The notes below the pieces were generated by a model. It saw only the letters and a program-made list of their open reading frames with translations, was not told where the DNA came from and did no database searches. Made by a program: the position numbers and the translations under genes. From Leptolyngbya sp. NIES-2104 (GTDB lineage Bacteria > Cyanobacteriota > Cyanobacteriia > Leptolyngbyales > Leptolyngbyaceae): a stretch of 64,000 bases of DNA. Shown here piece by piece: positions 1-64,000 of this stretch. Numbering within the stretch: position 1 is the stretch's first letter; every line of letters starts with the position of its first letter. Location: the NCBI RefSeq assembly GCF_001485215.1, contig NZ_BBWW01000001.1:2046001-2110000 (forward strand), written 5' to 3'.

Positions 1-179
1 CTGAAGCCGCTTATTCGAGAGTAGAAATGGATTGCAAACGACAGCAGTTTCGCACTGTGAGACTCGGATATTTTGAAACGCGATCGTTAATCAATTACAA
101 ATCGATTAACGATCCTTGGATGAAACCTGAAACCGCTTATCATAAAGCACTTGCAGCCTTTGTTTGCCGTCTCAAGTAA
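1..179 (+). CDS. Partial hypothetical protein, C-terminal 59 residues
   Basis: An open frame runs from base 3 to a TAA at 177-179, so the window cuts off its start. The fragment (…YSRVEMDCKRQQFRTVRLGYF… ending FVCRLK) carries two cysteines and resembles the C-terminal part of cyanobacterial exported 'surface-adhesin E-like' proteins, which end in a similar Trp/Pro…Cys pattern. That match is from memory and weak. The stop abuts the next gene's ATG at 180, so the two may be cotranscribed. Confidence 0.55.
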   Translation, partial: EAAYSRVEMDCKRQQFRTVRLGYFETRSLINYKSINDPWMKPETAYHKALAAFVCRLK

Positions 180-569
180 ATGTCTAAGTATCATCAGATC
201 TATGAAGTCGTCCGCCAAATTCCTCACGGTCAGGTAGCAACCTATGGACAGATTGCAGAACTTGCCGGACTTCCAAGACAAGCTCGCTTAGTCGGATATG
301 CCTTGTTTCGCGCCACCGATGACACTTTAGAAGTTCCTTGGCATCGCGTGATCAATGCAAAAGGAGAGGTTTCCATGTCGCCGTTTCGAGAAGGCATGGA
401 TTACATTCAGCGATCGCTCCTCGAATCTGAAGGCATCGAATTCGACGAAAACGGTAGACTCAGCCTGAATCGCTATCGTTGGCAGCCTAATCTCATACCG
501 AATCAATCTGTTAATGCTACAGATCTTTCGCCCCCTAAATCCCCCATTCTGGGGGACTTTGAAACCTAA
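180..569 (+). CDS. Alkyltransferase-like protein (MGMT DNA-binding domain, no acceptor Cys)
   Basis: Residues 3-105 form the DNA-binding domain of O6-alkylguanine-DNA alkyltransferases, with a helix-turn-helix (GQVATYGQIAELAG) and the active-site segment PWHRVINAKGEVS. In MGMT this segment reads PCHRV; Trp at the Cys position is the hallmark of alkyltransferase-like proteins, which bind O6-alkylguanine, cannot accept the alkyl group, and flag lesions for nucleotide excision repair. Residues after RYRWQP (about 105-129) are encoded inside a MITE-like inverted repeat, so the last ~25 residues look acquired; the family core is about 105-110 aa. The start ATG directly follows the stop of the upstream gene. 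Confidence 0.85.
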   Translation: MSKYHQIYEVVRQIPHGQVATYGQIAELAGLPRQARLVGYALFRATDDTLEVPWHRVINAKGEVSMSPFREGMDYIQRSLLESEGIEFDENGRLSLNRYRWQPNLIPNQSVNATDLSPPKSPILGDFET

Positions 570-671
570 ACCAGTTCTGACCTCTGAAGAAATTTCACAC
601 TCAAAGTCCCCCACTCGTGGGGGATTTAGGGGGCTTCCAAGATCTGTGGCGCTCAAAAATCAATTTGGTAT
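495..671. mobile_element. MITE-like inverted-repeat element, family B, copy 1
   Basis: Arms GCCCCCTAAATCCCCC (from 530) and GGGGGATTTAGGGGGC (to 634) are inverted. Homology extends outward through ACAGATCTT (519-527)/AAGATCTGT (639-647) and imperfectly to ATACC (495)/GGTAT (671). The centre holds CTGGGGGACTTTGA and CTCAAAGTCCCCC. The C-terminus of the alkyltransferase-like gene lies inside it. A related copy lies at 34248-34353. There is no coding capacity of its own; outer ends are approximate. Confidence 0.7.
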
Positions 672-1096
672 TACGAAGTTTGATTAAAAATCTCTAGCAC
701 CCGTTGACAAAAAGTTTTCAGTCTCGCAGCCGCTTCCGGTGCAGGCTGACCTTCTCCTTCAAACCTCCAATTCTGAACGGTTGAAAACTGCCACTGCTTG
801 CCTTTGTGGTCAAATCCCGCTGCTTCAATCCCGATCGCTCTTCTCACCTGCGTCTCTGAATCGGAATGAAACCGAATTTGCACGAGGACGCTACGACATT
901 GAAACAATCGGCTTCGTCCGGGAAAATGAAAGCCAATATCGATCGAGTCTGGATCAATCAGTTCGCGAGTATCAGGATCATTTGCCCAAGGTTTGAGATC
1001 GACTCGTGCGTCTGGAAAATCAGTTTTTACTAAATTCGTAATGGTCGCAATTTTGCTGGCGGATTCTAAACTGGTCGCTTGTTCTGCTGCATTCAC
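671..1096 (-). CDS. Conserved hypothetical protein (141 aa)
   Basis: A soluble protein with no signal peptide or membrane segment. The N-terminal half is acidic and helical; the middle region (DIGFHFPGRSRLFQCRSVLVQIRF) is beta-rich; the C-terminus is helical (RLKTFCQRVLEIFNQTS). I do not recognise a characterised family, though it reads like a cyanobacterial conserved protein. Its stop codon coincides with the edge of the MITE-like element at 495-671. It is transcribed away from the tRNA-Gln locus. Confidence 0.7.
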   Translation of the reverse strand: MNAAEQATSLESASKIATITNLVKTDFPDARVDLKPWANDPDTRELIDPDSIDIGFHFPGRSRLFQCRSVLVQIRFHSDSETQVRRAIGIEAAGFDHKGKQWQFSTVQNWRFEGEGQPAPEAAARLKTFCQRVLEIFNQTS

Positions 1097-1197
1097 GATC
1101 GTGCGGCTCCAATCGAGTCATGTCAAACGTCATTATGTTAGCCTTCCATCATAAGGATTTCCTTGATCGATGGCGGTACGACTCGATACGAAAATTG

Positions 1198-1228
1198 TTG
1201 ACAAAACTTCAGAACTTGATGTTATATT
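1198..1228 (+). promoter_or_regulatory. Probable sigma-70 promoter of tRNA-Gln
   Basis: TTGACA at 1198-1203 matches the -35 consensus exactly. TATATT at 1223-1228 matches -10 at five of six positions, with 19-bp spacing (GTTATA at 1221 would give 17). It lies 17 bp upstream of the mature tRNA 5' end. Confidence 0.6.
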
Positions 1229-1244
1229 ACTAGAGGTGATGCGT

Positions 1245-1316
1245 TGGGGCGTCGCCAAGCGGTAAGGCACCGGGTTTTGGTCCCGGCATTCCTAGGTTCG
1301 AATCCTAGCGCCCCAG
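1245..1316 (+). tRNA. tRNA-Gln (UUG)
   Basis: The 72-nt cloverleaf has acceptor stem TGGGGCG/CGCCCCA with discriminator G, D-arm GCCAAGCGGTAAGGC, anticodon stem CCGGG/CCCGG around loop TTTTGGT (anticodon TTG, reads CAA/CAG), and T-arm CCTAGGTTCGAATCCTAGC containing GTTCGAAT. CCA is not encoded. A perfect promoter -35 and a strong hairpin terminator flank it, so it is a single-gene transcript. Confidence 0.97.
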
Positions 1317-1329
1317 TTCTAAATATTTG

Positions 1330-1365
1330 AAAAAGCGCCTGAATGTAATTCTTCAGGCGCTTTTT
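1330..1365 (+). terminator. Rho-independent terminator after tRNA-Gln
   Basis: A perfect hairpin AAAAAGCGCCTGAA/TTCAGGCGCTTTTT with a short loop ends in a T run, 14 bp after the tRNA. The A-rich left arm makes it potentially bidirectional, serving also the minus-strand gene ending at 1426. Confidence 0.85.
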
Positions 1366-1425
1366 GCTGTTGAGCAATTTTCTGCATGAATGCTATATCG
1401 ATCGCATTCGTGCAGAAAACGAAAT

Positions 1426-2190
1426 TTAACGGCGGAAAATGCTCGGAACCGTCCGGGTTGCAGGACGATTCGATCGCGTTTTCACCCCACCGACCAATCG
1501 TTCACCCGTTCCACCATCTCTCGGTGACAGGAACGGCTTCAGATTGATATTGCCATTCGTTGTCGATCGACGACCGCCAATCCCGATCGCCCGTCCAAGC
1601 TGATCGAGCACACTCGATCGACCCCCCCCAAACGTCACAACGCCTTGAGTTTGCTGACCGCTATCTGCCACAGAAAGATTTTGGAACACGCGATCGCGGG
1701 TCACAGTCGGATCTTGTCCGGGCGGCACCGTCAACACAATCCGACAAGACGGAACTCGATCGGTTGTCACACAAATCGTGTTGTAGCCGTTCTCAGATCC
1801 AGTTCTCATTTCGACCAAACCGTCTGGACGATATGACTCTAGACGACGCGCAATCTCATTACATCGACGATCGGAACTCCAGCCCCCACCCAACGTACTC
1901 GGAACCGCCCAAGGATAAGCCTGATTCGGTTGGCTCTCCGGGAAGTACATCACCGTATTCTGACCATTATTAGTCTGACAAGCGAACCGAGTTCCTGGAG
2001 CGGTCGGAGACGGGATCGTCGTATCACCTGGTCTGGTTGTTGTCGTGCCGCCGGGTTCAGTCGGGATGACCACATCTCCCGGAGCGGTTTGAGCCATCGC
2101 CGCACTACCTGCCACCATCAGCGCTCCTAACGACAGCGCTGTTCCTCGAACCACCAAATTTCGCATTCCTGTCAAGCCCTCTAGCGACAT
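1426..2190 (-). CDS. Secreted COP23-domain protein
   Basis: A typical signal peptide opens the protein (MRNLVVRGTALSLGALMVAGSAAMAQ; an in-frame Met at residue 9 is the likelier start). A Pro/Thr-rich linker (~35-65) follows. Then comes the COP23-type domain, FACQTNNGQNTVMYFPE…GGGWSSDRRCNEIARRLESY…YNTICVTTDRVPSCRIVLTVPPG, with conserved Cys pairs and a 'W…RCNEIARRLE' core. COP23 was named for a circadian-oscillating membrane-associated polypeptide of Cyanothece; its biochemical role is unknown. The C-terminal ~70 residues are Gly/Arg-rich. Confidence 0.85.
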   Translation of the reverse strand: MSLEGLTGMRNLVVRGTALSLGALMVAGSAAMAQTAPGDVVIPTEPGGTTTTRPGDTTIPSPTAPGTRFACQTNNGQNTVMYFPESQPNQAYPWAVPSTLGGGWSSDRRCNEIARRLESYRPDGLVEMRTGSENGYNTICVTTDRVPSCRIVLTVPPGQDPTVTRDRVFQNLSVADSGQQTQGVVTFGGGRSSVLDQLGRAIGIGGRRSTTNGNINLKPFLSPRDGGTGERLVGGVKTRSNRPATRTVPSIFRR

Positions 2191-2371
2191 GGTATCAACC
2201 TCGATCGTATGAATGAATTTTGCAAAAGCTGTATCGAACCCTTCCGGAGTGGCGTTCTCTTGTCGTGACCGATTTTTCGCGCCGAAGTTCCCGGATTTCT
2301 ATCCAGAGACAGATCTAAAAAGCCTGAAACGCGATCGCATTCCAGGCTTCATCGAATCAGTGGCATCTCTG

Positions 2372-3004
2372 TTATTGCGTCAATCTAAATCGACCGACCA
2401 TCTGCTTGAAGTCCCACCGCACCGCGTTACCAGGATATTCATACATCGCACTCAGGACAAAAATACTGCGTCCATCACGGCTTGGAACAATCACACTATC
2501 GCCACAGTTACTGTTACCACACCAGGAATATGACACGGCAGGTTGACCCGCAAAACTATAGCTTTGGTAGTTGCTTTGTCGTCCATCAAAAAAGGACTGA
2601 TTTGGGTTTCGTTCAGCCCATTGTCGGGCGCTCAATCGATTCGGATTCTCGAACCTTGTAATCGTAATGCGATCGCCTGGAGAAGATTGAGCTTGCACAT
2701 TACTATCGACAGGTGCAGGCTCATCACTTCCAACTGCTTCATTTCCTAAAGAAGGATTACGAACGACGACCGTTCCTTGTCCTTCTTGAGATGTGTCAAC
2801 AGTGTACGGATCTTTTACATCAAATCGAAATCCAAGTTCGCTTTGGTAGGTTCTCAATGTGCCGCCTGATGCTTGACCTACTGCGTACATCGTCGGTTTA
2901 GCAGCGGGTTGAGTCGGCGCAGCTTGGGCAATTCCAGCAATTGCGACACTCAGAAATCCTGAGTAGAAAAATGCTTGAACGGGGGCTAACTTTGTTACTC
3001 TCAT
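2372..3004 (-). CDS. Secreted hypothetical protein (210 aa)
   Basis: The N-terminus has a signal peptide (residues 1-28, …SVAIAGIAQAAP with an Ala-x-Ala cleavage site). The mature protein begins with a short linker, then a beta-rich domain: LGFRFDVKDPYTVDT…GDRITITRFENPNRLSARQWAE… ending AVRWDFKQMVGRFRL. One Cys pair (SWCGNSNCGDS) could form a disulfide. The pattern recalls PsbP/DUF1795-like exported domains, which also describe a 'gF.f.yP..' start and an internal 'W…' segment, but I cannot place it firmly. It lies on the same strand as the COP23 gene, separated by a 180-bp gap. Confidence 0.75.
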   Translation of the reverse strand: MRVTKLAPVQAFFYSGFLSVAIAGIAQAAPTQPAAKPTMYAVGQASGGTLRTYQSELGFRFDVKDPYTVDTSQEGQGTVVVRNPSLGNEAVGSDEPAPVDSNVQAQSSPGDRITITRFENPNRLSARQWAERNPNQSFFDGRQSNYQSYSFAGQPAVSYSWCGNSNCGDSVIVPSRDGRSIFVLSAMYEYPGNAVRWDFKQMVGRFRLTQ

Positions 3005-3348
3005 ACAAGAACTCCGACCATCGTTGGATGAAAACGCATATTAGAAAGGCTAAAAAAATCGGCGACAAATCTGTTCTGATTTACAGATTCTGCACCCTCT
3101 TAATCTGAATTCTACCATGAAGAATTTAGACTATTGCTAAGTTTATCTCTACCAATTTGTAGACTTTTGTTCCACTTTTTTGATATTTGATGAAACTCTG
3201 AGAATTCTAAAAAATAGTTCCGACTCTTATCATTGATCTATTTAAGGATCTCTTCTATTTCTGATGGCTGAATTCACGAATAAGGGAGCAAATCTGAGTA
3301 GACTGCTCCCTTATTCGTGAATTACAAGATTGAACCGGATAACGGGTA
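3005..3348. other. Intergenic region, no gene seen
   Basis: AT-rich spacer between two minus-strand genes. It holds the upstream region of the secreted protein and, at 3271-3323, a strong inverted repeat (separate entry). No open frame with a plausible start or RNA fold was recognised in the rest. Confidence 0.6.
3271..3323 (-). terminator. Perfect 20-bp inverted repeat, probable terminator
   Basis: AATTCACGAATAAGGGAGCA (3271-3290) is exactly complementary to 3304-3323, with a 13-nt loop. It follows the stop of the minus-strand gene at 3349 by 25 bp, so termination of that transcript is the likely role. There is no T run, so a MITE remnant is possible too. Confidence 0.6.
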
Positions 3349-3558
3349 TCAGTCGATCGAGATAGATTTCGGCGTGTTGCCGTTTCCATTCTGCGGATGG
3401 GTCACATAGACCGTTGTTCCGGTTTGCTGAGTTAGCCAGCTTTTAACAGGTTCTTCATTCAAACTCAGGCGTAGCAACCCTGTGAACAAGCCACCGAGAA
3501 AGGCGACAGGTTGCTGGGCGAGTTCTTGGACGAGCGGTGAAAGTTCTGTGATAAACAT
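3349..3558 (-). CDS. Conserved small cyanobacterial protein (69 aa)
   Basis: A short protein with an amphipathic helix (LSPLVQELAQQPVAFLGGLFTGLLRLSLNEEPVKSWL) and a polar tail ending NGNTPKSISID. The segment 'QQPVAFLGGLFTGLLRL…PVKSWL' recurs in cyanobacterial hypothetical proteins; function unknown. It is divergent from the DUF3119-DUF3086-plsY operon, sharing the 110-bp intergenic region. Confidence 0.75.
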   Translation of the reverse strand: MFITELSPLVQELAQQPVAFLGGLFTGLLRLSLNEEPVKSWLTQQTGTTVYVTHPQNGNGNTPKSISID

Positions 3559-3668
3559 CGATATAACCCCTTGAAGTGACCTACATTCTAAGAGCGATCG
3601 TACCGCGAGTCTTCGAGATTCGTCCCAGTCTAGAATATGAATTGTCCCTGACCTGCGAGGAATGTCCC

Positions 3669-4058
3669 ATGACCGATGCTAATTTCATTGGAAATTCTGA
3701 CCAAACGATCGAACTCGCTCCGAGCTATACGATCCCGATCGTTCTAATCACCGCTGCAATTCCGCTATTGTTCGTGCAAGTCTGGGTCGCAAGCGCGATC
3801 GCGTTATTCGGGGCGTTTTTGCTGATTCAAACGGTGATGTTACGGCTCCGTTTCACGCCGACGGATTTGGATGTCTATCGAGGTGAAACGCTGATTCGGC
3901 GGTTTCCTTACCAGGAATGGCAGAACTGGGAAATCTTCTGGTCGCCTGTACCCATTCTCTTCTACTTTAGAGAGGTTCAGAGTATTCACTTTCTCCCAAT
4001 CATTTTTGATCCTAAAATGTTACGGATGTGCCTTGAACACCGTTTTCCCAAGGCTTAA
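3669..4058 (+). CDS. DUF3119 family membrane protein
   Basis: The start MTDANFIGN (ATG 3669) is preferred over an in-frame upstream codon at 3576 because the extra 31 residues are not family-like. Two hydrophobic segments (about 20-62: YTIPIVLITAAIPLLFVQVWVASAIALFGAFLLIQ) are followed by a soluble domain with VYRGETLIRRFPYQEWQNWEIFW and FREVQSIHFLPIIFDP, the DUF3119 signature. The family is cyanobacterial/plastid and uncharacterised. It is followed 7-16 bp later by the DUF3086 gene and then plsY, an order I recall from other cyanobacteria. Confidence 0.88.
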   Translation: MTDANFIGNSDQTIELAPSYTIPIVLITAAIPLLFVQVWVASAIALFGAFLLIQTVMLRLRFTPTDLDVYRGETLIRRFPYQEWQNWEIFWSPVPILFYFREVQSIHFLPIIFDPKMLRMCLEHRFPKA

Positions 4059-4074
4059 CTATTGAGTGTTGCGT

Positions 4075-5124
4075 ATGAGTTCTGATGAGTTGCCAATTTC
4101 CGATGAGACTACGCCTTCTGAACCGGGGGCAGCGTTGCCAGAATTGAAGTTACCCGATGCTCAATCTGACCTAACGCAGCAAGAACAAGCTCTTCAGCGC
4201 GAAATTGAGATGCTGATTGCGACTCGTGACGATTTGCAGGCGCAGCTAGGTCAAACACGAGACGCTTTAGGGCGAGTCGTGCAGCAGAATTTAGCGGAAT
4301 TGGAGCAGCGCAGACAGACTTTACAACTGTCGATCGAACAATTAGAGCGCCGCCAAGAACGCATTCGTAACGAGATGAGATCTAGTTTTGCAGGCTCATC
4401 TCAAGAAATCGCGATTCGAGTTCAGAGTTTCAAAGATTACCTCGTGGGCAGTCTGCAAGATTTAGCGATCGCTGCCGAACAATTAGAGTTACCCACCTTC
4501 CAAGCCGAACTGCAACCCGCTCCGATCCAAGAGGAACCAAAACCGCGATCGGCAGCGGCTCCCAGTCCGAATTTTGCCGAATCGACTTTCGAGGAACAAT
4601 CCCAAAAAATTCGCAGCATTATCGATCAGTTCCGTAATCAGCCCGATTATTACGGTCCCGTTTGGAAACTGCGCCGCACGTTCGAGCCAGTTCACGCGGA
4701 ACGGGTTTCAAATTGGTTTTTCAAACAAGGGGGACGAGGAGCGATTCGGACAATGGGATCGCGCTTACAGAACATTTTGATTGCATCGGCATCGATTTCG
4801 ATTCTCTATAATCTGTATCGCGATCGCTTACGAGTCCTAATTCTGGCAAATTCTCCGGAGCGCCTAGGAGAATGGCGACGCGGACTGCAAGATTGTCTGG
4901 GTGTGACTCGGAGTGATTTTGGGAGCGATCGCGGAATTGCGTTGTTTGAAGTCGCTGAACCGTTAGCACTCAAAGCCGAACGACTCGATAAAGATGGGTT
5001 TCTGCCGCTGATTGTGGTGGATGAAACCGAAGAAAGTATCAATCTCGCGCTGCTTCAGTTTCCGTTACTGCTTGCGTTTGCGCCGAGTCCCCAACAAATG
5101 ATCCAGCAACAATCGTACTACTAA
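4075..5124 (+). CDS. DUF3086 family protein
   Basis: ATG at 4075 (MSSDELPISDE) is chosen; an in-frame GTG lies at 4066. The acidic N-terminus is followed by a long coiled coil (about 35-115, QALQREIEMLIATRDDLQAQLGQ…). A conserved C-terminal domain starts near IRSIIDQFRNQPDYYGPVWKLRRTFEP and continues through NWFFKQGGRGAIRTMGSRLQN to the end. Cytosolic, function unknown. Only one base separates it from plsY, so the two are surely cotranscribed, suggesting a link to membrane lipid synthesis or division. Confidence 0.88.
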   Translation: MSSDELPISDETTPSEPGAALPELKLPDAQSDLTQQEQALQREIEMLIATRDDLQAQLGQTRDALGRVVQQNLAELEQRRQTLQLSIEQLERRQERIRNEMRSSFAGSSQEIAIRVQSFKDYLVGSLQDLAIAAEQLELPTFQAELQPAPIQEEPKPRSAAAPSPNFAESTFEEQSQKIRSIIDQFRNQPDYYGPVWKLRRTFEPVHAERVSNWFFKQGGRGAIRTMGSRLQNILIASASISILYNLYRDRLRVLILANSPERLGEWRRGLQDCLGVTRSDFGSDRGIALFEVAEPLALKAERLDKDGFLPLIVVDETEESINLALLQFPLLLAFAPSPQQMIQQQSYY

Positions 5125-5125
5125 T

Positions 5126-5806
5126 ATGCTTCCTTGGTTTATCAACAACGCACTGCTGCTCATCGTCGCTTATTTGCTCGGTTCGATTCCGACGGGCTAT
5201 CTCGCGGGTCGATTGCTCAAAGGCATTGATATTCGAGAAGCGGGATCGGGATCAACTGGAGCAACGAATGTGTTGCGGACGATCGGGAAAATTCCAGCCT
5301 TGATCGTGCTCTTGATTGATATTGGCAAGGGTGCTTTAGCGATCGCGGCTGTGAATTACGCTTTCACCTATCTTCCAGGTTGGCTCTATTTCTCGAAAAT
5401 CGTCGGCTTAAATTTCGCCATTTGGCAGCCTGTGATGGTGACTTTGGCTGGACTTGCTGCGTTGTTCGGACACAGCAAATCAATCTGGCTCGGATTCTCA
5501 GGCGGAAAATCCGTTGCGACTAGCTTGGGGATTCTGCTGGCGATGAATTGGATGGTGGCATTATCCACCGTTGGCGTATTCGCGCTGAGTTTGGGAATCA
5601 CGCGGATTGTTTCGATTAGCTCGATCGCAGGAGCCGTTTCGGTGATTGCGTTTATGGTTTTGTTTGCTCAACCCTTACCGTATTTGCTGTTTGCGATCGC
5701 AGGTGGCGGATATGTGATCTGGCGACATCGATCGAACATTCAACGCTTAATCGAAGGCACAGAACCGAAACTGGGTCAGAAACTCGAAGAACCTGAAGCC
5801 AGTTAA
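5126..5806 (+). CDS. plsY: Acyl-phosphate:glycerol-3-phosphate acyltransferase PlsY
   Basis: An inner-membrane enzyme that transfers an acyl chain from acyl-phosphate to glycerol-3-phosphate, the first step of phospholipid synthesis. The three PlsY motifs are visible: LLGSIPTGYLAGRL, GSGSTGATNVLRTIGK with the adjacent DIGKGALA, and FGHSKSIWLGFSGGKSVATSLG. There are five hydrophobic segments; 226 aa is normal. The stop codon overlaps the convergent pgsA stop by four bases. Confidence 0.97.
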   Translation: MLPWFINNALLLIVAYLLGSIPTGYLAGRLLKGIDIREAGSGSTGATNVLRTIGKIPALIVLLIDIGKGALAIAAVNYAFTYLPGWLYFSKIVGLNFAIWQPVMVTLAGLAALFGHSKSIWLGFSGGKSVATSLGILLAMNWMVALSTVGVFALSLGITRIVSISSIAGAVSVIAFMVLFAQPLPYLLFAIAGGGYVIWRHRSNIQRLIEGTEPKLGQKLEEPEAS

Positions 5807-6321
5807 TCCGATTTCTGGGGCAGTAGATAGATCAAGCCTGAAATCCAAGTCAGCGCGACGGAAATCCAAAACAGAATCAGGGTCGGAAGTTGCCACTCTG
5901 AAGATAAAGGAGCGATCAAAAGCGCGATCGCTGCAATTTGGCTGACCGTTTTGAGCTTGCCCCAGAAATTCGCTCCCTGAACGGATTTCTGAAGATTTGG
6001 ATCGACGCGCCAACCTGCGATCGTCAATTCCCGCGCCAAAATCGCGAATACACCCCAAGCTGGAATTTGCTGAAGTTCCACGAGCGACATCAACGGAGCC
6101 AAAACCAGCAACTTATCCACGAGCGGATCGAGAAACTTACCTAAATCCGTCACTTGATTGAGCTTTCTTGCTAAATAGCCATCGAGCCAGTCGGTTCCAG
6201 CCGCAATGAGAAACACAACCACCATGATCCAACGAGTCTCAGCGCTCGGTGACTGCAATCCATAAAGCAAAATCGGAACCCCAAACAATCGAGACACCGT
6301 AATCCAGGTTGGCAAATTCAT
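5803..6321 (-). CDS. pgsA: CDP-diacylglycerol-glycerol-3-phosphate 3-phosphatidyltransferase
   Basis: Makes phosphatidylglycerol-phosphate, precursor of the only thylakoid phospholipid. The CDP-alcohol phosphatidyltransferase motif DG-x2-AR-x8-G-x3-D-x3-D is intact in DGYLARKLNQVTDLGKFLDPLVD. There are several membrane helices. MNLPTWITVSR (start 6321) is chosen: the longer frame to 6369 would run into the terminator hairpin of the upstream gene. It is convergent with plsY, sharing TTAA as both stop codons. Confidence 0.95.
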   Translation of the reverse strand: MNLPTWITVSRLFGVPILLYGLQSPSAETRWIMVVVFLIAAGTDWLDGYLARKLNQVTDLGKFLDPLVDKLLVLAPLMSLVELQQIPAWGVFAILARELTIAGWRVDPNLQKSVQGANFWGKLKTVSQIAAIALLIAPLSSEWQLPTLILFWISVALTWISGLIYLLPQKSD

Positions 6322-6353
6322 CACGTCGTACAAAGTAGAACAGACTCCAGCAT

Positions 6354-6389
6354 AAAAAAATTGGGACAATCCTGAAAGGACTCTCCCAA
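6354..6389 (-). terminator. Rho-independent terminator of the sugar transferase gene
   Basis: Read on the minus strand, TTGGGAGAGTCC-TTTCA-GGATTGTCCCAA forms a hairpin with one mismatch and one wobble, followed by seven T. It sits 27 bp after the stop at 6416. Confidence 0.85.
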
Positions 6390-6415
6390 TTCATCAGTTA
6401 TCGATCGCTTTTTTC

Positions 6416-7126
6416 TTAACAAGCGCCTTTCTTATTCAGTACAACCACGATCGTTTTGAAAATCAATTGCAGGTCATACAGCACCGACCATTTCCGCTGA
6501 TATTCCAAATCCATCGCGACAATCTCTTCAAAGTCTGTCACGGTCGATCGACCATTCGCCTGCCATTCTCCAGTAATTCCAGGCTTCACATTTAATCGAT
6601 TCCAGTGATGCGCCTCGTACTGTTTGACCTCATCAACAGTCGGTGGACGAGTTCCAACTAAGCTCATTTCGCCTCGTAGCACATTCCAGAACTGCGGCAA
6701 CTCATCGAGACTCGTACGGCGAAGAAACTTACCCACCTGGGTCACTCTCGGATCGTCTTTGCTCTTGAAAATATTTCCGGTCGCCTCGTTCTTGACCATA
6801 TGCTTCAAATTGTCCGCATTCGTCACCATCGACCGAAACTTCCAAATCCGAAACGGGCGACCATTCACACCGCAGCGAATTTGACTGTAAAAGATCCTGC
6901 CAGGATTATCGATTTGAATTGCGATCGCGATCGGCAACAACACCAAGCCAGTGATCAATAATCCAACTGAAGCACCGAGAATATCGATCGTACGTTTGAG
7001 CTTGCTATTGACTGAAGCATGAAGCGTTCGGGGTTCGCGGACTAAGCGCAACGCATGACGCATCGACGCGAAATCTTGAGCACTTGAATCAGTAGAACGG
7101 GTTGGAGAATCGGTGAATGTCATCAC
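6416..7126 (-). CDS. Polyprenyl-phosphate sugar-1-phosphate transferase (WcaJ/ExoY type)
   Basis: Initiates exopolysaccharide or O-antigen repeat synthesis by moving a sugar phosphate to undecaprenyl phosphate. The N-terminal ~45 residues are polar and cytosolic. One membrane hairpin follows (RTIDILGASVGLLITGLVLLPIAIAIQ). The catalytic domain contains the expected GRIFYSQIRCG, WKFRSMVTNAD, DELPQFWNVLRGEMSLVGTRPP and VKPGITGEWQANGRS. At 236 aa it is the short PglC/WbaP-C form, without the extra N-terminal membrane bundle. No other polysaccharide gene is adjacent; related functions lie at 40.7-42.4 kb. Confidence 0.93.
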   Translation of the reverse strand: MMTFTDSPTRSTDSSAQDFASMRHALRLVREPRTLHASVNSKLKRTIDILGASVGLLITGLVLLPIAIAIQIDNPGRIFYSQIRCGVNGRPFRIWKFRSMVTNADNLKHMVKNEATGNIFKSKDDPRVTQVGKFLRRTSLDELPQFWNVLRGEMSLVGTRPPTVDEVKQYEAHHWNRLNVKPGITGEWQANGRSTVTDFEEIVAMDLEYQRKWSVLYDLQLIFKTIVVVLNKKGAC

Positions 7127-7304
7127 GAGAGCAGCCCAGAATAAAAGAATCGATAAAACTTATCTGTCACTATATTCACGGCTACTGATCCCGACCCTGA
7201 CATCTCGGCAGCGTTTGTCCAATCTTTGAACTGCTGCGGTTTTCCATGAAGTTTAAGTGTGGCTGACCGGAAATCTGTCGATCTGCTGTTGCAAATTGTC
7301 AACC

Positions 7305-8345
7305 TCACTCTTTAGTATTATTTTCCACATCCTCATCAAATAGATTTTCGACTCCTTCCAAGGTGAAGATCACTGGATTTTGAGTGGAAGCAGCAATTTT
7401 TAGCTGATCAAATGTGGTTTCTTGAGTCAGAGCACCATAACCATTTGGCTCGATTAACGGCTCAACTTTTGGCGAATCTCCCTGAAAGAGAGATTTCAAT
7501 TCTGCTGGAGCTTCTCGCCCACTGATTGATCCCTTACGGGGCGGAACGACTGGCACTGCGATCGGAAATTCATCGACCTCAACCGCTAACTGATCGATTA
7601 ACTCCGTGAGAACGGTGATGGAATCGATCGCGGCTCCGGTTGATTGACGCTGCGATTTGGCTGAGGGTAATTCGGTTCCGGCATACGGCATTGCAAGCTG
7701 AGGGAGTTGATTCGGATCAGATGCACTTTGGAGAAACGCCGAGGCATTTTGTCCCATCTGAGTCGCCAACCGTCCGACGATACCGGAAAACATGACTTCG
7801 CTCTGCTGTCCCAGACTATGTAATTTATCAATCCCTTGAGACAGTGAATCTTGATATGCCTGAATATCCTTCTGTAGCGATTCAAACACGACATGTAGCG
7901 TTGAATCGAGCGTGGTGAGGACTTGATCGGCTCGATCGTGAATGACTTGAAGTTTCTCGACAGGCAAATTTTCCGAAGTTTGCGGACTTGGTTGCTCTAA
8001 TAATTCGCGATGTGCCTCAAGCTGACGAATTTCGCGCAGTAAAGCATTTCGCTGCTGCATCAGACTCGAAACTTCAGAATGAAGCGGACGTAACAGCGTC
8101 GATCGTAGAGCGTTCATCTCCTCGATCACCGCTTGCATCACGTCTTGAGCCTGATTGTCCTTTTCTGGCTTTTCCTGGCTCAAGTCGTACAGCGCATATT
8201 GTAAATAGGTGCGAACTTGTTCTAAAACTTGACGTTGACGGGTGAGTTGTGCAGCCGTTCCCCAAGGCAAACGGGCGTTTCCTTGAGCGAGTACGTCTTG
8301 AACTTCCGTAAGAAGACGCTGAATCTGATCCTGATTGGCAGTCAC
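7305..8345 (-). CDS. Coiled-coil hypothetical protein (346 aa)
   Basis: It begins with GTG (MTANQDQIQRLL), preceded by AAGGA at suitable spacing. The N-terminal 200 residues are almost all helical with heptad-like patterns (VLEQVRTYLQYALYDL…SLMQQRNALLREIRQLEAHRELLEQ…). The C-terminal third is low-complexity and Pro/Ser-rich (VVPPRKGSISGREAPAELKSLFQGDSP) and ends in an acidic tail VENLFDEDVENN. No enzymatic motif is present. It looks like a conserved cyanobacterial scaffold or structural protein; function not assigned. Confidence 0.75.
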   Translation of the reverse strand: MTANQDQIQRLLTEVQDVLAQGNARLPWGTAAQLTRQRQVLEQVRTYLQYALYDLSQEKPEKDNQAQDVMQAVIEEMNALRSTLLRPLHSEVSSLMQQRNALLREIRQLEAHRELLEQPSPQTSENLPVEKLQVIHDRADQVLTTLDSTLHVVFESLQKDIQAYQDSLSQGIDKLHSLGQQSEVMFSGIVGRLATQMGQNASAFLQSASDPNQLPQLAMPYAGTELPSAKSQRQSTGAAIDSITVLTELIDQLAVEVDEFPIAVPVVPPRKGSISGREAPAELKSLFQGDSPKVEPLIEPNGYGALTQETTFDQLKIAASTQNPVIFTLEGVENLFDEDVENNTKE

Positions 8346-8720
8346 AATAACAATCCTTGATTAGAATTCGGCAATACCGGACATCCCATTGATCTCAACT
8401 TAGTTGTAGGTTGCCCGAACCGAATCATCTTTTGCCAGTTTCACAGGGAATTAGAAAATCAATCTACTTCACGAAACAAAGCTTCACGACGAAATCAGGA
8501 CGATTTTACAAGAAGCTCATGTTCTTGTTTTTACTTCGGAACGGGCAATCTGAGTGAAACGTGCGCTCTTATTCAGTAAACCCTCTAAAATAATCCCAGA
8601 CTGTCCGAGTGCATGGCTGTGCAATCTCTGGGACAGATGGGCATTTTAAGCTCATCCCTCATTTGATTTTAAGGGTCATCTTGCGTTCTTTTTTCTGCCG
8701 CACTCTGGTTAGTACTCTCA
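8346..8720. other. Intergenic region with a hairpin upstream of the Crp-type gene
   Basis: A divergent intergenic region between the coiled-coil protein and the Crp-type regulator. TCCCAGA (8594-8600) and TCTGGGA (8627-8633) can pair around a 26-nt loop about 90 bp before the regulator's start. No coding frame was seen. Confidence 0.5.
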
Positions 8721-9422
8721 ATGGAAGACCGTTACACTCTCCGCGATACTACGATCAATGCGTCGATCCGCTCTGCCCCGTTCTTTGAAGGACTGCCAGA
8801 TAGTGCGATCGAAAAAGCAATCTCTCATGTCGTGATGCGAACTCATCCGGCGAATCAGGTGATTTTGCTTGAAAACGACTGGGGCAGTTCGGTCTACTTT
8901 ATTCTCAGTGGTTGGGTGAAGATTCGGACTTACAACCTCGACGGCAAAGAGGTGACGCTCAACATTCTAGGCAAGGGTGAACTGTTCGGTGAAATGGCTC
9001 CGCTTGATGAAGTTCCACGATCGACGGATGTTATTACTCTGGCTCCGACGGTGATCGGCAATATGCCTGCTCAAGATTTTGTGCAGTTGCTGAATTCTGA
9101 ACCAGAAGCGGGAATTCGACTCGCGCAATTAATGGCACGACGACTGAGACAGGTCAATCGCCGCTTGAGACTGCGCGAATCGGACAGCACATCGCGGGTG
9201 GCAGATATTTTGCTATTTCTGGCGGATGGGCAAGGGAAACGGGGACAGAACGGAACTGAGATCCCGAATTTGCCGCATCGGGAATTAAGTAGTTTGAGTG
9301 GATTGGCGCGGGAGACTGTAACTCGTGTGTTGAGCAAGCTGGAGAAGAAAGGCTTGATTGTGCGCGATCGCGATACGCTTTGTATCCCGGATGCTCATGC
9401 CCTTGAACGGTTGATGATTTAA
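8721..9422 (+). CDS. Crp/Fnr-family transcriptional regulator
   Basis: The N-terminal cyclic-nucleotide-binding beta-roll (residues ~18-130) includes GSSVYFILSGWVKIRTYNLDGKEVTLNILGKGELFGEMAPLDEVPRSTDV. The dimerisation helix (~135-160) and a winged HTH (~165-230) follow, with the recognition region LSGLARETVTRVLSKLEKKGLIV. In CRP, cAMP is held by an Arg-Ser pair after 'GE…A'; here GEMAPLDEVPRSTDV keeps R-S, so a nucleotide ligand is possible. It is not NtcA or CcpA by recalled sequence; the exact subfamily is undetermined. Confidence 0.9.
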   Translation: MEDRYTLRDTTINASIRSAPFFEGLPDSAIEKAISHVVMRTHPANQVILLENDWGSSVYFILSGWVKIRTYNLDGKEVTLNILGKGELFGEMAPLDEVPRSTDVITLAPTVIGNMPAQDFVQLLNSEPEAGIRLAQLMARRLRQVNRRLRLRESDSTSRVADILLFLADGQGKRGQNGTEIPNLPHRELSSLSGLARETVTRVLSKLEKKGLIVRDRDTLCIPDAHALERLMI

Positions 9423-9444
9423 AAATCAAGTTTCTGCAAGTCGC

Positions 9445-9537
9445 TTAGATTGGCGCACCTGTGAGCGCGATCGCAAACGTGAGCAGGACGATGAAAAGAA
9501 ATTTTGCAGTTTTGACGGAGAATGCCGTTTTCGACAT
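9445..9537 (-). CDS. Possible 30-aa membrane microprotein
   Basis: ATG at 9537 opens MSKTAFSVKTAKFLFIVLLT… ending ALTGAPI: a basic N-terminus and one hydrophobic helix. It contains an in-frame HIP1 octamer, consistent with coding use, but no clear Shine-Dalgarno sequence. No family recognised. Confidence 0.35.
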   Translation of the reverse strand: MSKTAFSVKTAKFLFIVLLTFAIALTGAPI

Positions 9538-9689
9538 CTGATTGAATAAGTACGATCGAGGATTTTGCACAACTCTAGGCGTAAATTTTGACACTTTATT
9601 TTATCGATCAGTGAGCGAAGCCAAGACCATAGAAACTGGTAACTCTCAAAGAATTTAAGTCATCTGTAAATTTGATCGAGCTTCACTCT

Positions 9690-9824
9690 GTGACTACTTG
9701 GAAGATTTCAAATGTTCCAGAAGCCATTGGTTATCTAATTGGCGATCGCGATTCGTCGAGCATTCTAGGAATGATTTTGAGTTTCACTCTTTTTGCAGGG
9801 GTGGCTTTGATCCCAGAGCGATAA
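9690..9824 (+). CDS. Possible 44-aa membrane microprotein
   Basis: GTG at 9690 opens (V)TTWKISNVPEAIGYLIGDRD… followed by a hydrophobic helix (ILGMILSFTLFAGVALIP) and stop. There is no ATG and only a weak ribosome site, so it may be spurious. It directly precedes the OCP-N-like gene. No family recognised. Confidence 0.3.
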   Translation: MTTWKISNVPEAIGYLIGDRDSSSILGMILSFTLFAGVALIPER

Positions 9825-9858
9825 CCTGATCGGTGTAAGTGATTTGGGATTTGTGTTT

Positions 9859-10359
9859 ATGACTTCGATTAATACAAGCAACTTGGATCAAGCGATCGTA
9901 GAATTTCAGAGTTTGCCCGTTGAGGAAAAACTTGCTGTTTTAGGCTTTTTGTTCAAGGACGTTTCTGGCTCGATTCCTGAGAGTTCGTTTAACGGTGTGA
10001 ATAGTAATGAAATTACGCCGTTAATCGAGCAAATTCAGGCACAGCGCTCTGATGAACAAATCCAAACGCTCGGAGATTTCCTATCAAGTCAGAATTCTCA
10101 AGGCGATGGAGTTGCACTCGATCCGCATCCAAGCAAAGCACTTCTGGAACTGATTCCAGGCAATACACAGCCTGCATTGACTCGTTATAAAGCACTAGAT
10201 CAGAGTTCTCGCTTGGCATTTTGGTATCAATTAGGTCAACAGTTCAGTAATAGTATTCCAAGCGATGTTTCGCTGTCTCCGAAAGCGAGCGAACTGCTTA
10301 CCTCATTACGATCGCTGGGTGCTGAGCAACAAGCGGCTTTCCTGAGTCAGATTGCGTAG
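9859..10359 (+). CDS. OCP N-terminal-domain-like (helical carotenoid protein-like) protein
   Basis: ATG at 9859 (MTSINTSNLDQAIVEFQ) is preferred to TTG 9844. The ~166-aa all-helical protein has two similar halves: AIVEFQSLPVEEKLAVLGFLFKDV and ALTRYKALDQSSRLAFWYQLGQQF, resembling the pseudo-twofold arrangement of orange carotenoid protein N-domains (cf. 'KLGFWYELGRFM' in OCP). Stand-alone versions (HCPs) bind carotenoid and quench singlet oxygen. Several carotenoid-tunnel aromatics seem missing, so it may be a divergent relative that does not bind pigment. There is no CTD or FRP gene nearby. Confidence 0.55.
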   Translation: MTSINTSNLDQAIVEFQSLPVEEKLAVLGFLFKDVSGSIPESSFNGVNSNEITPLIEQIQAQRSDEQIQTLGDFLSSQNSQGDGVALDPHPSKALLELIPGNTQPALTRYKALDQSSRLAFWYQLGQQFSNSIPSDVSLSPKASELLTSLRSLGAEQQAAFLSQIA

Positions 10360-10532
10360 GGTTAGAATCTGCGATCGTGCCAACAGAGTACGATCGCACT
10401 TCATTAAAGAAATTTAACGAAATCCTTTCATTTTAATTACGAAATAAGACATTCAAAGAAGCCAGCGAATAGAACAAGTTAAGCTTGCGAGAGCTTTTCA
10501 ATTGTCCGTAAAAGAATTCACAAGGCTTCATC

Positions 10533-12110
10533 ATGCGTGTCTTACTGCTTTATCCAGTTTTTCCTCAGAGTTTTTGGTCATTTGAAAAAGCACTACAACT
10601 TGTCGGTCGAAAAGCGATGTTGCCGCCACTGGGACTAATTACAGTGGCGGCGATTTTGCCGCAAGAGTGGGAGTTTAAATTAGTCGATCTCAATGTTCGC
10701 CCTGTGACCGAAGCAGAATGGGACTGGGCAGATTTAGTGCTCATGTCTGCAATGATTGTGCAAAAACATGATCTTTTAGAACAAATTCGAGAAGCAAAAC
10801 GACGTGGAAAGCCAGTTGCTGTAGGCGGTCCTTATGCAACTGCACTTCCAGATGAGGTTTCAGAAGCGGATTATCTGATTTTGGATGAAGGCGAAATTAC
10901 TTTACCGAAATTTATCGAGGCTGTGCAGCGTGGGGAAACTCATGGAACGTTTCGGTCAGATGGCAATCGCCCGGATGTAACAATCACGCCAATTCCTCGA
11001 TTTGATCTGCTTGAGTTCGATGCCTACGATAATATGTCGGTTCAGTTCTCACGCGGTTGTCCGTTTCAGTGCGAATTTTGCGACATTATTGTTCTTTACG
11101 GGCGCAAACCTCGGACAAAAAGCCCTGAGCAATTGTTAGCAGAACTCGATCGCTTATACGATCTTGGTTGGCGACGATCGATTTTCATGGTCGATGATAA
11201 TTTCATCGGGAATAAACGCAATGTAAAACTGCTCTTGAAAGCGCTTCAAGGCTGGATGGAAGAGCATGAGTATCCCTTTCACCTCAGCACTGAAGCGTCT
11301 GTCGATTTAGCTCAAGATGATGAGCTAATGGACTTGATGGTCGAGTGCAATTTCAATGGAGTATTTTTAGGCATTGAAACGCCTGATGAGTCAAGTTTAT
11401 CGCTCACGAACAAGCATCAGAATACAAGAAATTCGCTTTCGGATGCGGTAGATGCGATCGCATCAAAAGGCTTGCGAGTGATGGCAGGCTTCATCATTGG
11501 ATTTGACAATGAAACATCGGGGGCGGGCGATCGTATCGTGCGATTTGCCGAACAGACGACGATCCCGATCGCGATTTTCTCGATGCTACAAGCGCTACCA
11601 GATACGGCTTTGTGGCATCGCTTAAAACGTGAAGGTCGCTTGGTCGAAAACAATGCGAATTTGAATCAATCGACTTTGATGAACTTCGTGCCAACTCGAC
11701 CGTTAGAAGAAGTCACCCGCGAATATATTGATGGATTTTGGCGCTTGTATGACCCAGTGAATTATCTCGATCGAACTTATCGACATTTCCTAAAACTGGG
11801 TGCGCCCAGACATCCGAAGAAGCTGAGAAAAGTGACTTGGATTGTGATTCGGGCTTTTCTCACCGTTTGCTGGCGACAAGGTGTAATCCGCGAAACACGG
11901 TGGAAATTTTGGCATCATTTGTTTAGCATTCTCAAACAGAATCCGACTGTCGCAGAACATTACCTTTCTGTTTGCGCCCTAAATGAGCATTTCTTAGAGT
12001 ATCGCCAAGAAGTCCGCACCAAGATCGAAGCTCAGTTAGCGGACTATCTCGCCCGCCAGCAATTGGATCAAAACTTAAACTCTGTTCCTTCAAACGCTCA
12101 AACGGTCTGA
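10533..12110 (+). CDS. B12-binding-domain radical SAM protein
   Basis: The N-terminal Rossmann-type cobalamin-binding-like domain (residues 1-140, MRVLLLYPVFPQSFWSFE…) lacks an obvious DxHxxG motif. It is followed by the radical SAM core with cluster motif RGCPFQCEFCDI (CxxxCxxC, ~170-185), MVDDNFIGNKRNVK and GVFLGIETPDE. The C-terminal ~130 residues match the DUF4070-type extension with a Tyr/Arg-rich helical tail. The substrate is unknown; relatives include hopanoid and chlorophyll methylases and P-methylases. The next gene (GST) starts at its stop (TGATG), so they are translationally coupled. Confidence 0.9.
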   Translation: MRVLLLYPVFPQSFWSFEKALQLVGRKAMLPPLGLITVAAILPQEWEFKLVDLNVRPVTEAEWDWADLVLMSAMIVQKHDLLEQIREAKRRGKPVAVGGPYATALPDEVSEADYLILDEGEITLPKFIEAVQRGETHGTFRSDGNRPDVTITPIPRFDLLEFDAYDNMSVQFSRGCPFQCEFCDIIVLYGRKPRTKSPEQLLAELDRLYDLGWRRSIFMVDDNFIGNKRNVKLLLKALQGWMEEHEYPFHLSTEASVDLAQDDELMDLMVECNFNGVFLGIETPDESSLSLTNKHQNTRNSLSDAVDAIASKGLRVMAGFIIGFDNETSGAGDRIVRFAEQTTIPIAIFSMLQALPDTALWHRLKREGRLVENNANLNQSTLMNFVPTRPLEEVTREYIDGFWRLYDPVNYLDRTYRHFLKLGAPRHPKKLRKVTWIVIRAFLTVCWRQGVIRETRWKFWHHLFSILKQNPTVAEHYLSVCALNEHFLEYRQEVRTKIEAQLADYLARQQLDQNLNSVPSNAQTV

Positions 12111-12775
12111 TGGCTTTTCTGACGCTAATTATCGGCAACAAGAACTATTCATCCTGGTCATTACGTCCGTGGCTGGCTTTGAAACAGTTCGAGTTGCCGT
12201 TTGATGAAGTTCGCATCCCTCTCTATACGCCTGAATCGACTGCCCAAATTCGGCAATATTGCCCAGATGGAAACGGAAAAGTGCCGATTCTGATTCACGA
12301 GAGCCGAGCGATTTGGGATTCGATGGCAATTTTTGAATACCTAGCTGAAATGTATCCGGAGCGATCGTGGTGGACAGGAGATCGCTCCGGGCGGGCAATT
12401 GCCCGATCGATTTGCGCTGAAATGCACAGCGGTTTCTTTGCACTACGAAATCAGTTAGCGATGAACTGTCGCGGGCATTTTCCGAACTACGAAATCACCC
12501 CGGAAGTTCAGCAGGACATCGATCGCATTACAACCGTTTGGAAACATTGCCGTGAAAAGTACGGAACTGGCGGCGGATTTTTATTTGGAAGATTTACGAT
12601 CGCGGATGCCGTCTATGCGCCTGTGGTTCTAAGATTTCGCACGTATGATGTGAAGCTTGATCCAATCTGTCAGGACTATTCAGAAGCGATTTTGGCGTTA
12701 CCCGCGATGCAGGAATGGTTAGACAGTGCGATCGCAGAACCAGAAATCATTTCAGCCTTTGATCCAGCAAATTAG
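12110..12775 (+). CDS. Glutathione S-transferase family protein
   Basis: The N-terminal thioredoxin-like domain begins LIIGNKNYSSWSLRPWLALKQFELPFDEV; Ser-x-x-Ser/Trp here replaces the Tyr or Cys of classical GSTs, as in the bacterial YfcF/zeta-like group. The cis-Pro segment GKVPILIHESRAIWDSMAIFEYLAE and an all-helical C-domain ending in ADAVYAPVVLRF follow. 221 aa is typical. It overlaps the radical SAM stop by one base, so a joint function is likely. It ends with a four-base overlap with convergent alr. Confidence 0.9.
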   Translation: MAFLTLIIGNKNYSSWSLRPWLALKQFELPFDEVRIPLYTPESTAQIRQYCPDGNGKVPILIHESRAIWDSMAIFEYLAEMYPERSWWTGDRSGRAIARSICAEMHSGFFALRNQLAMNCRGHFPNYEITPEVQQDIDRITTVWKHCREKYGTGGGFLFGRFTIADAVYAPVVLRFRTYDVKLDPICQDYSEAILALPAMQEWLDSAIAEPEIISAFDPAN

Positions 12776-13977
12776 CTCCAAAATTTTCGGGTGGATTGCC
12801 GAATTTCCCGCTTCACTAACGGTTTACCCACTGCAACACGCGGTAATCGATGTTTGAACCCGCAGAGAATCTCCCAAGAAATGGTTCCAAGCAGATTCGC
12901 CCAGTCGTCTGCCAAAATTTTCTCGTTTCCGTCTTGCCCTAACAAAGTGACAACTTCACCTTCTTGCAAAGCTGGAATATGGCTGACATCGAGCATTAAC
13001 TGATCCATCGTGATCGAGCCGATTTGCTTAGCGTGTTGTCCCCGAACGAGACCAGTCATCTTGTTCGATAAGTTCCGGGGCACTCCGTCCGCATAACCGA
13101 TTCCGATCACAGCGATTTGAGTTTCTCGATCGGCAATAAATCGATATCCGTAACTCACTCCAGTTCCTGCTTGGATCGTTTTCACTTGAGTCACCCGCGC
13201 TTTCACCTGCATCACAGGACGTAAATCGATCGCGGATTTCAAATGTTCTGCTGGATAGAGTCCGTACAGTAACAGCCCGGTTCGTACCATGTCATAGTGC
13301 AAGCTCGAATCCACGATCGTACCTGCCGAATTCGCTAAATGAAATCGTGGATGCTTGCCGTTCAAATCATATCCACAGGCGCGAATGGCAGTTTCGTATC
13401 GCTGTTGTTGCTGGTTGCGAATCGTGGAATCGAGATCTTCAGCAGTGGCGAGATGAGAATAGATACTCGCGATCGACAAATTTGGCAAGCCCTTCACCAG
13501 TTGGACAAACTCAACCGCATTTTCCCAAGAAGTCCCCAAGCGCGACATTCCTGTATCTAGTTTGAGGTGAATCGGAAGCGTCCGACGGGCAGACTCTGAA
13601 TAAACTAAAGCTTGTTTGGGTGTACAGAGCGTGGGTTGAAGATGCCAATGCTCGATCGCTCGAATTTGCTCAGACGTATGAGTCGCACCTAAAACGAGAA
13701 TCGGCGCTTCGATTCCCGCTTCTCTCAGTTCAATCCCCTCCGGAATCGTTGCCACTCCGAGCCAACTCGCGCCTGATTGTAAAACCGTTTGTGCGACCGT
13801 CACGGCTCCATGTCCATACGCATCCGCTTTCACGACCGCCATTAATTCCGTCCGGGGCGAAACCAGGCTGAGAATCTGCTGCACGTTATGAGACAGTGCC
13901 GCGAGATCAATTTCTACCCAAGCCCGTTCTCGCTGCATCAGCGCAATACTCGAACTTTGATCCCAACTCAACATCAC
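12772..13977 (-). CDS. alr: Alanine racemase
   Basis: Supplies D-alanine for peptidoglycan, PLP-dependent. The N-terminal TIM barrel carries the PLP lysine in AVVKADAYGHGA (~Lys50), then the GVATIPEGIELREAG, HLKLDTGMSRLG and ANSAGT segments. The C-terminal beta domain has the catalytic Tyr region GVSYGYRF and IGIGYADGVPR. 401 aa is slightly long owing to an N-terminal extension (MMLSWDQSSSIALMQ); the true start could be internal. Confidence 0.96.
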   Translation of the reverse strand: MMLSWDQSSSIALMQRERAWVEIDLAALSHNVQQILSLVSPRTELMAVVKADAYGHGAVTVAQTVLQSGASWLGVATIPEGIELREAGIEAPILVLGATHTSEQIRAIEHWHLQPTLCTPKQALVYSESARRTLPIHLKLDTGMSRLGTSWENAVEFVQLVKGLPNLSIASIYSHLATAEDLDSTIRNQQQQRYETAIRACGYDLNGKHPRFHLANSAGTIVDSSLHYDMVRTGLLLYGLYPAEHLKSAIDLRPVMQVKARVTQVKTIQAGTGVSYGYRFIADRETQIAVIGIGYADGVPRNLSNKMTGLVRGQHAKQIGSITMDQLMLDVSHIPALQEGEVVTLLGQDGNEKILADDWANLLGTISWEILCGFKHRLPRVAVGKPLVKREIRQSTRKFWS

Positions 13978-14112
13978 TTACACTCCTCGATCACACCAAC
14001 TCGATCGACTCCTACCTCTATTTCAACAATTCTTTCAAAATCGGGAAATCTAGGGCAAAGCTTTATTTCTCGATCTTTGAAAATGCCGCCACCCTAATCT
14101 TCAACTCGTCGA

Positions 14113-14223
14113 TTGACTTCACTTTATATCGTTTCACTCGGTACAGTGGCATTTCTCGCCCTCCTAGGTCAAGCGATCGTGCAAAGGACACGGAGAAATG
14201 GCAACCTATTGGTTGAAAGGTAA
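14113..14223 (+). CDS. Possible 36-aa membrane microprotein
   Basis: A TTG-started frame gives (L)TSLYIVSLGTVAFLALLGQA… followed by the basic tail QRTRRNGNLLVER: one membrane helix with positive-inside tail and an in-frame HIP1-like GCGATCG. There is no ribosome site, and it lies 28 bp before the 170-aa gene. No family recognised. Confidence 0.3.
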   Translation: MTSLYIVSLGTVAFLALLGQAIVQRTRRNGNLLVER

Positions 14224-14251
14224 AAAGCAGCTTGCCCACACAGTTTAAACG

Positions 14252-14764
14252 ATGAAAATTTTCCACCTGAGCTTGCGCGAATTTGAAACCCTGAATAAAG
14301 ACCACGCCGATCAACTGGTCTTTCAAGAAAAAACTTATGTCAAAGGCGACGCGTTTTCAGAACGAGTTTACGATCGCGTCATTGAAAATCTTCATTTAGA
14401 AGGCAACGATCTCACCTCGTGCTTAGTTGTGGATATGGATGGCGGCTATTTTGTATGGCGAGAAGTCAAGCTGCCTGAAGGGGTCGCTGAAGAAGAGACT
14501 CCTGAATCGATCGGGTCTGAAGAAATCGCTAACTTAATCGCATTCTCGATCGATCAAGTGATTGAGGAAATTTTCACCCACAAGCAACCGATCACACTTG
14601 AATTTTTTAGTGATCGACTCAAAAACCCTGAACTTGCCCAAAAAATATTCGCCAAATTACAAGAAATGGGCACCCTGCTGCAAATCGCTGAATTTCTTGA
14701 ACCAGCGAACCAAGCGTCCCCGCAAGCTCGAACCTCCCGCATTTATCGAGGTGTTTCGTACTAA
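14252..14764 (+). CDS. Conserved hypothetical protein (170 aa)
   Basis: A soluble, acidic protein with no export signal. It starts MKIFHLSLREFETLNKDHADQLVFQEKTYVKGDAF and has a central beta/acidic portion (CLVVDMDGGYFVWREVKLPEG) and helical segments (EEIANLIAFSIDQVIEEIF…FSDRLKNPELAQKIFAKLQEMG). It resembles a cyanobacterial conserved family without known function. It lies 67 bp upstream of the HNH nuclease gene on the same strand. Confidence 0.78.
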   Translation: MKIFHLSLREFETLNKDHADQLVFQEKTYVKGDAFSERVYDRVIENLHLEGNDLTSCLVVDMDGGYFVWREVKLPEGVAEEETPESIGSEEIANLIAFSIDQVIEEIFTHKQPITLEFFSDRLKNPELAQKIFAKLQEMGTLLQIAEFLEPANQASPQARTSRIYRGVSY

Positions 14765-14831
14765 CTTGCAAGCATCGACTCGATTGGATATGTTAGCATC
14801 AGTGCAAATAAGCGCGTCTTAAACAATCCGA

Positions 14832-15341
14832 ATGGGAAAGGTTCTGGTGCTCAATGCCTCATACGAACCGCTCAATATTACCAGTTGGCGGCGAGCAGTT
14901 GTTCTGCTAATTAAAGGCAAAGCTGAGCAAGTCGAGCATAATGGAAAGTTCATTTATTCGGGGTTTCCACTCCCCACAGTGATCCGCCTGCGCCACTACG
15001 TGCGCGTCCCCTACAAAGAGATTCCCCTCACGCGGAAAAATCTTTTACACCGCGACGGACATTCCTGTCAGTACTGCGGCTATACCGGGGACGATTTGAC
15101 TTTGGATCATGTGATTCCTCGATCGAGAGGCGGCGGCGACTCCTGGGAAAATATTGTCACGGCTTGCGTTCGCTGCAACGTCAAGAAAGGCAATCGTACG
15201 CCAAAAGAAGCCGGAATGCCCCTCTACAATTCGCCACACCGTCCGCACAGTAGTCTCTACTTTGAAGTGACGAAGCATGTGAAGAATGGCGTAAACCAGG
15301 AATGGCAGAAATATGTCATCGGGGGAGTCCGCGAAGAATAA
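14832..15341 (+). CDS. HNH endonuclease
   Basis: The N-terminal part VLVLNASYEPLNITSWRRAVVLLIKGKAEQVEH is the characteristic lead-in of the chromosomal cyanobacterial HNH family. The HNH motif is complete: zinc cysteines in CQYCGYTGDDLTLDHVIPRSRGGGDSWENIVTACVRCNVKKGNRTPKEAG, i.e. CxxC…DH…N…CxxCN. 169 aa is normal. This housekeeping-like family is widely conserved and its biological substrate is unknown; no methylase is adjacent, so there is no sign of restriction-modification. Confidence 0.93.
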   Translation: MGKVLVLNASYEPLNITSWRRAVVLLIKGKAEQVEHNGKFIYSGFPLPTVIRLRHYVRVPYKEIPLTRKNLLHRDGHSCQYCGYTGDDLTLDHVIPRSRGGGDSWENIVTACVRCNVKKGNRTPKEAGMPLYNSPHRPHSSLYFEVTKHVKNGVNQEWQKYVIGGVREE

Positions 15342-15359
15342 TCTTCTGATAAGGATTTG

Positions 15360-15545
15360 ATGACCGAGTTCGGTAATTCTCTCTATCTAATGAGGGAAAC
15401 TGAACAAATCGGTCTGCCGTTTTTTGAAGTTTTTTGCGAAGATCAGGAAGTGCCTTCGATCGAGAACGAAATTAAGTCTGGCGATTCTATAGCGTTAGAT
15501 ATTCTACCTGCTTTGTCGCCAATTATTTCATTTCTTATCGACTAG
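15360..15545 (+). CDS. Possible small hypothetical protein (61 aa)
   Basis: ATG at 15360 follows AAGG at close spacing and gives an acidic peptide (MTEFGNSLYLMRETEQIGLP…) ending SPIISFLID. It lies between the HNH and DHH genes on the same strand. No family recognised; it may be spurious. Confidence 0.3.
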   Translation: MTEFGNSLYLMRETEQIGLPFFEVFCEDQEVPSIENEIKSGDSIALDILPALSPIISFLID

Positions 15546-15575
15546 GCTGGTTCTATTTTTCGCACAACTTCTAGT

Positions 15576-16886
15576 ATGCAATCCGATTCGACTGTGCCAT
15601 TCACTTCACTGATTACAATGGAACCAGACTCCGGCATTTCTGGGCTGAATCCAACTGAACTCGCCACTAACGGCATCGCTCCACCGATCAGCAGCGAGAT
15701 CTCCAAGTCGTTAAATGGTTCGAGCTACGATCATCGAGGGCGCTTTCCCTACGACATGATGCGTTCTCCCGAACAAGAACAGAAGATCGAGGCATTTCGC
15801 CAAGCTCTAGAACGGCACAGAGGCGATCGACAATTAATCATCCTACAAGACTTTCCCGACCCGGATGCCCTTTCTTCTGCTTGGGCGTACAAACTGATTG
15901 CTCAAAAATTCGAGATTCAGTCCGAAATTGTCTACGCTGGGACGCTTTCACACCAAGAAAACATTGCGCTGGTCAAATTAACCGCCCTGCCACTTCAACG
16001 CTTAACCACCCAAACGGCAAAAAACAAAGATTTCTCGAACTACAAAGGCTGTGTGCTGATTGACAACCAGGGAACTACGAGCCAACTGCTTACGTCGGTG
16101 CAGCAGGCGAATATCCCGATTACGGTTGTGATCGATCACCACAGTATGCAGGACGACCTCAAAGCTGAATTTGTCGATATCCGCTCTTACACTCGCGCCA
16201 CAGCAACGATTCTGACGCAGTACATTCAAGCCGGTCTGTTGAAATTCGATACGAGTACGCAAGAACACGTCAAATGTGCGACAGCGCTGATGCACGGATT
16301 ACGATCGGACACGAATCGCTTAATGCAGGCGCAGGAAGAAGATTTTCTCGCTGCCGCATTCTTGAGCCGATATTATGACGCGCAATTGCTTAATGCTGTG
16401 ATGCAGTCATCGCGATCAAAGCAAGTGATGGATGTGATCGAACGATCGCTAAAAAATCGTACCGTTCACAACAACTTTTCGATCGCTGGAGTCGGCTATT
16501 TGAGATATGACGATCGCGATGCAATTCCGCAAGCCGCCGATTTCCTTGTGACTGAGGAGAATGTTCATACTGCGGTTGTTTACGGCATTGTTCACGACGA
16601 GGATGAGGAACTCGAATTCGTTGTGGGATCGTTACGGACGAATAAATTGACGCTCGATCCAGATGAATTCATCAAAGAAGCCTTTGGGCAGGATACTCAA
16701 GGGCGCTTTTTTGGGGGCGGTCGATCGCAAGCGGGCGGATTTGAGATTCCGATGGGATTCCTCTCTGGCTTTACCGAGAATAGCGAATACGCCAAAACAA
16801 AATGGTCGGTGTTTGATGCTCAGGTGAAACAGAAATTGCTGCGGCTTGTGAATCCAGAGCAACACTATCCGAAAGGAGTTAATTAG
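15576..16886 (+). CDS. DHH-family phosphoesterase (NrnA-like)
   Basis: The catalytic DHH domain spans about 60-270: IILQDFPDPDALSSAWA (motif I/II, D-x-D), VLIDNQGTT and VVIDHHSMQ (DHH). The DHHA1 substrate domain (~290-430) contains GRFFGGGRSQAGGF. NrnA-type enzymes degrade nano-RNAs and 3'-phosphoadenosine-5'-phosphate. The first ~55 residues are Ser/Pro-rich and variable; an internal Met near residue 15 is an alternative start. 436 aa is longer than NrnA (~320), typical of the cyanobacterial form. Confidence 0.9.
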   Translation: MQSDSTVPFTSLITMEPDSGISGLNPTELATNGIAPPISSEISKSLNGSSYDHRGRFPYDMMRSPEQEQKIEAFRQALERHRGDRQLIILQDFPDPDALSSAWAYKLIAQKFEIQSEIVYAGTLSHQENIALVKLTALPLQRLTTQTAKNKDFSNYKGCVLIDNQGTTSQLLTSVQQANIPITVVIDHHSMQDDLKAEFVDIRSYTRATATILTQYIQAGLLKFDTSTQEHVKCATALMHGLRSDTNRLMQAQEEDFLAAAFLSRYYDAQLLNAVMQSSRSKQVMDVIERSLKNRTVHNNFSIAGVGYLRYDDRDAIPQAADFLVTEENVHTAVVYGIVHDEDEELEFVVGSLRTNKLTLDPDEFIKEAFGQDTQGRFFGGGRSQAGGFEIPMGFLSGFTENSEYAKTKWSVFDAQVKQKLLRLVNPEQHYPKGVN

Positions 16887-17311
16887 CGGTTCTAATTTCG
16901 ACTTTATCCACGGCATTTATGCAGGAAGTCTACTGGCTTGGAAAATACCACAGCAAACGGTAGCATGAAAGCAAGAAATTTTTGTAAGAGGGTGTTTGAA
17001 AAATTGTTGTTCGTTGCAACTCTCGCCCTGAAATGAATTTCGGGCTAATCGGCGAAAGTCCATTGGAAATGGACTAAGAGCATGAAACTGTCTCCCAGTC
17101 TACTTCAGTAGACTTTCTACGGTTAGCCCGAAATTTATTTCAGAGTGGGGGCGTAACGGAGCGGATGGACTATTTATACTTTTCAAACACCCTCCAAGAG
17201 CAAGGTCATCAGAGACATTGCAAACAATCTGATTCCTGATCTTGCTCCCATTTCCCCTTCAGTAAATGGATAAAGTCGAACTGAGAGCTAATGCTGCCCC
17301 AACAGACCCTA
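16887..17311. other. Intergenic region holding MITE copy 1
   Basis: Besides the element at 16988-17194, the segment 17195-17250 contains GAGCAAGGTCATCAG and CCTGATCTTGCTC, which can pair imperfectly (possible terminator or element relic). No gene seen. Confidence 0.5.
16988..17194 (-). mobile_element. MITE-like element, family A, copy 1 (207 bp)
   Basis: Perfect 15-bp terminal inverted repeats GAGGGTGTTTGAAAA (16988-17002) and its complement (17180-17194). Inside, CCCTGAAATGAATTTCGGGCTAA near the left end pairs with TTAGCCCGAAATTTATTTCAG near the right. Two internal hairpins are present, AGTCCATT…AATGGACT and AGTCTACTTCAGTAGACT. It is inverted relative to the copies at 53324 and 56082. No protein is encoded. 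Confidence 0.85.
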
Positions 17312-17427
17312 TGAGTTATTGCATCAATCCCTGGTGCCCCCAGCGACACAATCAAGCTTCTACTAGTCATTGCCAAGCTTGCCAAACGCCGCTAGTAATT
17401 CACGATCGCTATCGCATTGTGCGATAG
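17312..17427 (+). pseudogene. Disrupted N-terminal zinc-ribbon of the downstream kinase
   Basis: ATG 17312 encodes MSYCINPWCP, the usual start of cyanobacterial Ser/Thr kinases. The rest of that module (QRHNQASTSHCQACQTPL…DRYRIVR) follows in the next frame from 17341: one C appears missing in the C-run at 17338-17341. That second frame then hits TAG at 17425-17427 just before the kinase frame, which continues in the same frame from 17428. So there are two lesions, a frameshift and a nonsense codon, within about 40 codons. Confidence 0.75.
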
Positions 17428-17430
17428 CTG

Positions 17431-19788
17431 TTGGAAGAGCATGAACATCCCTACACCGAAGTGTTTGAAGTCGCAGACCTCGACGAAGGCGGAAAGCGCA
17501 AAGTTCTTAAAACTCTCAAAATCCATAACAATTCCATCATTCGACAAGCGTTTGGACAAGAACGCAGAATCTTGTCAGAACTGAGGCATCCCAGCATTCC
17601 AAGGCTTGAAGATGCGTTCTCGATCGCCATTACAAATCCAGTTTCTCGTGAGATCCCCTGTCTCGTGATGCAGTGGATCGAAGGAGAAAATCTCGAAGAC
17701 TGGCTCGATCGAGGTCAGCGATTGACGAATGAAACAACTGAGATCGATTGGTTTGCTCAACTGGCAAGAGTGCTCGATTACGTACATCAACGACAGTTTT
17801 TTCATCGCGACATTAAACCGTCAAACATTATTCGTCAGCCGAGCGGCAGACTGGTATTAATTGATTTTGGCACTGCAAGAGAACTGACTGAAACGGTGAT
17901 CAACGGTCATTCTGTGACCCAATGGCGTTCTCTTGGCTATACCGCCCCAGAACAATTACTTGGTAAAGCAGTGCCGCAGTCGGATGTTTATGCTTTGGGT
18001 CGAACACTGTTGCATTTGCTGACAGGAACGCGCCCTGACTATCTCGATGTGCCGTACTGGTACACAATGCTCGATTTCACGCCTTCGGAGCGGTTTCGGA
18101 ACTTGCTCGATCGCTGCCTTGATGAAGCTCCCCAACAGCGTCCTACTACAAGAGCCATACTAGCGGAACTTCAACCCAGTTCAAATTCTGGAACAACCAC
18201 GCTGCCACCCTTAACTATTCCCTCATCGCAGCCGAAACAATGGAAGCTCTCAAAGTATGCCAAGTGGATTGCCTTGGGCTTGATTGCTTTGATTGTTGCG
18301 ATCGCAATCCCATTTTGTCAGTCTCAGTTTGCTTCAGTCAGTCCACAAAAGTCTGAAGCAACACAAACCAAACTCATTTCGCCCGATCGACTAATCAGCT
18401 ACGGACAACTCACCGAGATCGCAGATGATCAAGTGTCTCCGCTTCGATTAGCCTTTCAAACTCGAAAAGACAGCGGCATTGAACAACTCAGCCAAGGAAA
18501 CTTCGCTGAAGCCGTCAAAATCTTCGATGCAATTCGCGAAGACTATCGCAATCCAAAACGGCAATTGTCGAAAGATGAACGAGAGCAAGCAAAACAAGCC
18601 TTCAAAGACCCTCAAATTCTGATCTATCGCAACAATGCGGAATCTCGTCGGCGCAGTCTTGCTGAGAAAACGCCGCTTTATACGATCGCGGTTGCGACTC
18701 CGCTCAATCTTGAAGATACCGACGTGAGTCGCCAAATTCTATTCGGAGCCGCACAAATGCAAGATCGAGCGGTGAGAGACAAGCTCAATTTAGAAATCAT
18801 GATTGCGAACGATCGCGGCAATACCGAACAAGCAAAGGCGATCGCACAATCGCTCGTCAAAGGTGTGGATCAGCGATCAGTTCTAGCGATTGTCGGACAT
18901 TACACGAGTGCGGTTACTTGTGCTGTACTTGGAACTTACAGCGAAGCCAATATCGTGGTCGTTTCTTCCGCGAGCACCGCGAAAAATATTCGGAACGATG
19001 CAAACTGCAACGACAGAAATAAAGTTTTTTTCCGCACCACTTCAACGACTGAAGATGAAGCCGTTGCGTTATTGGGTGCTTTTCAGCGTCAAAATCCAAA
19101 CGGGAAAAAGATTGGCATTTTCTACAGTGATGAAAAGTTTAGTCAAAGTCTAGCGGAACAATTCAAAGATTTGCTCCGGTCAGCCAGGCTTGATTTTGTT
19201 GAGAAGAACCTTTCGGAGAACGGTTTTGATGTGGCTCGATCGCTTTCTGAAATGAAGGATGTCGATGCGATCGCGCTCTTTGCAGATGGACAGACCAACA
19301 GTTCAACGACGTTCAGACGATCGGTTGAAATCCTGCGGCAGAACCAAGGAAAGAAATTAGTCCTAGCAGCAAATACACTGTACAACAGCAGCATTTTAGG
19401 AGAAATGAAAAAACTTGCCGATCGCATCGGATTTGATCAGTTAGACGGAAAAATGATTGTGGCTGCCGATTGGTTTTTTGAGCTACCTGGAGCCAGCGCG
19501 TTTCGTGAAGAACTCAACTCTTACTGGGCGGGCGACTTCAATCACAAAGCCGCGTTGTCCTATGAAGCAGTACAAGTACTCACGAAAGTATTTCAGTCTC
19601 CTAACTTTAAGCTAAGTCCGAATGCGATTCGCGATCGCTTGAATGATCCAGATTTCATTGTGAACAGCGATATTCTGCGGGGTCGGACGATTAGTTTTGA
19701 TCCTGATACTGGCGATCGACGAGAACGCAAACGGGTTGCATTGAAGATGACTCGCAGCGGGGATCAATTTATTTTTGATTCGCTGTAA
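17431..19788 (+). CDS. Ser/Thr protein kinase fused to a periplasmic-binding-protein-like domain
   Basis: Residues 1-255 form an eukaryotic-type kinase: VLKTLK (ATP lysine), catalytic loop FFHRDIKPSNII, IDFGTAREL (DFG) and an APE-like TAPEQLLG. A glycine-rich loop is not evident. A membrane helix follows (~275-295, WIALGLIALIVAIAIPFCQ), then a short TPR-like stretch. From ~410 a type-1 periplasmic binding fold (Leu/Ile/Val-BP type) runs: TIAVATPLNLEDTDVSRQILFGAAQMQD…VLAIVGHYTSAVTCAVLGTYSEANIVVVSSAST…KIGIFYSD. It resembles a one-piece receptor kinase, with the sensor outside and the kinase inside. The only start in this frame after the nonsense codon at 17425 is TTG 17431 without a ribosome site, so expression is uncertain. 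Confidence 0.8.
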   Translation: MEEHEHPYTEVFEVADLDEGGKRKVLKTLKIHNNSIIRQAFGQERRILSELRHPSIPRLEDAFSIAITNPVSREIPCLVMQWIEGENLEDWLDRGQRLTNETTEIDWFAQLARVLDYVHQRQFFHRDIKPSNIIRQPSGRLVLIDFGTARELTETVINGHSVTQWRSLGYTAPEQLLGKAVPQSDVYALGRTLLHLLTGTRPDYLDVPYWYTMLDFTPSERFRNLLDRCLDEAPQQRPTTRAILAELQPSSNSGTTTLPPLTIPSSQPKQWKLSKYAKWIALGLIALIVAIAIPFCQSQFASVSPQKSEATQTKLISPDRLISYGQLTEIADDQVSPLRLAFQTRKDSGIEQLSQGNFAEAVKIFDAIREDYRNPKRQLSKDEREQAKQAFKDPQILIYRNNAESRRRSLAEKTPLYTIAVATPLNLEDTDVSRQILFGAAQMQDRAVRDKLNLEIMIANDRGNTEQAKAIAQSLVKGVDQRSVLAIVGHYTSAVTCAVLGTYSEANIVVVSSASTAKNIRNDANCNDRNKVFFRTTSTTEDEAVALLGAFQRQNPNGKKIGIFYSDEKFSQSLAEQFKDLLRSARLDFVEKNLSENGFDVARSLSEMKDVDAIALFADGQTNSSTTFRRSVEILRQNQGKKLVLAANTLYNSSILGEMKKLADRIGFDQLDGKMIVAADWFFELPGASAFREELNSYWAGDFNHKAALSYEAVQVLTKVFQSPNFKLSPNAIRDRLNDPDFIVNSDILRGRTISFDPDTGDRRERKRVALKMTRSGDQFIFDSL

Positions 19789-19792
19789 TAAC

Positions 19793-19831
19793 AAATCCCC
19801 TCTGCAAGCGTGAATCTTACAGAGGGGATTT
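19793..19831. terminator. Bidirectional hairpin terminator
   Basis: AAATCCCCTCTG (19793-19804) is perfectly complementary to CAGAGGGGATTT (19820-19831) with a 15-nt loop. It sits between the convergent kinase (stop 19788) and gpmI (stop 19848), with A/T flanks on both strands. Confidence 0.85.
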
Positions 19832-19847
19832 TGAGCTAAAAAATCTC

Positions 19848-21446
19848 TTACCGCGCAATCTTCACCGGAGTTCGATTTGCCCGAACATCAAATTCAGCCT
19901 TCTGAATCAATGAACGCCCCGTCATTTCTTCAGGGATCGGCAACTGCAAAATATCAAGAATCGTCGGAGCCACATCCGCTAATCGTCCATCGTCTCTTAG
20001 CGACACATCGGTTCCATGTCCCGGAATTTTCCGACCTTCGCCTTCTACGAGAATAAATGGGACAGGGTTCGTGGTGTGAGCCGTCCAAGGATTGTGATTC
20101 TCATCCCACATTTGCTCAGCATTTCCGTGATCGGCTGTGATTAATGCAGTTCCACCTGCGCGAATGATCGCTTCTAACAATCGTCCCAAACATCGATCGA
20201 CGGTTTCTAATGCCTCGATCGTGGCTTCAATTTGTCCGGTATGTCCAACCATGTCAGGGTTTGCATAGTTGAGAATCATCATCGAATAGATGCGTTTTTC
20301 GATCGCAGCGATCGCACCTTCGGTGACTTTTTCCGCCGACATTGCAGGCTTTTTATCGTAAGTCAGCACCATCGGACTCGGCACCATTTCTCGATCTTCT
20401 CCAGGGAACGGCTCTTCTAAGCCTCCATTGAAAAAGTACGTGACGTGAGCATATTTCTCGGTTTCAGCCGTTCGCAATTGGCGCAATCCGTGACGAGAAA
20501 CAACTTCACCCAGAATGTTATTAAAGTTCTGCGGCTCAAAGGCAACTTTCACCGGAAGCGAGGGATCGTATTGAGTGAAAGTCACAAACGAAAGGGGTGT
20601 GATTGGCGATCGCTCAAATCCATTAAATTTCGGATCAACAAATGCTTGGGTTAACTGCCGCGCCCGATCCGGTCGGAAATTAAAGAAGATCACACCATCG
20701 CCCGCTTCAACGGCTCCCGGTGCAATTCGCACAGGTTCAACGAATTCATCGGTGATCCCTGCGTTGTAAGCAGCTTTGATGACCTCGATCGCACTTTGAC
20801 CTGTGCCTTCTCCGATTTCGGTCATTACTTTATAAGCCTTTTCGACGCGATCCCAACGTCGATCGCGATCCATTGCATAGTAACGACCGCTCACCGTGAC
20901 AATTCGCCCAACTCCAAGACGGTCAATCTCTAACTGCAATTTCTGAAGTTCATCGATCCCCGATTTAGGCAACGTATCACGCCCGTCCGTAATCGCATGG
21001 ATGCAAACTTCTGAAATGCCTTGTGATTTCGCAAGTTCAAGTAATCCGACTAAATGCGAAATGTGTGCGTGAACGCCGCCTTCTGAACACAAACCAACTA
21101 AATGCAGCTTTGAGCCTTGCGACTTCACCGCTTCACAAACTTCAACTAACTTCGGATTCGTCAGCAGGCTTTTATCTTCGACCGCATCGGAAATTCTCAC
21201 CAGTTCTTGAGGAACGACGCGCCCTGCACCAAGATTCAGGTGTCCGACTTCTGAGTTGCCCATTTGACCATCCGGCAATCCCACATCTTTACCCGATGTG
21301 CGAATCAGCGTGTGAGGATACGCTGCCCATAAGCTATTCATCACGGGCGTATGGGCTTGTGCGATCGCGTTTCCGTCACGATCTTCACGATATCCCCAGC
21401 CATCCAGAATAATAAGCACCACAGGAGAAACAGGCGGTTGCCCCAT
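19848..21446 (-). CDS. gpmI: 2,3-bisphosphoglycerate-independent phosphoglycerate mutase
   Basis: Interconverts 3- and 2-phosphoglycerate in glycolysis; a Mn2+ enzyme of the alkaline phosphatase fold. Visible motifs: LIILDGWGYREDRDGNAI (metal Asp), GNSEVGHLNLGAGRVV (catalytic Ser), HAITDGRDTLPKSG, VSGRYYAMDRDRRWDR, NYANPDMVGHTG and ITADHGNAEQM. Start ATG 21446 (MGQPPVSPVVLI) is chosen over in-frame GTG 21464. Length (532 aa) is typical. Confidence 0.97.
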   Translation of the reverse strand: MGQPPVSPVVLIILDGWGYREDRDGNAIAQAHTPVMNSLWAAYPHTLIRTSGKDVGLPDGQMGNSEVGHLNLGAGRVVPQELVRISDAVEDKSLLTNPKLVEVCEAVKSQGSKLHLVGLCSEGGVHAHISHLVGLLELAKSQGISEVCIHAITDGRDTLPKSGIDELQKLQLEIDRLGVGRIVTVSGRYYAMDRDRRWDRVEKAYKVMTEIGEGTGQSAIEVIKAAYNAGITDEFVEPVRIAPGAVEAGDGVIFFNFRPDRARQLTQAFVDPKFNGFERSPITPLSFVTFTQYDPSLPVKVAFEPQNFNNILGEVVSRHGLRQLRTAETEKYAHVTYFFNGGLEEPFPGEDREMVPSPMVLTYDKKPAMSAEKVTEGAIAAIEKRIYSMMILNYANPDMVGHTGQIEATIEALETVDRCLGRLLEAIIRAGGTALITADHGNAEQMWDENHNPWTAHTTNPVPFILVEGEGRKIPGHGTDVSLRDDGRLADVAPTILDILQLPIPEEMTGRSLIQKAEFDVRANRTPVKIAR

Positions 21447-21613
21447 ATTGTTCTGCCCTTTCACTGAAATATTCTCCGCAAATCATACCATTGCTACTGT
21501 GACCATTCACTTTTTCCCTACATATGAAATCCTGAACTGATTGTTTTATTAATCATCTTTTAAGATTTCTATCAGCTCCGCAAATCATAGCGGGAAATTC
21601 CTCTCAACAATAA

Positions 21614-21651
21614 ATGGTTTGCTATTCGTGAAAAAGCTCACCGCAAACCAT
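21614..21651 (-). terminator. Hairpin downstream of the ABC-F gene
   Basis: ATGGTTTGC (21614-21622) pairs with GCAAACCAT (21643-21651), and GTGA/TCAC can extend the stem inside the loop. It lies 48 bp after the ABC-F stop on the minus strand. There is no T run, so a role in termination is tentative. Confidence 0.5.
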
Positions 21652-21698
21652 CTATGCTCTGTTCTTCTGTTTTGAATCGTAGCGGTTTTCAACAAAAA

Positions 21699-23417
21699 TT
21701 ACGCGCTTTTTTGAGCTTTCTTTTCCTTTTCTTTGGTTTTTTGTTTGGCGCGTTTTTCTGCGACTTTTTCGGCTTTCTCTGCCTCGATCGCGGCAAGTTT
21801 TGCTTTTTCTCTCTCTTCCGCCGTTTTGTCTAGGTAATAGTGGTAATCACCCCGATACAAGCGGAGTTCACCGTCACGGATTTCGACGATTTTGTTTGCG
21901 GTTTGCGAAATAAAATAGCGATCGTGCGACACAATCACGACGCTACCGTCATAGTTCTGAATTGCTTCTTCGAGCATTTCTTTGGCGGGAATATCTAAAT
22001 GATTGGTCGGCTCATCGAGAATGAGTAAATTTGCGGGTTGAAGCAGCATTTTCGCGAGTGCCAATCTCGCTTTCTCGCCTCCGCTCAGCGATTCTACTTT
22101 CTTGAAAACGGTATCACCACTGAACAAAAATCGTCCTAAATGTGTCCGAACTTCTTCGTTTTTCCAGTCCGGAACCTCATCGTGAATTGTATCAATGACC
22201 GTTTTATTTAGGTCGAGCGCTTCGGCTTGATTCTGCTCGAAATAGCTCGGAATTACGTTATGATCCCCTAACTTAACGGTGCCTTCTGTCGGCTGTTCGC
22301 TCCCGGTCATCAGGTGAAGTAAGGTCGATTTTCCGGCTCCATTCGGTCCTAAAATCGCAACATGATCCCCGCGCTCAATTAACAGTTCTGCACCCAGAAA
22401 CAGAATTTTGTCGCCGTACATGTGTGTGAGATCTTCAATGATTACAACCTCACGACCACTTCTAGGCGCAGGTGGAAATCGGAAATGCAGCGTTCTCACA
22501 TCCGAATCCGGAGCTTCGATCCGTTCAACTTTGTCTAATTGCTTCTCGCGGCTCTTTGCTTGGGTGCTTCGGGTCGCGCTGGCTCGGAATCGCTCGACAA
22601 ATGCCTGCTGTTTCTCAAGTTCTTTCTGCTGCCGCTCAAATGCACTCATCTGAGCATCTCGCTGTTCTTGTTTCTGCTGCAAGTAAGCGGAATAGTTGCC
22701 CAAATACGTCGCTGATATGCCCCGTTCGGTTTCAACAATCTGGGTGCAAAGTCGATCGAGGAATTCACGATCGTGCGACACAATCACCATCGGTGTTGTC
22801 AATTCCTTCAGATAGTTCTCCAACCATTCGATCGTTTCTAGATCTAAATGGTTCGTCGGCTCGTCGAGCAGCAACAGATCTGGAGATTGCAGCAAGATCT
22901 TGCCTAAACTCATCCGCATTTGCCAGCCGCCGCTGAACGCGCTGACTAATCGATCGCCATCATCGGAATCGAATCCCATCTCAGGCAGAATCTTCTCGAT
23001 CCGCGTTTCCAGCCCGTAACCGTCCATCGCCTCGTATTTTCGCTGTAACTTATCCATCTTGGTTAGCAGCTTATCTAATTCTTCTGGCGTTGCGGTTTCC
23101 ATGGCGCGATGCACTTCAGACAGCGCTTCATGCACTTCATTCGCTTCTTTGAATGCTCGCCAAAACTCTTCTCGAACGGTTCGAGTCGGATCAACCTCAA
23201 ATTCTTGCGTTAGATAAGCGATGTGCAGACTCGAAGGACGAATCACTTCGCCATCGGTCGGTTCAATTTCGCCCGCAATGATTTTCAACTGCGTGGACTT
23301 GCCTGCACCGTTCACACCAACCAAGCCGATCCGATCGCCGGGTTTCACTTCCCAGTTCACATCTTTGAGAACTTCGCCAGTCGAATAAATTTTGCTGACG
23401 TGTTCGAGTCGCAACAT
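21699..23417 (-). CDS. ABC-F family ATPase (translation factor type)
   Basis: There are two ABC domains and no membrane segments. First: LVGVNGAGKST (Walker A), SGGWQMRMSLGKIL, LLLLDEPTNHLD. A charged linker (~235-300, LQQKQEQRDAQMSAFERQQKELEKQ) precedes the second domain: ILGPNGAGKST, LSGGEKARLALAKML, LLILDEPTNHLD. ABC-F proteins bind the ribosomal E site and relieve stalling or resist antibiotics. The C-terminal ~40 residues are Lys/Glu-rich. MLRLEHVSKIY (23417) is chosen; four extra codons are possible upstream. It lies 67 bp after the DUF952 gene on the same strand. Confidence 0.93.
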   Translation of the reverse strand: MLRLEHVSKIYSTGEVLKDVNWEVKPGDRIGLVGVNGAGKSTQLKIIAGEIEPTDGEVIRPSSLHIAYLTQEFEVDPTRTVREEFWRAFKEANEVHEALSEVHRAMETATPEELDKLLTKMDKLQRKYEAMDGYGLETRIEKILPEMGFDSDDGDRLVSAFSGGWQMRMSLGKILLQSPDLLLLDEPTNHLDLETIEWLENYLKELTTPMVIVSHDREFLDRLCTQIVETERGISATYLGNYSAYLQQKQEQRDAQMSAFERQQKELEKQQAFVERFRASATRSTQAKSREKQLDKVERIEAPDSDVRTLHFRFPPAPRSGREVVIIEDLTHMYGDKILFLGAELLIERGDHVAILGPNGAGKSTLLHLMTGSEQPTEGTVKLGDHNVIPSYFEQNQAEALDLNKTVIDTIHDEVPDWKNEEVRTHLGRFLFSGDTVFKKVESLSGGEKARLALAKMLLQPANLLILDEPTNHLDIPAKEMLEEAIQNYDGSVVIVSHDRYFISQTANKIVEIRDGELRLYRGDYHYYLDKTAEEREKAKLAAIEAEKAEKVAEKRAKQKTKEKEKKAQKSA

Positions 23418-23483
23418 ATAAAACTCCAAGGGTTAGGGCAGGCAAGTTTTAAAATCTTAACAAAACCTGTGATTTTCGGAGTT

Positions 23484-23813
23484 TTAAGTTAACAACTGAT
23501 TTGGCAATATAAACGATCCATCAGAATTTGGCGGAAAATCGATCACGTTAACGATCGCATCTGCATTTAACGCACCGTAAATATGAGGAAAGTCGCCCAC
23601 TCCCTCGACAGGTTCGTATTTCACTTCTGCGCGAACGCGATCGACATCGATCACCAGCAGCACAAGACCCGATTTTCCACGATAAAACTGATTCGCCACC
23701 CAAACGACCTGATCTGGTGTTGAGCAGTGAATGAAGCCTTCTGTATCGAGTGAATCTGCTCGGTAGTCTCCAGAGCGGGGAACACGTTCGCGCTCAGTGA
23801 TGTGCAGAATCAT
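23484..23813 (-). CDS. DUF952 family protein
   Basis: A 109-aa protein with the DUF952 signature: ILHITERERV…GDYRADSLDTEGFIHCSTPDQVVWVANQFYRGKSGLVLLVIDVDRVRAEVKYEP and the C-terminal FPHIYGALNADAIVNVIDFPP. The fold resembles ADP-ribosyltransferase-like proteins; function not established. Its ATG overlaps the stop (TAATG) of a 48-aa upstream frame, suggesting translational coupling. Confidence 0.9.
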   Translation of the reverse strand: MILHITERERVPRSGDYRADSLDTEGFIHCSTPDQVVWVANQFYRGKSGLVLLVIDVDRVRAEVKYEPVEGVGDFPHIYGALNADAIVNVIDFPPNSDGSFILPNQLLT

Positions 23814-23959
23814 TAATTCAACGATCCCAGATTCAGTAACGGGAGAGAAAAGGCGTGAAAAAATGGGTTCGGTACTTCTTTCGGTTTCGGTGTACCAATG
23901 CCAGCGAACAATGCCATCAGTAGCGTAATGGCGATCGCTTGTAGGAGTTTTTCTAGCAT
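23813..23959 (-). CDS. Small hydrophobic protein (48 aa) coupled to the DUF952 gene
   Basis: ATG at 23959 follows GAGG at good spacing and opens MLEKLLQAIAITLLMALFAG, then a Pro/Lys segment (TPKPKEVPNPFFHAF) and LPLLNLGSLN. It has one membrane helix or signal-like segment and an in-frame HIP1 site. Its TAA overlaps the DUF952 ATG by one base. No family recognised. Confidence 0.5.
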   Translation of the reverse strand: MLEKLLQAIAITLLMALFAGIGTPKPKEVPNPFFHAFSLPLLNLGSLN

Positions 23960-24290
23960 CTCAAACCTCGCTCAATTCTCAGGAAAGCAAAAAAGCATCC
24001 ACCCTTTGCAAGATCTTACTCAAAGATGTGGCAAATGAGTGTATCTTTTAGAGTCTTATAAACTTGAGACTTAACTAGTGATCTAACTCACTTCAAGGTT
24101 AGAGATAAATCGCCTGATCGGGTAAAAATTAATGACCTCATTGGGTGAGGCGAATCAGAGAAAAAAAACGGTACTGTACCTACATCGCTACTCTCACCGT
24201 TCAGGAGCCATGTTGAACTTTCGACCGCTTTTGGACGACTAGCGGATTTCTATGTTTCCGCTAAAAATGTGCAGCCGTTCCGCTGTGATC
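23960..24290. other. Intergenic region, no gene assigned
   Basis: Contains the upstream region of the 48-aa/DUF952 unit. A very short frame MLNFRPLLDD at 24210-24242 follows AGGAG almost immediately (spacing too tight, probably not translated). A small hairpin AGCGGA…TCCGCT at 24240-24263 may end the VOC transcript arriving from the other side. Confidence 0.4.
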
Positions 24291-24746
24291 CTATGGTGCA
24301 GGATTGCAGCGGATTTCTAATAGAAAACCGTCCGGATCATAGAAGTAAATGCCGCGACCTGTGGGGCGAGTCACGGGACCGTGATCAATTAACACATCGT
24401 AATGATGGAGGACTTCAACGGCTCGATCGAACAATTCCGGCGCAATCCCAAACGCAAAATGATTCATCCGCGTAAAGCCTTTCTTGGGGTCAGGATCAGG
24501 CGGGGTTAAATCTGGCTCCCAAAATAAGTCGATAATCGTGCCATCGGGTGTTCTGAAGTTTGCAACTTTTCCCGCAGCAACCTCATTTTTCAGCGTTTCG
24601 GGGACTTCTGCGCCCGTCAATTCATGCAGACCCAAGACAGTACCGTAGAAATAGCGCGAAGCCTGCATATCTTTGACATTCAATGCCAGGTGATGCACTT
24701 CGGATAAAAGACCTGCAAGAGAGACAGCGGGAGGAGTTGAAAGCAT
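24291..24746 (-). CDS. VOC family (glyoxalase/dioxygenase-fold) protein
   Basis: A single vicinal-oxygen-chelate domain of two βαβββ modules: LSEVHHLALNVKDMQASRYFYGTVLGLHEL, then MNHFAFGIAPELFDRAVEVLHHYDV and RGIYFYDPDGFLLEIRC. Candidate metal ligands are His in VHHLAL, His in NHFAF and Glu in LLEIRC. The substrate cannot be read from sequence. It lies 28 bp downstream of the aminotransferase gene on the same strand, so the two probably form an operon. Confidence 0.88.
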   Translation of the reverse strand: MLSTPPAVSLAGLLSEVHHLALNVKDMQASRYFYGTVLGLHELTGAEVPETLKNEVAAGKVANFRTPDGTIIDLFWEPDLTPPDPDPKKGFTRMNHFAFGIAPELFDRAVEVLHHYDVLIDHGPVTRPTGRGIYFYDPDGFLLEIRCNPAP

Positions 24747-24774
24747 GATTTGTGATTCCGATTTTTTCTCAGTT

Positions 24775-25947
24775 TTAGCGTGTCTCGACGATCGTTTTCA
24801 ATCCAGTGACCAGGCGTTGAATTCCTGCGATCGCAGTCTCTTTCTCTAACGCCCCATAGCCCACCCGCAAGTAACAGCCATTCTCTAAACCAAAGGTGAA
24901 ACCCGGAAGGACTGCCACTCGATGGTCTTGAATCAATTGTTTCACCAGTTCCATCGTGTCCATCTCGGTATGAACTTTCAGCAAAAAATAGAACGCGCCA
25001 TCGGTTTGTGGAACCGTGCAGAGATGGCGAATGGTTTGAAGTTCGTCTAAGACAATTTCTCGAACTTGGGCGATCGCATTTAATTTTTCCTCACAGTACG
25101 ATCGTCCTGCTTCTAATGCTCCAACGGCTGCAAACTGAGCGATCACCGATGGACAAATCACATTCGTATCCTGAATTTTCTGCACCGATTCGAGCAAAAA
25201 CGACGGAATCATCATGTATCCGATTCGCCAACTCGCAAAGCCATACGCTTTAGACAGACTAAAGATCGAAATCGTATGGTTAGCACTATCGGCAATGCTG
25301 GCAGCCGAGAAATGATCAACGCCATAGGTGAAATATTCGTAAGCTTCATCGGTAATGTGAAAGCAATTAGAGTCGCAACACATTTGATTCACTTCGCGCA
25401 AGGCTGATTCGGAATACACTGCACCTGTGGGATTATTTGGGGAAATTGTAATGATCGCACGAGTTCGATCCGTGATTGCAGCCCGAATTAAATTCGGTTG
25501 AAGCTGATAATTTTCATCAGTTGGAACTAAAACGGCTCGACAGCTTGCAATCTCGATCGCCATTTCATGATTAAAGTAAAACGGCGTTTGCAAAATGATT
25601 TCATCTCCCGGATCAGTAATCGCTAACACCACATTCAAGAAAGCCATATTGCTGCCTGCGGTGACAACGATCTCGCGATCGCTTAAATCGAGTTTGTTTT
25701 CGATCATCAGCTTGTGAGCGATCGCATTCTTTAAATCCGGAATTCCTTCAACCGCTTGATATTTATGATGATTCGGATTGCTGAGAAACGTTGTGATTTG
25801 GTCGATCGCGCTTTGAGGCGGCGGATAGTTCACCACACCTTGACCGAGCGAGATTGTTCCTGGATGTTGGCGAATCAGTTCACCGACGATCGGAATAATC
25901 GGGGACTGAACCGCTTGCATTCGAGCCGGAAGACGATTGAAATTCAT
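24775..25947 (-). CDS. PLP-dependent aminotransferase, class I/II
   Basis: Fold-type I enzyme: GTISLGQGVVNYPPP near the N-terminus, VTAGSNMAFLNVVLAITDPGDEIILQTPFYFNHEMAI, ISPNNPTGAVYSE, ITDEAYEYFTYG, the PLP lysine in SIFSLSKAYGFASWRIGYM, and YLRVGYGAL with the substrate-binding Arg. It resembles aspartate/aromatic aminotransferases; exact specificity is undetermined. It is followed by the VOC gene. Confidence 0.92.
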   Translation of the reverse strand: MNFNRLPARMQAVQSPIIPIVGELIRQHPGTISLGQGVVNYPPPQSAIDQITTFLSNPNHHKYQAVEGIPDLKNAIAHKLMIENKLDLSDREIVVTAGSNMAFLNVVLAITDPGDEIILQTPFYFNHEMAIEIASCRAVLVPTDENYQLQPNLIRAAITDRTRAIITISPNNPTGAVYSESALREVNQMCCDSNCFHITDEAYEYFTYGVDHFSAASIADSANHTISIFSLSKAYGFASWRIGYMMIPSFLLESVQKIQDTNVICPSVIAQFAAVGALEAGRSYCEEKLNAIAQVREIVLDELQTIRHLCTVPQTDGAFYFLLKVHTEMDTMELVKQLIQDHRVAVLPGFTFGLENGCYLRVGYGALEKETAIAGIQRLVTGLKTIVETR

Positions 25948-26007
25948 GCCAAAATTTGACGACGCTTAGAACTATCATGGTATCGAACATCATCCGAGTC
26001 GTTAGCG

Positions 26008-26295
26008 ATGGCACAAGAGCAAAAAGATCAAGAACACCCCTTGTGGAAAAGCGATCGAGAAATCGTAGACGGCTTACTCACAGGTGAAGCCACCGATTGG
26101 AATCTCGCAGAACTGGCGCGGCTTCGGATTCGGTACAACGGATTTCCGGGTGCACGAGATATCAAAGCCGATTTAGACAAAGTACTTCAGCAGTGGAGTT
26201 TATCTGAGGATGCTTTGTTTGAAAAAACTCGACAGATTCATGCGGAATCTCAACCCTATAAAGGACGAGGCGCAAAGCGAGACGATTGGAGCTAA
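26008..26295 (+). CDS. DUF3288 family protein
   Basis: A 95-aa cytosolic protein, strongly conserved in cyanobacteria: MAQEQKDQEHPLWKSDREIVDGLL, then LAELARLRIRYNGFPGARDIKADLDKVLQQW and EDALFEKTRQIHAE. Function unknown. It shares a four-base stop overlap with the convergent CadD-like gene. Confidence 0.92.
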   Translation: MAQEQKDQEHPLWKSDREIVDGLLTGEATDWNLAELARLRIRYNGFPGARDIKADLDKVLQQWSLSEDALFEKTRQIHAESQPYKGRGAKRDDWS

Positions 26296-26915
26296 GAAAA
26301 AATTTTCCAAGTTTCGTTCTCAATCAAAATATAGATTCCCAAGCCAATGAGAACGATCGGAACTAAGATTCGGTTGTATCTTTCCAACACAGGCGCGATC
26401 GCGGGATGACTTGCTAACCAATTCGCGATCGCACACCACACCGCAACGAGAATCACAAACACTGCTAATACGATCGCGAGTCGCTGTCCGTCCAAACTCG
26501 CGAATAGCGGAATATACGTTGCGATATTGTCTCCACCATTGGCAAAAGTGACGATCGTAACGCTCAAAACGTCTGGCTGAAAGAATCGCAACAGAAACTT
26601 AGTCATCGGATTATTGGGCAGCGTTGCGCCTTGAATTTCATCCCCTTCTTCGCGAGTGACGATCGCTCGAATTCCTAAAAATATCGGCAAAAGTCCGAGC
26701 AATCCAATCCAAGCTTGAGGAATCAACAAGCCGCCCAAAAATCCGAGCAGACTACAAGCCACAATTCCCCCCAATCCCAAATACTGACCGAGATAGATCT
26801 GAGTTTTGGTAAAAGAAGCCTGAGAAAAGAACAGCATCAGGACAAGCAAATCATCGATATTTGTCGCTGCAAATGCGATCGCGCCAGTCAAAACGGTTGA
26901 GAAGAACCAAAGCAT
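26292..26915 (-). CDS. CadD-like cadmium resistance transporter family protein
   Basis: A five- to six-helix membrane protein with the family hallmarks: TGAIAFAATNIDDLLVLMLFFSQ near the N-terminus, GLLGLLPIFLGIRAI, and VTIVTFANGGDNIATYIPLFA in the middle. The two N-x-D-D/GGDN motifs in membrane segments suggest cation transport (LysE superfamily). Substrate in cyanobacteria is not established. Confidence 0.87.
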   Translation of the reverse strand: MLWFFSTVLTGAIAFAATNIDDLLVLMLFFSQASFTKTQIYLGQYLGLGGIVACSLLGFLGGLLIPQAWIGLLGLLPIFLGIRAIVTREEGDEIQGATLPNNPMTKFLLRFFQPDVLSVTIVTFANGGDNIATYIPLFASLDGQRLAIVLAVFVILVAVWCAIANWLASHPAIAPVLERYNRILVPIVLIGLGIYILIENETWKIFS

Positions 26916-26969
26916 TGAACGCAGTCACCGTAAAATCTGAAGTCAACCCTATCAGATTTGAGAGCCGCT

Positions 26970-27794
26970 ATGATGCACGGTTTTATTCCCAGCGATCGCT
27001 ATTTTCCCTATCTCAGTTGGACAGATATCGCATCGATGCCCGATAAAGAAAACGTCGTGATTGTTCAGCCGATCGGCGCGATCGAACAACATGGCGCACA
27101 TTTACCCTTAGCGGTCGATTCTGCTATCAGTGTCGCTGTTTTAGGTAAAGCACTCGACCAACTTGATTCAAACATTCCCGCCTATTCTCTGCCGCCTCTG
27201 TACTACGGCAAATCAAACGAACACTGGCACTTTCCCGGCACAATCACCCTCAGCACTCAAACGCTGTTAGCGGTCTTAATGGAAGTTGCAGAAAGCATTT
27301 ATCGAGCGGGATTCCGCAAGCTTGTATTCATGAATTCTCATGGAGGACAGCCTCAGATTCTCGAAATTGCGGCACGCGATTTGCGTCAACAATACGAAGA
27401 TTTCGCAATTTTCCCGTTATTTACCTGGAGAGTTCCGACCGTGGGCGCGATCGCACAAGAACTCTTCACTCCAAAAGAATTAAAATTCGGGATTCATGCA
27501 GGCGATGTTGAGACAAGTTTACTACTGTCGATTTTGCCGGATCACGTAAAGATGGAGCGGGCGAAAGCAGAATATCCACTCGGCGAACCGCAATCCGGCG
27601 TTTTGAGTATGGAAGGCGCGTTACCGTTTGCTTGGATGACTCGTGACTTGAGCAAGAGTGGAGTTTTAGGCGATCCCACAACTGCTACTAGGGAAAAAGG
27701 CGATCGCATTCTTACGGCACTCGTCACTGGATGGGTACAGGTTATCGAAGATGTTTATCAATTTTCGTTACCAACTGCGTGGAAGTGTAAATAA
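26970..27794 (+). CDS. Creatininase-family amidohydrolase
   Basis: A metal-dependent hydrolase with the family's motifs: PIGAIEQHGAHLPLAVD (Glu, His and Asp ligands), PPLYYGKSNEHWHFPGTITL, FMNSHGGQ and IHAGDVETSLLL. Relatives include creatinine amidohydrolase, FAPy deformylase (ArfB) and mycofactocin peptidase, so creatinine is not implied as substrate. Starts at ATG 26970/26973; TTG 26958 is less likely. Confidence 0.9.
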   Translation: MMHGFIPSDRYFPYLSWTDIASMPDKENVVIVQPIGAIEQHGAHLPLAVDSAISVAVLGKALDQLDSNIPAYSLPPLYYGKSNEHWHFPGTITLSTQTLLAVLMEVAESIYRAGFRKLVFMNSHGGQPQILEIAARDLRQQYEDFAIFPLFTWRVPTVGAIAQELFTPKELKFGIHAGDVETSLLLSILPDHVKMERAKAEYPLGEPQSGVLSMEGALPFAWMTRDLSKSGVLGDPTTATREKGDRILTALVTGWVQVIEDVYQFSLPTAWKCK

Positions 27795-27876
27795 GTTGAA
27801 GAAATTGTCGCAATTTTTACTGCAATTTTCGGTGGATCAGTAGAATTAGAGCAAATCGCATCCTTTGGAGGTTTGT

Positions 27877-28077
27877 ATGAATAGTGCGATCGTCGCTCCA
27901 GTGCTTCAAGTGCTGCAAACAGTACAAGAACTCGACGAAGCCGTCAGAAGCTACGTTACATCTGATTGGCAAGGCGAAGAACTGCTGCAACACTGGCAAG
28001 CGATTCGAGATGCTTCACTCACCCTGCTCAGTCCTGATTCTGATCCCCTCAAAGTTCCAGGAGAAGATAGCTACTAA
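27877..28077 (+). CDS. Small hypothetical protein (66 aa)
   Basis: ATG 27877 follows GGAGG with ideal spacing, so it is probably translated. The helical protein MNSAIVAPVLQVLQTVQELDEAVRSYV… has Trp-containing DWQGEELLQHWQAIRDASLTLL and an acidic tail GEDSY. A short conserved cyanobacterial protein is likely; no function known. A hairpin terminator follows. Confidence 0.7.
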   Translation: MNSAIVAPVLQVLQTVQELDEAVRSYVTSDWQGEELLQHWQAIRDASLTLLSPDSDPLKVPGEDSY

Positions 28078-28103
28078 CCAGCCTACAGAAATGTGAAGAT
28101 TCG

Positions 28104-28136
28104 CGGGTGAATCGTGCATTTGTCAAGGTTCACCCG
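28104..28136 (+). terminator. Hairpin after the 66-aa gene
   Basis: CGGGTGAA (28104-28111) pairs with TTCACCCG (28129-28136). It is followed by AAATACTTTTG, a weak U tract, and lies 27 bp after the stop. Confidence 0.5.
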
Positions 28137-28169
28137 AAATACTTTTGAGGTGTCCTTCATCGCTCCACT

Positions 28170-30302
28170 ATGCACCTCGATATTGTTGTCCAAGTTTTAA
28201 TCCAAATCCTTCTCGTGATTGGCTTATCACGCTTGATCGGGCTTGGATTTCGACGACTGAACCAACCGCTCGTCATTGGTGAAATCGTAGCGGGGATTAT
28301 GTTGGGTCCGTCGCTATTCGGGATGATTGCGCCGAATGTTGCAGCGTGGATTTTTCCACCTGAAACGATTCCATTTCTCGGTGTTCTTTCTCAGATTGGA
28401 CTAATCTTTTTCATGTTCCTCATCGGATTGGAACTCGACCCGAAATATCTCAAAAATGGGTTAAACGTTGCGATTCTCGTTTCACACGTCAGTATATTAG
28501 TTCCATTTTCACTTGGTGCATTAGCATCACTATTGTTATATCCGTTAGTTTCATGTGACGGCGTATCGTTTACAGCGTTTGCGTTATTTTTAGGCGCAGC
28601 GATGTCGATTACGGCGTTTCCAGTATTAGCAAGAATTATCACAGAAAATAATCTACAGAATACTCGATTGGGTGCATTGGCGCTGACTTGTGCGGCGGTC
28701 GATGATGTGACGGCTTGGTGTTTATTGGCGTTAGCGATCGCAGTCACACGCTACAACAATATGATTGCGGCAATTCCAACGATCATCGAAGCGATCGCTT
28801 ATATCGCTCTGATGTTCACGGTCGGGCGATTGGTATTGAAACAGTTTGCGGTTTTGTACGATCGTAAAGGCAAACTTACGCAGACTGTTCTCGCCAGCAT
28901 TTACATGGTGGTGGTGATTTCAGCACTGATCACAGAATTAATTGGCATTCATTTGATTTTTGGCGCGTTTCTCGTCGGCGTAACGATGCCGAAACATCCC
29001 GGTTTAACTCGCGAACTTGCCCAAAAAACTGAAGATTTTGTGTTGACTTTTTTGCTGCCCGTGTTTTTTGCTTATAGCGGTTTGCGAACTCAGGTCGGCT
29101 TGTTGAATCGTCCGGTGCTGTGGGGGCTTTGTGCGATCGTGGTTGCGGTGGCAATTATTGGAAAATATGTCGGAACTTACGTAGCCGCGAGAGTTTCAGG
29201 CGTAGAGAAACGAGAGGCTTCGGCACTCGGTTGGTTGATGAATACTCGCGGTTTAACGGAACTGATTGTTTTAAACATTGGTTTGAGCTTGAATGTCATC
29301 TCACCGTTACTGTTTACGATGTTGGTAATCATGGCGTTAGTGACAACTTTCATGACATCGCCATTGTTAGAAATGATTTATCCGAAACAACAAATTCGCC
29401 AAAATCAAATCAATCAACCTGATGTTTCTGATCAATACCATGTGTTAGTTCCGATCGCGAATCCAACCACACAACGAGGATTAATCGAACTTGCAATGTC
29501 GATCGCAATTGGCAATTCTTCTAATGCGATCGTAACTCCGCTCAGCTTAATCCAACTCGATCAAGATTACGTTTACGAAAGCCTTCCGAGTGAAGCAAAT
29601 CGCCAAATCGCACTAACGAACGAGAAACTTCAAGCTCTAATTCAAACATTAGAGCCTGCGGATTATCGTCATTTAGTGCGTCCGATCGTGCAAGTTGATC
29701 GCGATGTTGCCCGCGCCACGACTCAAATTGCAATGCGCGATCGAGCGAATCTTATTCTCGTCGGCTGGCATCGTCCCGCGTTTCACAGTAATCGATTAGG
29801 CGGACGAGTCGGGGAACTTCTCACAATGGCTCCGGTTGATGTCGCTGTGTTTGTCGATCGACATTCGACAAAGTTAGAAAATCTCTTACTTCCCTATGTT
29901 CCAAATCTCCACACTGATTTAGGTTTAGAACTTGCATTGCGGCTTTTAATCAATCGAGATCAGACTCGTTTAAAGATTCTCAGAGTTCAACCTTTTAGTG
30001 AACTTAGCTCTGAATTTAACGCACTGTTGGATCGCCTTCCTAATCGCGTTCGTCGTCGAATTGATTTGCCGATCGTCGAAGCGAGTTCTCCGATTCAAGC
30101 CGTAATTGAATCCTCCGAATTTGCAGATTTAACGATCGCGGGAGCAAGTCGCGAATGGGGAATCGAGCGACAAACATTAGGACGATACACCGATGAACTG
30201 GCGGAAGCATGTCGATCGTCGCTTTTGATCACACGACGATACAGTCAGGTTGCATCTCATCTCACTTCAATTCTGGAGGTTGCCGATGAAAAGCCTGTTT
30301 AG
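28170..30302 (+). CDS. CPA2-family cation:proton antiporter with C-terminal USP-like domain
   Basis: Residues 1-400 hold about 12 membrane helices of the Kef/NapA fold: LIGLGFRRLNQPLVIGEIVAGIMLGPSLFG, LIFFMFLIGLELDPKYLK, ALTCAAVDDVTAWCLLALAIAV (the D-D ion-binding pair) and GWLMNTRGLTELIVLNIGL. Residues ~430-690 are cytosolic with two universal-stress-like repeats (YHVLVPIANPTTQRGLIELAMSIAI…; ILVGWHRPAF…GGRVGELLTMAPVDVAVFVDR). No TrkA-N domain is present. The downstream lipid-anchored or exported protein gene overlaps it by 17 bp. Confidence 0.94.
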   Translation: MHLDIVVQVLIQILLVIGLSRLIGLGFRRLNQPLVIGEIVAGIMLGPSLFGMIAPNVAAWIFPPETIPFLGVLSQIGLIFFMFLIGLELDPKYLKNGLNVAILVSHVSILVPFSLGALASLLLYPLVSCDGVSFTAFALFLGAAMSITAFPVLARIITENNLQNTRLGALALTCAAVDDVTAWCLLALAIAVTRYNNMIAAIPTIIEAIAYIALMFTVGRLVLKQFAVLYDRKGKLTQTVLASIYMVVVISALITELIGIHLIFGAFLVGVTMPKHPGLTRELAQKTEDFVLTFLLPVFFAYSGLRTQVGLLNRPVLWGLCAIVVAVAIIGKYVGTYVAARVSGVEKREASALGWLMNTRGLTELIVLNIGLSLNVISPLLFTMLVIMALVTTFMTSPLLEMIYPKQQIRQNQINQPDVSDQYHVLVPIANPTTQRGLIELAMSIAIGNSSNAIVTPLSLIQLDQDYVYESLPSEANRQIALTNEKLQALIQTLEPADYRHLVRPIVQVDRDVARATTQIAMRDRANLILVGWHRPAFHSNRLGGRVGELLTMAPVDVAVFVDRHSTKLENLLLPYVPNLHTDLGLELALRLLINRDQTRLKILRVQPFSELSSEFNALLDRLPNRVRRRIDLPIVEASSPIQAVIESSEFADLTIAGASREWGIERQTLGRYTDELAEACRSSLLITRRYSQVASHLTSILEVADEKPV

Positions 30303-30750
30303 TGCAAAATGGCTGACGTTTTATGGAAGTACGATCGCGTTTGTGATTGCGCTCTTTAGCGTTGTCACGAATTATGGAGAAGCGAATTTGAAAGCACAGC
30401 CGAAAATCTCAGGAAGATACAAAATATCGGCAGCAGAATTACCGGGATGTTTGAAAGGGAAAGACTTAGTTTTATCGATCGAACAATCCGGAGTGTATCT
30501 AAACGGATCACTTCTAGAAACGTCTCATTCAACACAAGAGCAAACGGCTTCGAGAAAAAAACCTTCGCTTATGGGAACGTTTAGACAACCGAATTTAGAA
30601 CTATCGGGCACTCTAGCGCAGATTGAAGGATGTGCCAATTCTGCGATCGCACTTCAAAGCACGCTCAATCAATCGACGCTCATAGGTAAGCTTAATTTTG
30701 ATAATACGGCGATTGATTTTGTAGCAAATTCTGAATCGATTAAGAAGTAA
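30286..30750 (+). CDS. Exported or membrane-anchored hypothetical protein (154 aa)
   Basis: ATG 30286 follows GGAGG closely and overlaps the antiporter's last 17 bp; the frame's earlier start at 30250 is less likely. An N-terminal membrane or signal segment (WLTFYGSTIAFVIALFSVVTNYG) precedes a soluble beta-rich domain with ISGRYKISAAELPGCLKGKDLVLSIEQSGVYLNGSLL and LELSGTLAQIEGCANSAIALQ (two Cys). Coupling to the antiporter suggests a periplasmic partner. No family recognised. Confidence 0.75.
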   Translation: MKSLFSAKWLTFYGSTIAFVIALFSVVTNYGEANLKAQPKISGRYKISAAELPGCLKGKDLVLSIEQSGVYLNGSLLETSHSTQEQTASRKKPSLMGTFRQPNLELSGTLAQIEGCANSAIALQSTLNQSTLIGKLNFDNTAIDFVANSESIKK

Positions 30751-30840
30751 TCTGAAAGGCTTTGTAGATGTGAGCGTAAATTGCGATCGCACAAACATAG
30801 TTGAACAAGCACAATAACGCTGCTTACTACAGTCGCATTT

Positions 30841-31380
30841 TTACGACTCCACTAAAGCAGGCTCTTCCACGACCTCTTCCGGTTCAGGTTGGGTCGATCG
30901 CTTCTGAATCAACTGCCCAATATCTTGATTGATTTGGAAATACTGATGAAACTTATCCGTTACTTGCACTAACGACGATCGACCATCTGAATTTTTCCGC
31001 TTCCGCACAAATCCCATCTCGACTAACTCTGGAATGTGCTGATACACGCCAGATCCCCGAATTTCAACTAGTTCTGTTTGGCTCAGCGGACCTTTTAGCG
31101 CCACAACCGCCAACGTTCTGAGCGCTCCGACTCCGATATCTGCGGGAATCAGCGCATTAATCAAATTCTGATACGTTTCTCGTAGTTGCAAACTATAGCC
31201 TGAATCGGTTTCAGCAATTTCTAAAGCACCGTCGCGATGGGCATACTCTGACATCAATTCCATCAAAGCTTCCTCGATCGTTTTGCGATCGCATCCCGCC
31301 AACTCGGACAATTGCGCGATCGTCAACGGCTGCGCTTTCAGGTACAGAATGGCTTCGAGAGTCGTCGTTAACCGAGACAT
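30841..31380 (-). CDS. scpB: SMC-Scp complex subunit ScpB
   Basis: A chromosome segregation factor that bridges ScpA and SMC. Start MSRLTTTLEAILYLKAQPLTIAQLSELAG (31380) is chosen: the longer frame to 31461 adds 27 residues that are not family-like. Two winged-helix domains are visible: EALMELMSEYAHRDGALEIAETDSGYSLQL and GVGALRTLAVVALKGPLSQTELVEIRGSGVYQHIPELVEMGFVRKRK. The C-terminal tail is acidic. It is divergent from the DUF3285-ybeY operon. Confidence 0.94.
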   Translation of the reverse strand: MSRLTTTLEAILYLKAQPLTIAQLSELAGCDRKTIEEALMELMSEYAHRDGALEIAETDSGYSLQLRETYQNLINALIPADIGVGALRTLAVVALKGPLSQTELVEIRGSGVYQHIPELVEMGFVRKRKNSDGRSSLVQVTDKFHQYFQINQDIGQLIQKRSTQPEPEEVVEEPALVES

Positions 31381-31478
31381 AAGCAATCGATCAGAAAAAG
31401 AGTGACTAATAGAGTAGCAAACTTCAGCCGAGTCGCTTAACTTGTTACAGTGGAATTGCACGAATTCTGCTTAAACCT

Positions 31479-31655
31479 ATGAGCGATACGCCTGAAACTC
31501 CCGTAACAGAAACCTCCCAAGAACCAAAACCTAGCTACGTAAAGTTAGCGATGCGGAACATGGTACGCAAGCGCGGAAAATCAATCTTTCACTTCGCCCT
31601 CACCACGATCGGGCTGTTGGGAACGCTCGTTGTCCTTTCGTACTTGACCCGGTAA
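31479..31655 (+). CDS. DUF3285 family small membrane protein (58 aa)
   Basis: ATG 31479 to TAA 31655. A polar N-terminus ([18 protein letters not shown]) leads to [20 protein letters not shown] and one membrane helix [20 protein letters not shown]. The '[12 protein letters not shown]' core is the DUF3285 hallmark, found across cyanobacteria; function unknown. Its stop overlaps the ybeY ATG (TAATG), so the genes are translationally coupled. Confidence 0.9.
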
Positions 31656-32149
31656 TGCAAATCGAAGTCAGTGTTCAGGACTGTTTTCATCAAGAATTGC
31701 CGATTCAGGCGGAAACTTGGGAAATTTGGTTTCGCAGATGGCTCGAATTGATCAAGCCAACCCAGAATGGGGAGCCGCTGCATCCTCACGAACAGTACGA
31801 ATTGAGTCTACGATTGACTAACGATCGAGAAATTCAGTCGCTCAATCAGAATTATCGATATAAAGATCAGCCAACCGATGTACTAGCTTTCGCCTCTCTA
31901 GAGGTAGACTATCCGCAGTTCGATGAATTAGACACAGAGCCACTCTATCTAGGGGATATCGTGATTTCGGTCGAAACTGCCGATCGACAAGCCGATCCTC
32001 ACAATCTAGAGACAGAACTCGCTTGGCTTGCCGCTCACGGACTTCTTCACCTGTTGGGCTGGGATCATCCCGATGATGCGAGTTTGCTGCGAATGTTAGA
32101 TCAGCAACAGATCTTACTGAATGCAGTGGGATTAGAGGCGAAACGTTAG
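31655..32149 (+). CDS. ybeY: Endoribonuclease YbeY (rRNA maturation)
   Basis: Zinc-dependent RNase in 16S rRNA 3'-end processing and ribosome quality control. The His cluster is intact in [14 protein letters not shown] (H-x3-H-x5-H). Other family features: [32 protein letters not shown] and [15 protein letters not shown]. It overlaps DUF3285 upstream and is followed by dgkA and trpG on the same strand, the usual cyanobacterial order. Confidence 0.96.
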
Positions 32150-32346
32150 AGAAAAATTGAAATTGTGATTTTAAGGACAACCTAACTTGAGGAAGTGATT
32201 AAGATTACAGGCTTAACTTTGATTTTCTCAAATGGCGCTTTACCTTTCCAAACAATGTTGTAATACTGTGTGTTGGATTCTGATGCGATAGTCGCGCCAT
32301 CGGGTATTCATAAAGTATCTTGATTGGCTGTTCACCTGGTTTGCTT

Positions 32347-32805
32347 ATGTCCCAAGAACTTCCCACGCCAACCCCGAAGCGATCGAAAGTGATCCCGCTC
32401 GTGAAGCCTGAGCGAGATCTTGCTTGGCAAGTAGCTCCGACGCTGTTCACCAGTTTCCGTTACGCCTGGATGGGAATCAGCTACGCCTTTGTGACGCAGC
32501 GAAATTTCAGAATTCATGTGTGTCTGGGGTCGATCGCGATCGGGTTCGGTCTGCTGCTGAAAGCTTCAGTGGTCGAATTGGCGGTGATTGGATTGACGAT
32601 CGGGCTGGTTCTGGCGATGGAATTACTCAATACCGCGATCGAATCGGTGGTCGATTTGACAGTGAAGCAGACCTATCACGAATTGGCGAAGATTGCCAAA
32701 GATTGTGCGGCGGCAGCAGTTCTCGTCGCAGCGATCGCGGCAGTTCTGGTGGCGGGCTGCATTCTATTTCCGAAAGTTTGGGTGTTATTGCTCCAGATCT
32801 TCTGA
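32347..32805 (+). CDS. dgkA: Diacylglycerol kinase family protein
   Basis: ATG 32347 (MSQELPTPTPKRS) is preferred over 32320. A ~40-residue polar extension precedes the DgkA core: FRYAWMGISYAFVTQRNFRIHVCLGSIAIGFGLLL, then VLAMELLNTAIESVVDLTVKQTYHELAKIAKDCAAAAVLVAAIAAVLVAGCILF (motif E-LLNTAIE-D and KD-AAAAV). An integral-membrane trimeric kinase; in Gram-positives this family phosphorylates undecaprenol, in E. coli diacylglycerol. Confidence 0.93.
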   Translation: MSQELPTPTPKRSKVIPLVKPERDLAWQVAPTLFTSFRYAWMGISYAFVTQRNFRIHVCLGSIAIGFGLLLKASVVELAVIGLTIGLVLAMELLNTAIESVVDLTVKQTYHELAKIAKDCAAAAVLVAAIAAVLVAGCILFPKVWVLLLQIF

Positions 32806-32837
32806 GAAACTGAGAAAGCTAATGCACGGCATTTCTC

Positions 32838-33434
32838 ATGATTCTAGTTATTGATAATTACGACAGCTTTACGTATAACCTGGTGCAATATTTGGGCGAA
32901 TTAGGCGAGGAATTCGCGATCGCATCCGATGTCCAGGTTTATCGAAACGATCAGATTACGCTCGATCAAGTTCGGGAATTGAAACCAGATGCGATCGTCA
33001 TTTCTCCAGGACCCGGACGACCCGAAGATGCCGGAGTTTCGATGGAATTGATTCGACAATTGGGAGTCAGTACGCCGATTCTGGGCGTGTGTTTGGGGCA
33101 TCAGAGTATTGGACAAGTCTTTGGCGGCGATATCGTTTCCGCACCTGAACTGATGCACGGGAAAACTTCGCCTGTGAATCATACGAACATGGGTGTATTC
33201 GAGGGATTGGACAATCCAATGACCGCAACTCGGTATCATAGTCTGGTGATCGATCGAGAAAGTTGTCCGGCAGTCCTGGAAATTACCGCATGGGTGGATG
33301 ATCAAACGATCATGGGCGTTCGGCATCGGGAGTATCCGCACATTCAAGGGGTGCAGTTTCATCCAGAAAGCGTGTTAACCGCTTCGGGTAAGCAACTGTT
33401 GAGGAACTTTTTGCGATCGATCAAAGATCAATAA
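32838..33434 (+). CDS. trpG: Anthranilate/aminodeoxychorismate synthase glutamine amidotransferase
   Basis: A class I glutaminase domain with Cys85 in [18 protein letters not shown], oxyanion strand [22 protein letters not shown], and the His-Glu pair in QFHPESVLT. It supplies ammonia to TrpE or PabB; the same subunit serves both in many bacteria (pabA/trpG). 198 aa is standard. It lies 32 bp after dgkA. Confidence 0.93.
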
Positions 33435-33458
33435 ATTCAAACCTTGGTGTGAGCAAGT

Positions 33459-34205
33459 ATGAAACGCAGGCAGTTCATTCAGTACGCGACCGCAGGATTG
33501 GCATCGTCGGTAGTTGCCGGACAAGCACAGGCACAATCTGGAGGGCTTTCTGTCCGCTATCTCGGTCATATGTGCTTTCTATTCACGGGAAGCGGTCAGC
33601 GAATTTTAGTTAATCCGTTTCGGAGTCAGGGCTGTACGGCGGGATACCGTCCCCCAAATGTGCAGACAGATTTGGTGATGATTAGTAGCCAGCTTTTGGA
33701 TGTAGGGGCTGTTGATGTGGTGCCCGGAAATCCGAAATTGCTCGTGGAAGCAGGTGCGTACAATGTGGGCGGTTTGAAGATTCAGGGCGTGGCGACCGAC
33801 CAAGACCGGGTTGGGGGTAGACGATTCGGGCGGAATATTGCTTGGCGTTGGAATCAGGGCGGTTTGAATCTGCTGCATTTGGGCGGAACGGCTGCACCGA
33901 TTACGTTGGAGCAGAAGATTTTGATCGGGTCGCCGGATGTGGTGTTTATTCCGGTGGGTGGGAGTGCAAGAGCTTATAACCCACAGGAGGCACGACAAGC
34001 GCTGCAAGTCTTGAATGCGAAGATGATTGTGCCGATGTATTTTCGTACCAGTGCAGCGAAGGGAGAATGTGATTTGGGTGGATTGGATGCGTTTCTTAGC
34101 TTGATGAGTGGAACCCCTGTACGGAAAGGGGGAAATTCATTATCGATGAGTCGATCGGATTTACCGAAGGAAGGATCAGTGATTCAGGTGATGAATTACG
34201 CTTAA
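33459..34205 (+). CDS. Exported MBL-fold-like protein lacking the metal motif
   Basis: The N-terminus MKRRQFIQYATAGLASSVVAGQAQAQ is a Tat-type signal (RRQFI, then Ala-x-Ala). The mature part follows the UlaG/YtnP layout: LSVRYLGHMCFLFTGSGQRILVNPF, DLVMISSQLLDVGAVD, GLNLLHLGGTAAPI, PDVVFIPVGG, and MIVPMYFRT near the C-terminus. Active enzymes have SHxHxDH at the second segment and 'GD' at the third; both metal motifs are replaced (ISSQLLDVG, GGT). So it is probably a non-enzymatic periplasmic member. It lies 25 bp after trpG, same strand. Confidence 0.85.
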   Translation: MKRRQFIQYATAGLASSVVAGQAQAQSGGLSVRYLGHMCFLFTGSGQRILVNPFRSQGCTAGYRPPNVQTDLVMISSQLLDVGAVDVVPGNPKLLVEAGAYNVGGLKIQGVATDQDRVGGRRFGRNIAWRWNQGGLNLLHLGGTAAPITLEQKILIGSPDVVFIPVGGSARAYNPQEARQALQVLNAKMIVPMYFRTSAAKGECDLGGLDAFLSLMSGTPVRKGGNSLSMSRSDLPKEGSVIQVMNYA

Positions 34206-34247
34206 GTGAGATCGTTTGGGATTGGTCGATCGTTGCTGAAGTTTCTC

Positions 34248-34353
34248 GCCCCCTAAATCCCCCAAATTTGGGGGACTTTGAACAGTTGAAACGGTTCTGA
34301 ATTCTAGAAGTTTTTCTGACTCAAAGTCCCCCAGAATGGGGAATCTAGGGGGC
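34248..34353. mobile_element. MITE-like inverted-repeat element, family B, copy 2
   Basis: Arms GCCCCCTAAATCCCCC (34248) and GGGGAATCTAGGGGGC (ending 34353), with inner CTTTGAACAG…CTGACTCAAAG, match the copy at 495-671 closely in the core. The outer extension seen there (ACAGATCTT) is absent here. It sits between the MBL-like gene and the glycosyltransferase gene, and codes for nothing. Confidence 0.7.
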
Positions 34354-34432
34354 ACAAGCCGACTGAAACGAAGCGAGGGGTTCCAGAACGTTCCAAGCAA
34401 AATTCGCAATCTTTCTGCCAGAAGTTGCACCA

Positions 34433-36070
34433 ATGCAAATATTAAAAGCCATTATTCAAGCAATTTCAGAAGGCAAAAGATTAGAAATTGAATTAGTCTT
34501 TCAAAGCTTTTTCGCCCTATTTTTGATTGGATTAATTCCAGCATTTGTCATTTTCAAATTTCGGAACCAATTCAATCGAATCATTCATCCAATTTTGCTG
34601 ATTCTTGCCAGTTTAATCCTGGTCAATTACCTCGGTTTAGTCATCCTTTATCCAACTTGGGCAGACTATGCTGATCCGGCTGAAGCCAATGTTGCGATCG
34701 TATCCTGGCTATTCCGAAGCGGTCAACCGATTTATCCCTATCTGAATGCGGCTGAACGCTATATCAACAACTACGGTGCATTCTCTTACGTAATTCAAAG
34801 CGTATTTCTCAGCCTGTTAACACCCAGTATTTTCTCCTCAAAAGTCGCAGGGTGTTTGGCAGGATTTTCTAGTCTAAGCTTAATCTTTTTGCTGATTCGG
34901 CATCAATTAGGATGGAAAATAGCGATTTATGGAAGCGCGATCGTATCTCTCTGTTTTCTCGCTCAAACCTCTGCATCCGGATTATTAACCTCATCATTTT
35001 GGGTTAGACCCGATGCGTTGCTGCTATTTTTTACGGTGTTAGGATTATTTCTTACGGTTCGAGGCAGAAAATGGACTGCGATACTTGGAAGCGCGATCGC
35101 ACTCGGAATCAGCACCAATCTCAAAATCACAGCCTTTCTACACTTCGTTCCAATTTACGTTTTACTAGTGTATCGTTTTAGATTCGCTTCTATATTAATT
35201 TCATCGAGTATTGCTTTATTAACTACGATATTACCTTATCTAATCCCCCAAATTTCATTTACAAATTACTGGACGTGGTTACAGCAAGTTCGACTCAAAG
35301 GAATTAACCCTGAACAAATTCCTAAGAATCTTTTATGGACGGGATTTGTTGGAGTACCTACCGCGATCGCATTTCTTCAATCTGTCTTAACCGATTCCTT
35401 CAAACGCTGGCTCCCAAAAAATCTACTTTTTTGCATCACTTTAATCATTGGAATTGTGATCAATGCGGTGATTAGCTCCACCCGTGGCGCGTTAGAGAAT
35501 AATATGTTGCCATTTGTGCCACTATTGGTCTACTTGGCGATCGAGCTTTTTCGACAGGCGAAACCTTCTAAAATCCTGACTCCGGTTAGTTTAAGTGCTG
35601 TGATCGCGTTCATGTTATCCATCGGTTTAGCCGTTTATTCAACTGAAGTGAAGTTTATCGATCGCATGCTCACGGCTCCTGGACACCAAGCGATCGCAGA
35701 TTTGAATCAATTCATGGCAGCAAATCCGAATCGCACGATCGGAATGGGATATGGTGCAGTCAGCTATCAGCTTTCAACCTACCGCCCACAGCTTGTGTTC
35801 AAAGGCAATCCTTATCTACTTGATTCTGCCTCCCTGATGGAAATGCAGGCATCAGGATTGAACAATACGCCAGAAAGCACACTGAATGCGATGAGAACTT
35901 GTCAAACTGAGATTTGGCTGCTTCCAAAAGGCAAGCCACCGTTTCAGGTTTATAGCTACTATCCGCCGCTGCAGAAACTATTTAGCGATGAATTTAGAAA
36001 GATTTTTGCTGAGAACTACGATCGACAATTCAGCACCAAATTCTATGATGCTTGGTTCTGCAAACGCTGA
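34433..36070 (+). CDS. GT-C fold membrane glycosyltransferase (family 39/ArnT-like)
   Basis: About 11-12 membrane helices. The first periplasmic loop carries YADPAEANVAIVSWLFRSGQPIYPYL, where the acidic DPAE matches the catalytic Asp/Glu position of GT-C enzymes using polyprenyl-phosphate sugars. Later segments (GLLTSSFWVRPDALLLFFTVLGLFLTVRG) are typical of PMT_2/DUF2029-like proteins. The C-terminal ~120 residues are periplasmic. The gene is more AT-rich than its neighbours. Substrate unknown. Confidence 0.8.
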   Translation: MQILKAIIQAISEGKRLEIELVFQSFFALFLIGLIPAFVIFKFRNQFNRIIHPILLILASLILVNYLGLVILYPTWADYADPAEANVAIVSWLFRSGQPIYPYLNAAERYINNYGAFSYVIQSVFLSLLTPSIFSSKVAGCLAGFSSLSLIFLLIRHQLGWKIAIYGSAIVSLCFLAQTSASGLLTSSFWVRPDALLLFFTVLGLFLTVRGRKWTAILGSAIALGISTNLKITAFLHFVPIYVLLVYRFRFASILISSSIALLTTILPYLIPQISFTNYWTWLQQVRLKGINPEQIPKNLLWTGFVGVPTAIAFLQSVLTDSFKRWLPKNLLFCITLIIGIVINAVISSTRGALENNMLPFVPLLVYLAIELFRQAKPSKILTPVSLSAVIAFMLSIGLAVYSTEVKFIDRMLTAPGHQAIADLNQFMAANPNRTIGMGYGAVSYQLSTYRPQLVFKGNPYLLDSASLMEMQASGLNNTPESTLNAMRTCQTEIWLLPKGKPPFQVYSYYPPLQKLFSDEFRKIFAENYDRQFSTKFYDAWFCKR

Positions 36071-36078
36071 AGTCGAGC

Positions 36079-36126
36079 TTAGAGGGTGATTGAAAAGACT
36101 TTTTATATTTTTCAATCACCCTCTAA
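36079..36126. repeat. 48-bp palindrome with MITE family A ends
   Basis: TTAGAGGGTGATTGAAAA (36079-36096) is perfectly complementary to 36109-36126 with a 12-nt T-rich loop. The arms match the family A terminal repeat (GAGGGTGTTTGAAAA) at all but one base. It follows the glycosyltransferase stop by 8 bp and may double as a terminator for both flanking convergent genes. Confidence 0.8.
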
Positions 36127-36174
36127 CACCAGATTGACCTTTGACCGCTATAGATCGATTTGGTGTTAGACAAT

Positions 36175-38703
36175 CTAAACCGAAGCCTGCTGACGCTGAT
36201 ACAACGACCAATACAATCCCTTCTTCCGTAACAGTTCATCGTGCGTGCCCTTCTCAGCGATCACACCCTTCTCCATCACCAGAATCAAATCTGCCCGCTT
36301 CAAAGGTGCAAATCGGTGAGCAATCAGAAACACCGTACGATTCGCCGAAATCGATTGCAAACTCTGTAAAACTTGCTGCTCTGTCTCACTATCTAAGGCA
36401 CTCGTCGCTTCATCAAGCACCAGAATCGGATTGTTCGAGAGGAACAATCGCGCCAGTGCAATCCGCTGCCGCTGTCCCCCAGATAACGCCGTTCCCCGCT
36501 CTCCTACATTCGTTTCATACCCTTGCGATAACTCGCTAATAAAGTCATGCGCCGCTGCCATTCGTGCCGCTTCGACGACTTGTTCTGCACTAATATCCGG
36601 ACGACCGAGGGTAATGTTATCCACGATGTTGCCGTTAAAGATAAAGTCCTCTTGCAAGACTACGCCCATCTGACTTCTCAAAGAGTGCAGATCCGCGCTC
36701 TTAATGTCGAATCCATCTACCGTAATTCGACCCGCTTCCGGCAAGTATAATCGCTGCAAGAGTTTTGACAGCGTACTCTTACCCGAACCACTTCGCCCCA
36801 CCACCCCAACTAACATTCCAGGCTCAACATCAAAGGAAATTCCTTTCAGCACAGGTTCTTGATTCGGGCTGTAGCGGAAAAAGACTTGATCAAACGAAAC
36901 CTGTCCTCTCAAAGGCGGCAAAACTAACCCTGATCCCGGTTCTGCTTCTGGAGCCACGTTGAGAATATCGCCAATGCGATCGACAGACAACAACACCTGC
37001 TGTAAGTTCTGCCACAGTTGCACCAGTCGCAGTAACGGACCCGTCACCCGTCCCGATAGCATCTGAAACGCGACCAACTGACCCACCGTTAATTCCTGCT
37101 TGATCACCAAGTGAGCACCGACCCAGAGAATTAACAGATACGAGAAATTCGTCAGAAAGTCCCCTAAGTTATTGCTGATATTAGAAGTCGTCGATGCCTT
37201 GAAGCTGGTGCGAATGTATCGGGCGAAAAGTCCTTCCCAGCGATCGCGCGATGGCTTCTCTGCACTATGCGCTTTCACCGAGTGAATCCCCGTCACCGTC
37301 TCAACCAGAAACGATTGACTATCTGCGCTCCGGTTAAACGTCTCATTCAGCCAATTTCTTAAAATCGGGGTCGTCGTCAGCGTTAATGCTGCATATAACG
37401 GAAGAACCGCTAACGCCACTCCAGTCAGCGGAATACTGTAGAAGAACATCAACGCCAGATACACGACAGCAAAAATCGAATCGAGCACCACGGTCAAAGC
37501 TGTTCCGGTCAAGAATTGCCGAATGTTCTCTAACTCTTGAACTCGTGCAACCGTATCTCCGACCCGTCGCGATTCAAAGTACGCCAACGGCAACCGCATC
37601 AAGTGACGAAACAATTGAGCAGAAAGGCTCAGATCCAACCGTCGAGCAGTATGCGTGAAAATGAACAATCGTAGAATTCCGAGCACTGCTTCAAATATGG
37701 CGACACCCAAAAGCGCGATCGCCATTACATCGAGCGTCGGAATACTCCCCTGCACCATCACTCTGTCAATCACAACCTGCGTAATCAACGGAGTCGCAAG
37801 TCCTAACAATTGCAGCGTGAATGACGCAAACAGCACTTCACCGAGCAAGACTCGATACTTCCAGACCGCGGGCAAAAACCAAGTTAAGTTAAATCTCTCC
37901 TGCTTCTGAACCGTTTCAACTTGCCAGAGTTGCCGATCCCAAAGCTGCTCGACCCTCGATCGATGAATCGCTTGCGGAGTCATCATCGGATCGTGCGGAT
38001 CAGAAATAATTAATCGATCGCCTCTCACCGCGTACGCTACAACCCAATGCGGCTCTTCAGTATCGCCCCACAGCATCAGCGCCGGAAACGTCAACAGTCG
38101 GGCGCTCTGCCAATTCGTTTCAATTCGTCGCAGTTGTAACCCTAACTTTTCCGCCGCATCGACCACATTCGTTGGGCGCTGTCCTCGCAGTTGTCGCTGC
38201 ACCCAATCCATCTGAACTGGATTTTGCAGGTGATTCGCCACCATCGTCAGGCACGCTGCCGCACTATTCATTCCTGCAACAAATGGAAAGCCTGTCACAG
38301 CCTGCGGCGATTGATCCGTTTGAGGAAGATACTTCGATCGTGCAATTGCCCAATAGCGATCGACATCCGATGAATTCACCGTTGTCCACATCTCGCTGCG
38401 CCAGAGAACCGCTTGAACATCGCTACTTGCGGCTCTCGCTTTCCACCCTGGCAACTCGATTAAGTCTCCGATCCATTCTCCAGGCTGCAAGACACGAGTG
38501 CTGTTATCTTCTCCGACAAGTCGAACCTTTCCAGACAGGACGATCAACTGAACGCCTGCTTCGTCACTCGACCACAGCACCTCGCCCAACTTAAAGCGTC
38601 GGACTTCGGCTTTCGTTTTGAACTGCACCTGTTGTTCAGGATTCAAGAAACACAGAGGGGGCGATTCCCAGGGTAAGCTGGCAGCGAGATCGTTCGTTAG
38701 CAT
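36175..38703 (-). CDS. ABC exporter with cNMP-binding and C39-like domains (HlyB/HetC type)
   Basis: 842 aa. Domain 1 (~17-110): cyclic-nucleotide-binding fold (RFKLGEVLWSSDEAGVQLIVLSGKVRLVGED…LQPGEWIGDL). Domain 2 (~135-270): C39 peptidase-like; the segment GMNSAAACLTMVANH has Ser147 where the catalytic Cys of DCGxxCL stands, while PHWVVAY (His) and ISDPHD (Asp) remain, so proteolysis is doubtful. Domain 3 (~285-560): six-helix exporter membrane domain. Domain 4: ATPase with GRSGSGKST, LSGGQRQRIALARL, ILVLDEATSALD. It exports a peptide or protein. The PPIase gene lies 46 bp upstream; no HlyD gene is near. Confidence 0.92.
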   Translation of the reverse strand: MLTNDLAASLPWESPPLCFLNPEQQVQFKTKAEVRRFKLGEVLWSSDEAGVQLIVLSGKVRLVGEDNSTRVLQPGEWIGDLIELPGWKARAASSDVQAVLWRSEMWTTVNSSDVDRYWAIARSKYLPQTDQSPQAVTGFPFVAGMNSAAACLTMVANHLQNPVQMDWVQRQLRGQRPTNVVDAAEKLGLQLRRIETNWQSARLLTFPALMLWGDTEEPHWVVAYAVRGDRLIISDPHDPMMTPQAIHRSRVEQLWDRQLWQVETVQKQERFNLTWFLPAVWKYRVLLGEVLFASFTLQLLGLATPLITQVVIDRVMVQGSIPTLDVMAIALLGVAIFEAVLGILRLFIFTHTARRLDLSLSAQLFRHLMRLPLAYFESRRVGDTVARVQELENIRQFLTGTALTVVLDSIFAVVYLALMFFYSIPLTGVALAVLPLYAALTLTTTPILRNWLNETFNRSADSQSFLVETVTGIHSVKAHSAEKPSRDRWEGLFARYIRTSFKASTTSNISNNLGDFLTNFSYLLILWVGAHLVIKQELTVGQLVAFQMLSGRVTGPLLRLVQLWQNLQQVLLSVDRIGDILNVAPEAEPGSGLVLPPLRGQVSFDQVFFRYSPNQEPVLKGISFDVEPGMLVGVVGRSGSGKSTLSKLLQRLYLPEAGRITVDGFDIKSADLHSLRSQMGVVLQEDFIFNGNIVDNITLGRPDISAEQVVEAARMAAAHDFISELSQGYETNVGERGTALSGGQRQRIALARLFLSNNPILVLDEATSALDSETEQQVLQSLQSISANRTVFLIAHRFAPLKRADLILVMEKGVIAEKGTHDELLRKKGLYWSLYQRQQASV

Positions 38704-38749
38704 GAGGGCGGTATTAAAATTAGGGGGCTGAAATCAAGAGTTCTTCAGT

Positions 38750-39511
38750 TTAGTCGTTGACTTGCAGTTTCACCGTCATTTTCTGAATTTTTTCGGCAAT
38801 CCAACGATCGAATAATTCCGTCGTTAGCATCTGCTTCAATTGAGAATTGTCTAAAGTTGCAGGTAGAACTTCTTCCACCCGGAAAAGCGCCCATCGATCC
38901 TCTAATTCAATCGGTCCGACAACATCGCCCGGATTAGCAGAATCGATCACCGCTCTGACCGTATCCGGCATTGTACCGCGACTGACCGGACCCATCATGC
39001 CATTTGCAATACGATCGTCGGCGATCGAATGCTCTTTCGCTAACGCCTCAAAACTTTCCCCTTCACTGATTTGCAGCTTTAATTCGTCTGCGACCTCTTT
39101 ACTTTCGACAATAATGCGAGATAGCACGACGCGATCGAGAAACACTTTTCGCTCAATGAAGTACTCTTGCAATCTCGGTTCAGTCGCAACAATCTTTAGC
39201 TTTTCGTTCTTAAAGTTCGTTGCAATCTGCTGATGAAATGTGGTGTAATCGAGTCCGTTACGATTCAGCCATTCTTGAAATACCTTCGGATCGGTCAATT
39301 GTTGCTGAAGCCGAAAATCGACGACCGCTTGTTCAATCACTGCCGGATTGATATCCAAATCTTCGCGGGTTTTAATTTCGGTTTCGAGTACGTGCTGCCG
39401 CAAAATATCACCAATAAAGCCTTGCAGCTTGCCAGAAGTCTGTAAATAACGAAGACAATCCCGGAGACTGAGAGATGTATCGTCGATCGTCAAAAAAGCG
39501 TTTGTGTCCAT
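38750..39511 (-). CDS. Parvulin-type peptidylprolyl isomerase linked to the exporter
   Basis: 253 aa without a signal peptide, hence cytosolic. The N-terminal helical part (DCLRYLQTSGKLQGFIGDILRQHVLETEIKTRED…) is SurA-like. A parvulin domain spans ~125-225: VVLSRIIVESKEVADELKLQISEGESFEALAKEHSIADDRIANGMMGPVSRGTMPDTVRAVIDSANPGDVVGPIELEDRWALFRVEEV. It is transcribed with the ABC exporter just downstream, an arrangement known next to cyanobacterial HlyB/HetC-type exporters; it may hold substrate in exportable form. Confidence 0.92.
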   Translation of the reverse strand: MDTNAFLTIDDTSLSLRDCLRYLQTSGKLQGFIGDILRQHVLETEIKTREDLDINPAVIEQAVVDFRLQQQLTDPKVFQEWLNRNGLDYTTFHQQIATNFKNEKLKIVATEPRLQEYFIERKVFLDRVVLSRIIVESKEVADELKLQISEGESFEALAKEHSIADDRIANGMMGPVSRGTMPDTVRAVIDSANPGDVVGPIELEDRWALFRVEEVLPATLDNSQLKQMLTTELFDRWIAEKIQKMTVKLQVND

Positions 39512-39886
39512 GAAGGTAATCTGCTGCGATGTCCAAAATGATGTTAACGTGCCTGAATCTTCTGCGATCTTGCCACGAGTCCGAGCGATCAGCGCGTAAT
39601 TTCACGCTGATCCAATGCGATTAAACTAGAATCTTTCATCCTCAGAGTCCGCAATTTCAACGAATTCCCACGGAACCTTCTCTAAATCTTCAAGAACGAT
39701 ACGGAGAACCGAACCCAGTTTAATTATTTCTCCGCACAGTAAAATATATTCGGCTCAGGAAACTTTACGGAATTCTTCATCGATTATAGAATCTTTAAAA
39801 GATCTAAACTCCGACCGGGAAACCGGGATTTGTGGCATGATCGATAAGTCATGCGATCGACAGAAATAAAGAGGAAACTACGCGAT
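39512..39886. other. Divergent intergenic region, PPIase/peroxiredoxin
   Basis: 375 bp with no convincing gene. It contains promoter regions for both divergent genes and a short inverted repeat CCGG-GAAA-CCGG near 39818. GAGGAA at 39871 is the only ribosome-site-like sequence before the peroxiredoxin start. Confidence 0.5.
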
Positions 39887-40528
39887 ATGGCTCTTCGACT
39901 TGGTGATACCGTTCCCAACTTTACGCAGGATTCGTCTGAGGGAACGATCGATTTTTATGATTGGGCAGGCGATAGCTGGGTAGTGCTGTTCTCGCACCCC
40001 GCAGACTATACTCCTGTTTGTACGACCGAATTAGGTCAAGTGGCAAAGATCAAGCCCGAATTTGACAAGCGCAATGTGAAAGTAATCGCGCTAAGTGTGG
40101 ATAACGCTGAATCTCACAAGGGCTGGATTAGCGACATCAACGAAACCCAAAGTACCACCGTCAACTATCCGATCTTGGCGGATGGCGACAAGAAGGTTTC
40201 GGAACTGTACGACATGATTCACCCGAATTCCAGCACAGGCAATACGCTGACTGTTCGATCGGTGTTCATCATCGACAACAATAAGAAACTGCGCCTGACC
40301 TTTACTTATCCTGCCAGCACCGGACGGAATTTTGATGAGTTGTTGCGGGTGATTGATTCGCTGCAATTGACGGACAACTACAGCGTTGCGACTCCGGCAA
40401 ATTGGCAAGATGGCGGCGACTGTGTGGTTGTGCCTTCGATTCCGACCGAGCAAGCGCGTGAGAAATTCCCGAAAGGATTGACGGAAGTGAAGCCTTATCT
40501 CCGGATGACTCCGCAGCCGAACAAGTAA
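39887..40528 (+). CDS. 1-Cys peroxiredoxin (Prx6 type)
   Basis: ATG 39887 (MALRLGDTVPNF) is chosen over 39851 on family length; the result is 213 aa, typical of Prx6. The peroxidatic Cys45 lies in SHPADYTPVCTTELG. The C-terminal dimerisation domain (NWQDGGDCVVVPSIPTEQAREKFPKGLTEVKPYLRMTPQP) is complete. It reduces H2O2 and alkyl peroxides. A strong terminator follows. Confidence 0.96.
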   Translation: MALRLGDTVPNFTQDSSEGTIDFYDWAGDSWVVLFSHPADYTPVCTTELGQVAKIKPEFDKRNVKVIALSVDNAESHKGWISDINETQSTTVNYPILADGDKKVSELYDMIHPNSSTGNTLTVRSVFIIDNNKKLRLTFTYPASTGRNFDELLRVIDSLQLTDNYSVATPANWQDGGDCVVVPSIPTEQAREKFPKGLTEVKPYLRMTPQPNK

Positions 40529-40553
40529 GGTTTCAATTGCTGTGATTTCATTG

Positions 40554-40583
40554 ACTGGGTGAGGATTCTCGCCCAGTTTTTTT
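40554..40583 (+). terminator. Rho-independent terminator of the peroxiredoxin gene
   Basis: ACTGGGTGAG-GATT-CTCGCCCAGT (one wobble) followed by a run of seven T, 26 bp after the stop codon. Confidence 0.93.
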
Positions 40584-40602
40584 AGGTGAAGTCAATGATT
40601 CT

Positions 40603-40664
40603 TTTCGCTTCGTTGCTAATCCGCCCCGGAATAAAATTCGGGGCGGATTAGCAACGAAGCGAAA
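40603..40664. repeat. Perfect 26-bp inverted repeat
   Basis: Left arm 40603-40628 (TTTCGCTTCGTTGCTAATCC then GCCCCG) is exactly complementary to 40639-40664 around loop GAATAAAATT. It lies just past the peroxiredoxin terminator and before the stop of the convergent deacetylase gene. There is no T run, so a transposable-element relic or structured RNA element is as likely as a terminator. Confidence 0.8.
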
Positions 40665-40687
40665 GAACTCAGCAAACTCACATTTTT

Positions 40688-41545
40688 TTACCCCTGTACC
40701 CGCCCCGGACTTTGCTGCAATTTCCACAGCGTTTGATCGATCAGCCGCCAGTGATCTAATCCACCGCCCACCAACAGCCGAAACATCCAAAGCCCCTCAC
40801 CCCCTTCAACCTTGATACGCGGTAGATAAAACCGATTCAGCGGTGATTCTCGTTCTGCGATCGCGCCATGCTGCGAGGTAAACGCAAATTGATACTGACT
40901 TTCCTGTAAAACCGTCGCAGTTGTTGCATTAAAATCAGCCATCGTTCCAAACGGGTAGGCAAACGCTGTTACCGGAATTCTGAGTTTCTCTTCTAGCATT
41001 CGTCGCGATCGCGTCACTTCCAACCGCATTTCCTCAAGACTAATTTTGCCTAGAGATCGATGTGTCCATCCGTGTGAAGCTACCGTCAGATGAGATGCTA
41101 ACGTTTTAACCTCATTCCAAGTTAAATGCGGCTCTGGATCTTCGTGATGATCGATCGCGCTCACGGTGACAAAGACGACCGCAGGAATTTTGTACTTCTT
41201 CAAAATCGGTAGAGCGAGGTCATGAACGCTTTGATAGCCATCATCGATCGTCACTAGCACCGATCCCGCAGGCAGATCAATTTCACCTCTTAAAAATCGC
41301 TCGACTTGTTCCATTGAAACCGCTCGTTTGTGACGGGCAAGCCAAGCCATTTGCGCCTCAAAATCTTCCGGCGTGACACAAAACGGATCACGCGGCTGAT
41401 CTCCAAAGCGGTGATACGTCAACACTCGAATCTGCGATCGTCTCGCGTTTCCGAATGGATTGAGCACCAAACTCGACAAAATCATCAGCCGCCGTGCCAA
41501 CTTCTTGAGGTGCCAGCGCATCGGACTAATTGATGTAGAATTCAT
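40688..41545 (-). CDS. Polysaccharide deacetylase family protein
   Basis: NodB-homology domain: VLVTIDDGYQSVHDLALPILKKYKIPAVVFVT (motif TFDDG with Ile for Phe; Asp-Asp metal and base), VASHGWTHRSLGKIS (H-x3-H metal ligands) and AFAYPFGTMADF. The N-terminal 35 residues are basic with a weak hydrophobic stretch (MILSSLVLNPFG). It removes acetyl groups from a polysaccharide, probably exopolysaccharide. It starts inside the stop of the TagA-like gene (ATGA overlap), so both act in one pathway. Confidence 0.93.
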   Translation of the reverse strand: MNSTSISPMRWHLKKLARRLMILSSLVLNPFGNARRSQIRVLTYHRFGDQPRDPFCVTPEDFEAQMAWLARHKRAVSMEQVERFLRGEIDLPAGSVLVTIDDGYQSVHDLALPILKKYKIPAVVFVTVSAIDHHEDPEPHLTWNEVKTLASHLTVASHGWTHRSLGKISLEEMRLEVTRSRRMLEEKLRIPVTAFAYPFGTMADFNATTATVLQESQYQFAFTSQHGAIAERESPLNRFYLPRIKVEGGEGLWMFRLLVGGGLDHWRLIDQTLWKLQQSPGRVQG

Positions 41546-42363
41546 GGGTTTCTTCTGCGGTTAAACTTAGACTGCACGACACGATCGGATTTCCAATACA
41601 TCAAGGCATAAAACAGGAAAGTGAAATTTCCGATCAAATAACGCTGCCATTTTTTCGGCTGTTGGCACAAAAGTTGCAGCCATTCAAATCCAAAATATCG
41701 CACCCATCGCGGTGCCCGTTTTAAGTTACCACCCCAGTGATCGAACAAGCCACCGACTCCGATCGCTAACGGCACTTCCGCAGGCTGATACTGATCGATC
41801 CAGCTTTCCTGAATCGGATTGCCCATTCCGACGAGGAGCACATGGGGACGCGCCGCTTTGATTTGCGCGATCGCTCGTTCTCTGAGTTCTGGACTGGTCA
41901 AATATCCGTGATGATATCCCGCAAGTTCCCACCCTGGAAAGTGTTGCCCAGCAAATCGCGCCGCTTGCTCGATCGTGTCTGGATCGGCACCTAGCAGAAA
42001 ATAACGGTAGCCTTGATTTGCAGTCGCTTGAAAGAAGTCTGGAATCAAGTCGGTTCCGACCAGGTTACTTTTCATCTTGACTCCCCGCATTGATGCAGCG
42101 ATTCGGACTCCAGAACCATCCCCAAAGCAGTAAGTTGCACGATTGAGGACAGCGTGATAGTTTGAGTCTGCGATCGCAAGATTCAGCGTGTGAGCGTTGG
42201 GAAGAAAGATTTGGGCAGGAGTCGATTGCTGGACGAGTTCTTCCATGATGTCGATCGCATCTGAGCGGGAAGCATTGGCGATCTGAATACCAAAAATAGA
42301 GACAGGTGAAATCGATCGTTTACGGGGACGCGATCGGGTTGAGTTGAATGGTTGTGGGATCAT
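41542..42363 (-). CDS. WecG/TagA/CpsF family glycosyltransferase
   Basis: GT26 enzyme of 273 aa: VSIFGIQIANASRSDAIDIMEELV, ILPNAHTLNLAIADS, YCFGDGSGVRIAASMRGVKMKSNLVGTDLIPDF (nucleotide-sugar site), RYFLLGADPDTIEQAARF, HVLLVGMGNPIQESWIDQY and IGVGGLFDHWGGNLKRAPRWVRYFGFEWLQLLCQQPKKWQRYL. It adds N-acetylmannosaminuronate-like sugars to lipid-linked intermediates in enterobacterial common antigen or teichoic acid; here probably exopolysaccharide. Coupled by ATGA to the deacetylase gene. Confidence 0.94.
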   Translation of the reverse strand: MIPQPFNSTRSRPRKRSISPVSIFGIQIANASRSDAIDIMEELVQQSTPAQIFLPNAHTLNLAIADSNYHAVLNRATYCFGDGSGVRIAASMRGVKMKSNLVGTDLIPDFFQATANQGYRYFLLGADPDTIEQAARFAGQHFPGWELAGYHHGYLTSPELRERAIAQIKAARPHVLLVGMGNPIQESWIDQYQPAEVPLAIGVGGLFDHWGGNLKRAPRWVRYFGFEWLQLLCQQPKKWQRYLIGNFTFLFYALMYWKSDRVVQSKFNRRRNP

Positions 42364-42760
42364 CTAAAGCGAAGGATGAAAAGCTCAATTAGCGGTTTTT
42401 TCGATGTCTAGATTTGGGAAACCGACGTGTCTCCCTCAGATGAGCCACCCTGTATCAATTACATCAGCTTCAATTAGTGTAAAAGGATACTGTTATAGTG
42501 ATCGATATCATTCAGCATGTTTACGTAGATATCATGATCACTACTGAGTTTGTAAAATACACGTAAACTATACGAGTACGTTAGATTGAGAAACGGAACA
42601 TTTACCAGAGGCGTTTTGCGTACTCTTACGGCGGATGGGCAAATCTGCCACTGGCTTGCTCAGGTTAGAGAACTCGTTCTCGATTCAGACAGCAAAATCT
42701 CAATCGAACCAACTGGGATTTGTGACTCGATCGACATTCTCAATCTTTGAAAAGCGTGTC
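42364..42760. other. Intergenic region upstream of the TagA-deacetylase operon
   Basis: 397 bp between two minus-strand genes. It contains repeated sequence blocks at 42504-42568 (separate entry), and otherwise no frame with a plausible start. Confidence 0.5.
42504..42568. promoter_or_regulatory. Candidate operator: GATATCAT direct repeat and GTTTACGT inverted repeat
   Basis: GATATCAT occurs at 42504-42511 and 42528-42535, start-to-start 24 bp. GTTTACGT at 42519-42526 and ACGTAAAC at 42561-42568 are inverted. They lie 140-205 bp upstream of the TagA start, just downstream of the tandem-MarR gene. No regulator is proven. Confidence 0.4.
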
Positions 42761-43687
42761 TTATACGGCTGTGAGATTCGCAATGGCGCGATTGACCCAA
42801 TCCGACAGTGCCGCTTGCTCCTCGGTTGAAATTCCCGTCATCATCACTTCAGCCAGCGACAAAGCGACCGGAGGGAGCGTTGTTTTCATTCGTTCGCCTT
42901 CTTCAGTCAGCCAAATGCGCCAAATGCGTCGATCGTGCGTATCCCGCTCACGCCGAATCAAGCCGCGCTCACACATGCGATCGAGCACTCCGGTCAGCGT
43001 TCCGCCCACTTGCTGAAGCTTTTCACCGATTCCAGAAGTTGCCTGTCCGTCCTCTTGCCAGAGACAGCACAACACCACCCAGTGAAACGGTGTCAATTCA
43101 AAGGGATCAAGTCGTTCTTGAAATCGACGGGTTCCTAGTTGAGCAATGATTTTAATCCGATAGCCCAAATTGTGTGGAGCAAGAAGCGCTTGCCAACCGT
43201 CAGGAGAATGTACCGGATCTGTATTCGCAAAGTTTGCAATGATGCGATCGACTACATCCGAAAACTGTTCGCGCTCTGAATAGGGAATACCAGAGAGGGC
43301 TGCTTCGCGAACTTCGACCGCGATCGGTGGCAAAATGTCTTCAAGCTGCCGCCCAGAATCGGTGAGCCAAATGCGCCAAATGCGTCGATCTTGGGTATCG
43401 CGTTCTCGTCGAATCAAGCCGCGATCGCACATTCGGTCTAATACTCCGGTTAACGTGCCGCCAACTTGTTGAAGTCGATCGCCGATACTCGAAGTCGCTT
43501 GTCCGTCTTCTTGCCAGAGACAGCATAAGACGACCCAGTGAAACGGCGTAAGTTTATGCGGTTCGAGACGTTCTTGAAATCTGCGTCCTAACAGTTGGGA
43601 AAGGAGTTTGATGCGATATCCGATACCATGAGGGGCAAGTAACCGCTTCAGATGTGCGGGAATTTGTTCAGTTTGGGAAGAGAGCAT
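42761..43687 (-). CDS. Tandem two-domain MarR-family regulator
   Basis: 308 aa made of two complete MarR winged-helix domains, residues ~18-150 and ~170-300, offset by 152 residues (456 bp) and about 70 % identical by eye. The block PFHWVVLCCLWQEDGQ is identical in both, as is QQVGGTLTGVLDRMC (recognition helix region); wing DRRIWRIWLT is also repeated. Ordinary MarR proteins are ~150-aa homodimers, so this chain could fold as a built-in dimer. Ligand and targets unknown. Confidence 0.93.
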   Translation of the reverse strand: MLSSQTEQIPAHLKRLLAPHGIGYRIKLLSQLLGRRFQERLEPHKLTPFHWVVLCCLWQEDGQATSSIGDRLQQVGGTLTGVLDRMCDRGLIRRERDTQDRRIWRIWLTDSGRQLEDILPPIAVEVREAALSGIPYSEREQFSDVVDRIIANFANTDPVHSPDGWQALLAPHNLGYRIKIIAQLGTRRFQERLDPFELTPFHWVVLCCLWQEDGQATSGIGEKLQQVGGTLTGVLDRMCERGLIRRERDTHDRRIWRIWLTEEGERMKTTLPPVALSLAEVMMTGISTEEQAALSDWVNRAIANLTAV

Positions 43688-43884
43688 CTACGTTACAAAA
43701 AGAGCGTTTAACAAAATTCGATCAAGAAGCTCAGAACGGGTAAAACAGCAGAAAAAACTGAGTAAAGAAATTTTAGCTTAAAGTAATTTTTCTAAAATGG
43801 AATTTTGCAGATGTTCACTAATATCCGTATCGTAAGTGATGATTGCTGCACTAAATTGCACTTTTTGGCGATCTTAATCTAATT

Positions 43885-44373
43885 TCACAGCAAAAATCTT
43901 GGCGGCGTTAACCAGAATAATTGACTGTTCGCAACAATAATTCCAGTGTCCGGCACTTCTAAGCCGATCGCACCTGCTTTTTTAAGAATCAGTCGATCTC
44001 GAACTTCTCCCCAAATCAGCGTTTCTGCCCAGCTACTTAAATCCGGTTCATGTCCGACCAATGCTAGCGATTTCTCTGGAGTGCGCCAAGACTCGAACCA
44101 AGCTAACCATGTCTGAATATCCCCGCCTGGTGCAAGATAGCCTTCAACTTCTAACGCATCACTCAGGTGAGCCGCTTTCAAAATTTCAGCCGTTTGTTTT
44201 GCTCGTGTCAATGGACTCGTCAGGATCAGATCGAATTTTAAGCCCAACGCTTGTAGTCGTTTTGCGATTTGTTCGGTTTTGCGCTTTCCTTCTGAAGTTA
44301 AAGGTCGCTCATCGTCATTGCCATAGTCCCCATGCTGTCCTGCCAGTCCATGTCGGATGATGTAGAGTTTCAT
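43885..44373 (-). CDS. sixA: Phosphohistidine phosphatase SixA-like
   Basis: Histidine phosphatase superfamily, 162 aa. Catalytic His8 in LYIIRHGLAGQHGDYGNDDERPLTSEGKRKTEQIA, then ILTSPLTRAKQTAEIL and the second His in LALVGHEPDLSSWAETLI. SixA removes phosphate from His-phosphotransfer domains in E. coli (ArcB, PTS-Ntr). A single gene; the neighbouring STAND ATPase gene lies 26 bp upstream on the same strand, so they may be cotranscribed. Confidence 0.9.
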   Translation of the reverse strand: MKLYIIRHGLAGQHGDYGNDDERPLTSEGKRKTEQIAKRLQALGLKFDLILTSPLTRAKQTAEILKAAHLSDALEVEGYLAPGGDIQTWLAWFESWRTPEKSLALVGHEPDLSSWAETLIWGEVRDRLILKKAGAIGLEVPDTGIIVANSQLFWLTPPRFLL

Positions 44374-44399
44374 AGCGATCGAGTGAAATAGAGGGATTA

Positions 44400-45665
44400 C
44401 TATCGTAAGCGATCGTGTGATTGAGTCATCTTTAAATGTCTTCGTACCACTTCTAGAATCATCGGTTGCAGTGTGTATAAAACGTCATGCCCCTCGATCA
44501 CTTTCTCGATCAGCGATCGTCGTCCTAAGCGATCGAGTCCTTCGATCAAACTTCCTTGTCCTTGTAATTCATCTTGTAATTCTCGCTGTGATAGCGGTTC
44601 TGATTGTGCGAGTAATCGTAAGATCGTTCGCTCGAATTCTGTGAGCGTCTGAATTTGTTGAATCAATGCTTGCTGCATCAGTTCTGAAACGTAGATGTCG
44701 GAATGTTCCAGAAACTTGTGAACTTGACCTTGAAACAGATCCCGCACGATCGGACAAACTAACTTGAGCGCGAGTGGATTGCCGCTATAGCGATCGACTA
44801 ATTTTTGTCCAATCTCCGGTTCAAATCTCAATCGTCCATCTTCTATGATCTTGCAGCCTGATTCTGAATCCAGACCGATTAGAACTTGTGAAACGGCTTG
44901 TTCGCGCATCAATGCTGTAAAGTCTGGTGGACGTTCACGAGTGGTGACAAGAATGCAGCTTTGATGATGAGTTTGTCCTAGGTCTTGTAGAGTGCGAATC
45001 AAATGTTGATAATTCACTCGATCGCCTTGATCTGGATTCACTTCATCGAGAACAATTAACAGTTTAGAATTCGCTAAATCTTGCCGCAAAATTTGAGTTA
45101 ACCGCGTCAGATCCTGTGGAAACGATCGAGGAGTTTCAGACAAAGTATGCAGCAGATTTAGTAACAATTGTTCGATCGGTAAACGGTGATCAAATTGCAC
45201 CCAAATTCGTCGATCGAATAAAGGTTGTACTTGCTCAACGAGCTTAACCGCGATCGAAGTTTTTCCAATTCCAACGGCTCCATACAAAATCACAAATTGA
45301 TACTTGAGCAATAACGCTGTGAGATGCTTTAGTTCGTCGCTGCGACCATAGAAGTTTTGAAGCAATGGCATCAAGCTCAAATCATCGCGAGAGGCTTTTG
45401 GATCGGGAACTTCTGCGATCGTTTTCCAATCGAGTTCAAGCACTTCACAGTAAACCTGAAACGTACGGCGATGAATGCGACGACTGGCATAAACAAATCG
45501 CTTCCAGGTCGTTTCAGAAACGCCTTTTGCATAATCGCCGCGTGAACTTCCGAGCCGTTGACTTGCAGCCATCAGTGCCCGTTCATCGGTCATATTCCAG
45601 TTTCGGGCTTCAATGACCTGTCTAATTTGTTGTTTTCCTGTTTCCGAAGCTCGTAATCCGACCAT
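44400..45665 (-). CDS. STAND-type NTPase with vMAP/HTH-like N-terminal domain
   Basis: 421 aa from ATG 45665. The N-terminal ~75 residues (LRASETGKQQIRQVIEARNWNMTDERALMAAS…YAKGVSETTWKRFVYASRRIHRRTFQVYCEVLELDWKTI) match the HTH-like module that precedes NB-ARC in cyanobacteria. The NTPase follows: FYGRSDELKHL, Walker A LYGAVGIGKTS, Walker B KLLIVLDEV, sensor CILVTTRERP, and SGNPLALKLV (GxPLA). A winged-helix segment (~340-410) ends the protein. No WD40/TPR sensor or effector is fused, unusual for this class. Divergent from the sigma-like gene. Confidence 0.88.
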   Translation of the reverse strand: MVGLRASETGKQQIRQVIEARNWNMTDERALMAASQRLGSSRGDYAKGVSETTWKRFVYASRRIHRRTFQVYCEVLELDWKTIAEVPDPKASRDDLSLMPLLQNFYGRSDELKHLTALLLKYQFVILYGAVGIGKTSIAVKLVEQVQPLFDRRIWVQFDHRLPIEQLLLNLLHTLSETPRSFPQDLTRLTQILRQDLANSKLLIVLDEVNPDQGDRVNYQHLIRTLQDLGQTHHQSCILVTTRERPPDFTALMREQAVSQVLIGLDSESGCKIIEDGRLRFEPEIGQKLVDRYSGNPLALKLVCPIVRDLFQGQVHKFLEHSDIYVSELMQQALIQQIQTLTEFERTILRLLAQSEPLSQRELQDELQGQGSLIEGLDRLGRRSLIEKVIEGHDVLYTLQPMILEVVRRHLKMTQSHDRLR

Positions 45666-45679
45666 GATGATTCGCACCA

Positions 45680-45790
45680 ATTTGGGTCTATTTTACACTG
45701 ACCCAAAAGTGACCCGATTGCAGAAACCCGCCAACCATCGGGGCTTGAACAATTTGCAAAAGTGACCCAAATTCCGATCTAGTAAGACCC
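45680..45790. promoter_or_regulatory. Cluster of GACCCAAA boxes in a divergent promoter
   Basis: CAAAAGTGACCC occurs twice (45704-45715 and 45757-45768). GACCCAAA occurs at 45700-45707 and 45764-45771, with the inverse TTTGGGTC at 45680-45687. Near-matches GACCCGA (45711) and GACCCGAAA (45786) are present. All lie between the STAND NTPase and the sigma-like gene starts, so a shared regulator probably binds here. Confidence 0.6.
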
Positions 45791-45842
45791 GAAATGAATT
45801 GATTACGATGCTGCTCAACAAGGCTGCTACTGGACAACAGAA

Positions 45843-47168
45843 ATGAGCGCATCAAACTACTGGACTCTATTCCGTTTAAGTGCTTCTGGTCGAGCAATTC
45901 CAAAACTGATGCTATCGGCAAAATCGTTTTTCCAAAAACAATTTGCTAACCATCAAGATACTCGATCGATTCAATCTCAACTGCTTGCTTTGAGTCAAAG
46001 TTCGGATCAAACTGTGGCTGATCTCGCTTTACTCTGTCTGCGGTGCTATGTTTCTTATCAAATTGTTTCGAGTTGTCTGCGATTAGTCGATCGATTTGGC
46101 GATCGTCATTCGTTCAAGCTATCTGATATTCTCCCGCTAGTTCTCCACGATCAAGGACAAGCCAAACTCCGCGAAAAAACGCTACCGTTTGAAATTCTGC
46201 GATCGTTCCAGCCCGAAAAAGGCAGTTTATCGACTTGGACTGCTCGATTTGTTCAACAATATCCGGCTCTGACTCGGTTTTTGGCTGAACAAGGATTGCT
46301 TCTCATCAGTAATTGGGCGCTATTGAATGACACAACAGAGAAGCAACTTTGCCGAATGCTGAGCGAAATTTATCTTTTATCGCCGCGAGAAATCGATCGC
46401 TCGATCTCACTTTTGAAGGCTTATCACGCGGTCTATCGCGACGATCCAACGCGGTCGGGTCGCTGCATTCCACCCTCGATCGCGCAATTAAGAGCGATCG
46501 CTCAATCTTTGGGTTCCTCTGATTCGCTTGATGGCTTAATGTCGCGCCTGAATCGACTCGGAAACTACGTTCGACAGTATCGGGTGTGGTGCCGCCGAGG
46601 ATCAGTGCTGACTTGTCCGCTCGATTCTGTCGTGATTCCGCAAATGGCGATCGAGAAACAAGTCTGCCCGTTAGAAACTCGCTTCTTACGCCGTTATCGT
46701 CAAGCGCTAGTGACCGAGTTAGATGCAGTAATCTTGGATATTTTGACCACTCGAATTCAGAAGATGCACGAAGTCGCGGCTGAACACTTTTTGTTGTCGC
46801 TGTATGGCTTGTACTGTGAGCAGAAAACGATGAGACAGATTGCACTTGAACTGGGTTTACCGGGACAGTATCGAGTCGTGCGACTACTGCAATTGTCGAA
46901 ACTACGATCGACGATTCAAGCCCAATTAATCGATCGATTGAAGCTACGGCTTGCACCTTTCTTGCCGACGACTGGAATTGATCTCGATCGAGTGTTGCAA
47001 GAAGAACTTGAACCCTTATTCAAGCTAGATTCACAGTACTTACAGACTCCAGTATCGTTTCGATCTTCAGAGTCACGCAGTGTGTTCACGTTGAGAATGG
47101 AGCATTGTTTGGAAAAACTAGTTACTGGGAGAAGAAACCCGCTAGTAACAATGGTACAAGCAGGATAG
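45843..47168 (+). CDS. Sigma-factor-related cyanobacterial protein (441 aa)
   Basis: Recognised as a cyanobacterial family with RNA polymerase sigma-like architecture. The central part LPFEILRSFQPEKGSLSTWTARFVQQYPALTRFLAEQGLLLISNWALLNDTTEKQLCRML resembles a region-2-like segment. The C-terminal FLLSLYGLYCEQKTMRQIALELGLPGQYRVVRLLQLSKLRSTIQAQLIDRL is HTH-like (region-4-like). No region 1 or canonical -10/-35 residues are certain. It is divergent from a STAND ATPase, which suggests a regulatory pair. Family membership is recalled; function is inferred. Confidence 0.65.
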   Translation: MSASNYWTLFRLSASGRAIPKLMLSAKSFFQKQFANHQDTRSIQSQLLALSQSSDQTVADLALLCLRCYVSYQIVSSCLRLVDRFGDRHSFKLSDILPLVLHDQGQAKLREKTLPFEILRSFQPEKGSLSTWTARFVQQYPALTRFLAEQGLLLISNWALLNDTTEKQLCRMLSEIYLLSPREIDRSISLLKAYHAVYRDDPTRSGRCIPPSIAQLRAIAQSLGSSDSLDGLMSRLNRLGNYVRQYRVWCRRGSVLTCPLDSVVIPQMAIEKQVCPLETRFLRRYRQALVTELDAVILDILTTRIQKMHEVAAEHFLLSLYGLYCEQKTMRQIALELGLPGQYRVVRLLQLSKLRSTIQAQLIDRLKLRLAPFLPTTGIDLDRVLQEELEPLFKLDSQYLQTPVSFRSSESRSVFTLRMEHCLEKLVTGRRNPLVTMVQAG

Positions 47169-47232
47169 CGATCGCGACCACTAACAAAGTTCCAGCATCG
47201 ACATCAATCACGTTTTTGGGTTTATTGTTCAT
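47122..47232 (-). CDS. Possible 36-aa single-helix membrane protein
   Basis: ATG 47232 opens MNNKPKNVIDVDAGTLL, then a continuous hydrophobic helix (VVAIAILLVPLLLAGFF) and SQ-stop. The size, acidic pre-helix motif and HIP1 site are as in small photosynthetic or NDH subunits, but no family could be matched. No clear ribosome site. It overlaps the sigma-like gene's 3' end by 47 bp on the other strand. Confidence 0.5.
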   Translation of the reverse strand: MNNKPKNVIDVDAGTLLVVAIAILLVPLLLAGFFSQ

Positions 47233-47261
47233 AATTTGAGGTAGTGTGCTGGTCTTATCCT

Positions 47262-48236
47262 ATGCCCCCGAAACTGATCATTCAACTCGGTCGCTTCATC
47301 TGGACAACCCTGTGGCGGATTATGATGTCTAAACTGGCTCCGCGTGATGCGTCTGGTGCCTATATTCGCCCAGAAAGTCAGTTTCGCGATCGCATTGGTT
47401 CACAGACTTATCCAGCAGCTTCAGGACGCTATAAGTTGTTTGTGGGAATGAGTTGCCCCTGGGCGCATCGAACATTAGTAACACGAGCACTAAAAGGATT
47501 GGAGAACACGATCGAGAAGTCGATCGTGTCTCCCTCTCCCGAAAATGGCGGTTGGATTCTCGACCAGCCTGAATTTGGCTGTACAACGTTGGCAGAACTC
47601 TATCGATTAGCGAAACCGGAGTACAAAGAACGATCGACTGTTCCGGTGTTGTGGGACTGCGAGACAAATACGATCGTTAATAATGAAAGCTCTGAAATCA
47701 TTGTAATGCTTAATCGTGAATTTAACGAATTCGCAGCACATCCAGAACTTGATTTATACCCAGATTTATTACGAGATGAAATCGATCGTTGGAACCTGAA
47801 AACCTATAACTCAGTGAACAATGGCGTGTATCGTTGCGGATTTGCTCAAACACAAGCCGCTTACGAATCAGCCTGCAATGAATTATTTTCGATGTTAGAT
47901 ACGATCGACAAAACGCTAGAAAACAATCGTTATCTCTGCGGTGATACGCTAACACTCGCTGATATCAGACTGTTCACAACGCTATTTCGCTTTGATGCTG
48001 CGTACTATGGCATTTTCAAATGTAGTCGTCGCCGCATTCAAGATTATGAAAACTTAGGCGCTTATGTGCGGGATATTTATCAGCTTCCGGGTGTAGCAGA
48101 CACTTGTGATTTACAAGCAGTCAAACGAGACTACTACGGTAATTTATTTCCACTAAATCCAGGGGGAATTATCCCGATCGATAGCGACTCCCAGAACTTA
48201 CTCGCACCCCACAATCGAGATAAAATTTACGCCTGA
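47262..48236 (+). CDS. Glutathionyl-hydroquinone reductase-like GST
   Basis: ATG 47262 (MPPKLIIQLGRF) is preferred over 47244. The Xi-class GST layout is clear: FRDRIGSQTYPAASGRYKLFVGMSCPWAHRTLVTRAL with catalytic Cys65 in CPWAHR, STVPVLWDCETNTIVNNESSEI, IDRWNLKTYNSVNNGVYRCGFAQTQAAYE and a helical domain with YLCGDTLTLADIRLFTTLFRFDA. These enzymes deglutathionylate glutathionyl-hydroquinones. 324 aa is typical. Its 3' end overlaps convergent DUF99 by 10 bp. Confidence 0.94.
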   Translation: MPPKLIIQLGRFIWTTLWRIMMSKLAPRDASGAYIRPESQFRDRIGSQTYPAASGRYKLFVGMSCPWAHRTLVTRALKGLENTIEKSIVSPSPENGGWILDQPEFGCTTLAELYRLAKPEYKERSTVPVLWDCETNTIVNNESSEIIVMLNREFNEFAAHPELDLYPDLLRDEIDRWNLKTYNSVNNGVYRCGFAQTQAAYESACNELFSMLDTIDKTLENNRYLCGDTLTLADIRLFTTLFRFDAAYYGIFKCSRRRIQDYENLGAYVRDIYQLPGVADTCDLQAVKRDYYGNLFPLNPGGIIPIDSDSQNLLAPHNRDKIYA

Positions 48237-48811
48237 CGACCACTCTCACCATTCATTACTGCTGAAGCGATTAAGTGAGCCAGCCTCAACGCTTCGGGAA
48301 CATGACCGCGATCGGTTAATCGTGCCAACACTCGTGCAGTCGTTTCCGGTGTCGCTCCCTGCACTTGAAATACAAATGGCGGCGATTGATAAATTTCTCC
48401 AGCTTTAGCGATCAGCGCTAATCGGCGTTCGGGTTCGGGCAATCGTCTGAGTGCAAATTCGACTTTTTCTAAATTTGGATAGCGTCGCATCACACTCACA
48501 CAAGGACGCTCGATCGCATCAGACAATGCAGGCAAATCGACCACATTAAAGCCACCGAGCGAAATGCCATCGAGTAAAACAATGTGAGCTTGAGGAAGAA
48601 ATTTACTGTTTAAGAGCATGTTCGCGATCGTTTCGGTCGCATCCCAGCCATCGGGTTCGATCTGCCCCCACAACATCCCTTCAAATCGAGTCCCCGCACA
48701 GACAATTCCAGCGATCGACACGGGTTTTCCTGCTTTGCGAATGAACGGAGCATCATCAAACCCGATCGCCCGGATCAATCGATGCTGTTCTAATAATGCT
48801 TCTAGCTCCAT
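48227..48811 (-). CDS. DUF99 family protein
   Basis: 194 aa: LIRAIGFDDAPFIRKAGKPVSIAGIVCAGTRFEGMLWGQIEPDGWDATETIANMLL, AHIVLLDGISLGGFNVVDLPALSDAIERPCVSVMRRYP and PFVFQVQGATPETTARVLARLTDRGHVPEALRLAHLIASAV. The family is related to endonuclease V by fold and is commoner in archaea; the FDDAPF and LLDGISLGGFNVVD acidic residues correspond to the nuclease site. Function unestablished. Confidence 0.92.
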   Translation of the reverse strand: MELEALLEQHRLIRAIGFDDAPFIRKAGKPVSIAGIVCAGTRFEGMLWGQIEPDGWDATETIANMLLNSKFLPQAHIVLLDGISLGGFNVVDLPALSDAIERPCVSVMRRYPNLEKVEFALRRLPEPERRLALIAKAGEIYQSPPFVFQVQGATPETTARVLARLTDRGHVPEALRLAHLIASAVMNGESGRQA

Positions 48812-48913
48812 TGCGCTCTATTTCAGCCCACTTCGCCTTTATACCTAACATCTCTACCCAATGGTTGCGCGATCGACCCCTCCCCAATGGAAATTTCGCC
48901 AATTCGCAAACAA

Positions 48914-48949
48914 AACGCCCCCAATCGCACATTCACGATCGAGGGCGTT
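48914..48949 (-). terminator. Hairpin terminator after the DUF2996 gene
   Basis: On the minus strand AACGCCC-tCGATCG…CGATTGg-GGGCGTT, followed by TTGTTTG, lies 14 bp after the stop at 48963. Confidence 0.7.
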
Positions 48950-48962
48950 CTTCGTTTTCAAT

Positions 48963-49610
48963 CTAATTCAACGCCAGCCACTTCTGACCATTCAACCGCT
49001 GAACGGCTCCAAACACCAGCAAATCCAATGACACTTTTCGTTCATCAATCAGAAAAGATTCCATTGTGCTCAAACGATCGCCCTCTGCACACGCAAACCC
49101 TTTTAAACCATTGATGTTTTCATCAAAGAAATAGATATTGAACTCGCGCAATTGTTTATAGCTCGGTTGCCATTTTCCAATCACTTGCCAGCATTCCGGC
49201 GCTTGGTCGTATCCCTTGATCGGAATCTTGCGCTTCTCGAAATGCAGCTCTAGCGATCGCGTTCCCAATTTCTCTAATCCTTGCTTCAGAGCAGGCAGAT
49301 AATCTTGCTGAATAAAATCACCAAACGGCTTATCCTCAACGCCCGGAGCCTTTGCTTTCTTTTCCTTGGCAGGTTTTAGCGCTTCATCGGTTGGCGTATC
49401 TTTCCCAGGTTTACCAGCTTTGGGCTTCGCTGCGTTAGGATTATCTCCATCGTTTACGGCAGTGGGATCAGGCGCATTTGCGGTTGGGATCGTTGTGGCA
49501 GTAGGTTCGGATTCACTGCTGATATTTTCCTTAATCACATCGGGCACAGTATCCGTGACCGTGGGTGGGAGTTCCGATTCGCCTTGAGGCTTGGTTTCTT
49601 CCGTTGCCAT
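48963..49610 (-). CDS. DUF2996 family protein
   Basis: The N-terminal ~100 residues are disordered, Pro/Thr/Lys-rich (TTIPTANAPDPTAV…KPAKEKKAKAPG). The conserved C-terminal domain FGDFIQQDYLPALKQGLEKLG…DLHFEKR-like LELHFEKRKIPIKGY, CWQVIGKWQPSYKQLREFNIYFFDENINGLKGFACAEG and ERKVSLDLLVFGAVQRLNGQKWLA is DUF2996, cyanobacterial and plant-plastid. Function unknown; I recall a plant homologue tied to photosynthetic complex assembly, without certainty. Confidence 0.88.
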   Translation of the reverse strand: MATEETKPQGESELPPTVTDTVPDVIKENISSESEPTATTIPTANAPDPTAVNDGDNPNAAKPKAGKPGKDTPTDEALKPAKEKKAKAPGVEDKPFGDFIQQDYLPALKQGLEKLGTRSLELHFEKRKIPIKGYDQAPECWQVIGKWQPSYKQLREFNIYFFDENINGLKGFACAEGDRLSTMESFLIDERKVSLDLLVFGAVQRLNGQKWLALN

Positions 49611-49688
49611 AACACCAGTTTGTTTGCGAGTACTCGCTTCTAATCATAACGAAGAGCGAGTCTCAGGTATCGAGATTTGGAAGTAGAG

Positions 49689-50513
49689 ATGAATCGATTT
49701 TCTTTGAAGGTATGGATTGATGGAAGCGGCTATCCGATCGTATGTCTCCACGGGCATCCCGGATCAGGTCGCAGTATGGGCGTTTTTACACAGCATTTAT
49801 CAAAACGATTTCAAACAGTTGCGCCAGATCTCAGAGGCTATGGTCAATCAAAAACTCGCGAAAATTTCGTCATGCTGGATCACTTGGATGATCTTCAAGG
49901 CGTATTGGATAGCTACGGCATCGATCGCGCTTTGATCCTCGGCTGGTCACTCGGTGGAATTGTCGCGCTAGAACTTGCCGCTAGATTTCCTGAAAAAGTC
50001 AGCGGTTTAATTCTCATTGGCACGTCTGCGCGTCCGTGGGGTGATCATCCGAAAATTAGCGTTCAGGACAATCTCTACACTGGGATCGCAGCACTGTTAA
50101 ACATCATCAAACCGGGCTGGAAGTGGAACATTGAGACATTTGGCAAGCGATCGCTTTTCCGCCATCTCATCCAACAACACACGCCAGAAACCTACCGCTA
50201 CATTGCCAGCGATGCTGTTTATGCCTTTCTCAACACTTCACCCGCAGCCAATCGAGCACTAACGGCGGCACTGAGACAAGGCGCTTATCGAGTTCAAGAT
50301 TTAGAAAAAATTACTTGTCCAGTCTTGATGTTAGCAGGAGAGCACGATCGACATATCAATGCCTCATCTAGCGTCCACACAGCCGAACAGCTAACGAACT
50401 GTGAATGTAAGGTCTATCCGAAGACAGCGCACTTACTGCCGTGGGAAATTCCAAACCAGATGTTAGCGGATGTAGATGAATGGCTCGATCGACATCCTGA
50501 AGCTTGGCACTAA
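49689..50513 (+). CDS. Alpha/beta hydrolase
   Basis: ATG 49689 (MNRFSLKVWIDGSGYPIVCLHGHPGSGRSM) is preferred over 49677. The oxyanion HGHPGSG, nucleophile elbow LILGWSLGGIVALELAA (Ser in GxSxG), acid in LMLAGEHDRHINA and His in KTAHLLPWE form a full triad. 274 aa; cytosolic. Substrate not deducible. Confidence 0.93.
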   Translation: MNRFSLKVWIDGSGYPIVCLHGHPGSGRSMGVFTQHLSKRFQTVAPDLRGYGQSKTRENFVMLDHLDDLQGVLDSYGIDRALILGWSLGGIVALELAARFPEKVSGLILIGTSARPWGDHPKISVQDNLYTGIAALLNIIKPGWKWNIETFGKRSLFRHLIQQHTPETYRYIASDAVYAFLNTSPAANRALTAALRQGAYRVQDLEKITCPVLMLAGEHDRHINASSSVHTAEQLTNCECKVYPKTAHLLPWEIPNQMLADVDEWLDRHPEAWH

Positions 50514-50533
50514 ATGATCCCCTTCTTTGTAAA

Positions 50534-50567
50534 AGAACTCCGACCTTTGAGAAAAAATCGGAGTTCT
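50534..50567. terminator. Bidirectional hairpin terminator
   Basis: AGAACTCCGA (50534-50543) and TCGGAGTTCT (50558-50567) are perfectly complementary around an A-rich loop, between the convergent hydrolase and DUF1816 genes. Confidence 0.8.
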
Positions 50568-50583
50568 AGAACAAGCTTGAATC

Positions 50584-50865
50584 TTAGTATTGACCGCTTA
50601 GCACACCGTTCATCGGCTTAAACCCCACGTCCGCCTTCTCATCGTAGATGGTCAAATCCGACGGCTTGCACCGCTTAATATTAACCTTAATGCTCGTCGC
50701 ACCTTCCCGTTCAAGGTCTTCAACATAGCCACCTTGATGAGATTTTGCTTCTTTCTCGCTGAGAAACGGACCGAAATAGTAGACGCATCGGGGGTTCTCT
50801 GTGGTCACTTCAGCCCACCAAGCAAAACCGATCGCGCTAAGGAAACTTGTCAAGAGTTCATTCAT
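50584..50865 (-). CDS. DUF1816 family protein
   Basis: 93 aa with the family pattern WWAEVTTENPRCVYYFGPFLSEKEAKSHQGGYVEDLEREGATSIKVNIKRCKPSDLTIYDE. DUF1816 is found in cyanobacteria, sometimes fused to phycobilisome linker (CpcD-like) proteins, hence a possible link to light harvesting; this is inference. Upstream lies 158 bp before the rlmB stop with nothing recognisable. Confidence 0.92.
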   Translation of the reverse strand: MNELLTSFLSAIGFAWWAEVTTENPRCVYYFGPFLSEKEAKSHQGGYVEDLEREGATSIKVNIKRCKPSDLTIYDEKADVGFKPMNGVLSGQY

Positions 50866-51023
50866 AAGCTTGCTAATTCAATCAAAGAACTACCTGCAAA
50901 CAGGAGCGAACATTGTCAGAGCGGAACAGACGATCGCCGCATCATTCAATCTTGCAACAGAATGCTGGGAGATTGTTGTACTTGACGCTCCAAAAATCGG
51001 AGTTCAAGTTTCTTTATACTCCG

Positions 51024-52709
51024 TCACACTTGATTTTTCAATCCGATCGATGTCTTAAATCCGTCCAGGTGAATCGTGTTTTCCCACCGTTGACGGAACA
51101 CTTCGTACAGTGCCATTCCTGCTGCAACCGAGGCATTGAGGCTGGGCGTAGTGCCATGTAGTGGAATCGAAACCAGTACATCACATCCGCGCTGCGTCAT
51201 TAATCCTAAACCTTCCCCTTCTGCTCCGATCACCAACACCGAAGCCTTGGCAAATTTGACAGTGTGAACAGGTTGGCTCGATTCGGAAGCGGTGCCATAG
51301 ATCCAGAATCCAGCGGCTTTGAGGTCTTCCAGGGCACGGGCTAGATTGACGACTCTAGCCACTGGAATTTTTTCGATCGCGCCTGCCGCTACTTTCATCA
51401 CAGTTGAGGTAACACCCACAGCGCGACGTTGCGGAATCACGATTCCTTGCGCTCCCAAAGCTTCTGCTGTCCGGATGATCGCACCTAAGTTATGAGGATC
51501 AGTAATGCTATCTGCAACTACAATCACGGGCTGATCTGTAGCGGCTTTCGCTCGAACAATCAAATCACCAAGATCAGTGTACTCGTAAGCTGCGATTTGT
51601 GCTGCGATCCCCTGATGATTTGCGCCGTGTGTGATCTGATCGAGTCGTTTGGGTGTCACTTCGTCGATCACGGTTCCGTTCGCTTTGGCTTGATTAATCA
51701 AGGATAAATAGCGGGGATCGTAGTGCAGTTTTTCGGTGATCCAAATTCGATTTAGCGATCGCTCACCTTGCATTGCGGTCAATACCGGATGACGACCATA
51801 GATCAGATCGGGTGCTTCGTTGCTTTCAAACGGTTCATCGTGTGCGACAAAATGCCGAGGAATATCAGAGCGCTCTTGTTCAGCTAAGCGATCGAGCTTC
51901 GAGTCCATTCGCGAACGATCGAAGCTTCGTCTTTCTCCGTTGTCCCGATCGTAGCTCCGACGCTCTCCATTAAATTCGCCTCTCGGACGATCGAAGTTCC
52001 GTTTCTCCCCACGATCGTAGCTCCGCCGCTCCCCACCAAATTCACCTCTGCTGGGACGGTCAAAACTCCGCTTCTCGCCACGATCGAAGCTTCGTTTCTC
52101 GCCATTGAATTCGCCTCTTGGACGATCAGAATTTCGCCGCTCTCCGTTAAATTCTCCTCTACTCGGACGATCGAAGCTCCGTTTCTCGCCGTTAAATTCT
52201 CCTCTACTCGGACGATCAAAGCTCCGTTTCTCATCGCGATCGTAGCTCCGCCGCTCCCCACCAAATTCGCCTCTCGGACGATCAGAATTTCGCCGCTCTC
52301 CGTTAAATTCGCCTCTAGTTGGACGATCGAAGCTCCGTTTTTCGCCATTGTCAGAATTTCGTCGCTCTCCGTTGAACTCGCTTCTAGGACGATCGAAGTT
52401 TCGTTTTTCGCCATTGTCACGCTTCTCAAATCGACCCTTTGACTCGGTTCTGGGACGATCGAAGCTTCTTTCTTTGCGCTCGTAGCGTCGTTCACCGTTT
52501 GGTTCGGGGCGATCGCGTCTAGCTTCAGAATCGAAACTGCGGCGATCCCCGTCAAAATTCCGTTTTTCAGAAGAGCCTTGAGAATCGCGATCGAAATCAC
52601 GGCGTTTTGGAGCGCTCGATCGCTTACCTTTGAAATTTGGTTTTTTACCGCCAAAGTCACGATTTGACCGACCTTGTGAGTCGGCATTGCGGTTATTCGG
52701 ATTAGCCAT
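51024..52709 (-). CDS. rlmB: 23S rRNA Gm2251 methyltransferase RlmB with long repetitive disordered N-terminus
   Basis: Residues ~1-290 are a low-complexity, highly charged tail of repeats such as [19 protein letters not shown] and [17 protein letters not shown]. The SpoU/TrmH part begins [24 protein letters not shown] (~298) with the L30e-like domain and then the knotted SAM domain: [33 protein letters not shown], and [22 protein letters not shown]. It methylates 23S G2251. Usual RlmB is ~250 aa, so the tail doubles the protein. It lies downstream of Mini-III RNase, a gene pair also seen in Firmicutes. Confidence 0.93.
51899..52424. repeat. Tandem coding repeats in the rlmB N-terminus
   Basis: Imperfect units of roughly 33-60 bp encoding (G-E-K/R-R-S/N-F/Y-D-R-P-R/S-G-E-F-N/G-G-E-R-R). 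The repetition keeps several other frames open on the same strand, giving spurious long frames. Confidence 0.85.
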
Positions 52710-52788
52710 AGTAATTTTTGTCCTGGTGGAGAGTCGGAAAAACAGGCGAGGCTCGATAGCAATTTTTGCGTTCTACTATCTTGATTTT

Positions 52789-53211
52789 TTATTGAAGGTT
52801 GAGAAACCCTAATAATTCAAACAAACGATCTGGGTCGGTCAGGTAGAGATAACCAATGAGAGCTTCTAGGCTGGTGGCGTTTTGGTAAATTTCGGGGTCA
52901 AGTCGTTTTGGGCGATTCACGGCAGCATTTCGACCACGTTTAACGAACTCATGTTCAGACTCGCTTAGATGGGGCATGAGCGATCGTAAATGGGATGCCT
53001 GAGTTTCTGCCCTCACTTGTGACACAACTTGTTGATGATAAATCTCAGACCGCTTGGGTGGCAAGAGACAACGCCGTCGAATATACAGTTCGTAAACTGC
53101 ATCCCCTAAATAGGCGAGTGCAGCCGGAGAAAGCCGCTGGATCTCAGACGAGGAAGGTACAGGCAAAGCCGTAGATATGTCCAAAATCCCTAGCTCATTC
53201 GATGAGATCAC
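52789..53211 (-). CDS. mrnC: Mini-ribonuclease III
   Basis: RNase III catalytic domain without dsRNA-binding domain: LSPAALAYLGDAVYELYIRRRCLLP (acidic signature), VSQVRAETQASHLRSLMPHLSESEHEFVKRGRNA and NATSLEALIGYLYLTDPDRLFELLGFL. It matures 23S rRNA. The GTG at 53211 (MISSNELGILD) preceded by GGAGA at good spacing is chosen; TTG 53232 is the longer alternative. It precedes rlmB by 79 bp. Confidence 0.92.
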   Translation of the reverse strand: MISSNELGILDISTALPVPSSSEIQRLSPAALAYLGDAVYELYIRRRCLLPPKRSEIYHQQVVSQVRAETQASHLRSLMPHLSESEHEFVKRGRNAAVNRPKRLDPEIYQNATSLEALIGYLYLTDPDRLFELLGFLNLQ

Positions 53212-53323
53212 ATTTTCTCCAACTCCGCACAATGTTCAAAGCTTATTTATCCTAGCAGACCACGAAAAAACCGACTATCCGTCGGACAGGACAGCGGTTT
53301 CTTCCTGATTGAATTCGACTTAA

Positions 53324-53532
53324 GAGGGTGTTTGAAAAGTATAAATAGTTCCTTCGCTCCGTTGCGCTCCCGCCCTGAAATGAATTTCGGGCTAATGAGC
53401 GGAAAGTCTACTTCAGTAGACTAAGAGCAAGTTTCAGGTTCTTAGTCCATTTTTAATGGACTTGCGCCGATTAGCCCGAAATTCTATTTCAGGGCGGGAC
53501 CCTGCAATGAACGACACTTTTCAAACATCCTC
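53324..53532 (+). mobile_element. MITE-like element, family A, copy 2 (209 bp)
   Basis: Ends GAGGGTGTTTGAAAAGT (53324) and ACTTTTCAAACATCCTC (to 53532). The inner CCCTGAAATGAATTTCGGGCTAAT pairs with ATTAGCCCGAAATTCTATTTCAGGG, with hairpins AGTCTACTTCAGTAGACT and AGTCCATT…AATGGACT. Flanked by TTAA/TAA. The right end supplies the TAG stop of the STAS gene. It separates STAS from mrnC, all minus strand. Confidence 0.88.
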
Positions 53533-53903
53533 TAAGCAGATTGAACGTTCTCGATCGCTTGATCCACCGACGGTTGCAGCGCTAAGAATTGCTCTAAGCG
53601 AACGAGCTTTACCGTCTGGGTTACACGAGCGTTCGTCACAATCTGGAGTGTCCCTTCGGCTTGCTGCGCTTTTTTGGCAACTTGTACCAATGCGCCCAAG
53701 CCAGAACTGTCCACAAAATCGATTTTAGACAGATCTAAAATGACGTGTTTAGGACCATCCTCAACACATTTCGTCAGCACCTTCCGAAAGGTCGGTTCCG
53801 AAAAGGCATCGAGTTGCCCTACGAGGCGAAAGAGTTGGTATGTGTTGTCCCTAACTTCGCGTGTGCCTCGAAGACTGACTGTTAGGGTTAGTTGCTCAGG
53901 AAT
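53532..53903 (-). CDS. STAS-domain anti-sigma factor antagonist, probable ATT start
   Basis: The open frame reads back from the stop at 53532 to a TAG at about 53918 with no ATG, and the only GTG/TTG (GTG 53780) would cut the STAS fold in half. The family-like N-terminus PEQLTLTVSLRGTREVRDNTYQLFRLVGQLDAFSEPTFRKVL begins right after ATT at 53903, itself preceded by AGGAGG with good spacing. So translation probably starts at ATT (as in infC). The core follows: HVILDLSKIDFVDSSGLGALVQVAKKAQ, with Ser of DSSG the phosphosite. An anti-sigma partner is not nearby. Confidence 0.8.
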   Translation of the reverse strand: MPEQLTLTVSLRGTREVRDNTYQLFRLVGQLDAFSEPTFRKVLTKCVEDGPKHVILDLSKIDFVDSSGLGALVQVAKKAQQAEGTLQIVTNARVTQTVKLVRLEQFLALQPSVDQAIENVQSA

Positions 53904-53975
53904 AGCCCCCTCCTACCGCGTTGAAATCTAGTTTTTAATTCGACGCTCCAGTATACACCGCTGCAGCCAGATTTG

Positions 53976-55109
53976 CTATTTTTTGTTTTCGCGCATGGAT
54001 TTGACGAAATTCTCGAATAGATAATCGGCATCGTGGGGTCCTGGACTCGCTTCTGGATGATACTGCACCGAGAACATGGGAAGCGTTTTGTGGCGCAATC
54101 CGGCAACGGTGCGATCGTTCAAATTCAAGTGAGTGATCTCAACGGTAGCATCTGGCAGAGAATCCGCATCGATCGCAAATCCGTGATTTTGACTGGTAAT
54201 TTCAATCTGTTGCGTCAAACCACAGGGCTGATTCAATCCGCGATGTCCGAATTTCAACTTAAACGTTTCCGCGCCCAGAGATAAGCCGAGAATCTGATGT
54301 CCCATACAGATACCAAATACAGGCTTTTCAGCTTGTAAGAGTGCTTTCGTAGTTTCGATGCCCTCAGTCACTGCGGCAGGATCTCCCGGACCGTTTGAGA
54401 GAAAAATGCCATCCGGATTGTGTTTGAGAATTTCTTCAGGCGGCGTATTCACCGGAACAACGACCACCCGACAGCCGTAACTTGCCAATCGACGTAGAAT
54501 ATTGCGCTTGATGCCAAAATCGATCGCGACGACCGTAAACTGCTCACCTTCGGTTGGATTCGCGCTAAATTCCCAAATCGTCTCGGTTTTTTCTGACCAT
54601 TCGTAAGTTTTCGTTGTGCTGACTTCTTGCACCAGGTTCAATCCCGCCATACTCGGAGCGCTTTGAACTTGTTCGAGCAGTTCAGCCGGATCGAGAATCT
54701 CAGTCGAAATACCGCCGTTCATCGCACCGATCGATCGCAGTTTTCGCGTTAAGGCACGAGTATCAATCCCGTAAATTCCTAAAAGATTGTGACGTTTTAG
54801 ATAATCCGGGAGCGATTCAGTCGATCGCCAATTGCTCGGACGTTCACAAATATTTCGCGCAATCACACCCCGGACGTGTGGCGCGTCCGATTCTTCGTCA
54901 TCCGAATTCACGCCTGTATTTCCCAGTTCGGGGTAAGTAAATGTCACAATCTGACCCCGATAGCTCGGATCGGTCATGACTTCTTGATAACCCGTCATTC
55001 CGGTATTAAACACGACTTCTCCGATCGTGGTTCCCGTCGCACCAAACGAATAACCACAATAAGTTGTGCCATCAGCCAGCACAAGTAAGGCAGGTTGAGC
55101 AGAGGACAT
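53976..55109 (-). CDS. carA: Carbamoyl-phosphate synthase small subunit
   Basis: Glutaminase subunit feeding ammonia to CarB for arginine and pyrimidine synthesis. N-domain: [18 protein letters not shown]…[35 protein letters not shown]-domain with catalytic Cys in [16 protein letters not shown] and the HPE pair in [20 protein letters not shown]. Start [12 protein letters not shown] (55109) is preferred over 55121. 378 aa is typical. STAS gene lies downstream on the same strand. Confidence 0.97.
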
Positions 55110-55240
55110 AAACAAGAGCAACTACAAAGATCTCATCATTATTATCACGTCCGTTGCGAGTTGCAAGTGCTCTCTAAGCTTTTGAACAGAATTTGGGGGA
55201 ACTCTAACAGGGTCGGGATGTACCCTTGGAAGTTGGGATT

Positions 55241-56083
55241 ATGCTCAGATTTGGTGTGCGGGTGATTCTACCGCTGTTAATGGCGACTTCAGCAGCGATC
55301 GGAGTCGGTTGTAGTCGAATGCAATCTAGACAAACTCGATCGCCTAATGTGGTTGCTGCTCCGGTTGAATCGAGTCCAACTCCAGCGACGAAACCGACTC
55401 AGGAAGATTTTTACCAAGCTGCGCTCGATCGTGCCGCGAGTGCTCGAACGATTAGCCAGTCGGCGCAATCTCCGGAGGATTGGCAATTGGTCGCGAGTCG
55501 GTGGAAAAATGCGATCGCATCCCTCAAACAAGTTCCAAAATCCGATCCGAATCACAAACAGGTGAATCAGAAGTTATCTGAATTCAATCAAGCCCTCGAA
55601 AAAGCAGAATATCGAGCGGCGAACACCGGAAAAGAAAAAATTGCTGCCCAAGATCCAGGGATTCGCATCGATCGTCGAATGTCGCCCGAAGAAGTAACCT
55701 CGATCGCGGCTCAAAGACAACAAGGCATCCGAGTACCGATCAAATACCGAAAAAATCGGATTCCAGTCATCGATGTGACATTCAACGGCAATCAACGCTT
55801 TGAAATGATGGTGGATACGGGTGCATCCGCCACGATGATCACAGAAGAAATGGCGCGGCGACTGGGGGCGCGAGTCGTGGGAGAAACTCAGGCGATGACT
55901 GCCGCAGGCGTGACGACGGTGCAAATTGCAATAGTGCAATCGATTGCGATCGCGGGTAACACCATTCGAGAGGTTCCGGTGTCGATCGGTCCACTCGATG
56001 TAGGGCTACTCGGTCACGATTTCTTTGGCGATTGTTCTATTTCAATCGATCGCGATTACGTAGAGTTCCGTCAATGCACTTGA
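55241..56083 (+). CDS. Retropepsin-like aspartic protease, exported
   Basis: ATG 55241 (MLRFGVRVILPLLMATSAAIGVGCSR) is chosen; this has a lipoprotein-type signal ending IGVGC. A helical segment (~50-130) precedes the clan AA domain: IPVIDVTFNGNQRFEMMVDTGASATMITEEMARRLGARVVGETQAMTAAG and GPLDVGLLGHDFFGDCSISID. DTGA is the catalytic Asp motif; family members are ~100-aa retropepsin-like domains with one active Asp and act as dimers. The stop codon abuts MITE copy 3. Confidence 0.88.
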   Translation: MLRFGVRVILPLLMATSAAIGVGCSRMQSRQTRSPNVVAAPVESSPTPATKPTQEDFYQAALDRAASARTISQSAQSPEDWQLVASRWKNAIASLKQVPKSDPNHKQVNQKLSEFNQALEKAEYRAANTGKEKIAAQDPGIRIDRRMSPEEVTSIAAQRQQGIRVPIKYRKNRIPVIDVTFNGNQRFEMMVDTGASATMITEEMARRLGARVVGETQAMTAAGVTTVQIAIVQSIAIAGNTIREVPVSIGPLDVGLLGHDFFGDCSISIDRDYVEFRQCT

Positions 56084-56291
56084 GCAAGTTTTTGGGAAGT
56101 ATGGACAGTTTCTTCGCTCCGATTGCTTCCCACCCTGAAATGAATTTCGGGCTAATCGACGAAAGTCTACTGAAGTAGACTCAGAAAGGGGTTTGGGGTC
56201 TTAGTCCATTTCCAATGGACTTGCGCCGATTAGCCCGAAATTCTATTTCAGGGCGGGTGTTGCAACAAACGAAAATTGCTTAAATATCCTC
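56082..56291 (+). mobile_element. MITE-like element, family A, copy 3 (210 bp)
   Basis: The core CCCTGAAATGAATTTCGGGCTAATCGACGAAAGT…GATTAGCCCGAAATTCTATTTCAGGG is nearly identical to copy 2, but the left terminal repeat is eroded (GAGCAAGTTTTTGGGAAGT) and the right one reads TAAATATCCTC. It lies between two convergent stop codons and provides the TAG of the minus-strand frame at 56291. Confidence 0.8.
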
Positions 56292-56485
56292 TAAGCTTGC
56301 GTAGCTGATCGCTTTGTGCGTTGACTGCGACGATACCGAGCCATACATGCCTCTAGATCTGTACAAGATTCAGCATCAACGCTCGAATCTCCCTGACGCT
56401 GACACAGTTCGATACAGTGCTCTAGTGATCGAGGCGATTCCCTCCGCTGCATTTCCATCAGTAGCAAAAGCCAGTCTCGAATCAT
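56291..56485 (-). CDS. Small Cys-containing hypothetical protein (64 aa)
   Basis: MIRDWLLLLMEMQRRESPRS then EHCIELCQRQGDSSVDAESCTDLEACMARYRRSQRTKR: a helical N-terminus and four Cys (CxxxC and CxxxxxC). Its stop is the first bases of the MITE terminal repeat (CTTAGAGG), so the natural C-terminus may have been altered. No family recognised; could be a remnant. Confidence 0.45.
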   Translation of the reverse strand: MIRDWLLLLMEMQRRESPRSLEHCIELCQRQGDSSVDAESCTDLEACMARYRRSQRTKRSATQA

Positions 56486-56496
56486 TTTCTTAAATT

Positions 56497-56533
56497 TGAT
56501 AAAAATAAATCTCCAACATTGCGGTTGGAGATT
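56497..56533 (-). terminator. Rho-independent terminator of the 56543 gene
   Basis: On the minus strand AATCTCCAAC-CGCAAT-GTTGGAGATT is followed by TTATTTTTATC; it lies 10 bp after the stop. Confidence 0.85.
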
Positions 56534-56542
56534 CTATTAAAC

Positions 56543-56752
56543 CTAGTTATTCCGATAGTTAGCATCTACCCAACAGCGGGGAAGTGATTCACCAGAGGGG
56601 AACACCAAAGAAGTTTTCGAGTACTTCTCTGGATCTTGCTCTTCTTGTCCTGCTTGGTCACGGGCAGGGACTTTATCTTCATTGGGATCAATCAGGAGTT
56701 TTACATCGATAATTTCGATTAAGTTTCCTGTTTCTTTTTCTTGTAACAACAT
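56543..56752 (-). CDS. Conserved small hypothetical protein (69 aa)
   Basis: MLLQEKETGNLIEIIDVKLLIDPNEDKVPARDQAGQEEQDPEKYSKTSLVFPSGESLPRCWVDANY. The block 'QAGQEEQDPE…LVFPSGESLPRCW' recurs in cyanobacterial small proteins as I recall; function unknown. It is acidic and soluble and is the last gene of a minus-strand row with CAAD and DUF2382 genes. Confidence 0.8.
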   Translation of the reverse strand: MLLQEKETGNLIEIIDVKLLIDPNEDKVPARDQAGQEEQDPEKYSKTSLVFPSGESLPRCWVDANYRNN

Positions 56753-56814
56753 ACAGCGCTTCCTTAAGACAACGAGATCAGAATAAAAAAACCATCAACG
56801 AATCGAAATTCCTC

Positions 56815-57297
56815 TTAGGACGGAGATTGTTCAGCTCCGATCGCATTCTTAAAGTCATCCACAGCAGGCTGAATCGCATTTTTGAATTCATCCGTAGCAG
56901 GCTTCGTTGCGCCGATCACGTCTTGCTTCATTTCTTCCATCGTCTGCGAAAGCTCTTGGCGCGTTTCAGATTTCAACAGATAGCGATTCACAAACCAGAC
57001 CGTGTAACCCAGTCCAACCAATTCCAACAATCCGCTGACGATCGGTAAGTGAGTCACAAAGCCAATGATTCCAAACACAATATTCAGCGCGAATAAAGCA
57101 GCGAGAATTGCACCGAGAATGTACACGATCGGCTTATATTCTTGCCAGAACGTCGAAACGTACTTCATTGGATCGTTAAAGAAATCGTCGATCTGAGCGC
57201 GATCGCGTTCCCAAGCTGCCAATCGACGCGCTTCAATGATTTGTTGCTCAGTCGCATCAATCGTTGAGTTTGATTGCAGGTCAATTTGAGTGGTCAT
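56815..57297 (-). CDS. CAAD/CURT1-domain membrane protein
   Basis: 160 aa. Polar N-terminus, then WQEYKPIVYILGAILAALFALNIVFGIIGFVTHLPIVSGLLELVGLGYTVWFVNRYLLKSETRQELSQ: two membrane helices followed by an amphipathic helix, the CAAD (cyanobacterial aminoacyl-tRNA synthetase appended domain)/CURT1 pattern. CURT1 proteins bend thylakoid membranes; stand-alone CAAD proteins likewise sit in membranes. The C-terminus has two similar segments (DEFKNAIQPAVDDFKNAIGA). Confidence 0.9.
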   Translation of the reverse strand: MTTQIDLQSNSTIDATEQQIIEARRLAAWERDRAQIDDFFNDPMKYVSTFWQEYKPIVYILGAILAALFALNIVFGIIGFVTHLPIVSGLLELVGLGYTVWFVNRYLLKSETRQELSQTMEEMKQDVIGATKPATDEFKNAIQPAVDDFKNAIGAEQSPS

Positions 57298-57308
57298 AGT
57301 AGTGTCCT

Positions 57309-57746
57309 CTAAGATTTACGACAGCGATCGAACCAAGCTTGATAAGTCTCTTGGTGCTTCGAGTCCTTCAAAGTAATTTCGATACGGATTTCAGCACAGT
57401 TATGATCGGGAGTTCTCGCGATCGCATCGAGCAAATCACGCGCCACGTTAGGAGAATGGAACTCACCCGAAACATCTGCCTTGTGTCCGTTCGCGATCGT
57501 GCCGTTCGGATAGCGCTCACCAATGTCGAGTTCTGCGATTCGTTCGTAACCCGGTTCAACTCGTTCCACGATCAGCTTTTCTCGCCGCACTGGAACTTCG
57601 ATCATTCGAGTTTCGATCTCTTTGCGAACGACGATTTCACCAACTTTGCGTTTCTGCGATCGCACAACTAAACGCTCTTCTAGAAGCTGGATTGCTTCTT
57701 CGGGAGTCAGTACTTCAGAGGTCAGGGTTTCATCAAGTGGGGTCAT
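57309..57746 (-). CDS. DUF2382 (YsnF/AvaK) domain protein, small form
   Basis: ATG 57746 (MTPLDETLTSEVLTPEEAIQLLEERLVV) is preferred over 57782. The DUF2382 core RSQKRKVGEIVVRKEIETRMIEVPVRREKLIVERVEPG is complete; a C-terminal domain HNCAEIRIEITLKDSKHQETYQAWFDRCRKS follows. The family is linked with general-stress (YsnF) and akinete (AvaK) proteins. It lies 12 bp upstream of the CAAD gene. Confidence 0.88.
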   Translation of the reverse strand: MTPLDETLTSEVLTPEEAIQLLEERLVVRSQKRKVGEIVVRKEIETRMIEVPVRREKLIVERVEPGYERIAELDIGERYPNGTIANGHKADVSGEFHSPNVARDLLDAIARTPDHNCAEIRIEITLKDSKHQETYQAWFDRCRKS

Positions 57747-57809
57747 AGTGGCAATGAAGGATGAAGAGAAGGATGAAATCAATCTTTCACCCTTCTGATG
57801 TACTGAGAA

Positions 57810-58634
57810 TTAGAGCTTTCTTTCTACGACGGGGCTACCATCGACATCGAGATCCAGCTCTTCACGACGGATTTGATCTTCTGCGGTGACGACATCGCGA
57901 TCGACGACTTTCTTCACCCGCACTTCTTCGCGCACGAACGCTTCTTTCTGAATGTCCGCTACTTCTTCGTAGACTTCCACTCGTGCAACTTCGCCATCAT
58001 GGAAATCTGCTTCACCCACCGCTACAGGCATTCCACCCGTGACCGGAGTGCGTTCAATCACGACACGCTCTTTCTCGATCGGCACAGAGACACGAGCAGT
58101 GTCGGTTTCGATGTGCTTACCGATCGCGACTTCACCTGTTTTCTGGCGGGTCTTGCTGGCGATTAAGCGCTCTTGATAAAGGCGCAGGCTTTGATCATGG
58201 TCAAACCCATAGAGATCCGGATCGCGATCGTATCCGTAGCTAGTGCGGTCGTAGCTCATTTCAGGAGCAGCGACACCCGTTGCAGCGGGACGATACACGC
58301 CGCGAACTTGCTCTTCGTGCTCGTAATCCACTAAATGATCCGGGTTGTATTCCGGGAGTTGTTCGACTTGAGTTTTGGTGAGGCTATTTGCATAAACTCG
58401 ACGATCAGCGTAATTAATGCGACCTTGTGCGATCGGCATCAATACTTTCTTGCCGAGAATCCACAGTCCGGTATTGACAACGAGATAGCGGAATGAACCA
58501 TTATCATCGACTAAAACATCATCGACTGAGCCGATTTTCTCGTCACCTGAGTAGAAATCAAATCCAATGACATCATTGTTATCGAAATGAGTGCGATAGT
58601 CAGGATCAAAGTCCTTAATCTTATGAAGAGCCAT
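57810..58634 (-). CDS. PRC-barrel plus DUF2382 stress protein
   Basis: ATG 58634 (MALHKIKDFDPDYRTHF) is preferred to 58658. N-terminal PRC-barrel: DVIGFDFYSGDEKIGSVDDVLVDDNGSFRYLVVNTGLWILGKKVLMP. A linker with Tyr/Asp-rich repeats follows, then the DUF2382 domain: LYQERLIASKTRQKTGEVAIGKHIETDTARVSVPIEKERVVIERTPV…FVREEVRVKKVVDRDVVTAEDQIRREELDLD. It heads a stress-type cluster with the small DUF2382 and CAAD genes. Confidence 0.92.
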   Translation of the reverse strand: MALHKIKDFDPDYRTHFDNNDVIGFDFYSGDEKIGSVDDVLVDDNGSFRYLVVNTGLWILGKKVLMPIAQGRINYADRRVYANSLTKTQVEQLPEYNPDHLVDYEHEEQVRGVYRPAATGVAAPEMSYDRTSYGYDRDPDLYGFDHDQSLRLYQERLIASKTRQKTGEVAIGKHIETDTARVSVPIEKERVVIERTPVTGGMPVAVGEADFHDGEVARVEVYEEVADIQKEAFVREEVRVKKVVDRDVVTAEDQIRREELDLDVDGSPVVERKL

Positions 58635-58800
58635 AGTAGTTATTTCATGTGTACTCACGAATAACTTTCACGATAAAGAGGTTAATTCTTTGCTACATCA
58701 GCCTTTTGGAACGGTCGTAGCAAATCAAAAGCAATAGTTTTCAGACTGTCTTAAGAAATAGACTGTGCGAGAATAAATCAAAGCGATCGCAGGATGACTT

Positions 58801-59379
58801 ATGACGCAAGTTTTATCGAAAAATCTCGATCAACGGATTGTCATTCCGGGAACCTGGGAGCACTTCAAGCTGATTCAGAAAGGATTTGAAGAAGCTCCAG
58901 GAGCGAGACTGGCTTACTACAAAGGAACGATCGAGATCATTATGCCTGGGGAAAATCACGAATACTTTTCACACATCGTTGGTTATCTACTGACGACCTT
59001 TCTGCTGGGCTTGGGAATTGAATTCAAACCAACTGGGGCAAAAGACCAGGAAAAACCAGGAGAAGTCTCTGCTCAAGCTGATCAATCTTATTGTCTTGGT
59101 AACTTTAAGCCGATTCCTGACTTATCGATCGAAGTCGTTTTTACCAGCGGCGGTGAGAAGAAACTGGCACGGTATCGCGCTCTTGGTGTTCCTGAAGTGT
59201 GGTTTTGGCAAGATGGTGTCTTGAAACTTCATCATCTACGCGAGAACGAATATCAGCGGATTAGTCGTAGTGAACTACCCGGACTTGATCAACTCGATAT
59301 CAATCTGCTTCAACGCTGCATTCTGATTGCTGAAACCGATTTTGCTCAGGCAGTTCGAGTATTTCAGGAATTGATCTAG
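58801..59379 (+). CDS. Uma2 family endonuclease (PD-(D/E)XK fold)
   Basis: 192 aa: FKLIQKGFEEAPGARLAYYKGTIEIIMPGENHEYFSHIVGYLLTTFLLGLGIEFKPTGA, then KPIPDLSIEVVFTSGGEKKLARYRALGVPEVWFWQDGVLKLHHL. The Asp of PDLSIEV, Glu and Lys form the predicted nuclease core. Uma2 genes are abundant in cyanobacteria; biological role unclear. Its TAG overlaps the stop of the convergent HEAT gene (CTAG). Confidence 0.92.
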   Translation: MTQVLSKNLDQRIVIPGTWEHFKLIQKGFEEAPGARLAYYKGTIEIIMPGENHEYFSHIVGYLLTTFLLGLGIEFKPTGAKDQEKPGEVSAQADQSYCLGNFKPIPDLSIEVVFTSGGEKKLARYRALGVPEVWFWQDGVLKLHHLRENEYQRISRSELPGLDQLDINLLQRCILIAETDFAQAVRVFQELI

Positions 59380-60758
59380 AAGTGCCATTCTCGAAGCGCG
59401 ATCGCAATTCCGCGCCCTAGTTCAGATTCTTCTGGCTCAATCTGCGCTAATCGCTTCAAATGTTGCTCAGCGTCTAGTGTTTTCAGGGCTGAAATCGCAT
59501 GAAGTCGCACACCGTCATCGGTATCGGCTAACAATGCAACGAGCGCATTGATCGCATCAGGATCGCCCAACTGACCGAGAGAAAGCGCGATCGCTTGTCG
59601 AATCCCAACCGATTCAAGCTTCGGCAGTCCATTCAATAAAATCTGTGTGGCTTGAGGTTTCAACTCAACTGAATCAATTCGCCCCAAAGTTTGAACGATT
59701 TCGAGTTGCACCATTTCAGGCAGCGAGAGTTGTAACAATGCAGTCTCTAAATAGTTCAAAGCTTCCGGTAACGCAATCCAACCGAGAGCACGAACTAGCT
59801 CGATCGCTAAATTTTCCGGCGTGTGTTGAGATTGTAGAACTTCATAGAGTGCAGTTGCGGCTTGCAAAGTTCCGAGTCTTCCCAGTGCGATCGCAGTTTG
59901 CCGACACACTTCTAAGTTCAAATCAAGCAACAACGGACGAAGCTGTCCGACCAAGTTTGAACGATCCGAACGAAATCCTAATCCCGTCACCGCTGCAAGT
60001 CTGACTTGAACGGCAACATCTTGCAGCGCTGCGATTAAAACAGTCGTAATGTCATCAGAATGGAAACTGCTGAGGGCTTCGATCGCGATCGCTCGAATCT
60101 GAACTTCTGGATCACGAATCACTTGCATCAAAAGCGGAACTGTTTCCGATCGTCGAATTTGACCCAATGCCTGAACTGCAAACAATCGGGTCGAATCTTC
60201 TTCTAACAATGTTTCGAGCACTGAGACAGCGGTTTTTCCCATGCTGGCTAACACCGAGACTGCCATTGAATTAAGGTCTTCACTCTGGGATGTTTTGAGC
60301 AATTCGATTAATGCTTCAATCACACGCGGATGGTTAAAGCTTCCCAGAATCCGAACAGCAAACCATTGAGCTTCAGGATCAGCTTCTTCGTCGTTTAGAA
60401 AATCGATCAAAGGCGCGATCGCGTCAATCCCAAAATTCGGAAACAGCTTTGCAATGTCCCATCGATCCTGAAAACTGCCCCACTCTAGAACCTGCATTGC
60501 CAAATCGAGCAGGATAGCAGTCGCGTTCGGATCAGAGAACAATTTTGACTGTTCTTCGCTGGTGAGAAGTTGCTGTAAATCCTGACTCAGCCGTCCCCAA
60601 TCCTGAAGCGTTGCAGCAGTGTTTGCCTGTTCTAAAATCTCGAAATCACTCAGCTTTTGCACGATCGTCGCCCGTTGTTCGTTCTTGAAAATTACTTTGC
60701 CACAGAACTGAGCGATCGTGCGAACACAAATTGCAGTCAAAGCATCGATCAATTGCAA
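59376..60758 (-). CDS. HEAT-repeat protein (460 aa)
   Basis: After a ~110-residue helical lead-in, at least nine HEAT/PBS-lyase-type repeats run to the C-terminus: APLIDFLNDEEADPEAQWFAVRILGSFNHPRVIEALIELL, AVSVLETLLEEDSTRLFAVQALGQI, AVQVRLAAVTGLGFR and DGVRLHAISALKTLDAEQHLKRLAQ among them. Such solenoids act as protein-binding scaffolds; in cyanobacteria some are phycobilin lyases (CpcE/F type), but no lyase gene is near. The gene faces Uma2. Confidence 0.92.
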   Translation of the reverse strand: MQLIDALTAICVRTIAQFCGKVIFKNEQRATIVQKLSDFEILEQANTAATLQDWGRLSQDLQQLLTSEEQSKLFSDPNATAILLDLAMQVLEWGSFQDRWDIAKLFPNFGIDAIAPLIDFLNDEEADPEAQWFAVRILGSFNHPRVIEALIELLKTSQSEDLNSMAVSVLASMGKTAVSVLETLLEEDSTRLFAVQALGQIRRSETVPLLMQVIRDPEVQIRAIAIEALSSFHSDDITTVLIAALQDVAVQVRLAAVTGLGFRSDRSNLVGQLRPLLLDLNLEVCRQTAIALGRLGTLQAATALYEVLQSQHTPENLAIELVRALGWIALPEALNYLETALLQLSLPEMVQLEIVQTLGRIDSVELKPQATQILLNGLPKLESVGIRQAIALSLGQLGDPDAINALVALLADTDDGVRLHAISALKTLDAEQHLKRLAQIEPEESELGRGIAIALREWHF

Positions 60759-60806
60759 TCTTTACATTGAAGCGGTAGAGAATTCCTCCCTACCGCCTAA
60801 AAAGCC

Positions 60807-61052
60807 CTACATCTTGCCGTTTTGCATCACTTGTTGAAGATGATGGCGGATTTCTTGAGCCGTTTGCATGTCCGCATCTCTTAACTTGCGAAATAGCTCA
60901 GCACAAGGCTGAGATTGTTGCTGTTCGGCATCTTGAATGTAGGTTTCGTATGCTTTTACTGCTTCTGCTTTATTTTGAAGAGCCGTTAGCAAGTCATATT
61001 CGAGGTTGCTGAGGGCGCGATCGTTCTGTGTTGCTGCTTGAGTCATGGTCAA
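60807..61052 (-). CDS. Small helical protein, possible ferritin-like half-bundle (81 aa)
   Basis: MTMTQAATQNDRALSNLEYDLLTALQNKAEAVKAYETYIQDAEQQ…CAELFRKLRDADMQTAQEIRHHLQQVMQNGKM: two long helices with the spacing Glu-x-Tyr…Glu…His, like one half of a ferritin-like bundle. Metal binding is inferred only. An in-frame Met at residue 3 is an alternative start. It lies 48 bp upstream of the HEAT gene. Confidence 0.75.
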   Translation of the reverse strand: MTMTQAATQNDRALSNLEYDLLTALQNKAEAVKAYETYIQDAEQQQSQPCAELFRKLRDADMQTAQEIRHHLQQVMQNGKM

Positions 61053-61121
61053 ATCTCCAGTAATTAGACTTCACTCAACGGTGGATCAATGTCGATCGAC
61101 CTTCCTCTACCCAAATGGGCA

Positions 61122-61541
61122 TTACCCTAATTTGACCTGAACATTCTGCCCATCCACCTGAACGGGATACGTCGTCAACGCCTTCGTTGCTGGAGCTTTT
61201 TGCACCGAGCCATCCACTCCATACGCCGCCCCATGACACGGACAGACGAACAATTTTCGCTCCGCATTCCAAGCCACTAAGCACCCCTGATGTGTACAAG
61301 TCGAATTCACGGCGATCAATGTTTTTGAATCAGCCGGATTGCGAATCACCAGAATTGGGGCAGGCGATTCCGTTTGCAAAACGCCTTTCGCATCCAAATC
61401 CGCGATCGTGCCCACCGTTTCGAGTCCAGTTGCACTCTTTTGCTGACCCGTACAAGCCGCAAGAAACGCAGTCAGTCCAGCCGGGATTCGACTCATGAGC
61501 CAACCCATAGAAGCCCACGATAAAAAGGTTCGACGGTGCAT
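61122..61541 (-). CDS. Rieske 2Fe-2S protein with Tat lipoprotein signal
   Basis: 139 aa. N-terminus HRRTFLSWASMGWL has the Tat Arg-Arg and a lipobox-like FLAAC. The Rieske cluster motifs are CTHQGC and CPCHGA (~83-108), giving two Cys and two His ligands. The size and signal recall the small atypical PetC3-type Rieske proteins of cyanobacteria, which reside in the plasma membrane and are not part of the cytochrome b6f core. Divergent from nirA. Confidence 0.9.
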   Translation of the reverse strand: MHRRTFLSWASMGWLMSRIPAGLTAFLAACTGQQKSATGLETVGTIADLDAKGVLQTESPAPILVIRNPADSKTLIAVNSTCTHQGCLVAWNAERKLFVCPCHGAAYGVDGSVQKAPATKALTTYPVQVDGQNVQVKLG

Positions 61542-61652
61542 AGTGTTCTCCGATTGCTCTTTGTTCTAAGGTACGCGCTATCTACTATTTCTGGGGGTAG
61601 ATGACGAAAGCGAATCGCGTCTATGCAGAAACGTCATATTACGAAATATTTT

Positions 61653-61694
61653 GTAACTATAGATACGAATTTACTCTGGAATCCCAATTACCTT
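61653..61694 (+). promoter_or_regulatory. NtcA-activated promoter of nirA
   Basis: GTAACTATAGATAC (61653-61666) is an exact GTA-N8-TAC NtcA site. Exactly 22 bp later lies TACCTT (61689-61694), matching the TAN3T -10 box. This is the class II layout of cyanobacterial nitrogen-control promoters, about 85 bp upstream of the nirA start. Confidence 0.9.
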
Positions 61695-61785
61695 TACTTC
61701 ATCGGTCAGCGTTACACCGAATCACGGTTGCGAAAAGACCGCTTTTGTGTTCGCTCTGGAACACCTTTATCTATAGGCTCAACCC

Positions 61786-63735
61786 ATGACAGACACCCTC
61801 ACATCTGCGCCTACCCTGAATAAGTTTGAAAAACTCAAAGCAGAGAAAGATGGTCTTGCGGTGAAAGCAGAGTTAGAGCAGTTTGCTCGGCTCGGCTGGG
61901 AAGCAATGGATGAAACCGATCGCGATCATCGCTTGAAGTGGTTGGGCGTGTTCTTCCGTCCGGTCACTCCGGGGAAGTTCATGATGCGGATGCGGATTCC
62001 CAATGGAATTCTCACCAGTGGACAAACCCGCGTGCTAGGGGAAATCCTACAGCGTTACGGCGATGACGGCAATGGGGACATCACCACGCGCCAGAATATT
62101 CAACTGCGCGGGATTCGGATCGAAGATTTACCCGAAATTTTTCGCAAGTTTGATCAGGCTGGATTGACGAGCATCCAGTCTGGAATGGATAACGTTCGCA
62201 ACATCACCGGATCGCCTGTCGCGGGCATTGATGCAGATGAGTTGATTGATACACGCGGACTGGTCAGAAAAGTGCAGGATATGATCACGAACAATGGTCG
62301 TGGCAATCCGAGCTTTAGCAATCTGCCGCGTAAGTTCAATATTGCGATCGCAGGTTGCCGCGATAATTCCGTTCATGCAGAAATCAACGACATCGCTTTC
62401 GTTCCAGCTTACAAAGATGGCACGTTAGGATTCAATGTTCTCGTCGGTGGCTTCTTTTCCGCAAAACGCTGTGATGCGGCGATTCCCTTAAATGCTTGGG
62501 TTGATCCGCGTGATGTGGTTGCCGTTTGCGAAGCTATCTTAACTGTATATCGCGATCTAGGATTGAGAGCCAATCGCCAAAAAGCCCGCTTGATGTGGCT
62601 AATTGATGAAATGGGCTTAGATCAATTCCGGGAAGCCGTTGAGAAACAGTTAGGCTATGCGTTCATTCCCGCTGCTCCGAAAGATGAAATTCTCTGGGAC
62701 AAGCGCGATCACATCGGCATTCATGCTCAAAAGCAGCCCGGATTAAACTATGTCGGCTTACACGTTCCGGTTGGGCGAATGTTTGCTCAAGACTTGTTTG
62801 ATTTGGCTCGAATTGCAGAAGTTTACGGCAGTGGCGAAGTTCGCTTTACCGTTGAACAAAATGTGATCATTCCGAATATTCCAGATTCGAGAGTTTCAGC
62901 ACTGCTGAGAGAACCACTAGTTAAAAGATTCTCGATCGAGCCTCAAGCTCTTTCTCGCGCTTTAGTCTCTTGCACAGGTTCACAGTTTTGTAACTTTGCT
63001 CTGATTGAAACCAAGAATCGGGCAGTCGCGCTGATTCAAGAACTAGAGCAAGATTTGTACTGTCCGAAACCCGTTCGGATTCATTGGACAGGTTGCCCGA
63101 ACTCTTGTGGACAGCCGCAAGTCGCAGACATCGGACTGATGGGCACGAAAGTTCGCAAGGACGGTCGCACCGTTGAAGGCGTTGACCTTTACATGGGCGG
63201 AAAAGTGGGCAAACACGCTGAACTTGGAACCTGTGTGAGAAAGAGCATTCCTTGTGAAGACCTCAAGCCGATTCTGAGCGAAATTTTGACCGAGCAGTTT
63301 GGAGCGCGTCCCTGGTCAGACGTGCCAGAGTCGATGCGTCCGGCTCAAGCTGCGTTGATTACCTTAGAGCGTCCCTTAGTTGAAACGCCGAACGGTAAAT
63401 CGACCCTTCAAGAATTCGAGTATGTGCTGAGTCCGCAGCCCGTTGTAAAAACTGAACCTGTTGTTGCAGCGCCTGCTACTGTGAGTTTTGCTCAGTCTGG
63501 AAAAGAAGTGACCTGTACGCAGGCTGATTTCATTCTGGATGTCGCAGATCAAGCAGAAGTTGCGATCGATTCCTCTTGTCGATCGGGCACTTGCGGAAGC
63601 TGCAAATGCACATTACTCGAAGGCGAAGTCAGTTACGACGGTGATCCGGATGCCCTCGATGATCTCGATCGAGCTTCTGGAAAAATCCTCACCTGCATCG
63701 CTCGTCCCGTGGGTCGCATTGTGATCGATGCCTAA
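61786..63735 (+). CDS. nirA: Ferredoxin-nitrite reductase with fused C-terminal 2Fe-2S ferredoxin
   Basis: Reduces nitrite to ammonium with siroheme and a 4Fe-4S cluster. Two half-repeats of the sulfite/nitrite reductase fold are present; cluster cysteines lie in SCTGSQFCNF and TGCPNSCGQP. From ~residue 565, after a Pro/Val linker, an adrenodoxin/plant-type ferredoxin follows with CRSGTCGSCKC and a distal Cys in ILTCIARP. Normal NirA is ~510 aa; the fusion (649 aa) gives a built-in electron donor and is known in Leptolyngbya boryana and a few others. It is followed by nrtA. Confidence 0.97.
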   Translation: MTDTLTSAPTLNKFEKLKAEKDGLAVKAELEQFARLGWEAMDETDRDHRLKWLGVFFRPVTPGKFMMRMRIPNGILTSGQTRVLGEILQRYGDDGNGDITTRQNIQLRGIRIEDLPEIFRKFDQAGLTSIQSGMDNVRNITGSPVAGIDADELIDTRGLVRKVQDMITNNGRGNPSFSNLPRKFNIAIAGCRDNSVHAEINDIAFVPAYKDGTLGFNVLVGGFFSAKRCDAAIPLNAWVDPRDVVAVCEAILTVYRDLGLRANRQKARLMWLIDEMGLDQFREAVEKQLGYAFIPAAPKDEILWDKRDHIGIHAQKQPGLNYVGLHVPVGRMFAQDLFDLARIAEVYGSGEVRFTVEQNVIIPNIPDSRVSALLREPLVKRFSIEPQALSRALVSCTGSQFCNFALIETKNRAVALIQELEQDLYCPKPVRIHWTGCPNSCGQPQVADIGLMGTKVRKDGRTVEGVDLYMGGKVGKHAELGTCVRKSIPCEDLKPILSEILTEQFGARPWSDVPESMRPAQAALITLERPLVETPNGKSTLQEFEYVLSPQPVVKTEPVVAAPATVSFAQSGKEVTCTQADFILDVADQAEVAIDSSCRSGTCGSCKCTLLEGEVSYDGDPDALDDLDRASGKILTCIARPVGRIVIDA

Positions 63736-63819
63736 CCCTTAAAGTTTGTTCGCTCCCACACCACAGCAACGGCTGTAGTTTCCCTTAACTCCCCAGTACA
63801 TTTCCCAAAGGACGATTCA

Positions 63820-64000
63820 ATGTCTAATCTCTCACGACGTAAGTTTCTCTTCACCGCTGGTGCAACCGCTGCTGGAGCAGTGGTGGTCAATGGTTGTAGC
63901 ACTGGACTGAACAAAAGCGCTTCTAGTGGTTCCTCTCCCGCTGCGGCTCCCGCTGTGAATGTGAGTGCAGCTGATGCCCCCGAAACTACGACTGCCAAGC
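63820..64000 (+). CDS. nrtA: Nitrate transporter substrate-binding protein, 5' part
   Basis: ATG 63820 opens MSNLSRRKFLFTAGATAAG, then AVVVNGCSTG: a Tat-type RRKFL and lipobox cysteine, followed by a Ser/Ala/Pro linker. The start and position behind nirA identify NrtA, the periplasmic nitrate-binding lipoprotein; the window ends after 60 codons, so this rests mainly on context. Confidence 0.85.
   Translation, partial: MSNLSRRKFLFTAGATAAGAVVVNGCSTGLNKSASSGSSPAAAPAVNVSAADAPETTTAK

Follow-up and report, generated by a model that had tools for sequence, protein, structure and literature searches.

An apparent AUU-class start codon conserved in the cyanobacterial orthologues of the anti-sigma factor antagonist Ssr1600

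Where does translation begin when the conserved N-terminus of a protein is encoded upstream of every ATG, GTG and TTG in its frame and, if the codon used is ATT, why would such a start be kept? These questions are raised by a STAS-domain gene of Leptolyngbya sp. NIES-2104, located in a 64,000-nucleotide stretch of DNA that was analysed as a whole and is referred to here as the window. The host genome measures 6.39 Mb and its relatives are cyanobacteria.

The locus and its product

The features relevant to the start codon, all on the minus strand, are as follows.

53532..53903, minus strand: STAS-domain anti-sigma factor antagonist, orthologue of Ssr1600, 123 aa counted from ATT (open reading frame and domain matches)
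53901..53903, minus strand: ATT, very probable initiation codon (AT(T/C/A) in 255 of 259 orthologues)
53909..53914, minus strand: Shine-Dalgarno sequence (SD) AGGAGG, with a spacing of 5 nt to ATT (sequence; kept in orthologues)
53913..53915, minus strand: in-frame TAG, 9 nt upstream of ATT and overlapping the SD, which closes the STAS frame
53532..53534, minus strand: TAG, stop codon of the STAS gene (sequence)
53950..53955, minus strand: TATACT, -10-like box of the promoter presumed to serve the STAS gene (sequence; TAYAMT enriched in orthologues)
53976..55121, minus strand: carA, carbamoyl-phosphate synthase small subunit, upstream neighbour and control (domain match)
52789..53232, minus strand: RNase III-domain (mini-III-like) gene, downstream neighbour (domain match)
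53323..53533, minus strand: MITE-like inverted-repeat element, adjoining the stop codon of the STAS gene (repeat comparison)

A preliminary description of this DNA held that the frame is bounded by TAG, that the conserved N-terminus precedes every canonical start codon and that AGGAGG is well placed before ATT. The frame bears out this geometry. Only the codons GAG GGG GCT separate the TAG at 53915-53913 from the ATT at 53903, the SD at 53914-53909 lies 5 nt ahead of it, and the first in-frame ATG, GTG or TTG is GTG 53780, codon 42 counted from ATT, which opens a frame of 82 aa. AGGAGG occurs three times in the 64-kb window, both strands counted. Among 40 mechanically called open reading frames of at least 200 aa, some of them possibly spurious, none has GGAGG before a candidate start within its first 40 codons.

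Neighbouring and related genes start conventionally. The control gene carA has a canonical start in all 58 readable loci (52 ATG, 6 TTG; 81 tried), and neither GGAG nor GAGG appears within 20 nt 5' of that start in any of the 58. A canonical start is also available in all five STAS paralogues found in the window genome. At C1:1669183-1671239 of this genome, a span of about 2 kb contains two STAS paralogues together with a small HATPase_c_2 kinase, perhaps as a local icfG-type partner-switching cluster. The MITE-like element, about 210 bp long, starts at the STAS stop codon and has terminal arms AGAGGGTGTTTGAAAAGT. Among 200 first-look candidates, it was found at 40 places in the genome at 84-100% identity, the copy beside the STAS gene included.

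The earlier assignment of the product as an anti-sigma factor antagonist holds. The window protein scores above cut-off for both Pfam STAS (PF01740; 68.4 bits against 22.6) and the anti-sigma factor antagonist family TIGR00377 (64.8 bits against 53.45), and it matches Ssr1600 residue for residue. In an AlphaFold2 model (mean pLDDT 92.5), residues 11-18 and 22-31 form strands and residues 36-49 form helix 1. A start at GTG 53780 was ruled out because both of these modelled first strands precede codon 42 and would be lost. The DSSGLG phosphoacceptor motif occupies residues 65-70, with D65, S66, S67 and G68 invariant across 25 aligned proteins; residues 8-13 are also invariant in this alignment, and residues 1, 3 and 7 nearly so. 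Small HATPase_c_2 proteins are encoded in the window genome. The best-scoring solved relative by sequence is SpoIIAA of Bacillus (1auz, E 4e-8), which has the STAS fold and the DSSGLG motif in common with the window protein; to our knowledge, a rare start codon is not among the known controls of spoIIAA.

Ssr1600 is the anti-SigC antagonist of Synechocystis PCC 6803. The anti-sigma kinase Slr1861 binds and phosphorylates it, with S59 and S60 as the prone sites, and cells that overexpress it grow more slowly in high CO2 (Kurkela et al. 2025, PMC12329169). The constructs in that study use TTG as the initiation codon, and neither 'AUU' nor 'start codon' occurs in the accessible main text (PMC12329169). 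By sequence, the window protein is an orthologue of Ssr1600: 19 of the 20 named interface and mutation residues are kept, with one inserted residue in the window protein. In four genomes of one genus group, apparently Synechocystis, the published numbering fits at an offset of 6 from ATT (19-20 of 20 residues), so residue 1 of the published Ssr1600 corresponds to codon 7 counted from ATT. Of the four genomes, two have TTG at this codon and the remaining two CTG or CTA; the SD is about 23 nt away from it. The published start is the TTG at codon 7, whereas the window gene very probably starts at ATT. From this comparison, we infer that the published start is too late and that the published protein is short of six N-terminal residues.

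Conservation and rate of change of the start codon

Whether relatives conserve ATT at this site was a check that the preliminary description proposed, and the outcome sustains its view of ATT as the sole reasonable start. In 259 orthologues, the homologous codon is ATT in 206, ATC in 25, ATA in 24, ATG in three and CTG in one, with no GTG and no TTG. As read from sequence rather than from peptides, the start therefore lies outside ATG, GTG and TTG in 256 of the 259. The AT(T/C/A) class is present in each of the 43 families represented among 178 family-coded rows. Its carriers include deep lineages: ATT is found in two genomes that we take to be Gloeobacter violaceus and G. kilaueensis, and in a third (L212) that is presumably Synechococcus JA-2-3B'a. 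As the codon recurs in independent genomes, a sequencing error at ATT was ruled out.

The 259 orthologues comprise the window gene, 80 contigs (the best 80 of 320 relatives), 149 genes from a phylum search and 29 from further genomes. Of the 386 genomes covered by the phylum search, 185 gave a match, always a single one at E<=1e-20; 150 of these were listed and read (the window and the 149 others), leaving 35. Among the matches listed, all fall within the window's class. Among the genomes listed, the sole member of this class without a STAS orthologue is G105, which is rated 99% complete and yielded none at E 1e-10 either. The first sets overlap slightly, so that 230 rows reduce to 219 distinct genes once identical ones are dropped for the tree; the 29 further genomes are counted in the tally and absent from the tree. 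The start was read at the fixed homologous codon in all but four of the 230 rows (L063, L172, L184 and L191). In these, small insertions shift the start, and the near-cognate codon at an SD spacing of 5, always ATT, was taken.

Several properties of these genes locate the start at this codon. An upstream in-frame stop with no intervening ATG, GTG or TTG is found in 160 of 230 orthologues, and the stop lies no more than 12 nt 5' of the start in 65 of 230. In 81 of 230, the window gene included, codons 2-20 additionally contain no canonical codon. Where such a codon does occur in codons 2-20 (118 of 230), it has no fixed position; the commonest columns are TTG at codon 7 (28 of 219), GTG at codon 9 (57 of 219) and TTG at codon 11 (30 of 219). 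At residue 2, 204 of 219 orthologues have Ala, Pro, Ser or Thr, which fits removal of Met after a start at ATT. Taken together, there is little doubt that translation of the STAS antagonist starts at ATT.

The surrounding signals are also conserved. A GGAGG-containing SD at a spacing of 5 is present in 188 of 230 orthologues. Between -110 and -14, 175 of 216 orthologues contain TAYAMT, where shuffling predicts 41; the box is commonest at -46/-45 and -39/-38 and lies mostly at -38 to -53, and from this position near the start the STAS leader should be short. Strong leader structure was considered and rejected, since 80 leaders sampled from the 219 are not above shuffled sequence (mean MFE -13.4 against -16.1).

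A few lineages depart from the pattern. Two Chamaesiphon genomes (L033, L036) and a third of the same clade (L034) have ATG at the homologous codon and no SD, and two other Chamaesiphon genomes of this clade (L027, L061) have ATC with AAGGAGG retained. These five form one clade (support 0.999), in which the ATG rows are not a separate group, and each genome has one STAS orthologue at E 1e-10. As the ATG cases are confined to this clade, the gain of ATG together with loss of the SD looks like a natural compensation that arose in one event or few. Family f19, of picoplankton type with small genomes, and presumably including Prochlorococcus MED4 (L233), carries ATC in 14, ATA in five and ATT in three of the 22 genes read. 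Its SDs are varied in strength, with spacings of 2-12, and an in-frame ATG, GTG or TTG lies upstream in 11 of the 22, so that f19 by itself would leave the start in doubt. The single CTG (L211; genome G151, family f13) has AAGGAGG 5 nt upstream, and its start is ambiguous because an in-frame ATG lies 30 nt upstream of the CTG.

The pace at which the codon changes was estimated on a tree of the 219 genes, built from this one short gene with the start codon excluded, with changes counted by parsimony. The third base of the start shows 13-14 changes, one of them to G, and the first and second bases show 1 and 0. By comparison, fourteen fourfold sites in the gene changed 44-75 times each, with 12.7 changes to G per site, and the third base of an invariant internal Ile codon changed 55 times. 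Given 13 third-base changes against 55 at the internal Ile, these comparisons argue that the start codon is constrained and does not behave as an ordinary Ile codon. A single change to G is far too few against the silent-site rate (P ~4e-5) and marginal against the start site's own slow rate (P ~0.057); because of the latter value, specific selection against AUG is proposed less firmly.

Constraint extends beyond the codon itself. Changes per base number 50-71 at -34..-15 and 4-15 over the SD (-11..-6), while -2, -1 and the third base of codon 2 show 17, 19 and 15, nearly as few as the third base of the start. Pyrimidines occupy -2 and -1 in 216 and 215 of 219 orthologues, and codon 2 has T at its third position in 178 of 219. 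A U at -1 may pair with A37 of the initiator tRNA. Because the whole initiation region changes slowly, this T included, the constraint may not act on start strength alone.

Alternative readings of the ATT codon

Some readings place the start elsewhere. One assigns it to a downstream canonical codon, for example GTG at codon 9 or the TTG at codon 7 that serves as initiation codon in the Ssr1600 constructs (PMC12329169), and a protein shortened in this way could fold, as the first long strand of the model begins at residue 11. However, these columns are not conserved (TTG in only 28 of 219, GTG in 57 of 219), and both were rejected as starts. Codon 7 is also some 23 nt away from the SD, the 25 aligned proteins do not vary at residues 8-13 and hardly at residues 1, 3 and 7, and the 81 of 230 genes without a canonical codon either upstream or in codons 2-20 include that of the window, all of which makes a downstream start very improbable. 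It is scarcely credible that ATT encodes an internal Ile, with ribosomes arriving from an upstream frame by frameshifting or by reading through a stop. Ile codons do occupy the site in 255 of 259 orthologues, and SD-like sequence can promote frameshifting. Yet there is no conserved upstream frame, with 50-71 changes per site at -34..-15, and on this ground an upstream open reading frame, frameshift or read-through was rejected. Moreover, ATG and CTG are found at the site too, a genuine Ile codon shows 55 third-base changes where this one shows 13, and there is room for only a short leader downstream of a -10-like box that mostly lies at -38 to -53.

Other readings accept ATT as the true start and differ over why it persists. 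The conserved codon could be part of a site for a small RNA, an RNA-binding protein or a special initiation mode, with IF3 and start strength incidental. The span of conservation, from about -11 to +12 and including the pyrimidines at -2 and -1 and the T of codon 2, would agree with such a site. This is nevertheless unlikely, as SD, start and coding sequence account for most of the strongly conserved block, the leader is no more structured than shuffled sequence (-13.4 against -16.1, 80 sampled), and the third base of the start codon moves between T, C and A, having changed to G once. Alternatively, ATT may be merely tolerated, with a strong SD sufficing and the codon persisting by inertia without benefit. 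In the accessible part of their study, Belinky et al. (PMC5622118) describe selection toward AUG, SD compensation for GUG and UUG starts, and 2 start switches to AUU. Inertia would be in keeping with the stronger SDs that accompany GUG and UUG starts elsewhere (PMC5622118), and with the one clade that carries ATG and still has the gene. It accords poorly with the contrast between 13 changes at the start, a single one to G, and the 44-75 seen at silent sites, and with the general finding that prokaryotic starts switch to AUG more often than they abandon it (PMC5622118); we give it a slim chance.

A weak start in a sigma-factor switch

The reading preferred here, in which the AUU start is kept weak by selection with IF3 as the agent, is probably correct, if some way from assured. 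AUU would be read by initiator Met-tRNA, directed there by the perfect SD hexamer 5 nt upstream, on an mRNA with a short leader from its own presumed promoter. The weak class of codons (AUU, AUC and AUA), apparently held across the class, the deepest lineages sampled included, would limit synthesis of the antagonist and leave it scarce relative to the anti-sigma kinase (Slr1861 in Synechocystis), so that SigC would not be released needlessly. The strong SD would offset the weak codon and allow adequate protein to be made. IF3, which rejects initiation complexes on codons other than AUG, GUG and UUG, is the probable agent. The preliminary description had likewise linked rare AUU starts to initiation-factor-dependent control, a sound suggestion given that this class of codons is subject to IF3 and that sigR offers an experimentally tested precedent. 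The sequences show where the start lies, that it and the SD are conserved across the class, that the codon changes slowly and that the SD is missing where the codon is AUG; the low synthesis rate, the role of IF3 and stoichiometry as the selective reason are what we infer. By analogy with known systems, pairing AUU with a strong SD should keep the antagonist less abundant than its kinase.

The closest such system is sigR of Streptomyces, which has a GTC start and a AGGAGGTG site and is repressed by IF3 (Feeney et al. 2017, PMC5472188). When sigR is given a canonical start, SigR exceeds its anti-sigma factor and the switch is broken (PMC5472188). Both genes belong to sigma-factor switches in which the product ratio matters, and both combine a start outside ATG, GTG and TTG with an extended AGGAGG-type SD. 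They differ in that sigR encodes a sigma factor and the STAS gene an anti-sigma antagonist, and in codon class (GTC/GTT against AUU/AUC/AUA). Their distributions also differ: the GTC/GTT start is reported from 34 Streptomyces species, with no evidence for it in other actinobacterial genera in the accessible part of that paper (PMC5472188), whereas the AT(T/C/A) start is found in all 43 cyanobacterial families coded. Finally, IF3 repression was demonstrated for sigR, whereas for the STAS gene it is a proposal.

The classical IF3-controlled start is that of infC itself, which is AUU in E. coli and ATC in Streptomyces (PMC5472188). This codon class is shared with the STAS gene, but IF3 autoregulates its own gene, whereas the STAS gene encodes a signalling protein. 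No AUU-start signature was found in infC of 31 cyanobacterial loci (the window genome's own and 30 others): a canonical start is available in all 31, preceded by GGAGG in three, and shared AUU autocontrol of cyanobacterial infC was rejected on that basis. One may speculate that, with a canonical infC start, cyanobacterial IF3 lacks the classical buffering by an AUU loop, which would leave room for signalling. Two IF3_N matches are present in 15 of 59 genomes searched (G060, G170, G027, G390 and G398 among them), the second usually more divergent (E ~1e-22 to 2e-26); the window genome has one. Should start-codon discrimination by a second IF3 differ, this would bear on the AUU finding.

A more dynamic version of the IF3 reading can be envisaged. 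If free IF3 per 30S subunit fell, or if fidelity changed, initiation at AUU would rise and more antagonist would be made, releasing SigC and restraining growth. An IF3-gated translational input of this kind, older than the crown cyanobacteria and feeding the sigma network through which growth is adjusted to light and inorganic carbon, is a tentative and rather doubtful proposal. If true, a single conserved codon would let the cell sense its translation-initiation capacity and relay it to RNA polymerase.

No report of an AUU start for ssr1600 or the STAS gene was found in the literature covered, which takes in few of the subscription journals. As far as their accessible parts go, a study of non-AUG starts in chloroplasts (PMC9845219) has no bearing on the STAS gene, and neither does a comment on Synechocystis proteogenomics (PMC13339759), in which ssr1600 is absent. 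A weak start in a sigma-factor switch is of a kind known from sigR; the class-wide conservation, the codon class and the role in an antagonist appear to be new.

In summary, starts outside AUG, GUG and UUG have been thought of as rare oddities, and here one apparently persists in nearly all cyanobacteria examined, within a regulator that couples growth to carbon supply. The near-universal use of AUU, AUC or AUA suggests that evolution maintains a weak start deliberately. Start-codon annotation can conceal such control, as the published start in Synechocystis, apparently six codons late, illustrates. The locus would also offer a direct, single-codon test of whether the fidelity of translation initiation controls a sigma-factor switch.
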